64,000 nt of DNA from Symbiodinium natans. Lineage: Eukaryota; Sar; Dinophyceae; Suessiales; Symbiodiniaceae. The stretch is from contig CAJNDS010002525.1 of NCBI GenBank assembly GCA_905221605.1, forward strand, positions 145,001-209,000, written 5' to 3'. This document shows, one piece after another, positions 1-64,000 of the stretch (positions are counted from its first letter, which is position 1; every line of letters starts with the position of its first letter). A program made the position numbers and the translations under genes. The notes under the pieces were generated by a model that saw only the letters and a list, made by a program, of their open reading frames with translations, was not told the origin of the DNA and did no database searches.

Positions 1-560
1 TTTAGGGTTTTAGGGTTTAGGGTTTAGGGCCTAGGCTTCTTGAAGGTTCGGGCTTCAGGGGGGTTGAGGGTTTGCAGGGTCCAAGGTGTATGGCGCTTTG
101 GACTTCTTGCGCTTGGGGCTTTTGAGGCTGTTTGTCCAAAACCTGAACCCTAAACCCTAAACCCGAAACCCTAAACCCTGAACCCTAACCCTAAACCCTA
201 AACTCTATACCCTAAACCCTAAACCTTTTACGTCTGCGGTTTTGCGCCAAGAGCAGCACCTCCAACCAGTGGTCCAGTTGGAGCTTGCTCCAGATCAGCC
301 TCGCGGAGTAGGGCTTTTTTTTGGGTTGAATTCCCTCCTTTCACAGGGTTTAGGGTTTAGGGCTAGAGCTTTAAGGGTTTAAGGGTTTAGGGTTTAGTGT
401 TCAGTATCTTACAGTAGAACTATAATGTCCGGGGGGGTAGGGGGGGGAGGAGTAATCTTAGGGGGAGGGGACTAGGGTTTAGGGTTTAGGGTTTAGGGTT
501 TGGGGTTTAGGGTTTAGGGTTTAGGGTTTAGGGTTTAGGGTTTAGGGTTTGGGGACTTCG
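1..560 (+). repeat. TTTAGGG-type arrays and C-strand arrays at the left edge
   Basis: G-strand units at 1-30, 345-400 and 473-553; C-strand units at 140-225. They are interstitial: the same arrays recur throughout the window in both orientations, so this is not evidence of a telomere. Confidence 0.9.
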
Positions 561-1500
561 CTTCCCTTAACTAGCCCAGACAAAGCAATACCAACTGCTG
601 GTGAGTTCCGTCGTCAAGTCTGCTTGTATTCCCACCCCCAAAACCCTACATAAACCCTAAACCCTAAACCCTAAACCCTAAACCCGAAACCCTAAACCCC
701 AAACTCTGAACCCTAGAGTTCTGAAATGGGAAGGAGGTGGCGCGACCAAAAAGTTAAAAGAGCCTGAGGCGCTCGGCTCCGTATCGTTCATCACCAGGCT
801 CCGGCTGGAGGTTTAACCCTAAACCCTAAACCCTAAACCCTAAACCCTAAGCCCTAGGCCCTAGGCCCTAAAACCTAAACCCTAAACCCTTTAGTGTTTA
901 AGGCTTCGGCAGACCTCAACCACCTCTAGAGGTTGAAGGATCAGTGAGCAATACTTTCTGCCGATCACTTTGCCAGATCCTAGAATTTCGGCTTTAGGGT
1001 GTCGGGTTCCAGGTTTGGGGTTACGGGATGAGGGTTTAGGCTTTAGTGTTTAGGGCTTAGTGTTTAGGGTTCCGGGCTTAGGGCATTGCTCAGCGATCTC
1101 GAAAACATGTTGCCCCACCTTTACGGGTTTTGGTTTTGGGGCATAGGGTTTAGGGTTTAGGATCTAGAGGTACCTGGGGCAGCCCTCAGCGAGGATCTCT
1201 GGTGCAGCCAGGAAGCATGACAATACCTTGGCAGCAAGAGGGGCTGCTGGTTCCTAGTAGGGTGCTGCTACACAAAAGCCACAACCCTAAACCCAACAAG
1301 CAAAACAGCCCTAAACCCTAAACCCTAAACCCTAAACCCTAAACCCTAAACCCTAAACCCTAAACCCTAAACCCTAAACCCTAAACCCTAAACCCTAACC
1401 CTAAACCCTAAACCCTAAGCTGGGAGATGTCATTGACAAGGCACCCCAAAAGGGAAGAATAAGGATGCCAGACACCGCGTACCTCTGCGTCGGGTCGTCT
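232..1500 (-). CDS. Cluster of exon-like islands, unknown gene
   Basis: Short minus-strand open segments sit between telomere-like tracts: 318-232 (ALLREADLEQAPTGPLVGGA), 808-721 (LVMNDTEPSASGSFNFLVAP), 991-903 (GKVIGRKYCSLILQPLEVVE), 1131-1083 (VKVGQHVFEIAEQC), 1254-1164 (AAKVLSCFLAAPEILAEGCP, then TAG) and 1500-1425 (QRYAVSGILILPFWGALSMT). They share high third-position GC, but the complementary frame is open in several, so strand and joins are tentative. No family recognised. Confidence 0.35.
1311..1425 (-). repeat. Telomeric array, C-strand
   Basis: Nearly pure CCCTAAA for about 115 bp, interrupted once by CCCTAA. It is followed after an exon-like island by a short G-strand array (1501-1540). 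Confidence 0.9.
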
Positions 1501-2109
1501 GGGGTTTAGGGTTTAGGGTTTAGGGTTTAGGGTTTCGGGTTAGGGTAGTGATCAGCGATGTGCGGTTGTCTGATACGATTCAGCCCGTTCCCCAGCGCCA
1601 CGTCTGAGCAACAATAAGCCTGGTTTGTGGCTTGTTTCAGAAGTTAGTTGGTGATTATGGTGGAGTACCTGCCTAAGCTCTGTTTGCCCTAAACCCTAAA
1701 CCCTACACCTTAAACCCTAATCCTTGAATCCTGAACCCTGAACCCTGAGGCGTCCACACCCAGCATGTCACCAACCACGGATGCTCGTTCTCTTCACACT
1801 CCACGCAGCCTGTGAGGCAGAGACTTGCTGACAACTCGAAGCACCAAAGGAACCCGAGAGACTCCGATGTCCCATACTTAGGGTAGCACCCTTAAAAGAT
1901 CTTAGGATCCTTGCAACTTAAGGAAGGCTCCCTAAGTAAGTACCTTTGGGGACCAAATGAACCCTACAATTGGGGTCATATACCCTATACTACTACAAGT
2001 CCTATTGAGTTGTCTGAAACATAAACCCTAAAACCGAAAAACCCTAAAATCCTAAACCTTAAACCCGTAACTACTAAACTTCCTGAAGGTAGGGATGTCG
2101 GAGTCTCTG

Positions 2110-2692
2110 GGTAAAGTGCAGAGCAGAAGCCCGACACTGGCACGAACTGGTCGGAGTACTGCAGTGTCGCCAAGGCGAAGGTCAGGAGCAGCGTGTGGAC
2201 CAGCAGGAGGGTGTCCTGGGTGTAGGGTTTAGGGGGGTTTCGGATTTAGAATTTAGGGTTTAGGCTTTAGGGCACTGGGCTGAGTCGACGGTTGGTCCCT
2301 GCAGCCGCATGCATGTAGAGTAGGATCTGCAGTGGCCCTGCTGTGCAGCGTGCATGCCACCTGTTGGCATCCCATTTGTAGTTGTACGATAATAACCCCC
2401 AAAACCCTATTCGAATTATTGAGGCCCCTATATTACATAGTAGAAGGTAGGGTTTCTAGAATAGGAATTACGATCATGGTTTGGGTCAGTGTCCCCTCCC
2501 ATATTCGTACTTCGGACCTTTTGGGCATTTCCCTAAACCATACGCCCTAAACCCTAAACCCTAAACCAGAAACTCCCAAGGATCGATTCTGCTCGCGTAC
2601 GTCTGGTGATGATCACGGACGTCCTCCTTGACCGCATTGAGAAGATCGATCCTGCGAGTGCAGCCAGAATCCCAAAAGGTCCAAGCTTTAGG
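2110..2692 (-). CDS. Exon-like islands: charged segment and membrane segment
   Basis: 2692-2578 reads CTRRIDLLNAVKEDVRDHHQ followed by TYASRIDPWE. 2222-2110 reads DTLLLVHTLLLTFALATLQY, a probable membrane helix, followed by SDQFVPVSGFCSALYP. A family-I element (2432-2530) lies between them. Product unknown. Confidence 0.4.
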
Positions 2693-2812
2693 GTTTAGGG
2701 TTTAGGGTTTAAGGTTTAGGGTTTAGGGTACCTATACGGGCGAAAACTTCATGGTAATCCCTATATTCTAGAAGCCTTGCTTTCTACTATGTAGGTACTT
2801 GGGACCCTTTGG
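2432..2812. mobile_element. Family-I elements (one inverse, one partial)
   Basis: 2432-2530 (CATAGTAGAAGGTAGGGTTT ... TCGTACTTCGGACCTTTTGG) and the half 2724-2812 (CTTTCTACTATGTAGGTACT). Full copies at 17290-17408 and 18283-18403 (GGGTCCT-AGTA ... TACTTAGGACCCTTTTGGG). Confidence 0.65.
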
Positions 2813-2815
2813 GAA

Positions 2816-3400
2816 TGAGAGCATCTGAAATGTTCGGCCCTATGTACAAGCCAAGTATGGCGCGGTTTGCGTGGCTTTTGTTCGGAGTGTAAGCAGGAAA
2901 AAAAGAGATGTCAGGCTTTCTCGGAGTGCAAACTGTCTAAAGCCTCTAAGGCCCCCCAAGTAGGATTGGACATACGAAAAGATCGAGATTTGCAGACACT
3001 CACCGGGAAGAGCGGGGCGTCTTAAATCCCGCAACCGCCGATTTTTCCATTACGAACAATATAACAAAATACAGTACAGCTACAGTAAAAGACATTGTTT
3101 TAAAAAACAAAACAATATATGAATGCATTCATATGATAATGTTCCAATACAACTGTAATAACCTACTCATATGCTCATATAGTATTATAGCAATATAACA
3201 ATGAAAGAATAAATGAACATACAATAATAAAATACTCCCATAATACAATAACATATTCAACAAAAACAGAATATTCATAAACACTACTATAACATAAACA
3301 AATAATGGAGTAACATTTATAGTACCAGAAATATAGCAAAATCTAGGGTGTTCCCCCACCCCACCCCCCCCCCCCACCCACCCCACCCCTGTCCTCAGTG
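2816..3400. other. AT-rich segment without recognisable gene
   Basis: 3030-3340 is unusually AT-rich for this window, with many ATATAACA/ATTCATA words, and ends in a C-run (3362-3378). Open frames here look compositional. A half copy of family I (2724-2812) lies just before it. Confidence 0.5.
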
Positions 3401-3694
3401 CTCGGGAGTCGAGGCAGTAGGCCCTGCCTCGGTGTCCCCACTTTCAAATACGGACTTCAAGACTGCAAGTCAGGGTCTAGGGTGTGGGGATTAGGGTTTA
3501 GGGTTTAGGGTTGAGGGTTTAGGGTTCAGGGTGTAGGGTGTAGGGTTTGGGGTGTGGGGGTTTATAGGGTTTAAGGAAGGATTCGATGGGGCCGCCCATT
3601 CCTGTAAATATCCGGAAAGACCCGCAACCTGTGACACTGCACCCTAAACCCCCCAACCTGCCACCGCTGAATCTACATCAACCCCTCCAGCACT

Positions 3695-3840
3695 CCAGCC
3701 ATTTTAGCCCTCCATAGGCATGGGAGGGTTGGGTTGGGAAGGTTGTGGGAGGGTTGTGGGAGGGTTGTGGGAGGGTTGTGGAAGGGTTGTGGGTGGGTTG
3801 GGAGGGTGGCCGCTCAGCTGAGGGCTGGAGGCTAAAATGG
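3695..3840 (+). repeat. Hairpin with 11-bp tandem repeat in the loop
   Basis: CCAGCCATTTTAGCCCTCC (3695-3713) pairs with GGAGGCTAAAATGG (3826-3839). Between them GGGAGGGTTGTG-type units are repeated about six times (3722-3800). Confidence 0.6.
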
Positions 3841-4094
3841 AACATACGGATTTTAAACAGGCCCTCGGCCCTTGTAAGCTTGTCTAAAGATCGTCACCGT
3901 CCGCCCTCGGAGCCCCGGCAAAAACGCACAACTTGAGCCAGGGACGTGCCCACTGCATCTGCTCTCGCTGGAAGGCCTGCCCCTGGCCAATTTCCACAAA
4001 TTGGCCCAAGTTTGCCTTGGTCACAGCACATGAGCCACATTCAAACCATGCAGATTTTCAACCGGCAGACCACTTGGCAATTGACTGTGACATG

Positions 4095-4203
4095 GAGGGT
4101 GTACGAAAACAAGGGACCCTAAATTTAGACAAGTACATAGTAGGAACCGTAGGATTCCCTTATAACCAGGACCCCAATAAGATGCCCTAATCTCGGAAAC
4201 CCC
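4095..4203. mobile_element. Family-E inverted-repeat element
   Basis: GAGGGTGTACGAAAACAAGG ... CCTAATCTCGGAAACCCCC. Flanked by ACATG on the left and right. Confidence 0.75.
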
Positions 4204-4308
4204 CACATGATCAAAACGGAACCCAAAATCCCAATATAGGGGCCTTAATAATTGGAATAGGGTTTGGGGCGGACTCTTATCGCATCTTGATACTATAAGA
4301 ACCCCCAC

Positions 4309-4608
4309 ATGGATGTGAGCCAAAGGAACGAGATGGCCGATGCCATTGAGAAGCGTTGCTCCCGCGACAAGCGACATGGCCTCTACTCCTCAGGGGCGAG
4401 TGTACCGTCAGGAAGCCGAAACAGATGTCTCTATCACCCTACTCGAACCCTAAACCCCAAACCCTAAACCCTAAACCCCAAACCCTAAACTCTAAACCCC
4501 AAACCCTAAACCCTAAACAAACCCTAAACTCCCAAACCCAAAAAAGGCACCCAAGGCCTTGTCCAGAACATGGTCCAAGATTGTCAGACACTTGAAGAAG
4601 TTTGTCTA
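4309..4608 (-). CDS. Exon-like islands, unknown product
   Basis: 4608-4548 reads LDKLLQVSDNLGPCSGQGLG. 4377-4309 starts MSLVAGATLLNGIGHLVPLA and stops at CAT|GTGGGGG, a possible donor next to a family-E element (4095-4203). ACATG is duplicated at 4090-4094 and 4307-4311 around that element. The plus strand is also open here (DVSQRNEMADAIEKRCSRDK), so the strand is uncertain. Confidence 0.35.
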
Positions 4609-4917
4609 GGGTTTAGGGTTTAGGGTTTAGGGTTTAGTGTTTAGGGTTTAGGGTTTAGCGTTTAGGGACGGACTCGATGGATCCTAGGTTTAGGGTTCAG
4701 GGTTTTACTGGGTTAAGGAGGCCTTGAGATGCCATTAAACGAAGTTTATCTAGACCATGCTGCAGTAGTGGATTTGTTGCGATTTCATAAAGGGACTGTT
4801 CCCTCAGCCCGAACCTAATGAAGGGAGGCTTCGGTCACCCTACGTAGGCTGAGGAAACCTACCAACGGTGACTCCTGAACCCTCGACGTTGTACATGTTT
4901 CGGGTTGAGGGATTAAG

Positions 4918-4994
4918 CTTGGGATGCTCCCCCTTTATACTAACAATCAAGGATCCCTATTAAGGACTGTTAGTATAAGGGGGAACATCCCAAG
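4918..4994. mobile_element. Family-A inverted-repeat element
   Basis: Ends CTTGGGATG-TCCCCC / GGGGGAACATCCCAAG, with an internal TATACTAACA ... GGACTGTTAGTATA pairing. A short, well-preserved copy. Confidence 0.85.
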
Positions 4995-5187
4995 TCTAAG
5001 GTTTACATGCCCAGCTCCTTGTCAAGAGTAAGCTCCTCGAAGAGGGACCTCTCACTCTCGAGCGGCACTTGGCAGGGAAAAGGGATGTCGAGGGCGGGTT
5101 TTTCGAGGTGGGGGGGAGGGGTTATTAAGGGTTTGTCTGAGAGGATTTAGGAGTTAGGGGGTTCAGGGTTTCCAGGGTTTAGGGTTT

Positions 5188-5752
5188 AACTGAGCTAAGG
5201 GTTTCTTCTAGGGAGTGTAGTGTTGGCACAATCACCTTGCATGCGCAAATCCTGACAACTGGTTCTTGTTCAGGAACACAAATCAACTTACCAAAAGCAA
5301 TAGGGATATGGATATCTCGCCAAGAATGCAGTATACATATTGCGGTAACTTGACTTCAGTTCCCTAATTAAGCTCTAAACCCCAAACCTGAGCCCTAAGA
5401 ACGCTAGTATCTGAGGACCCTAAGCCCGAAACCCCAAGACCCTGAGACCCTAAGACCCTAAATCCTAAAACCTCAAAACCCTAAACGCTAAACCCTAGAG
5501 CATGGAACCCTAAGACCCGAAGACACTAAGACCCTACACACCAGTCTGGGCCTTCGGGGAAGATGTTACGAGGAGACAAGCTTAGGATTTGGGGCTTGGG
5601 GTTTAGTGAGGCTGAACCTACTTACAGTAGGGAATGTGTGAATTAAACCTTACATCCTCCAGAAAAAACTATGTACACCACACCCTTTAAGGGACTATGT
5701 AAGGGACATGCGAAGTGGAGCAGCCCTGTCTTCCTCAAGCAGTTGTGGGCTT
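5188..5752 (-). CDS. Exon-like islands, unknown product
   Basis: 5752-5695 reads SPQLLEEDRAAPLRMSLT and ends in TAG. 5352-5188 is open for about 55 codons (HIPIAFGKLICVPEQEPVVR, then ICACKVIVPTLHSLEE). 5400-5540 between them is degenerate CCCTAAA-type sequence. Confidence 0.35.
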
Positions 5753-5807
5753 ATGATTTACGGTTATTAGGGTTTAGGGCTTCTTTAGGAATGTGCCTTG
5801 CACTGCG

Positions 5808-5913
5808 TAAGGGTCCATGTACCTATACAGTATGTACTTGGGGCTTAAAGGGGTTCCCATATAGTAGCTGTAGGGACCAAGTATATACTATAAAGATACA
5901 TGGACCCTTAGGG
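5808..5913. mobile_element. Family-B inverted-repeat element
   Basis: TAAGGGTCCATGTACCTATA ... GATACATGGACCCTTAGGG, with GTACTTGGGGC / GGGACCAAGTAT as an inner pair. Confidence 0.85.
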
Positions 5914-6155
5914 ACTTTTATTGGGCTCCAATATGGAGGAAGAAACGCTTGAAGGTTCAGAGGAAGTAGGGTTATAAGAAAAGCCGGATAAGGAACGAAC
6001 CAATAAACCATGCACAGCCGCCCTACTTCTGCTTGCTTCCCAACAGCCGCAGAACTAAAAAATGAACTTCGCAAAAGTCGGAAACATCTTCTCTTGGCAA
6101 AGGAAGTAGAACCCCCAAAATGCCCATGAACCTCCAGCAAACCCGAGCCTCCTGT

Positions 6156-6342
6156 AGGGTTTAGGGTTTAGGGTTTAGGGTTTAGGGTTTAGGGTTTAGG
6201 GTTTAGGGTTTAGGGTTTAGGGTTTAGGGTTTAGGGTTTAGGGTTTAGGGTTTGGGGTTTGGGGTTTGGGGTTTGGGGTTTAGGGTTTAGTGTTTAGGGT
6301 TTAGGGTTTGGGGCTTAGGGTTTAGGGCTTAGGGTTTAGGGC
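6156..6342 (+). repeat. Telomeric array, G-strand
   Basis: About 187 bp of TTTAGGG passing into TTTGGGG and CTTAGGG variants at the right end, so purity declines towards one side. Confidence 0.9.
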
Positions 6343-6343
6343 G

Positions 6344-6943
6344 TCCATGTATGGGAGTCTCTGGACCCGGTGCCTCCGAACTTTGCGGAGCTTGCAGAGA
6401 ATTCCATGGAATTTGCGGCGTGCGGCGCGCTAGGGACGAGGGTGGAGGGCTTATGGGGTGTAGGGCTTAGGGCTTAGGGTTTAGGGTTTAAAGTTTAGGG
6501 TTTAGGGCTTAGGGCTTAGGGTTTAAAGTTTAATTAGGGTTTAGGGTGTATGTAGGGTATACGGAGGGTATAAGGGTTGGGATGTGCCTGTTAAGAGCCT
6601 GTGGCGCTTGGAGTTTGTGGACTGCTCAACTTTTATGAGTCCTCTGAGTAATTACCTTAATTACAGGATGAGCTCTCGCAACCCATGGTCTAGGCTTGAA
6701 CTGCTTGGTCCTTCTTGCTGCGGGTGGTTCGTGCCATTCAGCCAACCAGGCAATCTAGATCTCCTCCGCCTCTGCCACGATCTTCCCACTATCTGAAACC
6801 TCGTGATTCAACTGACGGCAACCCGAACTGACGATGGCCAGCATGTTCACTTCAGAAAGAAGCACGCATAACGCACTTCAAAACCGCATTCATCAACTAG
6901 AAGTGAAGTATGGTGAAGGCCAGCGGACTCTACCCCGAGCCCT
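6344..6943 (-). CDS. Terminal exon and upstream island, unknown product
   Basis: 6943-6755 is open for about 62 codons and ends TAG: SLLVDECGFEVRYACFLSEV, then NMLAIVSSGCRQLNHEVSDS and KIVAEAEEI. 6450-6344 reads HAANSMEFSASSAKFGGTGS, but the opposite frame (VHVWESLDPVPPNFAELAEN) is equally open. Telomeric arrays flank both. Confidence 0.4.
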
Positions 6944-7349
6944 AAACCCTAAAACCCTAAACCCTAAACCCTAAACCCTAAAGCCTAAACCCTAAACCCT
7001 AAACCCGAAAGAACCCCCCAGTTTCCATCGTTAACCCACGTCGCGACTTCGAAATTGCCCTACACCCTATGCGGGAAACAGTCCTGGGCCCCCTCCCCTC
7101 CCTTACCAGTGTCCGAAAAATTTAAACACAAGTAAGACTGGGACAGTTTCGAGTCCGATATGAATACAACTTCCTAGCCCGAAACCTTATACCGGCCACA
7201 CATGGCGTTGCCTCTTTGCGCACGTGTCAAGACGAGCGTTGTACCATGCAGAGGGAACAAGAGCCCACCACGCGACAGCCGCAGTAGAAGCTGCCGACCT
7301 GGAACAACAGAAACCATAAAACCCCGGCCGCAAAACAATCTGCAAACTA

Positions 7350-7519
7350 TCAACACCAGCCTTTTCCTGCTCCGCAAGCAGACTTGTCGCAAGTCACCAG
7401 CCACTCTCTCAGACTGTCTCCGCCTGGGCATGCTGGAGAGGGGTCTCGGGTTTAGGGATTCTTTGGGGTAGCTTGCGGTCTTCAGGGACGTAGTGCTTCC
7501 GGGGCCCAGGGACGAGCAA
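7350..7519 (-). CDS. Exon pair, copy 1 of a duplicated unknown gene
   Basis: Two minus-strand exon-like segments: 7519-7466 (LLVPGPRKHYVPEDRKLP) and 7436-7350 (PACPGGDSLREWLVTCDKSA, then a stop). Both are conserved in sequence, order and frame at 12.15-12.43 kb, which supports real coding on this strand. The spacer holds a telomere-like GGGTTTAGGG. Product unknown. A terminal exon of the same gene might be 6943-6755. Confidence 0.5.
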
Positions 7520-7588
7520 CCCTAAGCCACCTGCTGAATATCCAGACACCCTCAATCGATGAACACTCCGCAACCCGAAGCCCGAAAC

Positions 7589-7676
7589 CCTCCCTCCAGG
7601 ACGGGCTATTCGGCCTTATAATCCCCATAATCAACTCTATAAAGGGCCTCTTTAAGGGGTAATAGCCCGTCCTGGC
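7589..7676. repeat. Stand-alone hairpin
   Basis: CCAGGACGGGCTATTCGGCC ... GGGGTAATAGCCCGTCCTGG with a TATAATCCCCATAAT loop side. No second copy seen. Confidence 0.65.
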
Positions 7677-7800
7677 TTATGAGTTCGGAATATGACCTAC
7701 GGGGCCTAGTGGAGCCTCTGGGAACACCTGCCACCCCAAAAGGCTTGGGGTTTCGGGGGGGGGAAGAGGGCCTGGATGGTCCATCCCTACACCATTTGGG

Positions 7801-7906
7801 GTTGGGATGCCTCCCCCTTATACTAACAGTCCTACTTAGTAGGGATGCAAATCGCGGGTACAAAAATCCCTTTTAAGGACTGTTCGTACGTGGGGAACAT
7901 CCCAAC
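7801..7906. mobile_element. Family-A inverted-repeat element
   Basis: GTTGGGATGCCTCCCCC ... TGGGGAACATCCCAAC with ACTAACAGTCC / GGACTGTTCGTA inside. Lies within the duplicated-gene region. Confidence 0.85.
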
Positions 7907-8123
7907 CATGAGTTTAGAAGGTGTAGGGTTCTGGAATCCTGAAGGGTTCGAGGTGTTTAGGGGTATCAGCCCTTAATCCGACAACCTTGAACCCCAACAC
8001 CCTAAACCTAAACCCTAACACCCCAAGACTTCAACCCTGAACCCCACAACCCCAGAACCCCAGAACCCTCAACCCGAAACGCCTCTCTGAAGAAGCTTCG
8101 GCCAGCCCAGGCTAAGAGGGCGG

Positions 8124-8183
8124 GAGGGGGGGGGGGGGGGGGGGGGGCGAGCTTTGGTGATCGTCGTCGTCGTCGTCGTCGTC

Positions 8184-8265
<82 letters not shown>

Positions 8266-8352
8266 CAGTAGTAGTAGCAGTAGTAGCAGTAGCAGTAGCA
8301 GTAGTAGCAGCAGAAGCGGCGGCAGCAGCAGTGGCAGTAGCAACGGCACGTA
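8124..8352 (+). repeat. G-run followed by GTC/GTA/GCA trinucleotide tract
   Basis: A 22-base G-run (8126-8147) is followed by about 190 bp of GTC, GTA, then GCA-type triplets. Long open frames in all phases (poly-Val, poly-Leu, poly-Arg) are compositional. Confidence 0.95.
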
Positions 8353-8672
8353 GCCTCAGTTTTGGCGGCCGCTCATCTGTGGCTCAAAAGGCACCCTTCA
8401 CGCTTCACCTGGCAACCTCGCTCTGCAACCGCATGCATTACCGCTACGAACACTGCTTGCTACTACTCATAATTCCTCCAGGGTTTGGGGTTCAGGCTTT
8501 AAGGTTTTAGGGTTTAGGGTTTGGGGGATAATACTGCTACGTATCATAGTAAGAATCATTTGCGGAAGGGTGCAGTTCCAAGGTCAGCCAGATTGATCAA
8601 AATCAAAGGCCCCAGCTCGAGAAGGCTCAGAGAGGTACGCAGGGAAGCTAAGCTCTGTCTCGCTTGCCTCAC

Positions 8673-11600
8673 TCACTGCTCGCTCTCGATCACGCCCGCG
8701 GCACCCATACCGCTCCCGATGCACATGGACACGACCCCGATCTTCTTGCCTTGCCTCTTCAATTCTGGCAACAAGGAGGCAATCTGCCGCGAGCCTGTGC
8801 AACCGAGCGGGTGGCCAAGGGCAATGGCACCGCCCTTGGGGTTCACCTTCTCCATTGGGATTTTCAGGTGGTCGATGCTCATGAAGGCCTGCGAAGCAAA
8901 CGCCTCGTTGATCTCAAAGATGTCCACGTCGCTAACACTCAAACCAGCCTGCTTGAGGGCAGGAGGGATGGCGTACGCCGGCCCGATGCCCATCACATGC
9001 GGGTCGACGCCAACGGCCGCAAACGACCGGAAACGCGCCAAGATCGGCAGCCCAAGCTCCTTTGCTTTCGACCTTCGTGCCAGCAACACCAAGGCCGCAC
9101 CGTCCGACAACTGGGAGGCGTTCCCGGCCGTTGTGCTGCCACCTTCCTTGAACGCAGGCTTCATCTTCGCCAAGGCCTCGACGGTCGTGCCGGGCCTAGG
9201 GCCCTCGTCCTCTTTTTCAGGGACTGAATACCCTCGCCGACCTCCCCCCCCCCCCCAAAAAAAAAAAGTTCACCTTTCACAGAGAAGTGGGATTGTACAT
9301 AACCCAAAGAAGGTCCCAAGGCTACCCACCCAGCCATTAACCCTACATCGCAGCAGACCCTGGTAGCAAAGTATATACTTTGGGGTATAAGTAGCTACAA
9401 TAGGAACCCAAAACCAAAAAACGTATTCAAGTATAGCACTCCAAAATCCCAGCCCCAACTAAGGTCCTTTGAGATGACCACCTCAACCCTAAACCCTAAA
9501 CCCGAAACCCTATATAACCCGAAGCCCTTTTAACCTTAAACCCTAAACCCTAAAGTCCTTTGAGATGACCACCTCAACCCTAAACCCCAACCCTAAACCC
9601 TAAACCCTATATAACCCTAAGCCCTTTAAACCTTAAACCCTAAACCCTAAAGTCCTTTGAGATGACCACCTCCTTCTTGTTCCCTTCCTTGTCCGTCTGT
9701 GTCGTCTTGATCGGAATGATCTCGCTGTCGAACAGGCCTTCCTTCTGTGCCTTCAGTGCCTTCGCATGCGACGCCTCCGCAAAGGGGTGAGGTATAAAAA
9801 ATGATGATGTACGTATATATATATATATTAGGGGTGTATATATATATATATGTATGCATGTATACTTGGGGGGGATTTTATGGTACTTAGTAATCCCAGT
9901 TATACCTGTCCTTATCAGCCGGTTATAACCCTATTAGGGTTCTTAAGGGGCTTATAAGTAGTTTATAGCTACACTGATAATTGGGTTACCAAGTACCCTG
10001 AACCTCGAAGCATGCTGCACCGCAGGACCCCAAGATCACGAAGATTCGGGGACGAGGGGACCGGAGGGGGCTGGGACGGCCAGGAGGCCTGTTGAATTGT
10101 TGAATTATGCGTAGCAATATGTTCTTGATGACGCTCTTTGATGCTTGGTCAAACTTGTTTGGTGCCAATGCCTCCGCAAACTTGTCCTGGGTCTCCCTGG
10201 AGATGTTGTACTTCTCCGCCACGTTCTCGGACGTGATGCCCATGCTCAAGATGCACGCCTTTGCCATCACATTCTTCATGACGTTCGGCGACAGCTTCTT
10301 CTGGTCGTAGGCACAAGCCATCGGGTAGGTGGACATCGACTCCACACCCCCTGCAAGGCCAACGTCGATGGTGCCTGCCTTGATCGACTGTGCAACAGTG
10401 GCAACCGCCTGCAATCCGCTGCTGCACTGTCGGTTGATGGTGTACATGGGCACCTCGGTCATCTAAGGGCTCCATGTACCTAAATAGGGAAGACTTGGGC
10501 CTTTAAGTACTTCCTCTATAGGGACTTTGGGTCCCAAGCAAACCCTAAACCCTAAACCCTAAACCCTAAACCTTATAAACCCTAAACCCTAAACCCTAAT
10601 GGGCACCTCGTAGGGAAGGCCTGCAAGGAACATCGACATCCTCGTGCCGAAGCCACCGGCGCCTGGCTGCAGCGCGTTCCCAATCACGCAGTCGCCGATC
10701 TCCTTCGGGTCGATCTTCGTCCTCCCGATCACCGCCCCTAAGAAAACCCCTCGGCAAAAACCATTCCTACATACGATCCTCTGACCCCAAACTCCCTAAA
10801 CCCTATAGCACCCTAAACTCCCCCCTCCAACCCCCCCCCCCCCCCCACAAAAAAGAGAGAAAAACAAGCTCGTCCTCTCGATCACCACCTTGAAGACCTC
10901 GGCCAACAAGTCTTCCGGCGGCATCTCCTTGAAGCCTTTCCCGGCCTTCCCCACCGCGCTGCGCAGGGCGCAGCCTCGGAGGGCACCCTTAAAGACCCTC
11001 GGAGAAAAAAAGAAACAAAAACTATAATCCCTTCCCCCTTTTATTAAACGCACCCCTAAGAATAAAAACACTTTCCGGAGAATCCTGCCCAAACCGACCC
11101 CGCCGTTTAAACCCTATTCCGAATTGGGGGGGGGGGGGATTTAGGGCTCCCAAACCCTCAAGCCAACCAACATCCTGAAGGCTTAAGTCGTTTCTTAAAC
11201 CATGCATGCTCCTGCCTGGAAATCGCACCCCCCCCCCCCCCAAGAAAAAAACAAAAAAACAAAAAACACATTAGTAGCTGGGGATAGGTGGGGATCAGTA
11301 GGGAAAGTACATGTATTTACGGGGGTTCTGCTACGTATGCTTTTTGAGAGCTCTGCTATGTTGGGATGGTATGAGGCGGAATCTATCTTAAACCCTCCAA
11401 AGCCTGAAGCCTAGACCCTAAACCCTTTGGCCCCAAAACATGACATTTGGACAAAAACCTCCGCCTAATATTAAAAACGCGTTTCGAGTTTCCATTGGGT
11501 TGGGGGGGGGACCCTCCGTTTACTATTAGGATATGAGGGAGAAGGGAGTACACACAAGAACCCATAGTAAGGGGAGAAAACAGATCACATGTATCCCAGA

Positions 11601-11721
11601 AGCAGATCACCACGTCATCATCCGCGGGAGTCGCCCCCGAAATCGCCGCCGTCGGCTGAGCCACCAACTCAGGTGCGACCGACGCCGCGACGTGCCCCGT
11701 AAGGCGCTGGAGACGCTGCAT
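8673..11721 (-). CDS. Peroxisomal 3-ketoacyl-CoA thiolase (acetyl-CoA acyltransferase), 6 exons, complete
   Basis: Catalyses the last, thiolytic step of fatty-acid beta-oxidation (3-ketoacyl-CoA + CoA to acetyl-CoA + shortened acyl-CoA). Exons in coding order are 11721-11604, 10974-10875, 10721-10607, 10453-10172, 9774-9655 and 9209-8673. They sum to 1272 nt, an exact 424 codons including TGA, so 423 aa, close to the 424 aa of human ACAA1. Visible motifs: N-terminal MQRLQRLTGHV, near the PTS2 peroxisome signal RLx5H(L/A); the nucleophile Cys121 in NRQCSSGLQA; GGVESMS; NEAFA; His378 in GHPLG; Cys408 in CIGSGMGAA. All catalytic residues are intact. Introns: 10975-11603 GC-AG, 10722-10874 GA-AG, 10454-10606 GT-AG, 9775-10171 GC-AG, 9210-9654 GA-AG; each AG is followed by G. 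Every junction restores the conserved family sequence in frame. The start is the first ATG of the PTS2 exon. The C-terminus (GVIESEQ) differs from the usual ending. Confidence 0.95.
9464..9672 (+). repeat. Triplicated exon border plus telomere-like units in thiolase intron 5
   Basis: The last 21 nt of thiolase exon 5 plus its GA donor (plus 9652-9672) are repeated exactly at 9555-9575 and 9464-9484, at spacings of 97 and 91 bp. Each copy is followed by CCCTAAA-type repeats and a TATATAACCC segment. Only the 9652 copy is continuous with the rest of the exon. Confidence 0.9.
9775..10171 (-). other. Thiolase intron 4: GC-AG, carries a family-C element and a TA microsatellite
   Basis: An 11-bp repeat (GCCTCCGCAAA, plus 9773-9783 and 10170-10180) borders the intron, and GCGGAG|GC gives a GC donor. 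Inside are a TA-rich microsatellite (9812-9851) and a family-C inverted repeat (9865-10010). The stretch 10011-10169 has no recognisable feature. Confidence 0.85.
10454..10606 (-). other. Thiolase intron 3: 153-nt GT-AG intron flanked by a 12-bp direct repeat
   Basis: The 12 bases ATGGGCACCTCG (plus strand) occur at 10446-10457 and again at 10599-10610. One copy is coding (GAG GTG CCC AT), the other half-intronic. The intron interior is a decayed family-B inverted repeat (10463-10525) joined to TTTAGGG-type repeats. This is the footprint of an insertion with target-site duplication: the duplicated GAG|GTG supplies both the GT donor and the AG|G acceptor context. Confidence 0.85.
10722..10874 (-). 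other. Thiolase intron 2: 153-nt GA-AG intron with duplicated borders
   Basis: On the coding strand GTGATCGAGAGGACGA (exon side) and GTGATCGGGAGGACGA (intron end) match at 15 of 16 positions. Splicing after GAG AG at a GA donor joins VIE-RTKIDPKEIGD exactly as the thiolase family requires. The interior holds a long C-run (near 10830-10846) next to A-rich sequence. The GA donor is read directly from the duplicated target. Confidence 0.85.
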
Positions 11722-11860
11722 CTTTGCACGCGAGTGGGTGAAAGGAAAACGGAAGGGCCCGCGACTGGCTTGAAAACAAGGGGGCTTCTTGCGAGGGTTT
11801 AGGGTTTAGGGTTTAGGGTTTAGGGTTTAGGGTATTTCCCCCCCCCCCCCCCCAGAAGTG
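11722..11860 (-). promoter_or_regulatory. Upstream region of the thiolase gene
   Basis: About 70 nt separate the ATG from a run of TTTAGGG repeats (plus 11797-11832). Read on the minus strand it contains a pyrimidine-rich stretch ending in TTTTCAAG, a possible trans-splice acceptor for the dinoflagellate spliced leader. This is inferred from position only. A C-run lies at 11838-11853. No TATA-like element is evident. Confidence 0.25.
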
Positions 11861-12060
11861 CTTCGGAGATTGCTCTGGGATTGGCAACTCGACCTCACAG
11901 CCAATCTGTTTTAGGGTTTATGCCAAAATTGGTTTAGGGTTCAGGGTTCAGGGTTCAGGGTTCAGGGTTTAGGGTTTAGGGTTTAGGGCGGAAAAGTATG
12001 GCAGGCGTGGGTCAAGAGGCACTACACGTCGCAGTGTAAGGGCATCGCCTGGCTGAAGAC
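11860..12060 (-). CDS. Exon-like islands upstream of thiolase
   Basis: 12060-11985 reads PGDALTLRRVVPLDPRLPYF after a CTTCAG acceptor-like site. 11915-11860 reads QIGCEVELPIPEQSPKHFW. TTTAGGG/TTCAGGG repeats (11932-11990) separate them. Unknown product. Confidence 0.35.
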
Positions 12061-12146
12061 ACAACATCCATATACAAAAAAACATGAATGAATCGGCCTG
12101 CATGGGGGTTTAGGGTTTAGGGTTTAGGGTTTAGATTGGGAAAATT

Positions 12147-12425
12147 GTCGATGTTCAGCACAGTGTGTCCGGAAGGCGAAAGTTTTGGTACAACACTCGG
12201 CCGCATTATCCACATCAGCCTTTCCTGCACCTGAACCGGCCTTGTCGCAGGTCACCAGCCACTTTGTCAAACTTTCTCCGCCTGGGCTTGCTGGAGGGGG
12301 GCTCGCGTTCAGGGGGCTTCTTTGGGCAGCTTGCGGCCTTCCGGGATGTAGTGCTTCCGGGGCCAGGTGACGAGCAACAGGTTACAGGACGCTCCCACAT
12401 CCCTTAATTCGAGGAAAGCTCCGAA
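12147..12425 (-). CDS. Exon pair, copy 2 of the duplicated unknown gene
   Basis: 12425-12313 reads FLELRDVGASCN then LLVTWPRKHYIPEGRKLPKEA. 12297-12147 reads PASPGGESLTKWLVTCDKAG then GAGKADVDNAAECCTKTFAF. Differences from copy 1 are mostly conservative (V/I, D/E, R/K), as expected for coding paralogues. Here the second exon stays open past the stop seen in copy 1, so copy 1 may be truncated or spliced differently. Confidence 0.5.
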
Positions 12426-12708
12426 TACCTTAGCCGACGCCCAAACCCCTAATACAGGAATCCCCCTTGTAAGTTTAGAAGACCCGCCACCCAGACCAGG
12501 TCGGGGGCCTCGAGGGTGCACAAGTTTAAGGTTTAGTGTTTGGGGTTCGGGGTTTCGGATTTAGGGTTTAGCGGGGTCAGGGCCTGCAAGGGTCTATACC
12601 ATAAACCCTAAACCCTTCAACCCTAGGTTTAGGAGGTGTAGGGCCCTAAACCCTAAACCCTAAACCCTAAACCCTTCAACCCTAGGTGTAGGGCCCAGGC
12701 ATCCTAAG

Positions 12709-12738
12709 GCGTTTTTAAACGCCTTAGGATTCATGGTG
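12709..12738. repeat. Perfect short palindrome
   Basis: ATCCTAAGGCGTTT directly followed by its reverse complement AAACGCCTTAGGAT, separated by only a few bases. It can fold into a tight hairpin. Confidence 0.7.
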
Positions 12739-12904
12739 TCGACCCTTAAGAACTTCACCCGAAACACCCTGAACCGTGACCCCGGCGCCTAAACCCTGAA
12801 CCCTAGCACCCCAAACCCTGATCCCTAGAAACCCGAAACCCTAAACCCTAAACCCTGAACCCTAAACCCTAAACCCCTAACCCTAAACCCTAAACCCTAA
12901 ACCC

Positions 12905-12975
12905 CAAACCCAGGGCGCCTCCGAAGAAGCTTCGGCCAGCCCATGCTTCCAGGCCACGATGGCCTCAGGGCTTCG
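12905..12975 (-). CDS. Exon-like island, paired with 8085-8120
   Basis: The minus strand reads AIVAWKHGLAEASSEA. About 20 bases around GAAGCTTCGGCCAGCCCA recur at 8090-8108, in the same order relative to the duplicated exon pair (spacing 4.83 kb against 4.86 kb), extending the tandem duplication around the thiolase gene. Confidence 0.4.
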
Positions 12976-12999
12976 GGTTTCTAGGGCTTTTGGGGGGGC

Positions 13000-13545
13000 A
13001 CTTTCGGTTTAGGGTTTAGGGTTTAGGGTTTAGGGTTTGGGGTTTGGGGTTTAGGGTTTTGGGGTTTGGGGTTTGGGGTTTGGGGTTTATTAAACCCTAA
13101 ACCTTTGAATTCTAAGGGCTTTGGGGGGAGCATATTGGGACGTTTAGGGCATTTAGGACATGTAGGACATTTAGGGCATTTTGGGTTTGGGGTTTGGGTT
13201 TTAAGGGCCTTTGGGGGTCTAAGGGTTTGTGGGGGGTTGGGGGGGTACATTTAGGGTTTAGGGTTTCGGGCTTTGGGGATTTTAGGGCTGTTGAAACTTT
13301 GAAATTTTGAGGTCTGGCAATTTGGGGGGGTGTTAGAGCTTGTAGAGCGTTAGGGTTACTAGGGCTTTGTTGGGGCATGTAGGGTTTTGGGTTTTTATGG
13401 TTTGGGGGGACTTTTTGGGCGTGCTGCGGGCTTGAGGGTTTAAGGGCTTTTGGGGGTGTAAGGTGTTGGCGTTTGAGGTTTAGGGGGGTTCTAGGCCTTT
13501 GGGGTTTAAGGGTTTTAGGGCTGGTGTTTTTTGGGGTTGTAGGTG
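13000..13545 (+). repeat. Degenerate telomere-like, G-rich block
   Basis: TTTAGGG/TTTGGGG units grade into irregular GGG-TTT sequence over more than 500 bp. No credible exon; long frames here derive from the repeat. Confidence 0.7.
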
Positions 13546-13556
13546 TTCAGGGTTCA

Positions 13557-14700
13557 CTTGACAGCGCGTGGGTGGATGTAAGCCTGGCCTTCAGAACGCA
13601 AGTTTGTCAAGCCGCCATACTTGCCCCAAACGCTACACCGTAAACCGTGCCTCCTGGTGGGGTTTCTGGAATCTTCATGTCTAAGGGCGAACTTGAAACC
13701 CAACACATTCCTGCACACCCTTCCCCTGAAAACCTGAATCCTAAACCCAACAAAGCCCACAAGCGCTAAATCCCAGGAACCCTAAACCGTATTTCCTGAA
13801 GACACGTTGCTTGGTAGCCCCAGAACCATATTGTAATAAGGGCACGCCCGAAAGACCGGGCCACGCGAAGGCACAAAAAGGCCCCCCCCCCAAAAAAAAA
13901 AAAAACGCGGGGACGCCTCGGCGGTCTCGATACTCTGCTGAGCACTGAGGGAAAGAGCCTGCTTTCGAGGAGCACCCAACATAGCAGCTCTCGGTTTCAG
14001 GATTTAGGGTTTAGGGTCTAGGACCCTAAAAACCTTAACCCTAAACCCTAAACCCTAAGCACGACATTCTGCTAGAAGGCTACAGCCTCCATAAAGGAGC
14101 TCATCCAGTCATCATGCGTCGGTTTGGGTCTGGGACGAAGTTCGCTTCCCCTCCTACTTGGAAGTTGATGGGTAGTTGTTTCGGGTTCGAAGGGTTTATA
14201 GGGCTTATAGGGTTTACAGGGGCTATAGGGGTTACAGGGTTTGTAGGGATTAGAGGGTTTATAGGGTTAAGGGTTATCAGTTTCAGTCATAGTAAGGGGA
14301 CACTCGAATTGCAACTGATCCTGTCTTGGGGTCTTGCAACCTCCATGAACCTTCAAGCAGACCCCTGCTCAACCTGAACTCCTGGAACCTGAATTAAAGA
14401 GTTCGGTGAAATGAAATAGTGAGTAGCTAGTTAAGTTTGAACATCTTCCGTCTGGTACAAACCCTACATGCTATAACGCCCGAACCGCTATAAACTCTAT
14501 AAACGCCCTAAACCATAAACCCTAAATCCTAAATCCTAAACCTATAAACTCTACAAACACCCTCAACCCTAAACCCTAAACCTATAAACCTATCAACCTT
14601 CTAACGCCCTAAAGCCAAGCGGCGATGAGGCGGCGGGGGATGCAGCAGGATGCGACTGCGCCCACCGCGGCAGCCACCCTGCGGAACTCTGGGGTTTTCG
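13557..14700 (-). CDS. Exon-like islands, unknown products
   Basis: 14700-14612 reads VAAAVGAVASCCIPRRLIAA. 14165-14101 reads FQVGGEANFVPDPNRRMMTG and ends TGA. 13660-13557 reads GLRCSVWGKYGGLTNLRSEG then QAYIHPRAVK and stop. Variant TTTATAGGG repeats (14195-14275) and degenerate C-strand repeats (14480-14600) lie between. Confidence 0.35.
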
Positions 14701-15301
14701 AGTTTAGAGTTTAGGGTTTAGGGTTATAGGGTTTAGGGTTTAGGGTTTAGGGTTTAGGGTTGAGGGTTTAGGGTTTAGGGTTTAGGGCGAGGCTGGTTTA
14801 GGGTTGGGGTGGGTTAGGGGGGGTTTAGTTGGGTTATGCGGTTTAACTAGTGGGTCTGAGTGGCTGGGAGGCTTCAGGGTTTTAGGGCTTTCGGAGTTTG
14901 GGACGATACAGGGGGTCTCAGGAGATTAGCTTTCGGGATTTAGGGCGGAGAAGGTGTAACGTAGAGAATTCGGCTACCCAGAGACTCGACTGTTCCATAA
15001 GAAGGGACTATTCCTGAAGTTGCCATAAAGGGATCCTAAGGGATCTATTCGCTTGCGGGGTTTAGGGCAGATAAGGTGTACAGGGAGTTCGGCCACCCAG
15101 AGACTGGAATGTTCCATAATAAGAGACAACTCCTTATAGGGCTCCGAATACACGGGTCGGAATAACTACTGATCGTATTCCCTTATGGTCCCTTCATAAT
15201 TATACCACAATACCCCCCCCCCCCCCCCAAACCCTGTTCTAATTATCAAGGCCCTAAACAGTAAACGACCCTGAACCCTAAACCATAAACCCTAAAGGCC
15301 C

Positions 15302-15655
15302 CTATAGTAATAAATCTTCCTTCGTAAAGGGTTTTTCGGGTCGATGCTGCATCTTGGGGGTCTTCGCAACTGCACCCACAGAGCGGCTGCTTTTTGTCCC
15401 CAAATCTTCCATCAAAGGACTGGTGACCCCCGGTGCTGTGCACCCTGGGCGAATCCCCCCCGAAACCCTAAACCCGAAACCCGAAACCCTAAACCCTAAA
15501 CCCGAAACCCTGAACCCCAAACCCAACTCCATCTTCGTGGACAAGGGTTTAGAGCCTAGGAAGCACCATCTTCGGCTAGTGCAGCCAGGCAGCATCGTGG
15601 CCCGAACCACGCTGGGATTCCCTGGCATCATGGCAGCTTGTAGGGGTTCCCGGAC
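15302..15655 (-). CDS. Open segment of about 115 codons including telomere-derived codons
   Basis: Reads REPLQAAMMPGNPSVVRATM, LPGCTSRRWCFLGSKPLSTK, then a TTTAGGG-derived stretch, then TAPGVTSPLMEDLGTKSSRS and VGAVAKTPKMQHRPEKPFTK. The two outer parts look like exons. The middle (15465-15525) is repeat and probably intronic, although the frame stays open. The plus strand is open as well. Confidence 0.4.
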   Translation of the reverse strand, partial: VREPLQAAMMPGNPSVVRATMLPGCTSRRWCFLGSKPLSTKMELGLGFRVSGLGFRVSGFGFRVSGGIRPGCTAPGVTSPLMEDLGTKSSRSVGAVAKTPKMQHRPEKPFTKEDLLL

Positions 15656-16117
15656 GCATTAAGGTTTACCTGAGACTGCCATGTACTTCCTTTTTTGGGG
15701 GCCTGTTATGGCTTCCATTGAAGATGAGGTTACACTACCCCAAAGCCGAAACCCTAAACAGTAGAGCTTTCAGGTAGGCCCCTAGCTTCAAAAAACGCCC
15801 CGGACAATGCCGGCTCCCTCGCTAGATCTAGAGGCTGGCACCTGTGCTTTGTGGCTTAGGGTTGTAGGGTCCTAAACCCTAAGCCCCTAAACCCTAAACC
15901 CTCTACCCTAAACCCTAAACCCTAAACCCTAAACCCTAAGCCCTAAGCCCTGAGCCCTAAGCCCTAAGCCCTACCAACCCCAAACTCCAAACCCGAAACC
16001 CTAAGATCCCCTGGTTTTGGGGCTCGGGCCCTTAGGCCCTAAGCCCTGAACCCTCTTTCGGTTTAGGTTCCATAAACCCTAATCCCCAACCCTCAACCCT
16101 CATTCAGGCTGCAAGGA

Positions 16118-16215
16118 TGCCCTAACCTCTAACTACATGGGCTACTAGACCCTAGAACCCCTTAAACAGGCCCTTTATAGGGTTGGTTGGGGGGTTTTTA
16201 AGGCCTAATAGCCCA
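16118..16215. repeat. Inverted-repeat element, single copy
   Basis: ATGGGCTACTAGACCCTAGA ... TTTTTAAGGCCTAATAGCCCAT with an inner CCTTTATAGGG. Possibly a further MITE-like family. Confidence 0.55.
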
Positions 16216-16317
16216 TGCCCTAAGCCCTTAAATGACTCCCTCAACCCTAAACCCTAAACCCTAAACCCTAAACCCTAAACCCTAAACCCTAAACCCCCTA
16301 CCCCCTTAACCCTCCCC

Positions 16318-16835
16318 CCCCCAAGGGCGAGCTGCCTGAGACACCCTCGCAGATCAATGTCCCGGCTGCAGAGCAGTCCTGTCTCGTGGCCATGGCTGTG
16401 GGGTCTTTCGGGTTTAGGTTTAGGGTTTAGGGGGTATGGGCTCTAAGGTCCCACAGGACGAAAGATCGACGCGGGAGTGACAACATGAGTTTACCATACA
16501 CCCTAAACCCTAAACCCTAAACCCTAAACCCGAAACCCTAAACCCTAAACCCCAATTGCTTCGGATGGCTTGGCCTCCTTGTTGTGAGACGAAGAAAGGG
16601 AAGCTGGGACCCATCAACCAGATACTCTAGACTCCTGAACTCCTAAACTCTTAAACTCCTTAGCTCCTAAAGCAACTCCTAAACTCCTATAAACTCCTAA
16701 ACTCTTAAACTCGTAAATACCCCAAACTCCAAAACTCCGAACCTTAAACCCTAAACTGGCACACTCCTCAGACCCTCGCCGGTGCGCCTTCCCATCGAGC
16801 AGGTCCCGTTGCACCGCGGCGCTGAAATTCGCCAT
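16318..16835 (-). CDS. Possible gene start (MANFSAAVQRDLL) and downstream exon
   Basis: 16835-16745 starts with ATG in a GCCACCATGG context: MANFSAAVQRDLLDGKAHRR, followed by GSEECA. A further island 16405-16318 reads MATRQDCSAAGTLICEGVSG. Between them (16620-16720) is an AACTCCTA-type tandem repeat. Product unknown. Confidence 0.4.
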
Positions 16836-17155
16836 GGTGGCAGTGCAAGCCCTTGCAGCGAGCTTGGTTGTTTTTTTTTTTTAAGGTTTAGGGTGTAGGG
16901 TTTAGGGTTTAGGTTGGGGTTTAGGGTTTAGGGTTTTGAGCTTTTCGGTCTAGGGTCTCGAGGGTCTTGAAGGTCTTGGTCTTGAGGGTCTTGAGGGTCT
17001 TGAAGGTCTTGAGGGTCTTCAGGTTTTGAGGCACGGATTCTTTGAGGGTTTGAGGTTTGGGCTACATGCAAGGACACGCAGAAGAACAAGAGCAAGACAA
17101 GGACAATTGACAATAATGTGAATTCAAGAAGCTGCGATTTGGGGTATAGGGTTTA

Positions 17156-17274
17156 CTTGGAGGTTCATGGTACTCAGAAACCCAATGAGAACTGTACTTG
17201 TAACCCAATTCTAGTGTACCTATGGGGCTCGTAAGTGGGCTATAATTGGGTTATGAGTACCCTGAACCTCCAAG
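17156..17274. mobile_element. Family-C inverted-repeat element
   Basis: CTTGGAGGTTCATGGTACTC ... GAGTACCCTGAACCTCCAAG, with inner ACCCAAT / ATTGGGT pairs. Confidence 0.85.
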
Positions 17275-17289
17275 CGGGGTTCCGGGTTT

Positions 17290-18403
17290 CCCAAAGGGTC
17301 CTCAGTAATTATAGGGGGGACACTTACCCGACTTACCCAAACCATAATAGTAATTCCTATTCTAGAAACCCTACTTTCTACTATGCAGGTACTTAAGACC
17401 CTTCGGGTTTAGGGCTAAAAATGAACCCCCCCAAAGAACCCTAACGTCACTTATAATGTTTAGGGTCTAGGGTCTAGGGTTTAGGGTTTAGGGTGTAGGG
17501 TTTAGGGTTTAGGGTTTAGGGTTTAGGGTACCCTCCTTTTCGCCCTTTGAGGGTAAGAAACGTCCGAGGCGCTGGTTGTCCGACAGCAGCGGGGCGAAGT
17601 CGCAGCCGAACTGGAGGCCCAGCTCGACATCCCCGACCAGGCAGAGGAAGAGGGCGACGAGGACCTCAGAGGCCCTAAACCCTAAACCCTAAACCCTAAA
17701 CCCTAAACCCTAAACCCTAAACCCTAAACCCTAAACCCTAAACCCTAAACCCTAAACCCTAAACCCTAAACCCTAAACCCTAAACCCTTCTAGGGCTCAG
17801 GAGAGTCTAGGGTCATATAATTATCAGTTGAGGCTTCTGGGAGTTGCCCTGGCCCTCATGGCCTAAACTTTCAGGATCTAGACCCTGAGCCCGTCCTAAA
17901 CCCCAACCCCACATACAAACCTAGACCCTGCTAACAGCAGAAGCCCCAAGCACCCTAAACAGCAAAAACTCTAAACCCTGCAAACCATCAACTCCATATA
18001 AGCCTCAACGTATGAACGACGTTCCACCTGTGCCCAGACCGTTTGGGCACTACCGGTCCCTCTGCCCATGAGGCCGGCCATTGCTGAGAAGATTGACTCA
18101 CCGCCCTCTTCTGCTCAGACGTGACTGAGCCCGCCGCAAGAAGTATGGAGACCTTCCGAAAAAAAAGCTGAGAAGATCTCTCAGGCCAGGCAACTCGGTC
18201 TAGCACTGGACTAGCAGACGAACGACGCAGCAAACTCCGAAAAAAAGGGCCAGGCTGCAAGTCGAGGTGAACCCTCATTCCGAAAAGGTCCTAAGTACCT
18301 ATATGGGGGGGACACCTTACCCAAACCAGAATAGCAACTCCTATTATGGAAACATATAGAGACCCTACTTTCTACTATGGGGGTGCTTAGGACCCTTTTG
18401 GGT
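17290..18403. mobile_element. Two family-I elements
   Basis: 17290-17408 and 18283-18403 share GGGGGGACAC-TTACCCAAACCA and ACCCTACTTTCTACTATG, ending AGGACCCTT. They lie in the same orientation about 1 kb apart, with a telomeric array between. Confidence 0.75.
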
Positions 18404-18510
18404 TGCTGAACCAACCCAAATCTTCACTAGCCAAGGGTCGCCATCTTGGAGCAACACCAGCAAGTAGAAGCCGAGGACGTGCACCTGCAGCCGTAAGCTC
18501 AGCTCCAGGT
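17545..18510 (-). CDS. Exon-like islands, hydrophobic
   Basis: 18510-18425 reads ELSLRLQVHVLGFYLLVLLQ. 18215-18000 reads SQSSQQWPASWAEGPVVPKR. 17672-17545 reads SEVLVALFLCLVGDVELGLQ, but the plus frame (EALVVRQQRGEVAAELEAQL) is also open. A pure CCCTAAA array (17673-17788) follows. Unknown product. Confidence 0.35.
17673..17788 (-). repeat. Telomeric array, C-strand
   Basis: About 115 bp of uninterrupted CCCTAAA, beginning at the edge of an exon-like island. Confidence 0.9.
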
Positions 18511-18584
18511 ATGCAAATAGTACCTACATTGGGGTCCAAAGTTTATAAATGATACCTACTTTGGGCTATTTTGGAGCCTTAGGG
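18500..18584. mobile_element. Family-D element
   Basis: AGCTCCAGGTATGCAAATAG ... GGGCTATTTTGGAGCCTTAG. Further copies at 37765-37850 (inside a PPR intron) and 59126-59214 (opposite orientation). Confidence 0.75.
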
Positions 18585-19005
18585 CTCTTTTTGCAGCTGA
18601 TCAGTGTGTTCTCAGCGAATTCGGGGATTCTTCAACCCTGCAACCCCTGCATTTCGAAGGGAAGGGAACCTGTTCGTTAACAAAATCGACCGCGGGATCC
18701 CTTTCCTCCAAAGAAAGCATGAGTTGGGTTTAAAATTTAGGGTCTAGGGAATTAAGGTTTAGGGTTTAGGACTTAGAGTTTAGGGTTTTCAGCAACGCTT
18801 AGTCTGAGTATCCCTACCTCAAGACTCCCATGTAGTCCGCCAGGGTTTTGTTCTCAGTGATCTATGGTAGGTAAATACATCTTTCAAAGTGGTTGCCGAA
18901 GGGCGTCCATGGGTTGTTCCAGTACTAAACTTGTATCAACGAGCTCCCTCTTCCTTAAGTATTTCCATCTGGAGAAGGGTCGGAGTAGTCAGAATAGCAG
19001 CCGGG

Positions 19006-19345
19006 TCAGTCAATCCTAACGATACTCTCAACCTGAACGATACCCCGTACAATGCTTGCTTCCCCGGTGGTGGTGGGTACAATCAGAAACTCAACCACCA
19101 AAGAAAAATGTGCGCTGTATATCTCAGAGCTCCTACAGGCGCATTTGCTGGCAAAGGCATGTCGGCCCATCTCGTCCCCATCTACAAACACACGAAAACC
19201 CAAACGAGCATGAGCTGACAACCTGTCATCGCATCCCCCCACACCATCTGAACGCAAGACGCATTGCTCGTGTTCAACAAGGTCTGATTTGCACAGCCAG
19301 GCCACAAACTGACCCACGGTGTCGATGCCTGAGCCGGAAGGTCGA
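19006..19345 (-). CDS. Open segment of about 110 codons, unknown
   Basis: Reads VAWLCKSDLVEHEQCVLRSD, then LGFRVFVDGDEMGRHAFASK and SSEIYSAHFSLVVEFLIVPT. It could be a real exon or a degenerate retroelement fragment; no decisive motif is visible. An overlapping plus ORF (18889-19218) is also open. Confidence 0.35.
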
Positions 19346-19349
19346 AAGT

Positions 19350-19445
19350 TGGCTTCGGGTTTAGGGTTCAGGGTTCAGGGTTCAGGGTTCAGGGTTTAGG
19401 GTTTAGGGTTTAGGGTTTAGGGTTTAGGGTTTAGGGTTTAGGGTT
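19350..19445 (+). repeat. Telomeric array with TTCAGGG block
   Basis: Starts with four TTCAGGG units, then about eight TTTAGGG units. The same TTCAGGG-then-TTTAGGG order occurs at 11935-11990. Confidence 0.85.
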
Positions 19446-19461
19446 CCTTTTTGCACCCCTT

Positions 19462-19950
19462 CTTCCACAGCTCTGAGCCCGCCACAGGACCAGCAGCAGC
19501 CTCCCGGGTGCTGTGGGGAGTGGAGTGTTTGCTAGCGCTGTACCCACTTGGAGAATCAGGGTACTTGAGAACCCGATGATAAGTTTAGATATAGACAACT
19601 TATAAGCCCCTTAAGTACCCTAATAAGGTTATAATTGGGTTAGAAGTACAGCTATAATAGGGTTACTAAGTACCATGAACCTCCAAGCAGTCGCTCCTCG
19701 AGGAGGAAGTGGCAGGGTTACTCGGATTCGGTGAAAATCACAGCGCCGCAAAAGGTACAGGGTACCCTCCCCATCCTAACACGGTTGCCCGACGCAGATG
19801 ACTCACGACCTGAGCATGCAAAGCCCCCTAAACCCTAAACCCAAAACCCTAAACCTGCTGCCACAGAGGCCTTGCCGATCCTTCGCAGTGATCTCGTAGG
19901 CTTTGGCAATACCCCGGTTTTCGTAGATGTACTCCAGATAGCATGCCTGT
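19462..19950 (-). CDS. Three exon-like islands around family-C elements
   Basis: 19950-19858 reads YLEYIYENRGIAKAYEITAK. 19832-19700 reads RVRMGRVPCTFCGAVIFTES, then a stop. 19560-19462 reads PTAPGRLLLVLWRAQSCGRR. A 13-bp repeat GATAGCATGCCTG at 19938-19950 and 20094-20106 brackets a family-C element, as expected for an insertion into an exon. Confidence 0.4.
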
Positions 19951-20096
19951 TTGGAGCTTCATGATACTTCTTACCCAATTATTAGGGTTTAGGGTTTAGG
20001 GTTTAGGGTTCAGGATTATCACTGTACCTATAACCCACTTATAAGCCCCTTAAGTGCCCTAAGACGGTTATAAGTACAGCAATAAGTACAGTGATA
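19547..20096. mobile_element. Two family-C elements, one bordered by a 13-bp repeat
   Basis: 19547-19687 is full length (CTTGGAGAATCAGGGTACTT ... AAGTACCATGAACCTCCAAG). 19951-20093 keeps the left arm (TTTGGAGCTTCATGATACTT) and contains TTTAGGG repeats inside. GATAGCATGCCTG repeats flank it, one of them inside an exon-like island. Confidence 0.75.
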
Positions 20097-20109
20097 GCAT
20101 GCCTGGCGG

Positions 20110-20530
20110 CATGCTTTGCCATGGCTTCAATGTGATGACCTGTATATTTGCTAGCCGGTATGCTGAGAAATGTGAGGGTTGTGCAAGTTGTGTAGATTTC
20201 CATCAACAAGAACTCAGGAGCTTGTTTTTGCCAGGCCACAACAAGCTGCTTCGGAGTCTTCGGAGGCTTCGGGTACTCTTTGGGTCTTAGGCACGGTTTT
20301 TTTAGCGTTCGATGTCTTCACCTGCTACAATTGCAAGACAGCGAGTTTGTCGGGCTGCAGAACTTCGGGACTTGCGGCGTCATTTATGGCTCGACTGAAG
20401 GGAGAGCAGCTGTGCTTGAACCCCTTACCATGCTTTTGCCGCATCCGAGATGCATAGGCCAAGGCCACGAAGGCCATGAAGACAGCGCATCCCACACAGC
20501 CGCCTGCAAGTTGCAACGATCCAGGCTGGG
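20110..20530 (-). CDS. Membrane-type terminal exon, unknown
   Basis: 20530-20325 contains a hydrophobic helix (GGCVGCAVFMAFVALAYASR) followed by a basic tail, SPFSRAINDAASPEVLQPDK, and a stop. 20240-20112 is open in another frame (KYTGHHIEAMAKHAARHA) up to the family-C insertion site. Confidence 0.35.
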
Positions 20531-21126
20531 GGCTGAGTTTAGGGTTTGGGGTTTAGGGTTTAGGGACTTTCAAGGCATGGCGTCCTAGGCAAGTGCCTTC
20601 TGGCATACTGCGTCGCCACTTCGAAGACGGCATATCTACTTGAGAAGTCTTGCAGAATCCAGCGCGGGGGCGACGCCCATACTCGGAAGGACTGCACAAG
20701 ATCTCACCCAGCGCCTGCAGCACACAAATACAAGTAGGCTGCGTAGTTCAGGTTGTCCTTCACACGATGCAGGGTTGGGAGGGTGGGAGCTTAAATTGAG
20801 CTTGCCTTGCTGTGATAGGTGCTGAGCATCCAGCCGTGCACAGAGGCAGATGTAGAGGGACAGGGTTTCGGGTTTAGGCTTTAGGCTTTATAGGGTTTAG
20901 GGTGTTTAGGGTTTAGGGTTTAGAGTTTAGGGTTTAGGGGGGGAAGCAGAGGGAAAGATGGCACAACGACTTATCCTTCTGGAGTTGAAGTCTAACACTC
21001 TCCCAGGGGCGCCAGGGGGCGGATGTTCATCGACCGGCGTGGACATGCTCGTAGTGTGTGTATATACAACTGTATACACATAGTACATATTGTAAGCAAG
21101 AAAAGCAATTCGTAGAATATGAACAA

Positions 21127-21880
21127 AATACGTGTCCGCACAGGCCGTGCCGGTGGTAGGCGGCAGCCATCCTTCGTGTCAATGCCGGCGACCACAGCGC
21201 TTGTGGCTATCAGTGCGAACTCTTCCTGGTGCAAGCAGACCAACGGGAATTGATATGTATATATATATATATATGTATGTATATATATATATATAGGTAT
21301 GTATGTATATATATATATATATATTTATTTATATTTATTTATTTATTTATACGTGAATATATATATATATATGCATATACATAAATAAATATATATATAT
21401 ATATATGCATATATCCGTAAGGGTCCCTGTACCTAGATAGCATATACTTGGGCCTTAAAGGGGTTCCCACATAGTAGCCTCACGGCCCAAACATATATTG
21501 ACTAGGTACATGGACCCCTATAGTGTATATATTGGGATGGTGTAAAGCCACCACCCAGCGCAAGCCGCACGCAACTGCACAAGTCCTTCACCTTGGACGT
21601 GGCCACTTTGACCTTGTGACGTTGTGATAACGCTCGGGTGTTGGAGGCTTTCTGTTTAGGGTTTAGGGTTTGAGTTTAGGGTGTAGGGTTTAGGGGTCAG
21701 GGTTCAAGGATGGGTCGGCTACAGGGAGCAGAATTCGACTTCGAGCCAACAGCATCTGGGTAGGTCGCAGATAGCTGCATTGATGACGAGTGGCGATAGC
21801 GGTGGCATCCTTGACCACACCGTCCTGAGAAAGGCAAAAAGGCTCAAAGTTGTTCTTGACCCTAAAAAACTCGTACAAGT
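21127..21880 (-). CDS. Exon-like islands, unknown gene
   Basis: 21880-21690 reads GVVKDATAIATRHQCSYLRP. 21652-21536 reads QRHKVKVATSKVKDLCSCVR. 21255-21127 reads LVCLHQEEFALIATSAVVAG then IDTKDGCRLPPARPVRT. TA microsatellites (21247-21412) and a family-B element (21419-21521) lie between the last two. Confidence 0.4.
21247..21412. repeat. TA/TATT microsatellites
   Basis: Blocks of TATATA, TATG and ATTT units. Similar TA tracts: 9812-9851, 22940-22975, 25030-25060, 48088-48110, 48600-48720, 54852-54920 and 58498-58530. A TATG block is at 36378-36435 and a CA/CG block at 53466-53515. Confidence 0.9.
21419..21521. mobile_element. Family-B inverted-repeat element
   Basis: AAGGGTCCCTGTACCTAGAT ... 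ACTAGGTACATGGACCCCTA, directly after a TA microsatellite. Confidence 0.8.
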
Positions 21881-21886
21881 ACCCAT

Positions 21887-22296
21887 TTGGGATGTTACCC
21901 CTTATACTACCAGTGACTACCTCTCACTTGCAGTTGGTTGGGATTATAGTACGCCCTACTATAACCCCTATTCAGGACAGCTAGTATACGGGGGAACATC
22001 CCAAGCACCCAACCCTAAACCCTAAACCCTAAAACCTAAACCCTAAATCCCTAAACCCCCTACACCCATACAAAAAAAAAAAAAACAACAACAAAATCCA
22101 TGATCCCAAGGATCCTCCTGATGCCATGAACCGGGCCTGGATGCCGCAATACAACCATTTGTCATTCTGACTTTGGGATGTTGCCCCCCCTTGTACTAAC
22201 ATACTAACAGTCCTTACTGGGGATGATAATGGTGGGGGGGGGGGGTACTAGAACCCCTGCATTAAGGACTGTTTGTATAGGGGGGAACATCACAAA
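21887..22296. mobile_element. Two family-A elements in tandem neighbourhood
   Basis: Copies at 21887-22005 and 22172-22296, both TTTGGGATGTT ... GGGGGGAACATC-CAAA, separated by telomere-like repeats and an A-run. The second carries a G-run loop (22233-22245). Confidence 0.8.
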
Positions 22297-22826
22297 TTCT
22301 AACTTTTGCTACCCTGCTTCTAGCCCTGCTTGACAATAATGAGCCCCTGCAGTTTTCAGGCCATCGTCATTTGCAGATTTATATATACCTTGCGCAACAA
22401 GCGATGCCACTATTCAATGCAGTGGCCTCTGGGTAGTACACTTCGGGTACATTCTGTAGGTAGGCACAGTGCTACTGCGACCACGAAGGCTGTCAGAGCT
22501 CACCTGAAACTTAACGAAAGGCGCGGCTTGTCCTTGCTTTCAACTTAGGCTTTGGGGTTTTGGGTTTGGGGTTTGGGGTGAGTGTATTCTGGTGGCAAAA
22601 AAAACGACCTGCATCATGTCAGCTACAGTATTGACACCATATCTAGCCCTGATAGTCTCCCATATCAACATGCAAGGCCCTACAGAAACAAGGGACATAG
22701 CCCCTAAACCCTATACCCTAAGCCCTAAACCCTATAAACCCTAAACCCTAAACCCGAAACCCTAAACCCTAAACCCTAAACCCTAACCCTAAACCCTAAA
22801 CCCCAAACCCCAAACCCCAAACCCCA

Positions 22827-22930
22827 TCTCATGTGCAACAGGGACCGTTCCAGTTTCTCCTTGTTTGCGCGGATCTGCCAGCCCATGACATCTTGCCGGG
22901 GCAGGCGTTGATCCCAGCCTACTCTGAGCC
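22827..22930 (-). CDS. Exon-like island with amphipathic helix
   Basis: Reads WDQRLPRQDVMGWQIRANKE then KLERSLLHMR, strongly third-position GC-rich. The plus frame is also open. It is followed by a TA/GATA-rich low-complexity stretch (22940-23010). Confidence 0.35.
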
Positions 22931-23556
22931 ACACCCTGATTTAATATGTGTGTACATATATGTATGTATATATATGTGGATAGGTAGACAGATAGATAGG
23001 TAGATAGATAGACAGCTAAACAATACTAAAAATTGTAGCTATAAAACAAGGTACCCAAAAAGAAGAGTTTAATATGTCTATGTATTTCTATACATATATA
23101 AACAAGAATACTAGTAGTGATAATATTCGTAGACATAATATGCTGCATTTCATTGTATACTTTAGGCCAGAACCCCAAAGCCGAAAGTTGAAAAGGTCAG
23201 TCGCAGCTTGTGGCCGCGACAGTGAAACTTGCACAGCCCCATGCATTTGGAATGCGACATCAAGGGGTCTGTTGAGGGGTTTTTAGTTTGAGTCCTTTGA
23301 TACACTAGGGGCTTATACTTGATCCCAAACCCTCCCCCCAAAAAAAAGGAATAAGGGCCTACTCTGGGTCCTAGTCTATGGGTTTAGATTCCCTATGTGC
23401 TCACATTCCTACCTACTGCTTTGGATTCTGTGCTTGGGATCCGGGCATAGTGGTTCCTACGACTTTTTGGAAGGGGAAATGATGCACATCTTTCGAGTCA
23501 TGTAAATATGTACTGCACAAAAGTAGACAATTTGTGCGAGACAGAGCCCGTGCAGC

Positions 23557-24525
23557 TTAATTGCACGTGGGCAAGAAGAGCAAAACCCACAAATTAAAGC
23601 AACACGCGCAGCAGCAACCAAGGCATATCAGAGAGCTGAAGACCATGCCAATGATGGTGTAGACGCGATCCCAGGTTGCGAGTAAGTTGGGAGAGAGGCC
23701 CCAGGACCAAACCATGCCGGTATAGAGCAAGAAGCTAGTAACGAGATTGAAGCAGAACAGCCGTGTCGTACGACCAGTATCAGCCAGCGGCAGCAAACGG
23801 AGTAGCAGCGGCTTCCACCAAATCATCACGCACACATAGATCTGATACCACTTGTCGCGGAATGGCGACTCTTTCTGGAACAGAAGCGGGAGGACTCCAA
23901 TAAGGATGTCCGCAACTAAATGCAGCACTAGTTTGAGGTAGTCGGGGCGACAACAAGTGCAGGAGTCTGCTAGACCCGTCACCGGCACAATGTGTTGAGT
24001 CTCATCGCTTGCATCCAGCGTTTTGACCTCGTCCTTTGTACTCGCCTTGTAGGAAAGCATGGTCTCGATCAACTTGAGAAGTATCTGAATTGCCACAAGC
24101 ACAATGAAGAGCCACATCATTGCATCATCCGCCCGGCAGAAGTATACATAGAGAGCGCCTTGTCCAGCTTCCATAAGGACCCTGAGCAAGCACTCGCCCC
24201 ACAGATGACAGCAGGTCCATCTCTTGGCCGCAACTACCAGCAGCCCATCCCCAAAAGCATATCCGGCCCAAACGAGCGCGAGTAAATGCACGCCATGGGC
24301 ATCTTCATCAAAGAAGATTGCTGCAAGTATAGCGCCAACCAAGTTGATGGTCAGAAAAAGTGCCTGGAAAAATGCCAGGCAAAGCAGCTGGGACAGCACC
24401 ATGGACGGGGCAAGTTGCCGCAAGCCCCCAAACCGTAGAAGCCCTGCACGTTTGAAAGCCTTGAAAGCTGAATACACTGAACAGCCTCTATCAGATTGAA
24501 GCCTTGTGAAGCAAAAGAACGCCAA
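23557..24525 (-). CDS. Multi-pass membrane protein, single uninterrupted ORF, family not recognised
   Basis: An open frame of about 320 codons ends at a TAA (plus 23557) after LLFLPTCN. Hydrophobic segments are visible in order: LSQLLCLAFFQALFLTINLV, VHLLALVWAGYAF, MMWLFIVLVAIQILLKLI, LVLHLVADILIGVLPLLF, YQIYVCVMIWWKPLLLRL, FCFNLVTSFLLYTGMVW and a Cys-rich IGMVFSSLICLGCCCAC, so about seven membrane passes. A cytosolic-type loop (SYKASTKDEVKTLDASDETQ) lies in the middle. There is no in-frame ATG at the left edge. A stop (TAG) lies just upstream and CTAG there could be a splice acceptor, so a 5' exon is likely. The first internal Met is in PSMVLSQLL. It is unusual here in having no intron over nearly 1 kb. 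The function is unknown. Confidence 0.6.
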   Translation of the reverse strand: MAFFCFTRLQSDRGCSVYSAFKAFKRAGLLRFGGLRQLAPSMVLSQLLCLAFFQALFLTINLVGAILAAIFFDEDAHGVHLLALVWAGYAFGDGLLVVAAKRWTCCHLWGECLLRVLMEAGQGALYVYFCRADDAMMWLFIVLVAIQILLKLIETMLSYKASTKDEVKTLDASDETQHIVPVTGLADSCTCCRPDYLKLVLHLVADILIGVLPLLFQKESPFRDKWYQIYVCVMIWWKPLLLRLLPLADTGRTTRLFCFNLVTSFLLYTGMVWSWGLSPNLLATWDRVYTIIGMVFSSLICLGCCCACCFNLWVLLFLPTCN

Positions 24526-24779
24526 GCACTAGATCCCAGAAGCTTTGACTTGAGATATGCGATGATGCAGCATGAAGTCATCTTTAATAGGTTAAAGTCC
24601 CCAAAAAACATGAGCGGAACCATATCCCGATAAAGGCGTGAATGTGCTATCGGGCTTGAGAATGACGGTCGTGTCCACAAGAATCTTGCGGTCTCAGGCT
24701 TCAGGTGTAGGGTCTCAGGTTCAGGGTAACGGCATGCCTAGGGTCTTGGGTTCCTCTGAACCCCAAACCCTAAACGCAA

Positions 24780-25060
24780 AACCCTAAACCCTAAACCCTA
24801 CACCCCATTGACCCCAAACCCGAAACCCTGAAGTCTTCAACCCAAACACCCCGTGACTCCGAGTAATAGGGGGGGGGGGGGGGGGGGTAGGACTCAGTAC
24901 ATGGTCGCACCCGAATATTAACAGGGCGTGGGCGGCGGGGAGGGGGGGGGGGGGGAAAGATTTTTTTCGCACGCCGTACATGCTGCACGCAAAAAGTAAA
25001 CGCTACATGCACGCGTGCCATTTGATATATGCATGTTATATATATATATATATATATGTA
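24780..25060. other. Low-complexity spacer upstream of the membrane-protein ORF
   Basis: Contains telomere-like repeats, two G-runs (24869-24886, 24941-24954) and a TA tract. No credible exon. Confidence 0.6.
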
Positions 25061-25415
25061 TAGTTTGATCCAGAGGCTAAAGCTTCATGTATGCGCCCAT
25101 ATAAAAGACTTCTTCTGACTTCTTCTTCCTTGGGTGCGAGAAAACAGATTCACTTCGGTCACTTTGCTTGCATCATAAACCTCGCGCTTCGTTCACTCCC
25201 TTCGTTCACTCAGTTCATACATGTTCATACAATTACTTCGGTCACTTATTCACAAGCTCATTACATTCGTAACTGCACATTATAGGGTTAGGGTTTAGGG
25301 GTATCAAGTATACTATCATATCCCCCCAACTTGTTAATTAGACGATTGAACTTAGGAATCTCACACGTAGATGTCCTAAGCCGCATGACATTCCTGCACA
25401 GATTCTGGACCTTTG

Positions 25416-25610
25416 TCACAGACATATGATGCTATGCTTCAACTGCTGCAATCCATCTGCAGCAAGCTGGACTGGTTCAGTGCTCTGAACTATTCCTGCA
25501 GATGTGGAGGACATCTTCTTTACTGGTTGACTTCGACAGGCTTTCGCCAGCATGACCCCCGCAACGCTATGCGAATCATTGAGGCCACCTACATGATTCC
25601 CATGGCCCAG
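25416..25610 (-). CDS. Open segment ending in TGA, unknown
   Basis: Reads GGLNDSHSVAGVMLAKACRS, then SAGIVQSTEPVQLAADGLQQ, LKHSIICL and stop. The plus strand is open over the same stretch for about 99 codons (25413-25712, including LDWFSALNYSCRCGGHLLYW), which is an equally good candidate, so the strand is undecided. Confidence 0.35.
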   Translation of the reverse strand: MGHGNHVGGLNDSHSVAGVMLAKACRSQPVKKMSSTSAGIVQSTEPVQLAADGLQQLKHSIICL

Positions 25611-25806
25611 CTAAATCCCGAAGCAAAGGGGGCGCATCCTCAACTCTCAGCCCTCAACCCTAAACCCTCAACCCTCAGCCCTCCAGGGTCCTTGGAACGT
25701 CGCACTTCCTGAATCACTGTCTGTGCCGATGACACCACCGAGCCAGCCGCCTGAAAGGTTCAGGGACTACAGGGTCTAGGGTTTGGGGTTTTGGGTTCAG
25801 ACATTG

Positions 25807-25942
25807 CTTGGAGGTTCAGGGTACTTACTAACCCAATGATAAGTGTCATTAAACCCTTATCAGGCCCTTGAGTACCCTCACAGGGTGATAAGTGGGCTTA
25901 CAGTACAGTTATCTGGGTTACTAAGTACCATGAACCTACAAG
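25807..25942. mobile_element. Family-C inverted-repeat element
   Basis: CTTGGAGGTTCAGGGTACTT ... AAGTACCATGAACCTACAAG, with TTACTAACCCA / TGGGTTACTAAG pairing. Confidence 0.85.
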
Positions 25943-26276
25943 TGGTCTAGGGCGTATTGGCGTTCAGGTTGCCAGCGTTCGGGTAATCCTACAACCACAA
26001 TATGATCTTTCAATACTCGCTTGGATCTTATGAAAATTGACATAGAGCAATTCCTCAGGCAGTTATAGATTATAGGGTTCGACCACCGAAACACTTCTGT
26101 CAATCGAGCGCGCAGAATCTTGCTCTGAAGCTCTCTGCATCACGTAAGGAACAAGCTGCAACCAACAGCTTCAATAGGTCCTAAACCCTCGCTAAACCTA
26201 AGCCCTATAAACTCTGAACCCTAAACCCTGAACCCTAAACTGCCCCCAAACCCTAAGGCCCTGAATCCCTTGCGCG

Positions 26277-27045
26277 TTATAAGCAGGCCTCAACGACTGC
26301 TTTCTGTTCCTCCGCCCCGAGCGATGCCCAGTCGCGCACGACGTTCAGGGCCACCAGGCTGCGAAAGTGCCTGGAGGAGGAGAAAACCCTATGATGGTCC
26401 ATGCATATAGTATATTTAATATAGTTTTGGAGGTAGGGTTCAGGGGTTAGGGTTTGAGTTTAAGGTTTAGGGTTTTAGGGTCTAGGGTTTAGGGACTCAC
26501 CAAATCCTACCTACCCTAAGCGGTCCGTGTGCCTGTATTATATACTTGGGCCCTACAGCTACTATATGGAAACGCCCTTAAGGCCCAAGTATATACCATA
26601 CAGGTAGATGGACCCTAAGGGAAGGTAGCCTCTGAATTTCTTCATTGAATGTGATTTTATTGGGGGCAGGGGGTGGGGGGTGGGCGTGGTTTATACCATA
26701 AATATGTGCGGATGACACGGTGGGAATAATTGAATTTCCTTAGGCCCCTACTATGTTGCTCTGCTGTTGGACACTAGGGCTTCTCGAGGTGCAGGAAGCA
26801 GCTTATCTTCCGTCTCTTGCATAAACCCTAAACCCTAAACCCTGAACCCTGAACCCTAAACCCTAAACCCTAAACCCTAAACCCTAAACCCTAAACCCTA
26901 AACCCTAAACCCTAAACCCCAACCCTAAACCCTAAACCCTACAACATCCCCAAGTCGGGCCCTGCTTGCACTTGCTGCAGCCGAAGTGCGCGGATTCGAC
27001 GAACTGTGAGAGGTTGACCATGTCAGTGAGGTTTGGCCTAGGACT
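26277..27045 (-). CDS. Cys-rich exon and terminal exon, unknown
   Basis: 27045-26940 reads LSQFVESAHFGCSKCKQGPT. 26385-26277 reads RHFRSLVALNVVRDWASLGA then EEQKAVVEACL and TAA. Between are a pure CCCTAAA array (26821-26940), an unannotated 26630-26820 stretch, a family-B element (26514-26621) and telomere-like repeats. Confidence 0.4.
26514..26621. mobile_element. Family-B inverted-repeat element
   Basis: CCTAAGCGGTCCGTGTGCCT ... CAGGTAGATGGACCCTAAGG; a diverged copy with the inner TATATACTTGGGCC / GGCCCAAGTATATA preserved. Confidence 0.8.
26821..26942 (-). repeat. Telomeric array, C-strand
   Basis: About 120 bp of CCCTAAA with two CCCTGAA units near the left end, immediately beside the Cys-rich exon island. 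Confidence 0.9.
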
Positions 27046-27844
27046 CTGCAAGCCAACCCACACCAGCTGTCGAAGATCCCCCCAAGACGGAGGCTTCCCA
27101 AACTGGGGGGCTGGGGGGGGGGTACCCTATTGGGGGTTCCTTAAACCCTAAACCCTGAACCCTAACCCCTAAACCCTGAATCCTGAACCCTAAAACCCTA
27201 CTGCTTTTTCGCGGCCTTGAACCGCGAAGCCTAAACGCTGAAGCCACGTGCATCCTGGCCGCGGAGCCGGGATTTTGCTCCGGAATCCCGGTGCCATGCT
27301 GTTGTTGGCCAGGCTACCAACCTGGCATGGAGGAACGGGCATTGGGGAAGTTTACTGTCAGATCTAGGGCTCAGGGCTTCTGGATATTGGGAGAGTTTGC
27401 TGAAGGATGTGCAGGCTTGAACTGGGGTTTAGGGTTTTACCGCAGGGTGTATGTCAAGGCCAAGCTCACGTAGAGGAGGGATCTTGCAGGCTTGGGGGCT
27501 TTACTGGATATCAAGGTAAGAGGCTGGGGGTTCAGGAGCTTGGGCGGTTCCCCTGAACCCTAAACCCTAAACCCTAAACCCTAAACCCTAAACCCTAAAC
27601 CCTAAACCCTAAACCCTAAGCGGGTTTGGGCCTTGAGGGGTTTACCTGGCTTGTAAGGGCTTAGGTTTGGCGGAAGTCGTTGGTCTGGAGCTGGCTGGGG
27701 GCGTTTCGGTACCTGGGCTCGAGACCCCTCCCCCCAGGAACCGAAGAATGAACACGGTGCCCTAGAGCAACCCATGTTTCTGCTGAAAAGCAAGATCTAC
27801 TCAGTCTTCTAGAATTCCTTACCCGAAGGGAAAAACGGCTAATT

Positions 27845-27945
27845 TTCGGGATGTTCCCGCTTATACTAACAGTCCTGAAGTAATAGAGATGATAATCGGG
27901 GTACCAAAGGCCCTATTAAGGACTGTTATAAGGGGAAAAGCCCAA
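27845..27945. mobile_element. Family-A inverted-repeat element
   Basis: GGGATGTTCCCGCTTATACT ... AGGACTGTTATAAGGGGAAA. The right terminal repeat has lost the GAACAT core. Next to the exon island 27965-28055. Confidence 0.75.
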
Positions 27946-27964
27946 CATAGGTTCCTCTAGCCAA

Positions 27965-30900
27965 CGTGAGATATCAAGCACCTTGCAAAGGCTGAGGCCA
28001 GGGCGGCGAGCCTGAAAGTCTCGTACTCCCCTCCAAGGACCTGCTTGGGCTTAGGGTTTAGGGTTTAGGTTTTGGGGTTTAGGTTTAGGCTTTAGGGTTC
28101 CGCGTTTAATTAGGTGTAATCAGGGTTTCGGGATGAGGGTTCCGGGTTGTTGGGCAGGTCCATGGTTTAAATTGGGCCTAGACTGGAACCTGCTGACCGC
28201 AAGAGAAGAAAACATAGCCTTAAATTGCCGGAAGAGAGCGGAAGCAACCAGGACCCTACACCCGAAACAAAAACACTCGACCCTAAACCCCAAGAAAACA
28301 GAAACAGAAGCCCAAATCCGATACCTCAAGAGAGCACTCAAAACCAACCCCCTGCTTAGAAGCTCTTCGCCCAGAAAGCCTAGAAGTATCCCCACAACCC
28401 ACCCTGCTAACCCTACTTATTCAGCCACAAGGGCTTCCAAATAACGCCCCCCCAAACACCAAACTTCCCCAACAAAACAACCTAAGCCCTCAAACCCTAG
28501 CCTCAAAAAAGCCTTCAACCTCAACCCTAAAACACTAACAGCCCCAAAGCCCTCAAACGCCCTCACACCCAAACACCCCTAAAAAAGACCCCAAGTCCAA
28601 ACAACACAAAGCAACTTTAACCCTAAACCCCTTATATAAACTCTCAAAAGGCGATAGGCCTAAAACTAGTTTTAAACAAATCCTCTAAAGCCCAAACTCC
28701 AAACCCTAAACCCTGAACCCTAAACCCTAAACCGTTAACCCTAAACCCTAAACCCCTATACGCCCTAAACCCTGAGAAACCTCGATGAAGCCCTGGATGG
28801 ATTGCACGGCAAGCTCCATCTCAGCAAAGTGCCCCTGGAGCTCTTTGGTGCCTTGGCGCAGAAATTTATTATTGTTATCATTATTTGTGTGTTATTAACA
28901 TCTTGATTATTACTATTATTACTATTATTACTGTTATTAGTATTTCCACTATTATTACTATTATTACTATTATTACTATTATTACTATTATTACTATTAT
29001 TACTATTATTACTCGATTATTACTATTATTACTACTATTACTATTATTACTATTATTAAGCTTTATTACTATTATTGCTATTATTGCTATTATTACTATT
29101 AATTTTATTATTGCTATTATTGCTATTATTACTATTATTACTATTCTTACGGTTCTTACTATTCTTACTATTATTACTACTATTACTATTATTAGTATTA
29201 CCGTTATTATTATTGTTATTATTATTATTAATATTACTATTGTTACTATTATTACTACAACTACCATTAGTACTATCTGTACTATTGGTACTATTAGTAC
29301 TATTAGTACTATTAGAACTATCAGTACTATTATTACTATTATTACTATTACTATTATTACTATTTACTATTATTACTATTATTACCATTATTACCATTAT
29401 TACCATGATTATTATTACTATGATTACTATTACTACTATTACTACTATTATTACTATTATTACTATTACTACTATTACTACTATTACTACTATTACTACT
29501 ATTACTACTATTACTACTATTACTACTATTACTACTATTACTACTATTACTACTATTACTACTATTACTACTATTACTACTATTACTACTATTACTACTA
29601 TTACTACTATTACTACTATTACTGTTAATGTTAATATTGTCACGGTTTATTGTTATTATATATTGTTGTTCTTATTGCTGTTGCTTTTTTTTGGGGGGGG
29701 AGGGGAGGTGTTTGGGGCTTTGGGTGCTTGTTTCGGTTGTTTTGGGGGGGGGGAGGTAGGGCCTTTGGGCCTTTTTTTGGTGGTTGAGGGCTGTTGGGGT
29801 TGACTGACGCTGGGCAGCTTCTTGCACATAACCTAAACCCTAAGCCCTAAATGGCTCAAATCCTAAACTCTCGGAACCCATATACACGCACAACTTGCAG
29901 GCCGGAACGCCGTTCACGAGGCTTTCCATGGCCTGCGCCAGTTTATTCAGGGTTTAGGGTTTAGGGTTTAAGGTTTAGGGTTTAGGGATCAGGGAAGGAC
30001 TCGTCAAGTTTCGGTGAGGCAACTAAGCTACAAGCCCGAAGCTAGTTTCATATTCGAAGGTGTTTGAAATCGGCTTGGCTGGCTTGGGATGGGTTGGCTC
30101 CGGATTGCTTCGTGTTGAATCCTTTTTTGGGGGGCGATCTTGGGGCGCTCATGCCACAATACCATGGCGTATGCTACACTCTCAGGCCAAGAACCTCTTC
30201 AACCCATGCAAGGTCCGACTGTCCTGCTTGTCAAATTTCGGCAAGGCAGCCGTCAGAGGCTGCAGCCTCAGCCAAGTGCCAGGCTCACTTACGGGTTGCG
30301 TAAGGCTTGGGGATTAGGGTTTATAGACAGAGTTTAGGGGCTTAGGGCTTATACAAGGTGTCGCCGTCATGTGAACAGTGGCATACGACACAGCGTCAGG
30401 GCCCACGTATACCATGTACAGTAGGTACATGGACCCCTTGCGTTCCTCAGGTCGACCTAGGAACGTAGAACAACCCGCCTGACCCTAAACCCCGTATTGG
30501 CGTCGGAAAAAGGGAGTCGAGTCCCCCAATAGCCCCTTGAGATAAAGCGCCTATGATTCCTTACTAAGAACTAGAAAGTATACATGTGAAAGGAGAAGGC
30601 TCTACCCCAAGATTTGTTCAAGGTACAAGTCCTTCTCTGAGGGTACTGTATTGTAGGGCTACTTAGAGGCTCATGGTAGTTCGTAACCCAACTAGGGTAC
30701 TTAAGGGGCTTATAAGTGGGCTATAGGTTGTAAGCAACCTGAACCTCAAACCCAAAGGATCCATGTACCTATATAGTATATACTTGGGCCTTAAAGGGGT
30801 TCCTATATAGTAGCTTTAGGGCCCAAGAATATACTATATAGGTACATGGATCCTTTGGGAAAGTAGGCTGGCGGTCTGTAGACCGATCTGGAGACAACTG

Positions 30901-33462
30901 AGGCACGTGGAGACCAATGCGTCCACGGAGTCCAGGAAGGCTTTGGCCGCTGCGGACTGAGCCGCATACTGCATGCCTTGTCGTTTTAGGGTTTAGGGTT
31001 TAGGGTTTAGGGTTTAGGGTTTAGGGTTTAGGGTTTAGGGTTTAGGGGCGGGGTCTCGGGTCTAGGTGTTGGGGTCTAGGGCTTAAAGCTGCGGAAGATT
31101 TTAGCTACAGCCGTTGTGATTCTTGGGTCTGTGGGGTGTAGAGTCTTAGGGGCAAACCCTGTGTTAAAGCAAAGGCCTAAACCCTAAACCCCAAACCCCA
31201 CACCCCAAACCCCAAACCCTAAACCCTAAACCCCTAAAACTCTAAACCCTAGCCCCCGTCTCTTCACCAGGCCTGTCAGGGCCAGGGAGATGCGCTCCGA
31301 CTCGGCGTAGAGAAGCATCACCAGCCTGGGACCAGAACGGAAATATATTAGGGTTTAGGGTTTAGGGTTTAGGGTTTAGGGTTTAGGGTTTAGGAAAACA
31401 AGGGGGCCCTAGTATAGTCCCCCCCCCGAATGGTAGGATTCCCTTGTAATATTGACCCCCAGAAGGTACCCCCCCCCCCCTAATTTCGGAAACCCCCATG
31501 TACATTTCGGGTTCAAGGTTTTCAAGAATGCGCGCAATGAGGGGGGCTCTACCATGTCCTTATCAACATGACATCTGCAGAAGGACAAGCCGAACCATCC
31601 AGCCGCGTGGCCAAAGGGAATGGCAGGTTACCAGCCTAGAACCACGGGCTCTGTGTACTTAACAGAACATTCAAATTACCATCCGAAAAGAGTTGTTGAC
31701 TGAACCCTAAACCGTAACCTTGCTGTGAGGCATTCAAGGTCGTTTTCGAAGACAAGCAGCTTGGAGTACTCCTCCTGAACAGGCCGCAATGGTTAGGGTT
31801 CTGCTGCTGAGGGCGCAGGATTTTGGGGGCACATCTCTAAGGAGGAATGCCAAGTCTAAGTTCCAGAAATCCTCCCGTGGCTGTGGCGGACTGCCGCTTG
31901 CAGCTTGCTACGAGAACTCGCGCGGGCCTGGACAGTGGCGTTGAGTGTGCCGGAAGCGTCCGCCACCGTCCGTTGCAGGATTCGGGCCTGCGCGCATGTC
32001 TTAGCAGGTCCACAACGTGCGCTAGGTACTCATATTGTTTTGCAAGTATCTTCTGTGTGTGTGGAGGGAAAAGGGCCGGAAACAGCATGAATTCTACTCA
32101 CCGAAGCCGCTGCCTCAACCTAAGGTCCCAAGCCCTTAATCCTGAAACCAAGGAGGACCCCTTCAGGCCCAAAAATCTCCCCCTCAACCCCCCTCATCCT
32201 CTCATCCTCAACCCAAACAGCAACGCAATGTAATGCGATTGCCCATAGGGTTTAGGGCCTTGGCTCTCAGCCCTTCTAGTGTCTTGGGGGCGGCCAGGGG
32301 CTCGCGTTCGTACATGGTTGCCGGATCAGGCTTTATAGGGTTTAGGGTTTAGGGTCGCACATGAAACGGATCATATCCGTGCATGGCTTTCCCTGTTTTA
32401 CGGGAGGGTTCCGGGGATCATATCAGGCCAGAAGTGGCGCGCGGCCGTGGCCAACTCGTTTTGCTGGCTCGCGCTGCGCTCGCCCGCGCTCATCGTGATG
32501 CGGGCAGCGCAGCCAGAGTTGCTGGCATTGTCCTGGACGAGCTGGAGAGCATGTTCCTCTTGCTGCGTCCTGCAAAACATGGGCCGGTGGCTACGCACAG
32601 AGGTGTGGAGTCTTCGTCAGATGCGTGCTTCTCCTGAACTGTTGGCTTTGGCCTTGCTGCCAGTGCGCCCGGCCCAAAGTCGTTGGCAAATCCGGAGCTC
32701 ATGCAGTAATTGTGTGCCCTGAACCCTAAACCCTAAACTACGTCGCTTAGTTTCTGACTCGTTTTCGCCATGAGGGCAGCAGGAAGTCCTTGATGCCAAG
32801 CCTCGGAGGCTCCTTGGAGAAGACCCCCTTCGGTAGACTTGCCGACTTGAGCTGCCATGAACTCAACCCCTAAACCCTAAACCCTAAACCCTAAACCCTA
32901 AACCCTAAACCCCAAACCCTAAACCCTAAACCCTAAACCCTAAACCCTAAACCCTAAACCCTAAACCCTACACAGACCAACCTGCTCAGGCCATCAGTCG
33001 GCAATTTGGGGCGCAGGGTTGGGCTGATGGGGACCTGATAAGGAAACGGGAACGACCCTAAACCCTAAACCCTAAACCCTAAACCCTAAACCCTAAACCC
33101 TGAACAAACACCGAAAACAAAATCCAGGCCCTCTTTACTCGTTTGAAGACAAACAAAATGTGCAGATTTCGCTGGAGTGCTTGGTAGGCCAGCACCCATA
33201 CTGAAAAAAGAGCACCCTGTTTTGGGGGTTGGTTGCTGAATCAAGGCAACCCAGAACCAAAAAACGGGTGCCAAGAGGGGGGCAATGGCAGCCCTCAGAA
33301 TTTTCCGGGGTCTGGGGTTTAGGGTTTAGGGTTTAGCGTGCCGGACTTGTGGCTCGAACTCGACACCTGCCTCGAGCAGTGCGTTCTCGGATTCGTTGAG
33401 GAGCTGGTCCAAACCTCCGTAGATGGCCTCGCCGCGCACATCTGCCACCCCGACGAGTCCTA
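27965..33462 (-). CDS. Large helical/coiled-coil gene, at least 12 exon islands, family not recognised
   Basis: Consecutive minus-strand islands with similar composition: 33462-33338 (GEAIYGGLDQLLNESENALL), 33058-32985, 32872-32738 (AAQVGKSTEGGLLQGASEAW), 32600-32400 (EEHALQLVQDNASNSGCAAR), 32015-31868 (ARILQRTVADASGTLNATVQ), 31796-31709 (PVQEEYSKLLVFENDLECLT), 31345-31253 (VMLLYAESERISLALTGLVK), 31140-31090 (TDPRITTAVAKIF), 30988-30862 (AQSAAAKAFLDSVDALVSTC), 30300-30182 (ALPKFDKQDSRTLHGLKRFL), 29953-29893 (LNKLAQAMESLVNGVPACKL), 28873-28775 (KELQGHFAEMELAVQSIQGF), 28055-27965 (GGEYETFRLAALASAFARCL). Heptad-like hydrophobic spacing suggests a mostly alpha-helical protein. Introns are largely telomeric arrays and inverted-repeat elements. 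Exact joins, start and end are not resolved, and it may be more than one gene. Confidence 0.5.
28440..28765 (-). repeat. Degenerate C-strand telomere-like block
   Basis: CCCTAAA-derived, C-rich sequence with no credible exon; similar degenerate blocks lie at 41730-42020 and 42125-42465. Confidence 0.65.
28861..29640 (+). repeat. 780-bp ATTACT/ACTATT microsatellite
   Basis: ACTATT and ACTACT units with graded substitutions; the right part is a very regular ACTACTATT series (29410-29620). It lies in an intron-sized gap of the helical gene. Open frames (poly-Tyr, poly-Ile, poly-Val) are artefacts. Confidence 0.95.
30661..30746. mobile_element. Short family-C element
   Basis: CTTAGAGGCTCATGGTAGTT ... 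AAGCAACCTGAACCTCAAA; an internally deleted copy 8 bp from a family-B element. Confidence 0.65.
30754..30856. mobile_element. Family-B element, near-perfect palindrome
   Basis: AAAGGATCCATGTACCTATA ... TATAGGTACATGGATCCTTT. Compensatory change in both arms (GATCC for GGTCC) keeps pairing, and almost the whole element can fold back on itself. Confidence 0.9.
31394..31500. mobile_element. Family-E element
   Basis: Clear right half (GGATTCCCTTGTAATATTGA ... TTTCGGAAACCCCCATG); left arm decayed, with C-run expansions. Confidence 0.65.
32869..33104 (-). repeat. Two C-strand telomeric arrays flanking an exon island
   Basis: 32869-32970 and 33057-33103. Between them lies the short island 32985-33058 of the helical gene. 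Confidence 0.85.
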
Positions 33463-33769
33463 AATCCTAAACCCAAAGCTTCAAACCCTACACCCTGATC
33501 CTCCTAAACCCTGAACCCTTGATTCAAAGCCTGGACCCCTAAACTCTCAACTCCCACCATCATCCTAAGCTTCTAACCTTAACCCCTAACCCGAATCCTA
33601 TAAGCTTCAAGAACAAGGGTCGTAAACCCCCAAACCCAATATAAAGAACATAAACAAACAAAACAGCTAAACAAGAACAAAAAACGCTTCCTCAACGGGA
33701 CAAAGACAACACGGCGTGCGAAACCAAGGATCGCCAAGCATAGGGTTTAGGGTTGAGGGTTTGGGGGCT

Positions 33770-33885
33770 TCGGGGTTTATAGGGTTTATCGGGGTTACAG
33801 GGTTTATAGGGTTGATAGGGTTTATAGGGTTTATAGAGTTTATAGGGTTTATAGGGTTTATAGGGTTTACGTGGTTTTGGGTTTA
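33770..33885 (+). repeat. Nonamer variant TTTATAGGG array
   Basis: About ten TTTATAGGG-like units (with TTTATCGGG, TTGATAGGG). A related degenerate block lies at 14195-14275. 33600-33760 and 33890-34060 hold only degenerate telomere-like sequence. Confidence 0.85.
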
Positions 33886-34932
33886 GGGTTCAGGGTCTGG
33901 ATGGGTTTAGGGTTGAGGCTCTCAACCCCTCAACCTAAAACCCGAAAGCCTGACCCTAAACCCTAAACCCTGACCCCTGATAGGAGCAAGACCAAGAAAA
34001 CGCGGGGTCCTAATTTGGGACCGCTGTCCTGCGCTGCACAGGAGTCTTTTTCGATACCTTTCTCTGCTATTTGCTTATAAGAAGCCCCCTCTCCCCCCCA
34101 AAAAAAACATAATAACAATAATAATTAAAAGAAGAATCCCTAAACTTCCCTTATGAAGAAGAATGCTTTCCATTTTTGGGGGCGGGTTCTTAAGAAATTT
34201 ATCGTTCTATGTAGGAGGTAGAGCTGCCGGACAAGGCCATAACCAGCCAGGTCCATGGCTCCTTATAAATGACTAAACCCCAGTACCATAGACATGACTT
34301 TCAGGTCATAGGCTCCCAGGGTTCAGTATAAGTACCTTGCACCCTAAACCCTAAACCCCTAACCCCTAAACCCTAAACCGGGACAACTTGGGATTGCGTG
34401 TGCCTCCTCCCCTTGGTGGGCCGTGTTGACAACCACTCCTGGGTGTCGTGCGACGTGGCCGCTTCTTCTTACCGCTGGGAGTTCTGAAGAAGTTTGGGAT
34501 GCATGGACAGACTACGAGTCGTAGGCCACCAGCCTCCCATGGCGTCGCTGACGGACGCAGTGAGGGTGAGCACGTTCTCCGACCTGGCCATGGGGCTTTG
34601 GGGTGGTTTAGGGTTTAGGGGTTTAAGGCTTAAGGGTTTAGGGTTTAGGGTTTGGGGTTTAGGGCTTGGGGTTTAGGGTTTAGGGTTCAGGGTTTAGGGT
34701 GTTCAGAAGTGATAGGGGTTTGACCCCAAATGGCACAAAGAAACTACAACGCCATCTTTGCGCATCTGTGCAGGACGGGTGTATGGGCGTGTAACTAACA
34801 TCTGCTCGCATGGTGCAGACACCAACAGTGACGGGGATCGCGGATCTTGTTCATGTCCGGGGGCTGATCATCCTAAACCCTAAACCTTAAACCTTAAACC
34901 CTAAACCCTAAACCCTAAACCCTAAATCCTCC

Positions 34933-36110
34933 CGAAGTTTCAGGACCCCTGTACATTGCCATGTTCAGCAGACCTGGCGGCCAACACCTCAATGCGCCGA
35001 GATGTGTCCCAGCAGCCATACATCACGAATCCATAGGCGCCTCGGCTAGACGCACCCCTAAGCCTTGAAAGCACAAGGGTTTAGGGTTTAGGGTTTAGGG
35101 TTTAGGGTTTAGGGTTTAGGGCACTTCAACCCGAAACCCTAAACTGCCAGACGCCGAAGCCTAAGCTCTCTGACCCTGAATCCTGTAAGTCCTATAAACA
35201 CCGAATAAGATCCCCAATCAAAACCGCTGAACCCGATAATCCCTATGGAAGCCGAATAAAGCCCTAAACCCCTACGAATCCTAGGGTCCTACACAACCTG
35301 TCTAGGGTTTAGTTCCCTAAACCCTAAACTCGAAACCCTAAACCCTCGACAAGGCCACCAACCCAAGCCCTAAACCCCCGAAATTCGGGCAACGCCTTCG
35401 TCATTCTTCTTCCTCTATATTTCCCTTAGAAGTAGTAAGAATAGAACGTGTCCCTTGGGCCTTATGATTCTTACAACCTTGTATAAACAACAAAACAACA
35501 AGCCGTAATTCCTAAAAGGGGGAAGCTTTTGTGTCACTCCCCCCTTGGTAGCCCAGCAACCATACCCCTTCTTTGGGTTGGCTACTTAAACCCTAAACCC
35601 TAAACTATAAACCCTAAACCCTAAACCCTTCGTTGGGTTGGCTACTTGATAACCCCGAAGCCAAGTGGCCCAGGGTCAGTAGGAAAAGGATCACCATGAA
35701 CCACGGGAACTCATCCTCATCACCAGCTTCCCGCCGGCGGTGTCCTTGGCCCAGAGGATCTAAGATGGGACCCTAAACCCTAAACCCCTAAACCCCTAAA
35801 CCTCCAAACCCCTAAACCCCTAAACCCTAAACCCCAAAGGGGGTGCAAGGTAGGAGGGGGTAGAAGGGGTCCGTATTCCCACACTATAAGGTTTAACAAA
35901 GGGCTTGCTTGGACATGCGTTGCGGCCTTCTTGGCTGGCCGCGTATACACGCTTCCCTGACAGAGTCCGTGCACAGTTGCAGACAGGCGGCGGTCGACTT
36001 CTTGCGAGGTCCTTTCCCGCTCCTTGAATGTTCCGTACATATGGAAGGCCTGCACAGGCAGGCATGCTACGACGGCTAACAGGTGTGGCCCTCCAAGCCC
36101 AAATGATTGT
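34933..36110 (-). CDS. Exon-like islands including a membrane segment, unknown
   Basis: 36110-35880 reads LLAVVACLPVQAFHMYGTFK then ERERTSQEVDRRLSATVHGL. 35770-35655 reads REAGDEDEFPWFMVILFLLT, an acidic stretch running into a membrane helix. 35068-34933 reads GAYGFVMYGCWDTSRRIEVL then AARSAEHGNVQGS and stop. A partial family-G element (35541-35680) and telomeric arrays separate them. Unknown family. Confidence 0.45.
35541..35680. mobile_element. Rearranged family-G element
   Basis: CTTGGTAGCCCAGCAACCAT and TTTGGGTTGGCTACTT are followed by telomere-like repeats, then a second TTGGGTTGGCTACTTGATAA and an AAGTGGCCCAGGG end. A left-end fragment of G also lies at 13808-13850. Confidence 0.6.
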
Positions 36111-36149
36111 AGCTACTAACCTCATAAACCCAACACCCAAAAAATCCTC

Positions 36150-36560
36150 TAACCCTCTACCCTATAACCCTGTTACCCTAAACCCTATAAACTTTGTGAT
36201 CTACTTGGATCCATGAGGTGGCAGACGTTCACCTCCAGGAAACTCACGGATTACCTCGTACGATGTTCGTTATTTCAAGTTGGTAAAGCGCCAGGTGCAA
36301 GCACGAAATGACCACAACCAACTCAACCAACCAACCAGCAGCCAGCCAGCCAGCCAACCTATCATGCATCACATATCTGTATGTATGTATGTATGTCTGT
36401 ATGTATGTATGTATGTACGCATGTATGTATGTATAGCATTTATGTAGATTTCTTTTTCTGTTTATGTTTATATCTACATCTATGTTTATATTTTATATGT
36501 ATATTTATGATTATATGTACAATATTTAGAAGCACAGTTCAACAGTATGAACGCATATAG
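36150..36560. other. 3' flank of the neighbouring gene, low complexity
   Basis: Degenerate telomere-like sequence, CAAC/CAGC repeats (36315-36360), then TATG and AT-rich sequence. Nothing recognisable; it may include the region downstream of the PPR stop. Confidence 0.5.
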
Positions 36561-36858
36561 TCCCTCACAGTCTTTCCATGTACGCGTTCCCCTCAAATGC
36601 ACAAGTGCGGTGCCTGAAAAAGAACGTAGAAACGCCAAGCAAAGTGCTTGCACCCCCCACAGGGAGTGCCGAGGTTGCTAGAACGTGTGGCGCTGTTGAG
36701 CCAATCGAGTCAGAAGCGCTGCTTGCCAACAACTACCGCTTCAGTTGACAGAAATAACCAAGTATGAGGTGCAAAGGGCCGATGGGGTTGAGGCCGTCCT
36801 AGCCACCGAAGCAGCCAGGAACACTTCCATGATCAAGCACACTGCACCTACACTGCAA

Positions 36859-39800
36859 TTAGATGCGCCATTCGCATGTGATATATCTAGCACAGCATGC
36901 AAGAGTCTCAACCAGCCACAGCGGCAAAGCTCGTGCTGATTTTCCCACCTCATAGCTTGCTGCCCATGCTCTGCCCTCAAGCTCTGCTAAGAGTCGGACT
37001 GCATGCCGCCGCTGCTGGCCGCAAGCGCATGCGTTGAGCGCTGTGTTTACGGTGATGACGTCTCCCTGCATGCTTGCTAGCGACAGCGAAGACAGCAAGC
37101 TTAAGGTCTGCTCCCACTGCCCTTGACTCGAACAGACGGCCATGGCCGCGTTGAAGGTGATCACGGTACCTTAGTTGCTGAGTTCGTAAGCTGCCCAAAA
37201 GTGTACACTTTCAGCTCTATGGGAGATTCTAGTACCCCAGAAAGTGTAAACAGCGTACTGATTCAGCTACTAAGGTACTTTGCACAGAGGCGGCCGCCAA
37301 CTGCGAAAAGAAGTGAAGGGCTTGCTGCCACTGCTCACCCCCGGCAAAGGCGAAAAGGGCCACGTTGTAAGTAACCACCTCAGGAAGCTAAGGAGCATTA
37401 ATGGACTTCACCTTGGACATCTGAGCTTATCAGCTTATCCAAAACCTGAGCCATATAAATCCTAAACCCTAAACCCTAAACCCTAAACCCTAAACCCTAA
37501 ACCCTAAACCCTAAACCCTAAACCCTAAACCCTAAACCCTAAACCCTAAACCCTAAACCCTAAACCCTAAACCCTAAACCCTAAACCCAATCTCTGAGCG
37601 GCATTTGCTTCCAGACCCGAAGCGGCAAAGTCGCTCAGCAAGCGCAGCGCCAAGGTCCACTCGCCCCCCTTCTCGCACGCGCTCATGGCCTTGGCTGGAG
37701 GGGTTTTAGGGTTTCGGGTCTGGGGTTGAGGGTTTTGGGTCTACAGCGTCTAGGGTTTAGGCTTCCCCTAAGGCTCCAAGTATACGAATAACACCTACAT
37801 CGGGGTCTAAAGTCTACAGCCTTCTTTGGGGCTATTTTGGAGCCTTAGGGTTTGGGGTTTATATAGAGCCTATAGGGCTGGTACTCTGGGGCTTCTCCTG
37901 TAGGGTTGAGGCTGTCTGGGTTTGTAGGGCTTGTAGTATGGGGCTTATAGGGTTCACAAGGCTTGCAATGTTGCATCTGGTTTTGTGGGGGCCTCCTCTA
38001 TAAAGTCAATTTGGCTGGGTTGTTCAGGACCCCCTGACAGTTTGGGAGTCCCTGTTTAAAGTCAAATCGTCCGAGCGCCGTAAGAAAATTCCACGTGGCG
38101 CGCTTTTAAAAACGATTGCCGGGCATCGCTGCCCCTTCTAAACTTATCTAAACTCCTCCCTATTGAAATCATATAAACCCCTGGCAGCGTCTAAACAGGG
38201 ACAAATCCAGCCTCGACTGTTCAGGGGGGGGGGGGGCACAACAGTAAAGAGGGTACCCTAAACCCTAAACCCTAAACCCTAAACCCTAAACCCTAAACCC
38301 TAAACCCTACAACAGTAGGGTGTAGGATCTTGGGCGAGGCCGTTTGGCACCAAAGCTTTGGTCCTACGAAATCCGGGGACTGCCATCACCTGCCGGAAGA
38401 CCGTCAGCAATGCCGGCTTACGTTTGCTTCGTCTTCTAGGGTATAGGGTTTAGGGTTTAGGGTGTAGGGTTTGGGGTTTAGGGGAACTATTCATGGTTAG
38501 TTAACATGGGGATCATACTTATTTCCTACATGAAGATCAGGAAAATACCGCCAAGACAAAACTCCAGGATGTTCAATGGAAGGGACCGACGTGTATGTGA
38601 TCACGTTGCCCTCGATGCTGCCGCGATGAAGATCATCCAGCAACGACATCGCCCTCTGCCAATCGCTCGCCTTCTCACAGGCCTGAGTATGCTGCGTTTT
38701 GGGTTTAGGCTTTCGGGTTTAGGGTTGAGGGTGGCTTGGGCGTGTCAAGTGATTCTGTGCACAGCAGTGTGGGCCCTCCCTTTTTCAAGGTCCCTTTCGG
38801 CTTGTTCAGGGCGTCTAGTCTAGTAGTCTAGTCTTGAGTATGGAGTCCTCTCCCTGAAGCCCTACAGTATGCAGTATGCCCTATGTAGAACTTGCATTTC
38901 AAAAGGGAACTTAGTTAGAGAATGTTCCTTCGACCACATTCGGCGGCCCGGTTACAATTGAAGGAAGACTCCCTAAATAAAGGGATACCAGGATTCCTGG
39001 GTAGGGGGGCCCGTACACGCCGCATTCATTCGGGAGATAGATGGGGGTGTACGAAAGTAGGGGACCCCGAGTATAGACCCCCAAATAGTTTAAACAAGGA
39101 CCCCCGAATATCGTAAACCCCCATATCTCACTCGGCAGGTGTCCCCATGCCTTCATGTGCTGCCTCTTTGCGCGACAAGGCACGTTGATGGCTGCGCTGT
39201 AGGTGATGACATCTGCCTGAACCTATACGGAACTTGAAACCCTGGCAAAAATTGTAATTTTAGCTGTTTCTTAGGACTTAAAGTACCCACAAATTAAGAA
39301 AAATATGTCCAAGCATTTGTAAGGAACCTGCTTGAAGGCCATTCTTCCCAGAAGGTGGAGGGCCAGTGGCCATTGATCAGTATTCTTGCACAGACTTATG
39401 GCAGTGTTGTAAGTCACCACCGTGCCGCGAAGCCTGTGTTCTTCCAGTTCCGCAAGCAAGGTCAGTGCACTGACCCACTGATCGCCTTCTTCGCAGGCCC
39501 GCATTGCAGCATTGTACGTCACTGCATCTGCCTGCAGCCCATGGTCAGAGAGCTCGGCAAAGAGCGCTAGAGCACGTTGCCACTCCCCCCTGGTCCCCAG
39601 CGCGCTCATGGTCGAGTTGAAAGTAATGATGTTGGAGTTGATGCGCTCCCAGTGCATCCTCGACAGCAAGTGCAAGGCCAAGGACCACTGTGCACCCTTC
39701 TCACAGGCTGCAATGATGGAGGAGTAGGCGATGACATCTCGTCGCATGCGAGCTACCTCAAGCTCAGAGAAGAAATGCAGAGCGTGGTGCCACTGGTCAC

Positions 39801-41440
39801 CTTTCTCACACGCACTGATCACAGAGGAGAAGCTTATGAGCGTTGGCTGCAGACGGCCTTGCTGCAAAGAGGTGAAAACCTGAAGTGCCTGTGGCCACTG
39901 CATCCCCTTCTCACAGGCACTGATGGCAGCGTTGTATACCTTGGTAGCCCAGTAACCATGTATTGTAATAAGGGCACCCCTTTTTTGGCTAGCTTAGTTT
40001 ACAAGGGAACCCATAACCCATAACCAACAAAAAGAGGGCAAAGGGCACCACTGGGCCACCAAGATACGACTGCATCTCCTTGAATCTTCTTGCTCCGGAG
40101 ATCTGCAAAAAGCGACAGCGCAGCAGTCCACTCCGAGGCCTTCTCGCAGGCCGTGATGGCACCTAGACTGAACTTGGAACCCTAGCAACAGTTTTTAAAA
40201 ATATTGTTTCTTAGGAATTAAAGTACACAAAAAAGAAAAAATAATAAATGCTGTTTCTTAGGAATTAAAGTACACAAAAATCAGAAATCATTTCCAAGTA
40301 TCCCTAAGGCACTGCTGAAGATGATGGCATCCGATTGCAGTCTTTGGGCCTCCAGATCCGCCAGCAAATGGACAGCATGTCCCCACTGCTGTACTCCTTA
40401 AGTTGCTGAGTTCACAAGCCCCCCCCCAAAAAAAAATAGAAAGTGTACGCCTGCAGTTCTTTTAAAGGGATAAGAGTATCCAAAAAAAAGGGTGCAAAGT
40501 CTACTCACTGAGCTACCAAGACTCTCTTGCATGCAGATATGGCGGCACCAAAGGTGAAGACGTCGGCATGCAACCGAAGGCCTGGAAGCCTTTGCGGGCT
40601 CTTTTGGTGGCTTTCAAGAATTAATACATGGATTGTCAGAATTGAGCCCTGGGTCCCTTTTCAGAGGGAGGACCCGAAGCCCCTGAAACAGCCCTCAAAC
40701 CCCACACCCTGCTCCCACAACGCAAAATTTCCCGGGCTGATTTCCACACTCAGACCCTCCCTTCCCGCCCCTCGCCCCCTTCCCCCCCCCCCCCCCCCCC
40801 CGCCCGCCCGCCTCCCCTCCCCAACTGCTCCCACGACAATTGTTCGGGACAACATCCATCGTATTGTGGCAGTTGCTTCCCGACCATCTTCTTTATTCAG
40901 CGGGATCACACTAGCATCATCCTTCGACCATCGGCGGCAAGCTTAGGGAAAAAGAATACTTTTCAAGGTTCAGGGTTTAGGGTTTAGGGTTTAGGGTTTA
41001 GGGGCTCACGATTTATTAGGGTTTAGGTTTTGGGGTTTAGGGCTTAGGAGCGCATCCCGAGCCGCGACCCAGATCCAGTAATCAAAGCCCTGAACACTAG
41101 ACCATACACCAGTTTAGGGTTGGTTTAGGGTTTAGGGTTTAGGGTTTAGGGTTTAGGGTTTAGGGTTTAGGGTTTAGGGTTTAGGGTTTGGGGTTTGGGG
41201 TTTGGGGTTTAGGGCTTAGGGCTTCGGGCTTGTTAGAAGCCAGAAGCTCGCCCAGGAAGGCCAGCGCCAGTGCCCAGTGCTGCGCTTTGCCTCACTAGCT
41301 TGCACGTTTTTTTTTTTTTTTTGGGGGGGGGGTTATGAATGTTTTTCTTTTTTTTTTTGGGGGGGGGGGGGGGTAATGAATCAGCAGCTGAGTTGCCACA
41401 TGAATTCATCAGCGAATTCACCGACCGCATCGGCCGAGGG
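36859..41440 (-). CDS. PPR (pentatricopeptide repeat) protein, at least 11 exons, 5' end not resolved
   Basis: PPR proteins bind organellar RNA in a sequence-specific way. Exons in coding order: about 41440-41397, 41290-41248, 40589-40525, 40396-40313, 40162-40068, 39939-39328, 39222-39184, 38682-38587, 37689-37603, 37378-37279, 37169-36859 (stop). The reading frame is kept through all ten junctions. About 14 PPR motifs are visible, of the form (T/V)YNAAISACEKGxQWxxALxLL, spaced roughly 35 aa, for example VNSLMNSCGKAQHW, FGAAISACKR, YNAAMRACEEGDQW and VNTALNACACGQQ. The C-terminus ends CARYITCEWRI after the last motif. Introns: 41291-41396 GC, 40590-41247 GC, 40397-40524 GA, 40163-40312 GT, 39940-40067 GT, 39223-39327 GT, 38683-39183 GT, 37690-38586 GT, 37379-37602 GC, 37170-37278 GT; all end AG|G. 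A PPR-like island at 42466-42548 (TWQDSLGKLRDALAAGYEA) may be a further upstream exon. Organelle targeting cannot be judged without the 5' end. Confidence 0.9.
37170..37278 (-). mobile_element. Family-H introner, exact PPR intron (GT-AG)
   Basis: Terminal inverted repeats CTTAGTTGCTGA / TCAGCTACTAAG are flanked by GTAC on both sides (37166-37169 and 37275-37278). The intron starts with the duplicated GTAC (GT donor) and ends with the element's own AG. Removing it restores VQ-ST-VITFNAAM in frame. Confidence 0.85.
37379..37602 (-). repeat. PPR intron (GC-AG) made mostly of a telomeric array
   Basis: The intron contains a nearly pure CCCTAAA array (plus 37458-37588), which is TTTAGGG in the sense of transcription. 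The coding frame is intact across it (GLEAN-VVTYNVALF), which shows that telomeric sequence is carried inside a transcribed intron. Confidence 0.8.
37690..38586 (-). other. 897-nt PPR intron with a family-D element and telomeric repeats
   Basis: GT-AG intron between VITYTS and AMSACEKGGEW. It contains a family-D inverted repeat (37765-37850), variant GGG-rich repeats (37700-37760, 37850-37980), a G-run (38223-38236) and a CCCTAAA array (38254-38309). 37990-38220 has no recognisable feature. Confidence 0.75.
38683..39183 (-). other. Long PPR intron (GT-AG) holding a family-E element
   Basis: 501 nt between SAAIN and ACEKASDW. It contains a family-E inverted repeat (39045-39125). The remaining roughly 360 nt shows no recognisable feature. 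Unlike the shorter introns, its 5' bases (GTGC) do not match the following exon (GCCT). Confidence 0.75.
39223..39327 (-). mobile_element. Family-P introner, exact PPR intron (GT-AG)
   Basis: Shares the ACTTGAAACCCT-GCAA head and the GTTTCTTAGGA-TTAAAGTAC core with the 40163 copy, so two introns of one gene are copies of one element. It is flanked by GAAC duplications. The splice joins MAFKQ-VQADVITYSAAIN. Confidence 0.85.
39940..40067 (-). mobile_element. Family-G introner, exact PPR intron (GT-AG)
   Basis: Terminal repeats CTTGGTAGCCCAG / CTGGGCCACCAAG are flanked by ATAC duplications (plus 39936-39939 and 40064-40067). The duplicated GTAT is both the intron 5' end and the first bases of the next exon. 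The splice joins DAV-VYNAAISACEKG. Confidence 0.85.
40163..40312 (-). mobile_element. Family-P introner, exact PPR intron (GT-AG)
   Basis: The ends CTAGACTGAACTTGGAA / TTCCAAGTATCCCTAAG are imperfect inverted repeats flanked by GCAC on both sides. An internal direct repeat is visible: TTTCTTAGGAATTAAAG occurs twice. The splice restores IIFSS-AITACEKAS. Confidence 0.8.
40397..40524 (-). mobile_element. Family-H introner, exact PPR intron (GA-AG)
   Basis: Same terminal repeats as the 37170 copy (CTTAAGTTGCTGAG / GAGCTACCAAG), flanked by ACTC duplications (plus 40393-40396 and 40521-40524). On the coding strand the duplication reads GAGT, so the intron begins with GA. Splicing gives SACKR-VQQWGHAVHLL, as the PPR frame demands. 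Confidence 0.85.
40590..41396 (-). other. Two GC-AG introns at the 5' side of the PPR gene
   Basis: 40590-41247 starts GCTTC, the same five bases that open the next exon. It contains a long C-run (40781-40801) and TTTAGGG arrays (40975-41003, 41115-41215). 41291-41396 starts GCAA, again repeated at the start of the next exon, and is mostly two T-run/G-run pairs (41308-41331, 41350-41373). The 43-nt exon 41248-41290 between them completes a PPR motif (KAQHWALALAFLGE). Confidence 0.8.
41110..41220 (+). repeat. Telomeric array, G-strand, in a PPR intron
   Basis: About 15 TTTAGGG units passing into TTTGGGG units. Antisense to PPR transcription, unlike the array in the 37379 intron. Confidence 0.85.
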
Positions 41441-42039
41441 CCAACCTTCGGAGGGTTTTGGAGTTTAGGGTTTTGAGGGTTTTGAGGGCTTGTTGGGGGT
41501 TTATGGGCTCTTGGGATGATGGGAATGAGAGAGTTTATAGGGACTCTTAGAGGGTTTAGGGGGTTTCGGGGGGTGGAGGGCCAATCGATCTTAGGGTTTA
41601 GGGAGGAACACCAACTCGCCCATGACCCTCTAAGCCTTGCAGCCAAAAAGCTCATTCACCCGATTCTCGAGTCTTACGTTCAGGGGGTTTAGGGTTTAGG
41701 GTTTAGGGTGAGGAGAAGAAACTTGCATCCTAACCCCTCAACCCTGAACCCCTAAGTCCTAAAACCCCTCAACGCAAAAACTCGGAAGCCCCTCAGCCCT
41801 GAATAGGCCCAAACACAAGCTCCACAACCCTGGACCCAAACTTTAACTAGCACGTGGGACTTGCTGCGGTGCACACCTCCTGGATGCATAAGAACTTTGA
41901 CATAATTGAGCCCAAAACTACAACCTCAACCCCTAAATCCTAATCTCCAAGCCCCCAAACTCTAAGCACCTGAAACCTGAACCCTAAACCCATGAACCCC
42001 TACACCGAAACTCCTGAACTATGAGCCCGAAAAATCAGA

Positions 42040-42121
42040 ACCTACCATTTGCTTAAGAGCCCCCCTATCTGGGCCTCATACGGAAGACTGTCGTGGGAGG
42101 GTTCTTAAGCAAATAGTAGTT
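42040..42121. mobile_element. Family-J element
   Basis: CTACCATTTGCTTAAGAGCC ... GGGTTCTTAAGCAAATAGTA. Related copies at 44980-45090, 34066-34206 and 48017-48267, with very different loop contents. Confidence 0.75.
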
Positions 42122-42465
42122 AACCCCAAAACCTTAAACCCTAAACAACCCGAAACCCTAAACCTTCAACACTGAAACCCTAAACCCTATAACCCCTAAA
42201 CAACCCTCAACCCTGAAACCCTAAACCCTAACCCCTAGACCCCTAAACCCCGAACAACCCCGAACCCTCAACCCTTAAACCCCAAACCCTAACCCCTAAA
42301 CAACCCGAAACCCTAACCTCTAAACAACCTGAAACCTTAAACCCTCCACCCTCTTAAACCCCAAACCTAACCCCTGAACCACCGTAAAACCCTTGCCACT
42401 AAACCCTGAACAACCCTAAACCCTAAACCCTAAACCCTAAACCCTAAACCCTAAACCCCAAACCC

Positions 42466-42548
42466 TAAGCTTCATAACCAGCAGCAAGGGCATCCCGGAG
42501 TTTGCCCAGCGAGTCCTGCCATGTCGGCCCGTGCACCTGGCAGTTCAG
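42466..42548 (-). CDS. PPR-like exon island, possibly 5' part of the PPR gene
   Basis: Reads NCQVHGPTWQDSLGKLRDAL then AAGYEA, matching the second half of a PPR motif (W-x-x-x-L-x-x-L-x-x-A-x-x-x-G). It lies about 1 kb upstream of the first resolved PPR exon. The intervening 41680-42420 is degenerate CCCTAAA-type sequence with a family-J element (42040-42121). Linkage is inferred. Confidence 0.4.
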
Positions 42549-43563
42549 GGTCGAGCAGGTTTGGGGTTTGGGGTTTGGGGTTTAGAGTTTCGGATATGGG
42601 GTTTAGGGTTTGGGGTTTAGGGTTTAGAGTTTCGGAAATGGGGTTTCGGGTTTGGGGTTTAGAGGGTCTGGGGGTTGGGCGTTTGGGGGGTGTGGGGTTT
42701 GGGGGTTTGGTCTTGAGCCCAATACCCTTGCCAACGGGGGCTTCTTGCTGTTACTCTCTCAGCTTGTGAGCCGATCTGTAAGCCCGTAAGCTGGGTTTAG
42801 GGTTTAGGGTTTAGGGTTTTAGGGTTTTAGGGTTTAGGGTTTAGGGTTTAGGGTTCAGGGTTTAGGGTGTAGGGTTCGTTTAAGGGTGACTCGTCGGGGG
42901 CGAAAGTACCGGTTTAGGAAGTTTCGGGTTTAGGGTTTAGGGTTTCAGGGGAATCCTCCAAAAAACGCATCCCCCCCCAAAAAAAAAAGTACCCTATGCT
43001 ACTATTGGGTCTTTCTTAGGAAGCCTTGAAGGCTTGAATGGATCTAGTTCTTGGATCATCCCTGGTGTCTGGGATGCTGAGGCGTGTGCATGGTCAGCGC
43101 CACTCTCGCCAGTTAAGGGCTTCGGGTTTTGGGGGTTTGGAGTTTCGGGGTTTGAGGTTAGAGTTCGGGCTTAGGGGCTTAGAGTTTGGGTGCGTTTTGG
43201 GGTTTCAGGATTGGGGTTTGGGGTCTGGGGGTTCGTGGTTGATGTTCAGGGTAGGGATTTATGGGGGGGGGGGGGGGGTTATCGTTCAGCGTTTTGAGAT
43301 TGTAGCGATTGCCTCTATGGGCTTAGGGCTGGAAAGTAAACGCTACATTAGCCCTGCTAAACCCTAAACTCTAAACCCGAAACCCGAAACCCTGAACCCT
43401 AAACCCGAAGCCCTAAACTCTAAACCCTAAACCCCAAACCCTAAACCCTTTGCCCTAAACCCTAAACCTCTCAAAGCCCTGTTCATCCCAAAAGGCTGGC
43501 GAGCGCGATTCGTGCAACATTCAGGGCTCGGAATATTCCTTGGGGTTTTGGGGTTTGGGGTTT

Positions 43564-43640
43564 AGGGTTCTAGGGTTCTAGGGTTCTAGGGTTCTAGGGT
43601 TCTAGGGTTCTAGGCTTCTAGGGTTCTAGGGTTCCAGGGA
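43564..43640 (+). repeat. Homogenised octamer variant TTCTAGGG
   Basis: Eight or nine near-identical TTCTAGGG units embedded in ordinary telomere-like sequence; one unit reads TTCTAGGC. Confidence 0.9.
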
Positions 43641-43804
43641 TTAGAGTTTAGGGTTTAGGGCTGTAAGTACTAGCTTGTCTTGTTTTTTGGTGGTTTGGGT
43701 GGAGCGGGGGGGGGGGGGGAAGGGTTTAGGATTTAGCGTTTAGGGTTTAGGGTTTAGGGTTTAGGATTTAGGGTTTAGGGTTTAGGATTTAGGGTTTAGG
43801 GTTT

Positions 43805-46800
43805 CAGGCACCTGGGGCTGCATGTACTTACGACTATTGGGGTGGAGCCCTGTGTTTTTCGGGAGGTATAGCCTACGACCTTCGACTTTGTAGCGCTGGT
43901 TGGGGATAAACCCTAAAACCCTAAACCCTAAACCCTAAACCAGGGTTCAGCCTTTTTTCGGGATTCAGGGGGACCGGCCTGCATGGTAGCTGCCATCAAA
44001 AGAAAGCAATGCCGGCTGCGAGCCCAAATTCCCAAACCCTAAACCCTAAACCCTAAACCCTAAACCCTAAACCCTAAACCCTAAACCCTAAACCCTAAAC
44101 CCTAAACCCTAAACCCCAGCCCGAAGCAAAGACTGGAGCTTGTCCCTCTTCAGAAGATGGGCGAAGAGTTGGGGGTTTACGAAAATAAGGGACCACTCAA
44201 TATAAACTTGGTAGCCAGTAACCATATTACCCTAAGGGTCCATGTACCTTATTATTACGCACTTGGGCCCCAAAGTCCCTACATAGGAAGTACTTTAAGG
44301 ACCGAGTACTCCACATTTAGGTACATGGACCCTTAGGGTTATAATAAGGGCACCCCTTTTTTGGTTGGTTACTTTATAAAGGGAACCCAGAGCAAAACAA
44401 AAAGTAAAGGGTACCACTGGGCTACCAATTAAGTAGATCCCCTAACTGTAGGATCTCCTTATACTAAGGACCCCAATGAGGTACCCCTAATGTGGCACAC
44501 CCCCCCATTTAGGTTAGAGGGTTTAAGGTTGACGGTTGTGGGGTTTTGGGTTTTAGTGTCATCCATCAAGGTTTTAATTGGCCTCAGGGGAACCCTAAAG
44601 CCCTCTAACCGCATGGGAGTTTACGAATATAAGGGACCCCCCAAATAGACCCCCCCCCCCAAAAAAAAAAAAACAAAGTAGGATTCGTTTATATGAAGGA
44701 CCCCCAAAAGGTACCTCTAATTTCGGAAACCCTAAACCCTAAACCCTAAACCTTCGACCCTAAACCCTAAACCCTAAACCCTAAACCCCTTCATACCTCT
44801 TAAACCCTGTTAAGCCCTTCAAGCTTTAGCCCAGCCAAAGCCCAAACTCCCAAAACTCCCTGAAGGCCGGGAGCCTTAGGGTTTAGGGTTTAGGGTTTAG
44901 GGTTTAGGGTTTAGGGTTTAGGGTTTAGGGTTTACCCTGTCCCCCGTGATCTCATTTTAAAGGGTTTAGGGCTTGAGGTTTACTGTTTGCTAAAGAACCC
45001 CTCCCAAAGAAAACAAAATATACTTCCTTATATACGGGTAATATAGGGACTATTGTTTTTTTCGGGTGTTCTTAAGCAAACAGTAGTTTAGGGTTTTGGT
45101 TGAGGTCATAAGCCGTTGCCCTTAAGCGAACGACGGGCGCTCGTCCCTTTTTGTCAGGGCAGCGCTCAGGATAATTGCACTGCACACCCCAGCAGTGCTG
45201 AAAATCACCCGAGAAGGGAGACGTGGAGGTTGCCGATGGGTTTCGGGTTTCGGGTTCTCGAAGTGTTCAGGAAACTTAGGGGGTTCAGGGAAGTCAGGAA
45301 ACCAGGCTTTAGGGAAGTCAGGGCAACTTATAGGGCCCCAAACCCTAAACCCTATCCCTAAACCCTAGACCCTAGACCCTAGACCCTAGACCCTAAACCC
45401 TAAACCCTAAACCCTAAACCCTAAGCCCTAAACCCTAAACCCTAAACCCTAAACCCTAAACCCTAAACCCTAAACCCTAAACCGCAAGTCAGGGCAACTC
45501 AGGGTTTAGGGAAGTCAGGGCAACTTGGGGCTTCGGGAAATCAGGGCAGCTACGGGCTTGGGGAAGTCAGGGGCATCTTAGGGTTTAGGGTTTAGGGTTT
45601 GGGGTTTAGGGTTTAGGGTTTAGGGTTTAGGGCGACTCGGCTCCCACCTTTCACCGGAGGAGAGCTGTAGCATCTCACTGGGCCCTCCGGGGCATGCCCT
45701 CCTCCTCAAGGTCTTGGCCGCCTGCTTGCAGTAGACTCAAGCTTAGGGTTTAGGATTTAGGGTTTAGGGTTTAGGGTTTAGGGTTAGGGTTTAGGGTTTA
45801 GGGTTTAGGGTTTAGGGTTTAGGGTTTAGGGTTTAGGGTTTAGGGTTTAGGGTTTAGGGTTTAGGGTTTAGGGTTTAGGGTTTAGGGTTTAGGGTTAAGG
45901 GTTTAGGGTTTAGGGTTTATGGTTTAGGGTTTCTTGGAGGTTTATGGTACTTAGAAACCCAGTTAGAGCTATACTTACAATAAACCCTCGACCCTAAACT
46001 TGGAGGGAGGTTTATGGTACTTAGTAACCCAGTTATAACTGTACTTATAGTATGACCCTATTAGGGTACTTAAGGACCCTTCTAATTGGGTTACTAAGTA
46101 CCCTGAACCCCCAAGTAACGCCTTCAGATGTCTCTAAGGACTCTACATGGAGTTTAGGGGTTTACAGAGCACCTTGTCATCTCATACCTCCCCTCTGCAT
46201 GTACCGACATTGTTGTGCATGGTGCTTCGAGCTCCGTTTTTCTGGGAAAGGCAACAGCTGTACCAGCCCGCCCCTTGATGAAGAACGCATTGATCTTGTC
46301 GGTTTAGGGTTTAGGGCTTAGGGTTTTGGGTTTAGGGTTTAGAACAACGAAACCAGAATCGGAAACCAACAAGTGTTCCGCCCTCAAAAGAAGATCTGAC
46401 AGTTGCCTCCCCCTTACACCAGCAGCGCATGAAGGCCACTCACTTCGCGTCTCTACATGTAAGCGCCATAGTGAACTCAGTTGCTCGCAAGCCTGCTATA
46501 TTGGATTTGCATGTTCGAAAGCTCTAGAACTGAGGGGCTGAACCCCCCAGCCCCAACATAGCTTAACCTTGTCTTCGGAATAGGGCTTCTATAGAGTAAC
46601 CAGCAAGGATAAAGGTTAAGTAGCCCAGCCCCTACTAAGAGAAGCACACCCCCCAAGTTTCTGTGAAGGCTTCGCTAAAATGCAAGCCTAAACCTTAAAC
46701 CAAGGGTTTAGGGTTAGGGTTTTGGGTTTAGGGTTTAGGGCTTAGGGTTTAGGGTTTAGGGTTTAGGGTTTAGGGTCTAGGGTTTACGCTTTCATTTTGC

Positions 46801-47750
46801 CAGCTTCTCATCTCGGACCCATCGTCCAGCTCTTTGGCCGTGGTCGTTTTCTACTGGCTGTTGGTAAGGAATATGTGGGGGTTTCCGAATATAGGGGTTT
46901 AGGGTTTAGGGTTTAGGGGTACCTTATTGGGGTTCCTATTCTGAGGGAATCTTACCATTTGGGGGTGTATATTAGGGGTCCCCTATTTCGTAAACCCCCA
47001 TCTGGGAATTCGGTTCCGTACAAAAGCCCCTTACAGGCCGTATAGAGGGGCAATAAGATACCGAATTCCTGATTCCATACAAAGAACTTGTCAGGTTTGC
47101 CTACGGCTCACCCTAAACCCTAAACACTGAACCCTAAACCCTAAACCCTAAACCCTACACCCTAAACCCTACACCCTGGACGAAAAACTCCAGCACCCAG
47201 CTCTTTGAGCAGGATTGCAGTTTTCAGGCTGTGCGGAACCCTATCCCAACAACCTGCTCTGGCCTGCAAAGGATACAAGGCCCAACTCCTGCGAACCGTC
47301 TAGGGTTTAGGGCTTAGGGTTTAGGGCTTAGGGTTTAGGGTTAGTTGCCGAGTTCATAAGCCCCCCCCAAAAAAATGTACACTGTCAGCTCGATAGGAGA
47401 TTAGAGTATCCCAAAAAGCCTAAAGAGTACTCACTTAGCTACTACTAAGATCCCATAGGTCCTATAGGCGAGAACTTACGCACGATAGGGCTCCAGCCAA
47501 GCTAGTGCCACCACTTCGGTATGCACTGCAGCTTACAGGTTTAGGCTCTCAGGACGCTCACGGACCATTCGACCCAAAACCCTAAACCCTAAACCCTAAA
47601 CTCTAAACCCTAAACCCTAAACGTCGATCCGCCCTCAAGCTCAGCTTGCGGAGAGGACCGCTGGTAGTTCGGGGATCGAAGATGCAGGAGGCGGAGGGCG
47701 CGATGTGGGTCTCACCTCGACCTTGACTCAAGCGACCAGAGGTAAAACTT
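43805..47750 (-). CDS. Series of exon islands, unknown gene(s)
   Basis: 47750-47619 (AFTSGRLSQG-like frame; IAPSASCIFDPRTTSGPLRK), 47300-47174 (RVPHSLKTAILLKELGAGVF), 46520-46345 (EWPSCAAGVRGRQLSDLLLR), 46300-46185 (DKINAFFIKGRAGTAVAFPR), 45740-45632 (VYCKQAAKTLRRRACPGGPS), 45243-45118 (CWGVQCNYPERCPDKKGRAP), 44172-44122 (LFAHLLKRDKLQSLLRAG), 43912-43805 (PNQRYKVEGRRLYLPKNTGL). Each is short, GC-rich and bounded by telomeric or inverted-repeat sequence. No family is recognised, and joins are unresolved. Confidence 0.4.
44035..44116 (-). repeat. Telomeric array, C-strand
   Basis: About 80 bp of pure CCCTAAA directly left of the exon island 44122-44172. Confidence 0.9.
44169..44512. mobile_element. 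Triple nest: family E containing family G containing family B
   Basis: The outer E element (GGGGGTTTACGAAAATAAGG ... CACACCCCCCCA) is split at 44205-44430 by a G element (CTTGGTAGCC ... GGGCTACCAA). That G element is itself split at 44230-44338 by a B element (CCCTAAGGGTCCATGTACC ... GGTACATGGACCCTTAGGG). Removing B restores the AACCATATT-TAATAAGGGCACC core seen in other G copies, with TTA repeated at the borders. Confidence 0.85.
44620..44732. mobile_element. Family-E element with C-run/A-run insert
   Basis: GGGAGTTTACGAATATAAGG ... CTAATTTCGGAAACCCTAAA; the middle carries an 11-12 base C-run followed by an A-run. Confidence 0.7.
45270..45640. repeat. C-strand telomeric array framed by GGGAAGTCAGGGCAACTT units
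   Basis: Units like GGAAGTCAGGGCAACTTA occur before (45283-45325) and after (45487-45575) a CCCTAAA/CCCTAGA array (45335-45483). The array therefore sits inside, or separates, an older minisatellite. A G-strand array follows (45578-45630). Confidence 0.8.
45745..45942 (+). repeat. Longest G-strand telomeric array in the window
   Basis: About 195 bp of TTTAGGG with only a few slips (TTAGGG, TTAAGGG, TTTATGG), ending at a family-C element. Confidence 0.9.
45943..46115. mobile_element. Family-C element with duplicated left end
   Basis: CTTGGAGG-TTTATGGTACTTAG occurs twice (45943 and about 46008) before one right arm (AAGTACCCTGAACCCCCAAG). Either one copy inserted beside another or the left arm was tandemly copied. 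Confidence 0.7.
46873..47003. mobile_element. Family-E element containing telomeric repeats
   Basis: ATGTGGGGGTTTCCGAATAT ... CCTATTTCGTAAACCCCCAT, inverse orientation, with three TTTAGGG units inside one arm. Confidence 0.75.
47340..47452. mobile_element. Family-H element
   Basis: AGTTGCCGAGTTCATAAGCC ... GTACTCACTTAGCTACTACT, closely matching the two PPR-intron copies, including CCCCCC-AAAAAA and the TGTACACTGTCAGCTCGATA core. Probably an intron of an unresolved gene. Confidence 0.75.
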
Positions 47751-47850
47751 GGCATGTTCCCCCCTTAAACAAACAGTCCTTAATGGGGATTATAATCCGG
47801 GGGGGTACTAGGATCCCCATTAAGGACTGTCAGTAGAAGGGGGAACACCA
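47748..47850. mobile_element. Family-A inverted-repeat element
   Basis: TTGGCATGTTCCCCCCTTAA ... GTCAGTAGAAGGGGGAACA, starting directly at the edge of the exon island 47619-47750. Confidence 0.75.
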
Positions 47851-48016
47851 TCACGAGACAAACGGCCCAAGAAGAGGAAAAGGGGCATTGAAAGGTAATA
47901 ACCCTAAACCCTAAACCCTAAACCCTAAACCCTAAACCCTAAACCCTAAACCCAAATCAACAGGACAATGCAACCTTGAGAGGCCCACTCGCACTTTCGA
48001 AAGGAGGGACTTACAC

Positions 48017-48267
48017 TACTAGTTGCTGAAGAACGCCAAAAATGAAAAATGAAAATCCCTAGATTGCCCTTATAAGCAGGATCATGTTATATATATATAT
48101 ATATATATATTATTATTATTATTATTATTGTTATTACAAATATTATTACTATTATTATGACGGTTATTATTGTTAATAATAATTTTATTCTTATTTGTAT
48201 TCTTATTCTTGTTGTTTTCAATTATATTTTTGTTTGGGTGGGGGTTCTTAGGCAATTAGTAGTAACT
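48017..48267. mobile_element. Family-J element enlarged by a TA/ATT microsatellite
   Basis: ACTAGTTGCTGAAGAACGCC ... GGGTTCTTAGGCAATTAGTA. The loop holds TATATATA (48088-48109) and ATT repeats (48110-48200). On the minus strand GTTACTAC at the right edge could act as donor after the exon 48360-48268. Confidence 0.65.
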
Positions 48268-49445
48268 TGGCGGCGGCAGCCTCTGCCAAGTCTTCGACAA
48301 CGTGCACATCCGCACAATCCGACGTTGTGGCGACTCCTTCAGGTCGTTGCGGTTTGGAGTTCAGCGTTTAGGCTTCGGGTTTAGAGGGTTTAGGGTTTGA
48401 AGGTTTAGGGTTTAGGGTTCAATCAGGGTTCAGGGTAGCAGAACGAGCTAACACAAACACCTGCTAGAAGGGCTCAAAAGTCACTTGGCTCAAAATCACT
48501 TGCTCTAGCCATCTATCTATAGATATCAACATATGCATATACACGTGTACATCTGTATAGGTCTATGTAACTATACAACTATATGCATGTATATGCATGT
48601 ATGTACACATATATATATATATATGTATGTATGTATGTATGAATTATATATATATATATATATGTGTGTGTGTGGTCCCTCTTCCATATATATATATATA
48701 ATTATGTACAACATACAATCCTTGTTTCCAATGCGCGCAGGTAAAGCATGTGCTTACTGTTATGGGCGAGGCGAATGCGCCTGCAGCAGGACCGTTTGAC
48801 AGTGCCGCGATCATGTTCGAGATGTCAGCCGCACAAAGGGCCTGTGTGTCTCAACACGAACCCTCACCAGGCTTTGCAGGGCTTAGGGTTTAGGGTTTAG
48901 GGTTTAGGGCCCTTTGGAGTCTGAGTCCGCGTTGGAAGTGCCTGCAGCCCAAGTGCCTTGAACCCCGAAACCCCACAGCGTGAAGCCCAAGCCCAAAGCC
49001 CTAAGCCGTCAAGCTAGTCCTACACCCTGCAATTTCAATACTCCTGAATTAAGAAAAATCACACAAAATGCAAGAGGGGTTCCAGTAGATCCAGTAGCTA
49101 TGGCTTAAGGACCTCTCCGAAATATCAAGCTGTAGCCCTGGGGTCCATGTGCCTATATAGTATATACTCGGGGCCATATAGTAGCTTTGGGGCCCAAGTA
49201 TATACTATATAGCTACATGGCCTAAACCTAAACCGTAAACCCTAAACCCCAAGCCCTAAACCCTAAACCCTAAGCCCTAAGCCCTAAACCCTAAACCCTA
49301 AGCCCTAAACCCTAAACCCTGAACCCTAAACCCTGGAAGTCCGAATGCCTTGCTGTTTCCTTGCACCGAACAGTCGGAAATGGCCAAGGCAGAGAAACGC
49401 GCGATCCAAGCAAAGGTGGAGATGACGTTCCTGACTTGGTCTTGG
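48263..49445 (-). CDS. Cys-x2-Asp helical-repeat exons (first group)
   Basis: 49445-49326 reads VRNVISTFAWIARFSALAIS then DCSVQGNSKAFG. 48840-48728 follows an ACACAG acceptor and reads ALCAADISNMIAALSNGPAA. 48360-48263 reads ATTSDCADVHVVEDLAEAAA. The shared pattern is Cys-x2-Asp-(I/V/F) followed by a hydrophobic helix, also seen at 50.4-56.8 kb. Product unknown; possibly membrane-associated. Confidence 0.45.
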
Positions 49446-49758
49446 GCCCTAAACCCTAAACCCTAAACCCTAAACCCTAAACCACAAAACCCTAAACCCT
49501 AAACCCTAGACCCTAGACCCTAAACCTCTTGGGGGGTGAGCGTTTATGCGGCTCACGCTTGAATAGGGTTTAGATCTACAGGGATTCCAGGGCAGAAGGG
49601 TGTGCAAAATCCGGCCATGCAGTGTATGCCAAAATTCCCCAACAGTCCATGTACCTATATCGTACATGTATATATATATATATACTTGGGCCCTATAGCT
49701 ACGAAATGGGAATCCCTTTACGGAACGAGTACATACGAAAAGGTTCGCGGACCCTTCG
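49139..49758. mobile_element. Two family-B elements
   Basis: 49139-49220 is a short copy with intact arms (GGGTCCATGTGCCTATATAG ... CTATATAGCTACATGG). 49645-49758 has an expanded TATATA tract and a decayed right arm. Confidence 0.75.
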
Positions 49759-49879
49759 GGATCAATAATAAGCCCTAACGTTCTTTCTCCAGCACCTTGA
49801 AACTACTAGTGCGGCAGGACGGCCAGCGGCCAGGCAAATCCTTCGGTTGGTGTTTTTGCTCCTCTTGTCAACATACGAT

Positions 49880-50200
49880 ATGGGTATTTCCCAAAATAGG
49901 GCTACCCCTTTTATACCCCAAAACAAGAACAGAATCCCCTTAAAGGGAGTCCCTTCTATGGATGTTTCCCAAACAAAAGGGTTGTCCCGTTTATACCCCA
50001 AAAAATAGAACAGAATCCCCTTGAAGGGAGTCCCTTCTATGGATGTTTCCCAAACAAAAGGGTTGTCCCGTTTATACCCCAAAAAATAGAACAGAATCCC
50101 CTTAAAAGGGAGTCCCTTCTATGGATGTTTCCCAAACAAAAGGGTTGTCCCGTTTATACCCCAAGAAATAGAACAGAATCCCCTTAAAGGTACCCCCAAA
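49880..50200 (-). repeat. 81-82 bp tandem repeat, about four copies
   Basis: GGGTTGTCCCGTTTATACCC recurs at about 49979, 50060 and 50142, with a diverged first copy at about 49897. Because 81 is divisible by three, the minus strand encodes a 27-residue repeat with RDNPFVWETSIEGTPFKGIL in each unit. One unit is 82 bp, which breaks the frame. Copies 2-4 are nearly identical, so expansion is recent. Confidence 0.85.
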
Positions 50201-50414
50201 AAGGGTACCCCTAAACCCTAAACCCCAAACCCCAAACCCTAAACCCCAAACCCTAAACCCTAGACTCCCAAAAAGGGTACCCCGATTTTCGGAAAGCCCC
50301 ATCATATCAGGCCACACAGGCTACGGGTTAACGAAAGCCGCGCTAACCCTAAACCCTAAACCCTAAACCCTATACCCAAAACCCTGAACCCTAAACCTTA
50401 AACCCTAAACCCTA

Positions 50415-51612
50415 CCATGAATTCTCGCTGTGCGTCATTATCTCGATGCTGCAGGCCTGCGGCACCGGGCACGCTGCCGCTGCCACCCGCACCTCCGCAA
50501 CAAGAAGATTCTGGGTTGGGATGTTCCCCCTTTTATTGCTATTGTCCTTCATAGTAATCCCTATTAAGGGAATGGGTACTATAATCCCTATTAAGGACTG
50601 CTAGTAGAAGGAGGAACATCGGGTCTAGGGTTTAGGGTGTATTGTACGATTGTGTATATCACCTCAACGCTTGCCTGCAGCAGAGCTCGGACAATGAATG
50701 AGAGCATGTTGGTAACGTCCATGACCTGGGGCCATTGGAGCACCAGCTCAATTGGAGGTTTACGAAGATAGGGGACCACTAAAAGACCCCAAAGTAGGAA
50801 CCTCTTATAATAAGGACCCTAAACCCCAAACCCTATCCCCAGACCTTAAACCCTAAATCCTAAACCCTAAACCCTAATATCGCAAACCCCCAATTAAACC
50901 CGAGATTGTGCTGTCCTGTTCCGCCTGGCCTACCGTTTAGAGGGAGGTGCCCCCTAGGGTTTTGGCTTTAGGGTTTCGGGTTTTTCGGGTTTAGAGTTTA
51001 GGGTTTAGGGTTTAGGGTCTCTCATAAGAGCCATAAGTTAGCAAGGGTCCCTGCTTAGAGAGGCTGCACAAAGACGCACTGCAGACACAGCCGCGCACTG
51101 CGTGATGTCGAACGCCCGATTGCGGCTCTGCGATCGGTGGTACTTGATGCCTGCCACCAGCTCCTTTGTGTACGAAGCCAGGATTCGACGGGCTGGTTCT
51201 TAATTAGTGGGGAATGAGGGAATGAGGTTCCGTAAATATTCCCTCAAAGGGTTTTTGTAGGGCCCTAATTCCCTCATTCCCTACTCAGAACCACGGGGTA
51301 AAGTGTATGGAGGGCTCGAGGAGTTCTGGGCCCCTACAAGTTAACCATTTCAACCCACCAGTGGGTCCGAAACTCTCTAAAATCCCCCCCGGCCCCAGCT
51401 ACGATTGCCTCAACAATCCCCTACAACCCTGAACTGCCAACCCTCCACCCTAACCCTAAACCCTAAGCCCTAAACCCTAAACCCTAAACCCTAAACCCTA
51501 AACCCTCATCCATGTCTCGGCGGTTGGAGCGGCAGCTGCTGGGATGAACTGGGCCCAGGCATGCGTCGCAGTCGCATCTGGCTCCGGGAGAAAGAGGTCC
51601 GCGGCGGTGAAG
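50415..51612 (-). CDS. Exon series with one exactly resolved intron, unknown gene
   Basis: 51612-51503 (GFTAADLFLPEPDATATHAW), 51328-51295 joined to 51192-51040 (LLEPSIHFT-PRRILASYTK, then ELVAGIKYHRSQSRNRAFDI, TQCAAVSAVRLCAA), 50758-50635 (DVTNMLSFIVRALLQASVEV), 50515-50415 (EVRVAAAACPVPQACSIEIM). The family-F element 51193-51294 is removed as a GT-AG intron in frame. A family-A element (50516-50623) separates the last two exons. Confidence 0.5.
50516..50623. mobile_element. Family-A inverted-repeat element between two exons
   Basis: TTGGGATGTTCCCCCTTTTA ... CTAGTAGAAGGAGGAACATC. It fills the gap between the exon islands ending LLQASVEV and starting EVRVAAAACP, consistent with intronic location. 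Confidence 0.8.
50753..50892. mobile_element. Family-E element containing telomeric repeats
   Basis: GGAGGTTTACGAAGATAGGG ... TAATATCGCAAACCCCCAA, with C-strand telomere-like repeats (50815-50878) inside, as in the 46873 copy. Confidence 0.7.
51193..51294 (-). mobile_element. Family-F element that is exactly a 102-nt intron
   Basis: CTGGTTCTTAATTAGTGGGG ... CCTCATTCCCTACTCAGAACC, flanked by ACGGG on both sides. GT-AG removal joins HFT to PRRILASY. Other copies: 56194-56272 and 63483-63586. Confidence 0.75.
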
Positions 51613-52249
51613 CCTCTTAGGGGACTTTAGGATTTTAGGGCTTTTGGGGTTTAGGGGTTTAGGGGTTTAGGGTTGTGGATTTTAGGGTTTTGGGGTTTAG
51701 GGTTGCCTCTGAGGGGACTTGAGGATTTTGGGGTTTTGGGGGTTTAGTGTTTAGTGGTTTAGGGTTTGGGGATTTAGGGTTTAGGGCCAGGTTATTCAGC
51801 AACCTATGATTACAAAGAGTGCCCTTTTTGTTGCTTCTAGGGTGCTGTAAGGGAACCTCAACCCCGCAAAAATGGAATGAGGGTGCTAATGGGCATCCTT
51901 GTTTGGGTTTGCCCTAAGGCTTTAAATCGCCCAAATAGGTATAATTTGCAGGCTGTAGAAAACACTTCTAGCTCTGGGGTTTAGCGTTTATGACTTGGAG
52001 TGGGGAAGTGTCACATGCCACTACGACAAAAAACCGTAGACGCCAGCTGACGTCAGCAAGAACAGTGTTTAGGGTTTAGAGATAAGCTGAAGGATTAAGT
52101 AGGGCTTAGGGGAAACCCTAAACCCTAAACCCCAAACCCTAACCCCTAACCCCTAACCCCTAACCCCTAAACCCTAAACCCTACAGCCTAAAGAATAAAC
52201 CCTAAACCATAAACCTTACACCCTAGACCCTAGACACTAGGCCCTACAC

Positions 52250-53460
52250 CAGACATCGCCGCATGGCACCGAGCACCACGGAAAACTTGCGACTTTTCGG
52301 ACAGCGTGGGCTGCTCTTTCGGGCCCCAACCAGAAGCTCCCCACCCTAAGGCCCTAAGGATCCATGTACCTGTATGGCACATACTTGGGCCCTCGAGCCA
52401 TAAGGGCCCGGTAAAATTAAGACAGTATATATGCACATGCATTCGTCGGGCTACGGCTCAGAAGTGTTGACCAGCAGTGGTCGAATCACATGGGTTATTT
52501 AGGGTTTAGGGTTTAGGGTTTCGGGCGTGGCTTCCGAGACCAAGCCAGGTGATTGCAACGCTCAGATGAAAGCAAGCACAATTGATGCTAGGTTCGCAAA
52601 CTACTCGCCGCCCCAAACCCCGCTGTTGGACACGCAAAACCCGCGGCAAGTGCTCCGTTTGTGTTGCAGCGTGGACAACCTATCTTGGCAGCAACGGGTG
52701 AAGAAGGTTTAGAGTTCAGGGTATAGTGTGCAGACTTACAAACTACGCAATTTGGGATGTTCGCCCTAATACGAACAGTCCTTCATAGGGACTATGGTAC
52801 TCCCGACGATAATCCCTACTAAGGACTGTTAGTATACGGGGGAACGTCCCAACACACAATGTCTTTTTCCAAAGATTACTTGCGCAAGCGCAAGCTCCAC
52901 AAATGTTTGTAGGGGATGCCAGGACAGGGCACCGGCACAGTCGTTCTCTTCCTGTCAGCTTTGTGTGCGGCATGTGCAAGACAGTCTTTGGACAAGGCCT
53001 TGGACAAGAGTCACTGTTAAGGGCTGGTATTTGAGCTCTAAGTGTAAGTACCAGCAGCTGTAAACCTAAGTGCCATGGACCTCCAAGTAGTGGTAACCGC
53101 ACGTCGTGTGGATGGTCCGCTGACGGAGAGGGCCGCAGATGGCAAGCCCACGCCAAGGGTCCCTAGGGCTCCAAGTATACAAATAGTACCTACATTGGGA
53201 TCTAAAGTCTATAAATGACACCTACTTTGGGATATTTTGGAGCCTTAGGGTAACCGTCATGGCAACAACGTCACTATGAGCTGCGGCGGCTCTTACCCAG
53301 GCAGGGAAGATCTCGAAAGTCGGGCCCCGGATTTTTGTGCACAATCTACAGGAACCCCAGAGAGGGGCGTCTGAATAAAAACGCCTCCGAATATCCCTAG
53401 AAGATTCTCCGAAGGCAACGGTGCGACCTATGAGCAACCCTCTGTGCCTTGCAGCAACAC
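52250..53460 (-). CDS. Exon islands with one exact family-D intron
   Basis: 53460-53255 reads GRTVAFGESSRDIRRRFYSD, then FEIFPAWVRAAAAHSDVVAM. It joins in frame to 53162-53090 (TGPLAWACHLRPSPSADHPH) across a 92-nt GT-AG intron that is exactly a family-D inverted repeat. 52715-52593 reads GCPRCNTNGALAAGFACPTA and 52345-52250 reads GPKEQPTLSEKSQVFRGARC. Products unknown. Confidence 0.45.
52350..52440. mobile_element. Partial family-B element
   Basis: The left half, AAGGATCCATGTACCTGTAT ... ACATACTTGGGCCC, is clear; the right arm is lost. Similar halves lie at 30410-30440 and 59311-59400. Confidence 0.6.
52751..52853. mobile_element. Family-A inverted-repeat element
   Basis: TTTGGGATGTTCGCCCTAAT ... 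AGTATACGGGGGAACGTCCC, with the internal CGAACAGTCCTTCATAGGGA / CTAAGGACTGTTAGTA pairing. Confidence 0.8.
53163..53254 (-). mobile_element. Family-D element that is exactly a 92-nt intron
   Basis: Terminal repeats CCCTAGGGCTCCAAGTATAC / TTTTGGAGCCTTAGGG. On the minus strand it starts GTTACC and ends CCTAG, and removal joins VVAMT to GPLAWACHL in frame. Confidence 0.75.
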
Positions 53461-54739
53461 CGTAACACACGCACACACGCACGCACGCACGCGCACTCAC
53501 ACACACACACACATCCGCAAAATGCTGGTCCCAGAGTTGACTAGGAATAAGAAGGGTACCGATTTGGTGGCCCTTTATTTGCAAGGGAGCCTGGCCCTTA
53601 AACCCCAAAAATCCAGTAAATGCAGCGAAGGAGAAGGGCGCTCTCTTGAAATCTTACATCTCCAACAGCCGGGAATAGCATGGTCAGCGCTGTTATGCGT
53701 AGAAATAAGGGGTTTAAAGTTCAGCGGCTGGCTGAGTAAGCCAGCCCTAAACCCTAAACCCTAAACCCTAAACCCTAAATCCCAAACCCTAAACCCCAAA
53801 CCCTAAACCCTAAACCCTAAACCCCATACCTGTAGAAAAGAAGGCTTGGGAGGTGCAAGCGAGGCACTGCTTTGGCAGTCTTCCTTCACAGCAGCGCCGG
53901 CCTTGCTGGAGGCTGCGTTGAAAGGTGGTTTCGGGTTCGGGGTTCGGGGTTCGGGGTTCAGGGTTTAGGTTTAGGGTTTAGGATCCAGGGTTTAGGGCTT
54001 AGGGGTTCAGATCGCAGGGTTTAGGGGCTTAAGAGGTTTAGGGTTTACGGGTTTCGGGGTTTAGCGTTTAGGGGGCCTACATGTTATTGATTAGGCCCTG
54101 TGCTTAGACTACTCTTAGACTGCAGAACCCAAAACCCAAAACCCAAAACCCAAAACCCAAAACCCTAAACCCTAAACCCTAAACCCAAACCCTAAACCCT
54201 AAAACCTTCTGCACGGCCCTTGGCTTGAGCAAATCTGGTATTCATGCGTGTGTCTCGTCTAGGTATGCCCGCTTCAACGTCTGATTGCAGCAAAAGCTAT
54301 GCCACGCAGGTAACCCTAAACCCTAACCCTAAACCCTAAACCCTAAACCCTAAACCCTAAACCCTAAACCCTAAACCCTGAACCCTAAGTTTGGCAACAA
54401 ATCGTGTCAGCAGTGTCTGCCTCCATGCCCATCTGCTTTGTTCCTGCCGCTACACTTCCCTCAACCCAAGAGTAACTTTTAGTAAGGCTTAGGGTTTAGG
54501 GTGTAGGGTGTAGGGTTTAGGGATTAGGGCGTACTTCTCGTTGCTTATCGTGATTTTTAGGCTTTTTAACATGATTCTACATAGGAATCAACAAGGATGC
54601 CCTTTTTTTTCGGTTCAAAGGTGATTTTTTTCAAGGGCACCTCGACCCTACAAGAAGGGAATGAGGGCCAAGCCTCCCTAAACCCTAAACCCTAAACCCG
54701 AAACCCTAAACCCTGAACCCCAAGCCCTCTCTAAGTGAG

Positions 54740-55874
54740 CCGATTTTTGGTTGTTGACTGCAGCCTCGCGACAGTGGCGATCTCGCCGAAATCTGCCATC
54801 AAAGCAGTGAAGTCGGCAACGCAGATGGCTTCCGAGTTGACTGCCTCTTGCATGTATATATACATATATACAGATATATATATATATCACATCATATAAC
54901 ATACATATATATATATAGACCCCAAAACGCACAAACGCCAGAAGCTGCAGTATGAGCGCACAGCCACACACACACACATTGCTTGCATGTCCCGAGGCCC
55001 CCTGGGCACTGACACCACAAGACCTCGACAGGCTACAGCCCAGCGCTTGGGATGGCCCTTTCAACCCTCTGAGCAAAAATCCAAAGTACAATCTTCTTAA
55101 ACCCAAATAACGGAAATTATGAAATGTCCCAAGGGCCTGCTATAGATATGGTACATGTGTCTGGTGTCTCGTCTCTGCCTTGCTTTTCTAGCGCCATGTG
55201 ACTTGCATGAGCTCCCGGTCTAGTCGCTGCGCCTGTGCGCACGCGTTTGCTGCCAAGGTGAGGTAGGTGGCGACCCTGGGCGCAGAGTTTTCTACGCAAG
55301 CAAAGGATCCTTGCAAGAGGGGCTTCTAGCACGCAGGAGTCCGGGAGTGAGATCCTGGCTGGAGGCGGTCATAGATATGAACTAGGAAGCTGCAACATCT
55401 GATTGCTCTTCACCCTGGACATGGCTTGCGATATTCCCTGCTCAGCCTTGCGCATCACCCGTAGCATATCTTAGCACGTAGAAACACAACGGTCTTGCAA
55501 AAATGCTGTCTTCAGAAAGGACATGGAGATTCCGACGCAGGCGCGCGAAAGGGAGGTGGGCAGCGTGCAGAACCTACCAGAACCTCAATTGCCGCAGCAA
55601 GAGTCCAAGTGATGGAAGTCACAAAGCCTGCCACACTAGCGGCGCAGCCGCTGGGAGAGTTGTTAGGGCACTTGATGCCCTCGTAGTCGATGGCCTGTCG
55701 GTTTCTAGAGCACCATGGCGCCTTGCTAAACCGCCTCTCTGATTTTGCACTTTCAGTACACAGCATGAGCATCATCGCATCATCACCATCTGGGATTTTC
55801 TTCCCTACACTAACCGTCCTTGATAGGGATTAGGGTACTTTATTCAGGACTGTTAGTATATAGGGGAACATCCC

Positions 55875-55923
<49 letters not shown>

Positions 55924-56785
55924 CAGCATTATCATAATCAGCATAATCATCATCATCATCACCATCACCGTCATCATCATCATCTTCTTCATCATCATCA
56001 TCACCACCATGAAGCGCATCAACTGCACCATCAGGCGGCCTTATCATCGCCACAACCGGCCCCAGTGCCCTCACCAGCATCAAGGGTCATAACCCAACAG
56101 GGTTCAGGGTTTAGGGTTTAGGGTTTGGGTTTAGGGTTTAGGGTTTACATAACCTAGGTCATCAATGGTGTATAGGCCACGTCTCAGCTGGCTGGTTCTT
56201 AAATAGTAGGGAATGAGGTAACCCTGATCGACTCCCTTAAACCCCTGATTCCCTACGAAGAACCCAGGGGGCTCAGAATGCTTTGCCGGCCTCTGGGATC
56301 ACATGAAGACCTTGTGCTGGACTCACCAGAACCATCGAAATCGAAGGGTACATGTAACCCCTACATGGGGGTTTCGGGTCTAGGGTTCAGGGTTCGGGGT
56401 TTCCGAATTTAGGTTTAGGGCTTAGGGTGTAGGGTGTTTCCGAAAATGGGGGGGGGGGGGGGGGTACGTACGTTTATTGGGGTCTTGATGAGAAAGGAAT
56501 CCTATTTGGGGGTCTATACTAAGGGTCCCTGAGTTTCCTAAACCCCCCTTGGCTGCACTTAGGAGGGTAGTAAAAAAATTAAACTTTTAGCTGCCTTATG
56601 AAGAAACCCAATAAACCCAAAAAAGCTAAAGATCTAAAGTTACAGTAAAGCACCACAAAGCCCCGAAATCATACGCGCCTTGTAGAGAAAGACAACGGCC
56701 TGGCCCAAGTATGCCGTTGCCTGAATGGTGTCTATGACGCACTCGGTGCGAACCCATGGCAGCTCCTGTCGCTCACAGGCGCAGG
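54740..56785 (-). CDS. Cys-x2-Asp helical-repeat exons (second group)
   Basis: 56785-56675 (RTECVIDTIQATAYLGQAVV), 55775-55512 (KCPNNSPSGCAASVAGFVTS then ITWTLAAAIEVLVGSA), 55475-55387 (VMRKAEQGISQAMSRVKSNQ), 55325-55193 (SFACVENSAPRVATYLTLAA then NACAQAQRLDRELMQ, stop), 54858-54740 (SEAICVADFTALMADFGEIA). The hydrophobic helices after each Cys motif suggest a multi-pass or helical-bundle protein. Joins unresolved; the stop at 55193 may end one gene. Confidence 0.45.
55790..55876. mobile_element. Family-A element abutting a CAT microsatellite
   Basis: TGGGATTTTCTTCCCTACAC ... TATAGGGGAACATCCCAAA. The left end is diverged. An ATC/CAT tract (55874-56015) starts immediately at its right end. 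Confidence 0.75.
55874..56018 (+). repeat. CAT/ATC trinucleotide tract
   Basis: About 140 bp of ATC repeats with interruptions. The open frames (poly-Ile, poly-Asp, poly-Met) are artefacts. Confidence 0.9.
56365..56548. mobile_element. Family-E element, inverse orientation
   Basis: GGGGGTTTCGGGTCTAGGG ... AGTTTCCTAAACCCCCCTT, with an internal G-run (56446-56462) and telomere-like units. Confidence 0.65.
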
Positions 56786-56876
56786 GTTTAGGGTTTAGGG
56801 TTTAGGGTTTAGGGTTTAGGGTTTAGGGTTTAGGGTTTAGGGTTTAGGGTTTAGGGTTTAGGGTTTAGGGTTTAGA
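56786..56876 (+). repeat. Telomeric array, G-strand
   Basis: About 13 pure TTTAGGG units adjoining the exon island 56675-56785. Confidence 0.9.
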
Positions 56877-56880
56877 GGAT

Positions 56881-57200
56881 GTGTCAACCGAGAAAAAACC
56901 ACGGGAACCCCAAAGGCCTAAACCGCCAAAAACCCTCAGCTGCCCTGAAGACATCTGTGAATTCACAGGGCTCTACACTTCCGACTCTGAGACCCTCAAC
57001 CCTAAACCCCAAACCCTCATAGGCTCAAAACAGCCCCAAAAACCTTGTATATGGTTCCATGTCCCGTGTCGGTACCCCCCCCGCCCCCTACCCCAAACCT
57101 TCATAGGCTCAAAACAGCCCCAAAAACCTTGTATATGGTTCCGTGTCCCGTGTCGGTACCCCCCCCCCCGCCCCCCATGATACCCCCCCCCACCCCCCCG
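56881..57200. repeat. Direct repeat of about 85 bp with C-runs
   Basis: A segment containing AGGCTCAAAACAGCCCCAAA, CCTTGTATATGGTTCC and GTCCCGTGTCGGTACCCCCC occurs twice (about 57019-57090 and 57103-57172), with variable C-runs between. Open frames here are probably not genes. Confidence 0.75.
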
Positions 57201-57559
57201 TCCCACCCCCCCCTAAGCCCTAAACCCTGAACCCTAAACCCTAAACCCTAAACCCTAAACCCTATACCCTAAACCCTAAACCCTAAACCCTAGCCCTAAA
57301 CCCTAAACCCTAAACCCTAAACCCTAAACCCTAAACCCCAAACCCTAAACCCTAAACTCTCAACCCAAACCCCAACCACACCACTCCACACAAAAGCGGT
57401 GGGGGGGGGGGGGGGACCATGGGGGGGGGGGGGGGGGGTGGGGGGGGTGGTGGGGCTGCACCATATAGTGGCCCTTTAGGGTCCAGCAAAAGCCAGAACA
57501 TAACAGTCCTTGGAGCCTTAGAGTATTGACCCTTAGATCTCTCAGAACCCTTACTACCC

Positions 57560-57668
57560 TGTTTAGGGTTTAGGTTTAGGGCTTAGGGCTTAGGGCTTAG
57601 GGCTTAGGGCTTAGGGCTTAGGGCTTAGGGCTTAGGGCTTAGGGTTTAGGGTTTAGGGTTTAGGGTTT
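57560..57668 (+). repeat. Homogenised variant array GGGCTTA
   Basis: About eleven uninterrupted GGGCTTA units flanked by ordinary TTTAGGG units. A distinct subtype has spread locally. Confidence 0.9.
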
Positions 57669-57680
57669 TAACCCCGAAGC

Positions 57681-58437
57681 TTGGGATGTTCCCCCTTGTA
57701 CTAACAGTCCTGAGTCGGGATTATAGTATCCCTAGTATAATCCCTACTAAGGACTGTTAGTATACGGGGGAGCACCCCAACCCCAAAACCCTCATAACCT
57801 GAACCCTAAACCCTAAACCCTAAACCCTAAACCCAAACCCTAAACCCTAAACCCTAAACCCTAAACCTAAACCCTAAACCCTGAACCCTTACAACCTGAA
57901 AGCCAGCTCAAACGTGGTCCTTGGGCGCGTTGTCGTAGAAGAGGTCCCCGAGATTCCTCAGCGCTGGTGGAGGCCGCAAGCCTTACCAGTCATCATTAGG
58001 GTTTAGGGTTTAGGGTTTAGGGTTTGGGGTTTAGGGCTTGGGGTCAAGGGTTTGGGGTTTGGGGTTTAGGGTTTAGGGTTTAGGGTTTAGGGTTTGCAGC
58101 ATAGGGACAAGTCCTTAGGGCCCAGCGTATAAAATTTGCCATATAATGAATCCAAAGCCGTACGGTTTGGGTCTACCATAAGCAACCAGAAGTTTAGTAT
58201 ACCAAGAGCAAGGTACATTGCCCTCTTGGAAGGGTATATATGGATTAGTCTAGTTTGGGCTTTGGAAAACTGTCAACGGTTAACGTCTTTGTCGGGGGCT
58301 AAAGGGCTACTGATTAGTCAGTGCCTTTTAAGGATAAGTCTTGTGATGTTCCCCTTGTATTTACGGTGCTGAATAGGGATTATAGTACTCCCTATTACAA
58401 TCCCCTTTCAGGACTGTTAGTATAAGGGGAAACATCC
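57681..58437. mobile_element. Two family-A elements
   Basis: Copies at 57681-57780 (TTGGGATGTTCCCCCTTGTA ... GGGGGAGCACCCCAA) and 58341-58437 (TTGTGATGTTCCCCTTGTAT ... AGTATAAGGGGAAACATCCA). Telomeric arrays lie between. Confidence 0.8.
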
Positions 58438-59858
58438 AGGAGGGCTTGGAAACTGCAGTGGCGCCGCGGTTGCTTTCAGGACATAGCTCGTGCATGCCAT
58501 ATACATATATATATATACATGTACATATATGCTAGAACCCGGGGGCCACCCAGGAATAAAAAGAGTGCACCTCCAGCGGGCTCGCCATGTACTGTACTTG
58601 TTGGCCCGATATCAGTACTGTGTATACCCGTATCTAATAAGTCTAGGATATGCCCAAATCTCTGTCCATCTGTAGGACCCGGAGTAGGCCCTTACTTCCT
58701 TTTTCTGGGATTGGGGTTCCTTTATGATCCCCAACCAAACAGGGTACCTGCACCCTTGCAAACGGGTGAGTTCAGCCGGAATGTGTGGCTATCAAAGAGT
58801 CCGTGAAAGAGCGCAGCAAGTTCCATTAAGTCACATGTCTTCACATAATGTGTGTGTGTATGCAAGGAAGGCCACAGCAAGTGGTACAAGGGCCGTTGCA
58901 GCTAAACGCAGTGCATGTCAAGGATATGAAGGTTCTAACCCTAAACCCTAAACCCTAAACCCTAAACCCTAAACCCTAAACCCTAAACCCTAAACCCTAA
59001 ACCCTAAACCTATGACAGCAAGCTTGATCTGCCTGGGTCCCCAACATATGAGCCGTTCTAAGAACGCGGGACGAGTCTGACAGAGGCGAGCCCAAGCAAA
59101 CCGTGACGGGCAACAACGGCCCGTTCCCTAAGGCTCCAAAATAGCCCAAAGTAGGTGTCATTTATAGATTTTAGATCCCAATGTAGGTACTATTTGTATA
59201 CTTGGAGCCCTAGGGATTCTCCAAACCATTAACCCGCAGGATTGAGCGGTTGCGGCAGAAAGCATGATGCGTGTGCTGTTGCGGTTGGCAGTAGATCCCC
59301 AATTGTTGCTCCAAGGGTCCATGTACCTATATGGCATATATTGTATATGGGAACCCCAAAATGGCCCAAGTATATACCCGCAGAGTATCCCCAGAGTATC
59401 TGTAGGGGATGTTCGAAATTGGTTGCCGCCCTTGTTGCCGCCAGTTTGTGCTTGAGATGTGTTTGATTAAACTGGAAGAAAAACTATTTGTTGCCACCAG
59501 CTTGGTAGATGTACGATTCGTTGCCAACAACTTGTGCTTCCTAGTGGTTCAGTACAACTCTATATCGAGGGTATATCGGTCGCAACTCAGTATCGAACAA
59601 GCGCATCGACATTCACTGAGCTACAAGTAAAAACGAAACCGCGTCAGAAGCAACAAAAACAAACTCATAACCCTAAACCCAAAACCCTAAACCCTAAACC
59701 CTAAACCCTTACCCCTAAGCCCTAAGCCCTAAACCCTAAACCCTAAACCCTAAATCCAACCACGGAACCCTGAGCTTTGCGGATGATGTCGTCCATGCCA
59801 GGGATCCTCGGGATGGCGGCCACAAACGGATGGACCCACAGAGTCCACAGGGTCTTGG
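57912..59858 (-). CDS. Exon islands, unknown gene
   Basis: 59858-59765 reads TLWTLWVHPFVAAIPRIPGM then DDIIRKA. 57985-57912 reads LRPPPALRNLGDLFYDNAPK then DHV and a stop. Between them are family-D (59126-59214), family-B half (59311-59400) and family-A (58341-58437) elements and telomeric arrays. 58440-58930 has no confident exon. Confidence 0.4.
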
Positions 59859-60132
59859 GGGTTTAGGGTTTAGGGTTTAGGGTTTAGGGTTTGGGGTTTA
59901 GGGTTTAGGGTTTAGGGTTTAGGGTCTGAGGCCTGACACTTCGAGGGTACTTGAGCCCCTATGTGTAGGATCAAAATACTGTTCTGTAGGGCCCGCAAAC
60001 CTTAAACGAAGAGTTCGTAGGGCCTTGGGGTTTCGGTTCCCTCTAAAAAGCCATAATCCTACGAGTTCTTCAATGGCTCCGTAACCAAAATGTAGGGCAT
60101 GTGGCCCCTCCGGGTTTTGAACGCCAAGGCGT

Positions 60133-60260
60133 GGACCCTAAACCCTAAACCCTAAACCCTAAACCCTAAACCCTAAACCCTAAACCCTAAACCCTAAACC
60201 CTAAACCCTAAACCCTAAACCCTAAACCCTAAGGGTTTAGGTGTTAGGGTTGAGGCAGGC
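60133..60260. repeat. Head-to-head telomeric junction
   Basis: About 95 bp of CCCTAAA meet a G-strand TTTAGGTGTTAGGG at 60229-60250 (CCCTAAGGGTTTAGG), giving an inverted telomeric junction. Confidence 0.8.
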
Positions 60261-60754
60261 TTCCAGCTTACGACTTCGATAAGACCACCAGCTTTTCGGA
60301 GCTCCGGCTCGGAACTTTCGGAGGATCAAAGGGGGGGTCAGGGATTAATAGGGCTTAGGGTTTAGGGTTTAGGGTTTAGGGTTTAGGGCTCTTAGTTCTT
60401 GGGGGTGTAGGGATTGTAGGGTTCAGGGTTTAGGTGTCTAGTTGTCAAAACCTTGATTCCGGATTCCTATCACACTACAAAGCTCGCCTGAAACTTCCGC
60501 TTGCAAGGAACCGTTGGGCTTCCCAGGCGACCTACGTTTCCGCGAAAACCCTAGCCGCCCCTACATATAAGATCCCCCATGGAGTGCGTATATGTTTTGG
60601 TAGATACGAGAACTCCCATGGAGTGCACATTTGGACTTAGGGTTCAGGGCTGAGTGCGGATGGATGTGGGCTCTTGCGAATAACTGGGGCCCTAAACCCT
60701 AAACCCTAAACCCCAAACCCTAAATTCTTGAAGCTTCAGAATGCTTTTGAATTG

Positions 60755-62470
60755 CAGGGGGGGCCAGCAGGATTCGCCAAGCAGCTCTTCCCAACTCGTG
60801 ATCTCTTTGCTGGTGGCCGTCTTTGTGCCAATACTACCTCAAGCATCAAGGCGTTGTACTAGTAGTGCTACAGGTAGTGATCTTGCCATCGCCATTGCCA
60901 CTGCCTGTTGTTGCTGCTGCTACTGCCATTGTCACTGTGATTGTCGTTGCTTTTACGACAGTCATCCTTGCCATTGTTTCTGTTGGTATGACGAGTCTTG
61001 CTGATACTCTTCTTGCTGTTCTTGTGATGGCTCGCACGGTGACATAATCACCTTTTAGAGAGGCAGACAGAGGCACCCTCTTAAACCCTAAATTCTACAA
61101 GGCACTAAGCTCTAAACCCTAAACCCTAAACCCGAAGCCCTAACCCCTAGCCCCTGAATCCCAAACCCTGCGCCCTGAACCGAATGGGCTCCGAGCCTGT
61201 TTAGGGTTTAGGGTTTAGGGTTTAGGGTTCAGGGTTTAGGGTTTAGGGTTTAGGCGGTTTAGGGTAATCCCCGTCAATTGAGAAATATGCTGAGGGCTCT
61301 GGGCTTTCTTGGGGGTTCATGGGTAGTGAAAAGTAGAGCTATATGTGCCCTCAAGGAAGGTTACAACCATGGTTACCCTTCGTAGAAATACGTAGAATCC
61401 TACTTCTAGGTACTCATGAAACTCCAAAGTAGGCTTTAGGATTTAGGCGTAGTGGGCTCCGGGAACAGGGAGAACTGCAGCAAAGCTGCTGGTAAAAAGA
61501 GCTGGAAAGCCGAAGGCGCTTTTCACCTCCAGCAGTCCGACGACAAGCAGCACCGTGGCAGCAGCAGCCCACCAAAAACCTGGGGTTTATCCTAAACCCT
61601 AAACCCTAAACCCGAAACCCCATACGGAGTTGAGGGTTCAGGGTTTTTGGGTTCCCAGGATTCTCGCTCCCTCAACCCCAAGAGAAAGACGGACCCTGCA
61701 AGCCCTAAAGACCTTAAACCCATTGTTGTTCAAGTAGGTGTCTCAGGATCCCGAACCTACGGAGGGAAACCCTAAATCCTACATGTACTTCCCCAAAAAA
61801 GGTTAAACTTTATTCCCCTTCAAAGTAAGGAAACCCAAAAAAACTTAAAGTTCATCCATTGGCTAAGTAAGTATAAACCCCCCAAAAATGACATGGCTTG
61901 GGGACCTCTAGCATGGCCCTCAGCGCCCCGCATCTGATGCACTCCAAGAGGCGAAAGCATCGGGGATCCCATAATCTTCTCTCCTCTAAGATCTCTAAGT
62001 CAGGGCTTGGGGCTTGGGGTTGAGGGTTCAGGATTTCGGGGTCAGGGTTTTGGGTTTAGGGTTTAGGGTTCAGGGTTTAGGGTTTAGGGTTCAGGGGGAT
62101 GCTCCTGGAACCTTTCAAGGGACCGCAATCTAGAGAACCCACCCCCCCCCGCCCCCTAAACACTAAACCCTAGGCCCTTTCGGTTCAATGACATGATGAC
62201 AAGAGGCCTTGGAGACGTAATCCTTGCAGTCCCTATAAGCCCGCGTAACGCTCAAACCTGGAGAACTTTAGCCGTTACAACCCTTTTCTGGGTGAAAGTT
62301 CGACCCACTAAGTCACTACCCTTTAACATTAGGGGTTAAACCGTAAACCCTAAACCGTAAACCCTAATCCCTTTTCTCCGCCACGCAGGCTACAGAAAAT
62401 GCAGATGCCGTCTACTCCGCGACTCCGCAACGTGTTCAGGTTTGAAGTCATCCCTTGCGCAGGCCGAAAT
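60755..62470 (-). CDS. Exon islands, unknown gene(s)
   Basis: 62470-62360 (NLNTLRSRGVDGICIFCSLR, possible zinc ligands), 62005-61893 (DPRCFRLLECIRCGALRAML), 61582-61455 (WAAAATVLLVVGLLEVKSAF, a probable signal or membrane helix), 60848-60755 (TATSKEITSWEELLGESCWP). A family-C element (61308-61429) and repeats lie between. No family recognised. Confidence 0.4.
61308..61429. mobile_element. Diverged family-C element
   Basis: CTTGGGGGTTCATGGGTAGT ... AGGTACTCATGAAACTCCAA; interior strongly diverged. A related diverged copy lies at 63118-63226. Confidence 0.6.
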
Positions 62471-62916
62471 TTTAGTCCTGTCCATGTATAAGTTTAGGGT
62501 TTAGGGGTTAGGGTTTAGGGTTATAAAACTTACCCTGAGGCTCAAAACGGCCCAAAACCTGATATAAGAAGGCCTTTGGGCCCAAAAGCCCTAAAACAGG
62601 TGTCCATGAAGCCTTAAGGGTTGTAAAAAGGGTTACTATTAGGGTCTGAACCCTTAACCCGTAAAACCCTAAACTACCTCCTAAACCCTAAACCCTAAAC
62701 CCTAAACCCTTATAAACCCTAAACCCTAAACCCTAGCTCCTGTGGCGCCAGTGGCTCCTCAGCGCCAGCGCGGAGGCTTTGAAACCTCAGCAGCCGCGAT
62801 CCACGTACTCCGGAGTGGCTTTCGTGATCTGGTCCGCGGGTAGTTACATGGTTCCTTCTCCAATATCATGGACTGTTTGAGGTTCCCCTAGAACTGTTTA
62901 GAGTTTAGGATTTAGG

Positions 62917-63054
62917 GTTGGGGGTAGTTTCATGGTCCCTTAGTTTGGGCCCTTAGGGTACCACTTACATACCCTTTACAAATTAAGGGCCCATACATCA
63001 GAACCCTTTAAGGGAGGGAAGGGACCATCTTTAAGGGCCCATGTAACTACCCTT
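62917..63054. mobile_element. Family-N inverted-repeat element
   Basis: GGGTAGTTTCATGGTCCCTT ... GGGCCCATGTAACTACCC. A left-end fragment, GGGTAGTTACATGGTTCCTT, lies 80 bp upstream (62836-62858). Confidence 0.65.
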
Positions 63055-63364
63055 AGATCTCGGGGACACACTCAACCCTCAAAGGGTTGTAAGGGCTGTA
63101 GAGGTTCCAGGGGATACCTAGAGGTTCAGGGTAAGTTCTCACCCACACAAAATTCCGTAAATAAGGATACGATTGGGTCATAAGTACAGTTCTATGTGGG
63201 TTCATAAGTACCATGAACCTTCTAAGTATACGGGTTCAATCATGTTCCACCCTGTTTAATCTGCGGGACCTCCCCCTGAACAGTCGAAGCTGATTTTTGC
63301 AGTATTCTAACAGCCTCGGGATTTCAGATGATTTTAATTTAAAAAGGGGTGAGTTTACATGCGG

Positions 63365-63435
63365 CCCTAAACCCTAAACCCTAAACCCTAAACCCTAAAC
63401 CCTAAACCCTAAACCCTAAACCCTAAACCCTAAAC
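63365..63435 (-). repeat. Telomeric array, C-strand
   Basis: About 70 bp of pure CCCTAAA between degenerate sequence and a family-F element. Confidence 0.9.
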
Positions 63436-63599
63436 AACAAGGGACATCGAGGCCCGGCAGTTGGTTGTTAGCAGGTGCTGCTGTTGGTTGGCAGGGAATG
63501 AGGGACTGAGGTACCCTGTATCATCCCTTAAAGGGTATGTATGGTGCCTAATTCCATCATTCCCTCTGCTAACCAACAGTAAGGAATAACCCGGCAAGC

Positions 63600-63930
63600 G
63601 TGAAATTACAGAGGGTGCCCTACTAAAGAGGCGGAGGATTAATGTTTTTGGCCCTGAGCTTTCAAGACCTATCAGCGTGCCCCAGCATACCCAACCTAGC
63701 CTGAAACAACTCGCACCAGGAAATTCAAAAGACCACGGCATAACATTCCGAGCCTCAGGGCATTGAGCCCTAAAGCACGACGTTCTCTATGCAAAATGCA
63801 AAGCTAAGAACGTCCAACAATAGCGTCACACTACAGCAGCGTGACGCTGTGAACGACATCTCTAGATGACAGGAACACCCGCGACTTCACACACCAGCAC
63901 GCCATGTGCCCACGCACAGCAGCCTCCATG
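63600..63930 (-). CDS. Exon islands near the right edge
   Basis: 63930-63826 is a short ATG-to-TAG frame (MEAAVRGHMACWCVKSRVFL). 63740-63600 reads GWVCWGTLIGLESSGPKTLI then LRLFSRAPSVIS, next to a family-F element (63483-63586). The plus strand is also open at 63604-63764. Unknown products. Confidence 0.3.
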
Positions 63931-64000
63931 ATCGGGCAGCTGCAATCACTTCAATCTCACCTCAACCCTAAACCCTAACCCCTAAACCCTGGAACCTCAA

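Follow-up and report, generated by a model that had tools for sequence, protein, structure and literature searches.

Four-base target duplications of introner-like elements as the probable source of splice donors in a dinoflagellate PPR gene

The GT, GC and GA donors of the introns predicted in a PPR gene of Symbiodinium natans are very probably best explained by introners with CT...AG ends whose donors would derive from the target of insertion, together with a splicing filter acting on G and with later decay. The underlying observation is real, lies well above chance and is mostly known already, and the mechanism, published in outline, fits young-looking introners. It traces, base by base, where young-looking introns of dinoflagellates can obtain a GA or GC donor, and it sets apart two steps that are often merged, namely the copying of four bases, which does not need G, and splicing, which would then favour the copies that start with G. 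The account has a limit, as the signature is gone in two conserved genes, which means that the mixed donors of the whole genome are not directly readable as insertion targets.

The PPR gene and its predicted introns

The window analysed here is a stretch of 64,000 nucleotides, bases 145001-209000 of contig C2213, and the genome searched comprises 759 Mb in 2,543 contigs. A dinoflagellate origin would agree with the TTTAGGG arrays, the GT/GC/GA donors and the AG/G acceptors. The PPR gene lies on the minus strand of the window: its stop codon is at 36859-36861, the exon with its end at 41397 extends further upstream, the alignment to the 35-residue PPR repeat, once spliced, spans 41291-36976, and Pfam matches to PPR_2, PPR_3 and PPR are found over 39274-39993. 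Junctions were predicted by a custom spliced aligner that used the 35-residue repeat as a profile (derived, per the initial reading, from repeats of the same gene), with AG acceptors and with donors either G-first or free, and that was blind to duplications and to CT. The AG acceptor was assumed throughout, and AG fits. With donors limited to G, introns 2-10 were recovered; with donors left free, eight of these nine boundaries were the same and only that of intron 2 changed. Intron 2 is therefore less secure, its start at 41247 being fixed by the 35-residue PPR spacing and a G donor, and an extra GCTTC occurs at 41240, seven bases downstream of that start. Intron 1 falls outside the spliced alignment and is based on the reading frame. 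The ten junctions are predictions, with GT as the predicted donor in six introns, GC in three and GA in one.

PPR gene, covered part: 36859..41397, minus strand; from spliced alignment, Pfam and reading frame
Predicted intron 1: 41396-41291, minus strand; start GCAACT, next exon GCAAAG; GC donor; GCAA repeated; inverted ends weak (7/14)
Predicted intron 2: 41247-40590, minus strand; start GCTTCT, next exon GCTTCC; GC donor; GCTT(C) repeated; long TTTAGGG-type array inside; inverted ends not clear (4/14)
Predicted intron 3: 40524-40397, minus strand; start GAGTCT, next exon GAGTAC; GA donor; GAGT repeated; element CTTGGTAGCTCAG...CTCAGCAACTTAAG; inverted ends 8/14; by eye like family B
Predicted intron 4: 40312-40163, minus strand; start GTGCCT, next exon GTGCCA; GT donor; GTGC repeated; family A element, 23-base core present twice
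Predicted intron 5: 40067-39940, minus strand; start GTATCT, next exon GTATAC; GT donor; GTAT repeated; family C element; inverted ends 13/14
Predicted intron 6: 39327-39223, minus strand; start GTTCCT, next exon GTTCAG; GT donor; GTTC repeated; family A element by its core, one end too diverged for scoring
Predicted intron 7: 39183-38683, minus strand; start GTGCCT, next exon GCCTGT; GT donor; tetramer unmatched; CT at 5-6
Predicted intron 8: 38586-37690, minus strand; start GTCCCT, next exon GCCATG; GT donor; tetramer unmatched; CT at 5-6; TTTAGGG-type arrays inside
Predicted intron 9: 37602-37379, minus strand; start GCCGCT, next exon GTGGTT; GC donor; tetramer unmatched; CT at 5-6; largely TTTAGGG array
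Predicted intron 10: 37278-37170, minus strand; start GTACCT, next exon GTACCG; GT donor; GTAC repeated; family B element; inverted ends 12/14

The tetramer at the intron start is identical to that of the next exon in seven of the ten introns, against a mean of 0.80 and a maximum of 6 in 200,000 shuffles, and the seven tetramers listed in the first-pass annotation of this DNA are all present at the predicted positions. That annotation had spoken of four to five matching bases: four can be upheld, and the fifth (introns 2, 4 and 10) is what chance leads one to expect where every element starts with a C. It had left unmentioned that CT occupies intron positions 5-6 in all ten introns, the three unmatched ones included, so that each intron is readable as a 4-base target followed by a CT...AG unit. 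The lack of a tetramer repeat in introns 7, 8 and 9 counts against the introner explanation. Taken as one set, the inverted ends of the ten introns give p = 0.02 against shuffled ends. When the window was scanned blindly for 4-bp repeats next to inverted ends, simple repeats swamped the signal, with 16 pairs at the right offset, 15 at +2 and between 4 and 6 (6, 5, 4) at each of the three remaining offsets; two pairs were CT-ended, at 37170 and 39940, and these correspond to introns 10 and 5.

Elsewhere in the genome, the best-scoring PPR matches among those listed are for the most part long reading frames without interruption, frequently in clusters (for instance on C613, C1535 and C2205) and unlike the intron-rich gene of the window, a ranking that itself favours uninterrupted frames.

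Element families and their target duplications

The first-pass annotation had proposed that 4-bp target duplications accompany the inverted ends, and these are indeed seen in three repeated families, in which element ends were placed by consensus motifs, independently of the duplication. Exact 4-bp duplications are present at 62 of the 128 scored copies, and the length of four is constant across families A, B and C. In particular, family A (PPR introns 4 and 6) has them at 37/67 copies (shuffle mean 1.24, maximum 6), the match per position amounting to 48-54/67 at the four positions and to 10-22/67 at eight neighbouring ones; family C (intron 5) has them at 13/31 (shuffle 0.58, maximum 4) and family B (intron 10; intron 3 is assigned to it by eye) at 12/30 (shuffle 0.69, maximum 6). 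The family A sample consists of 94 motif occurrences at 88 loci, drawn from 100 listed of 239 genome matches, with 27 dropped for a missing end or an element counted twice; for families C and B, 41 and 40 hits, the best-matching among the matches listed, left 31 and 30 scored copies after ten were dropped from each. With mismatches allowed, the true and the reversed pattern match the genome 7,627 and 56 times for the family C end, 2,716 and 31 times for the family B end, and 239 and 0 times for the family A core.

CT...AG ends are common to the three families. Similar copies are found in introns of different genes, as family A is seen in the PPR gene, in an ABCE1 gene and beside other coding-like flanks, the gene context of families B and C coming from PPR introns 10 and 5 only. 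Many element copies appear to lie outside exons.

Arrays of TTTAGGG or CCCTAAA occur within family C copies (L118, L126, L128, L129, L132, L137, L138, L142), at least four array motifs being counted in 8 of the 31 scored copies; some arrays begin directly after a G run of the element (for example in L118 and L142), as if telomerase-primed.

A predicted GA donor in an ABCE1 gene

At locus L047, a family A intron is located in an ABCE1 gene, ...GCGCA/GAACCTTAGG...GTATAG/GAACTACC... (slashes marking the predicted junctions). Its boundary pattern, GAAC...TATAG/GAAC, places the tetramer GAAC both at the intron start and at the next exon, and the donor must be GA because the acceptor is taken as AG. 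The predicted spliced peptide, 50 residues long, is matched over its residues 1-50 by a 50-residue segment in eukaryotic ABCE1 chains, and it aligns without gaps to the first ATPase domain of the two RLI chains shown in full; against the second ATPase domain the match is poorer, with a gap of one residue close to the junction. In both genes, PPR and ABCE1, splicing as predicted preserves the reading frame and the homology. The earlier proposal that the element provides the AG and the duplicated target the GT, GC or GA is thus supported in the PPR gene and in this GA-donor intron, given an AG acceptor.

Origin of the donor G

Among the 62 exact duplications, 16 have G first in the family orientation and 25 end in C, which corresponds to G first on the other strand, while 28 read G first on neither strand (A 13/37, C 9/13, B 6/12), indicating that insertion does not need G. 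In family A, the copies with coding-like flanks carry a G-first duplication on the coding-like strand in 13/19 cases, against 4/18 of the others (p = 0.008 by Fisher's test and p = 0.0004 by a rank test), where coding-like refers to a codon-usage score of the rejoined flanks with a cut of 12 chosen after the scores were seen, cuts from 8 to 25 giving the same direction. On the opposite strand of the same 19 copies G is first in six, and six of the 19 are without G first on the coding-like strand. The donors in the 13 G-first copies are GT in eight, GA in four and GG in one, the coding status of the GG copy being doubtful because its peptide has a stop. Stops are present within three of the top 20 family A peptides (L034, L070, L078), and a Pfam scan of ten coding-like peptides returned three weak hits under the curated cut-offs, to an ion channel, an ankyrin and a sugar transporter (ABCE1 not among them), and seven peptides had no hit. 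The donor had been described in the first-pass annotation as whatever follows the G at the insertion site; this stands for the second base, and the G itself seems to be imposed by a splicing filter, not by an insertion rule.

These data also bear on the idea that the matches merely combine chance with the usual splice consensus, that is, G at the intron start and G after AG. The consensus is visible in 66 introns of conserved genes described below, in 56 of which the first base agrees, 51 of these without the full tetramer. However, seven full tetramers in ten PPR introns, where shuffling yields 0.8, go far beyond it, and non-G targets around the same elements are also duplicated over 4 bp (e.g., TTAA, ATAT and TGAA in family A, and likewise in B and C), so that hardly any credence can be given to consensus and chance alone.

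Proposed mechanism

We infer that the introners are non-autonomous DNA transposons with CT...AG ends on both strands, which would insert in exons and duplicate 4 bp of the target. The spliceosome would then take out the first target copy together with the element, the AG that closes the element acting as acceptor and the first target copy as donor. The insertions surviving as introns would mainly be those whose target copy starts with G on the coding strand, and the donor would accordingly consist of this G and of the second base of the target, generating GT, GC or GA, while the one target copy that stays would restore the message exactly. Later on, the intron copy would drift and the exon copy would be held by the code, with loss of the match and a shift of donors towards GC.

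Conserved genes and the limit of the rule

The first-pass annotation had offered target duplication as a simple explanation for the mixed donors of dinoflagellates in general, and the conserved genes, three in number, do not bear this out. With the E. coli proteins MetH and GltB as references, spliced alignment provided 109 introns in metH, gltB_C1905 and gltB_C2445, of which 66 were kept as high-confidence introns and 43 dropped for fewer than 4/12 identities on a side or a length of at least 1,000 nt; the E. coli GcvP and ValS queries gave fragments only and were excluded. Exact tetramers were found in 0/23 introns of metH, 0/26 of gltB_C1905 and 5/17 of gltB_C2445. The overall count of five in 66 compares with a shuffle mean of 1.39 (p = 0.015), and the 0/49 of metH and gltB_C1905 with the 7/10 of the PPR gene (p = 3.5e-7). 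The donors of the 66 introns are GC in 37, GT in 14, GA in 14 and GG in one, whereas the next exon has T as its second base in 24, C in 22, A in 18 and G in two; the two mixes differ modestly (p = 0.03), donors being richer in GC.

The missing tetramers are read as decay of the intron copy after the birth of the intron, and selection for GC, or older families with other targets, may be alternatives. Another origin of the conserved-gene introns may be considered as well, since inverted ends are not above shuffles either in metH and gltB_C1905 taken together (49 introns, z = 0.70) or in gltB_C2445 (p = 0.40). CT is found at +5 in 15 of the 66 introns, against 2-10 at 13 other offsets, and 10 of these 15 fall among the 49 of metH and gltB_C1905; relative to a baseline of 4.6 per 66, this corresponds to p = 4e-5 for 15/66 and p = 0.002 for 10/49. 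A tentative and rather unlikely extension is that most introns of the genome, conserved genes included, are decayed CT...AG introners, in which the donor would have been set by a 4-bp duplication at birth, the intron copy later erased and the donors drifted or selected to GC, leaving CT at +5/+6 as the last trace. If true, donor recognition would rely on an element-borne motif more than on U1 pairing.

The same CT could instead be a functional splice signal of the organism that introners carry by happenstance. Its excess at +5 in conserved genes would suit such a signal, as would G at +8, present in 38 of the 66 introns. The spliceosomal RNAs point the same way: the three U1 loci read (16 genome matches) start with AAACTTACCTGG and the one U6 locus read (48 genome matches) retains ACAGAGA, so that the usual donor-pairing sequences are kept, yet the ten PPR donors can pair with U1 at only 4-6 of 9 positions, wobble counted, and another signal may help. 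However, in families A, B and C the CT opens the element end, and it does so in copies that were chosen whatever their gene context; we consider a splice signal carried by happenstance an unlikely though not negligible source of the mark.

At ~101-130 kb of contig C479, U6 and U1 snRNA genes form a tandem array, most units being ~3.8 kb apart.

Relation to known introners

Introners of Micromonas and Aureococcus, on which Huff et al. reportedly worked in 2016, are said to be DNA transposons that make introns, one splice site coming from the duplication; they belong to other lineages and have other duplication lengths. In Symbiodinium microadriaticum (Gozashti et al. 2022), introners are described, in the Fig. 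2B legend of PMC9860276, with a 4-bp target-site duplication, terminal inverted repeats, a carried 3' site and a 5' site from the duplication, and their families have 0-50% GC donors and 0-40% GA donors (PMC9860276). The duplication, the inverted repeats, the predicted origin of the two splice sites and the presence of GC and GA donors recur here. The first-pass annotation had presented donor-by-duplication as its own inference; the observation holds, and the novelty does not, as this was already published for S. microadriaticum (PMC9860276). Three of the present results appear to go beyond that description, namely the CT...AG ends common to three families, the CT at +5/+6 even where the tetramer is unmatched, and the absent signal in conserved genes, the families of the two species being likened by description.

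In Amoebophrya (Farhat et al. 2021), introner-like non-canonical introns are reported in the relevant passages of PMC7789003 to have direct repeats and 8-20 nt inverted repeats at their ends, and the present introns resemble them in these repeats, in the transposon-like spread and in belonging to the dinoflagellate lineage. In contrast, the splice dinucleotides of Amoebophrya are there given as without clear signature and U1 as undetected (PMC7789003), whereas the present introns fit the assumed AG and start with G, and U1 is found in the genome. For the dinoflagellate Polarella glacialis, too, introners are reported to have added introns recently (Roy et al. 2023, as summarised in PMC11453091), as seems likely here, and the same review gives GC/GA-AG introns as 25-74% in Symbiodiniaceae. 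Among the passages of open papers compared, none further was found that ties GA or GC donors to targets; Roy et al. 2023 lies outside that comparison.

TTTAGGG arrays and the thiolase introns

Introns might also arise without transposition, if staggered breaks were mended in a way that leaves short duplications and filler DNA such as TTTAGGG arrays. In line with this, repeats of 8-12 bp flank the introns of a thiolase gene, two of the three containing at least two TTTAGGG-type motifs, and such motifs are present in PPR introns 2 and 7-9. On the other hand, PPR introns 4, 5, 6 and 10 are members of repeated families whose elements have fixed ends and duplicate 4 bp, and arrays are also found within element copies, where they can be later additions. 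Repair without transposition is thus a quite improbable origin for the PPR introns, for which insertion of introners is preferred.

The thiolase gene lies at 10874-9775 of the window, minus strand, and direct repeats of 8, 12 and 11 bp span both junctions of three predicted introns, which suggests a second route to introns here, with both splice sites within the repeat. The first repeat reaches 17 bp if one mismatch is allowed, CT at +5 is absent from the three introns, and the boundary of the second intron shifts when donors are free. In predicted thiolase intron 4 (window 9683-9224), whose boundary is uncertain, three copies of a coding-like 21-base GAGGTGGTCATCTCAAAGGAC are present with TTTAGGG arrays between them. 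Introns with at least two TTTAGGG-type motifs amount to 19/30 in the PPR, thiolase and gltB_C2445 genes and to 0/49 in metH and gltB_C1905, a sharp gene-to-gene contrast that perhaps stems from intron age or from genome compartment.
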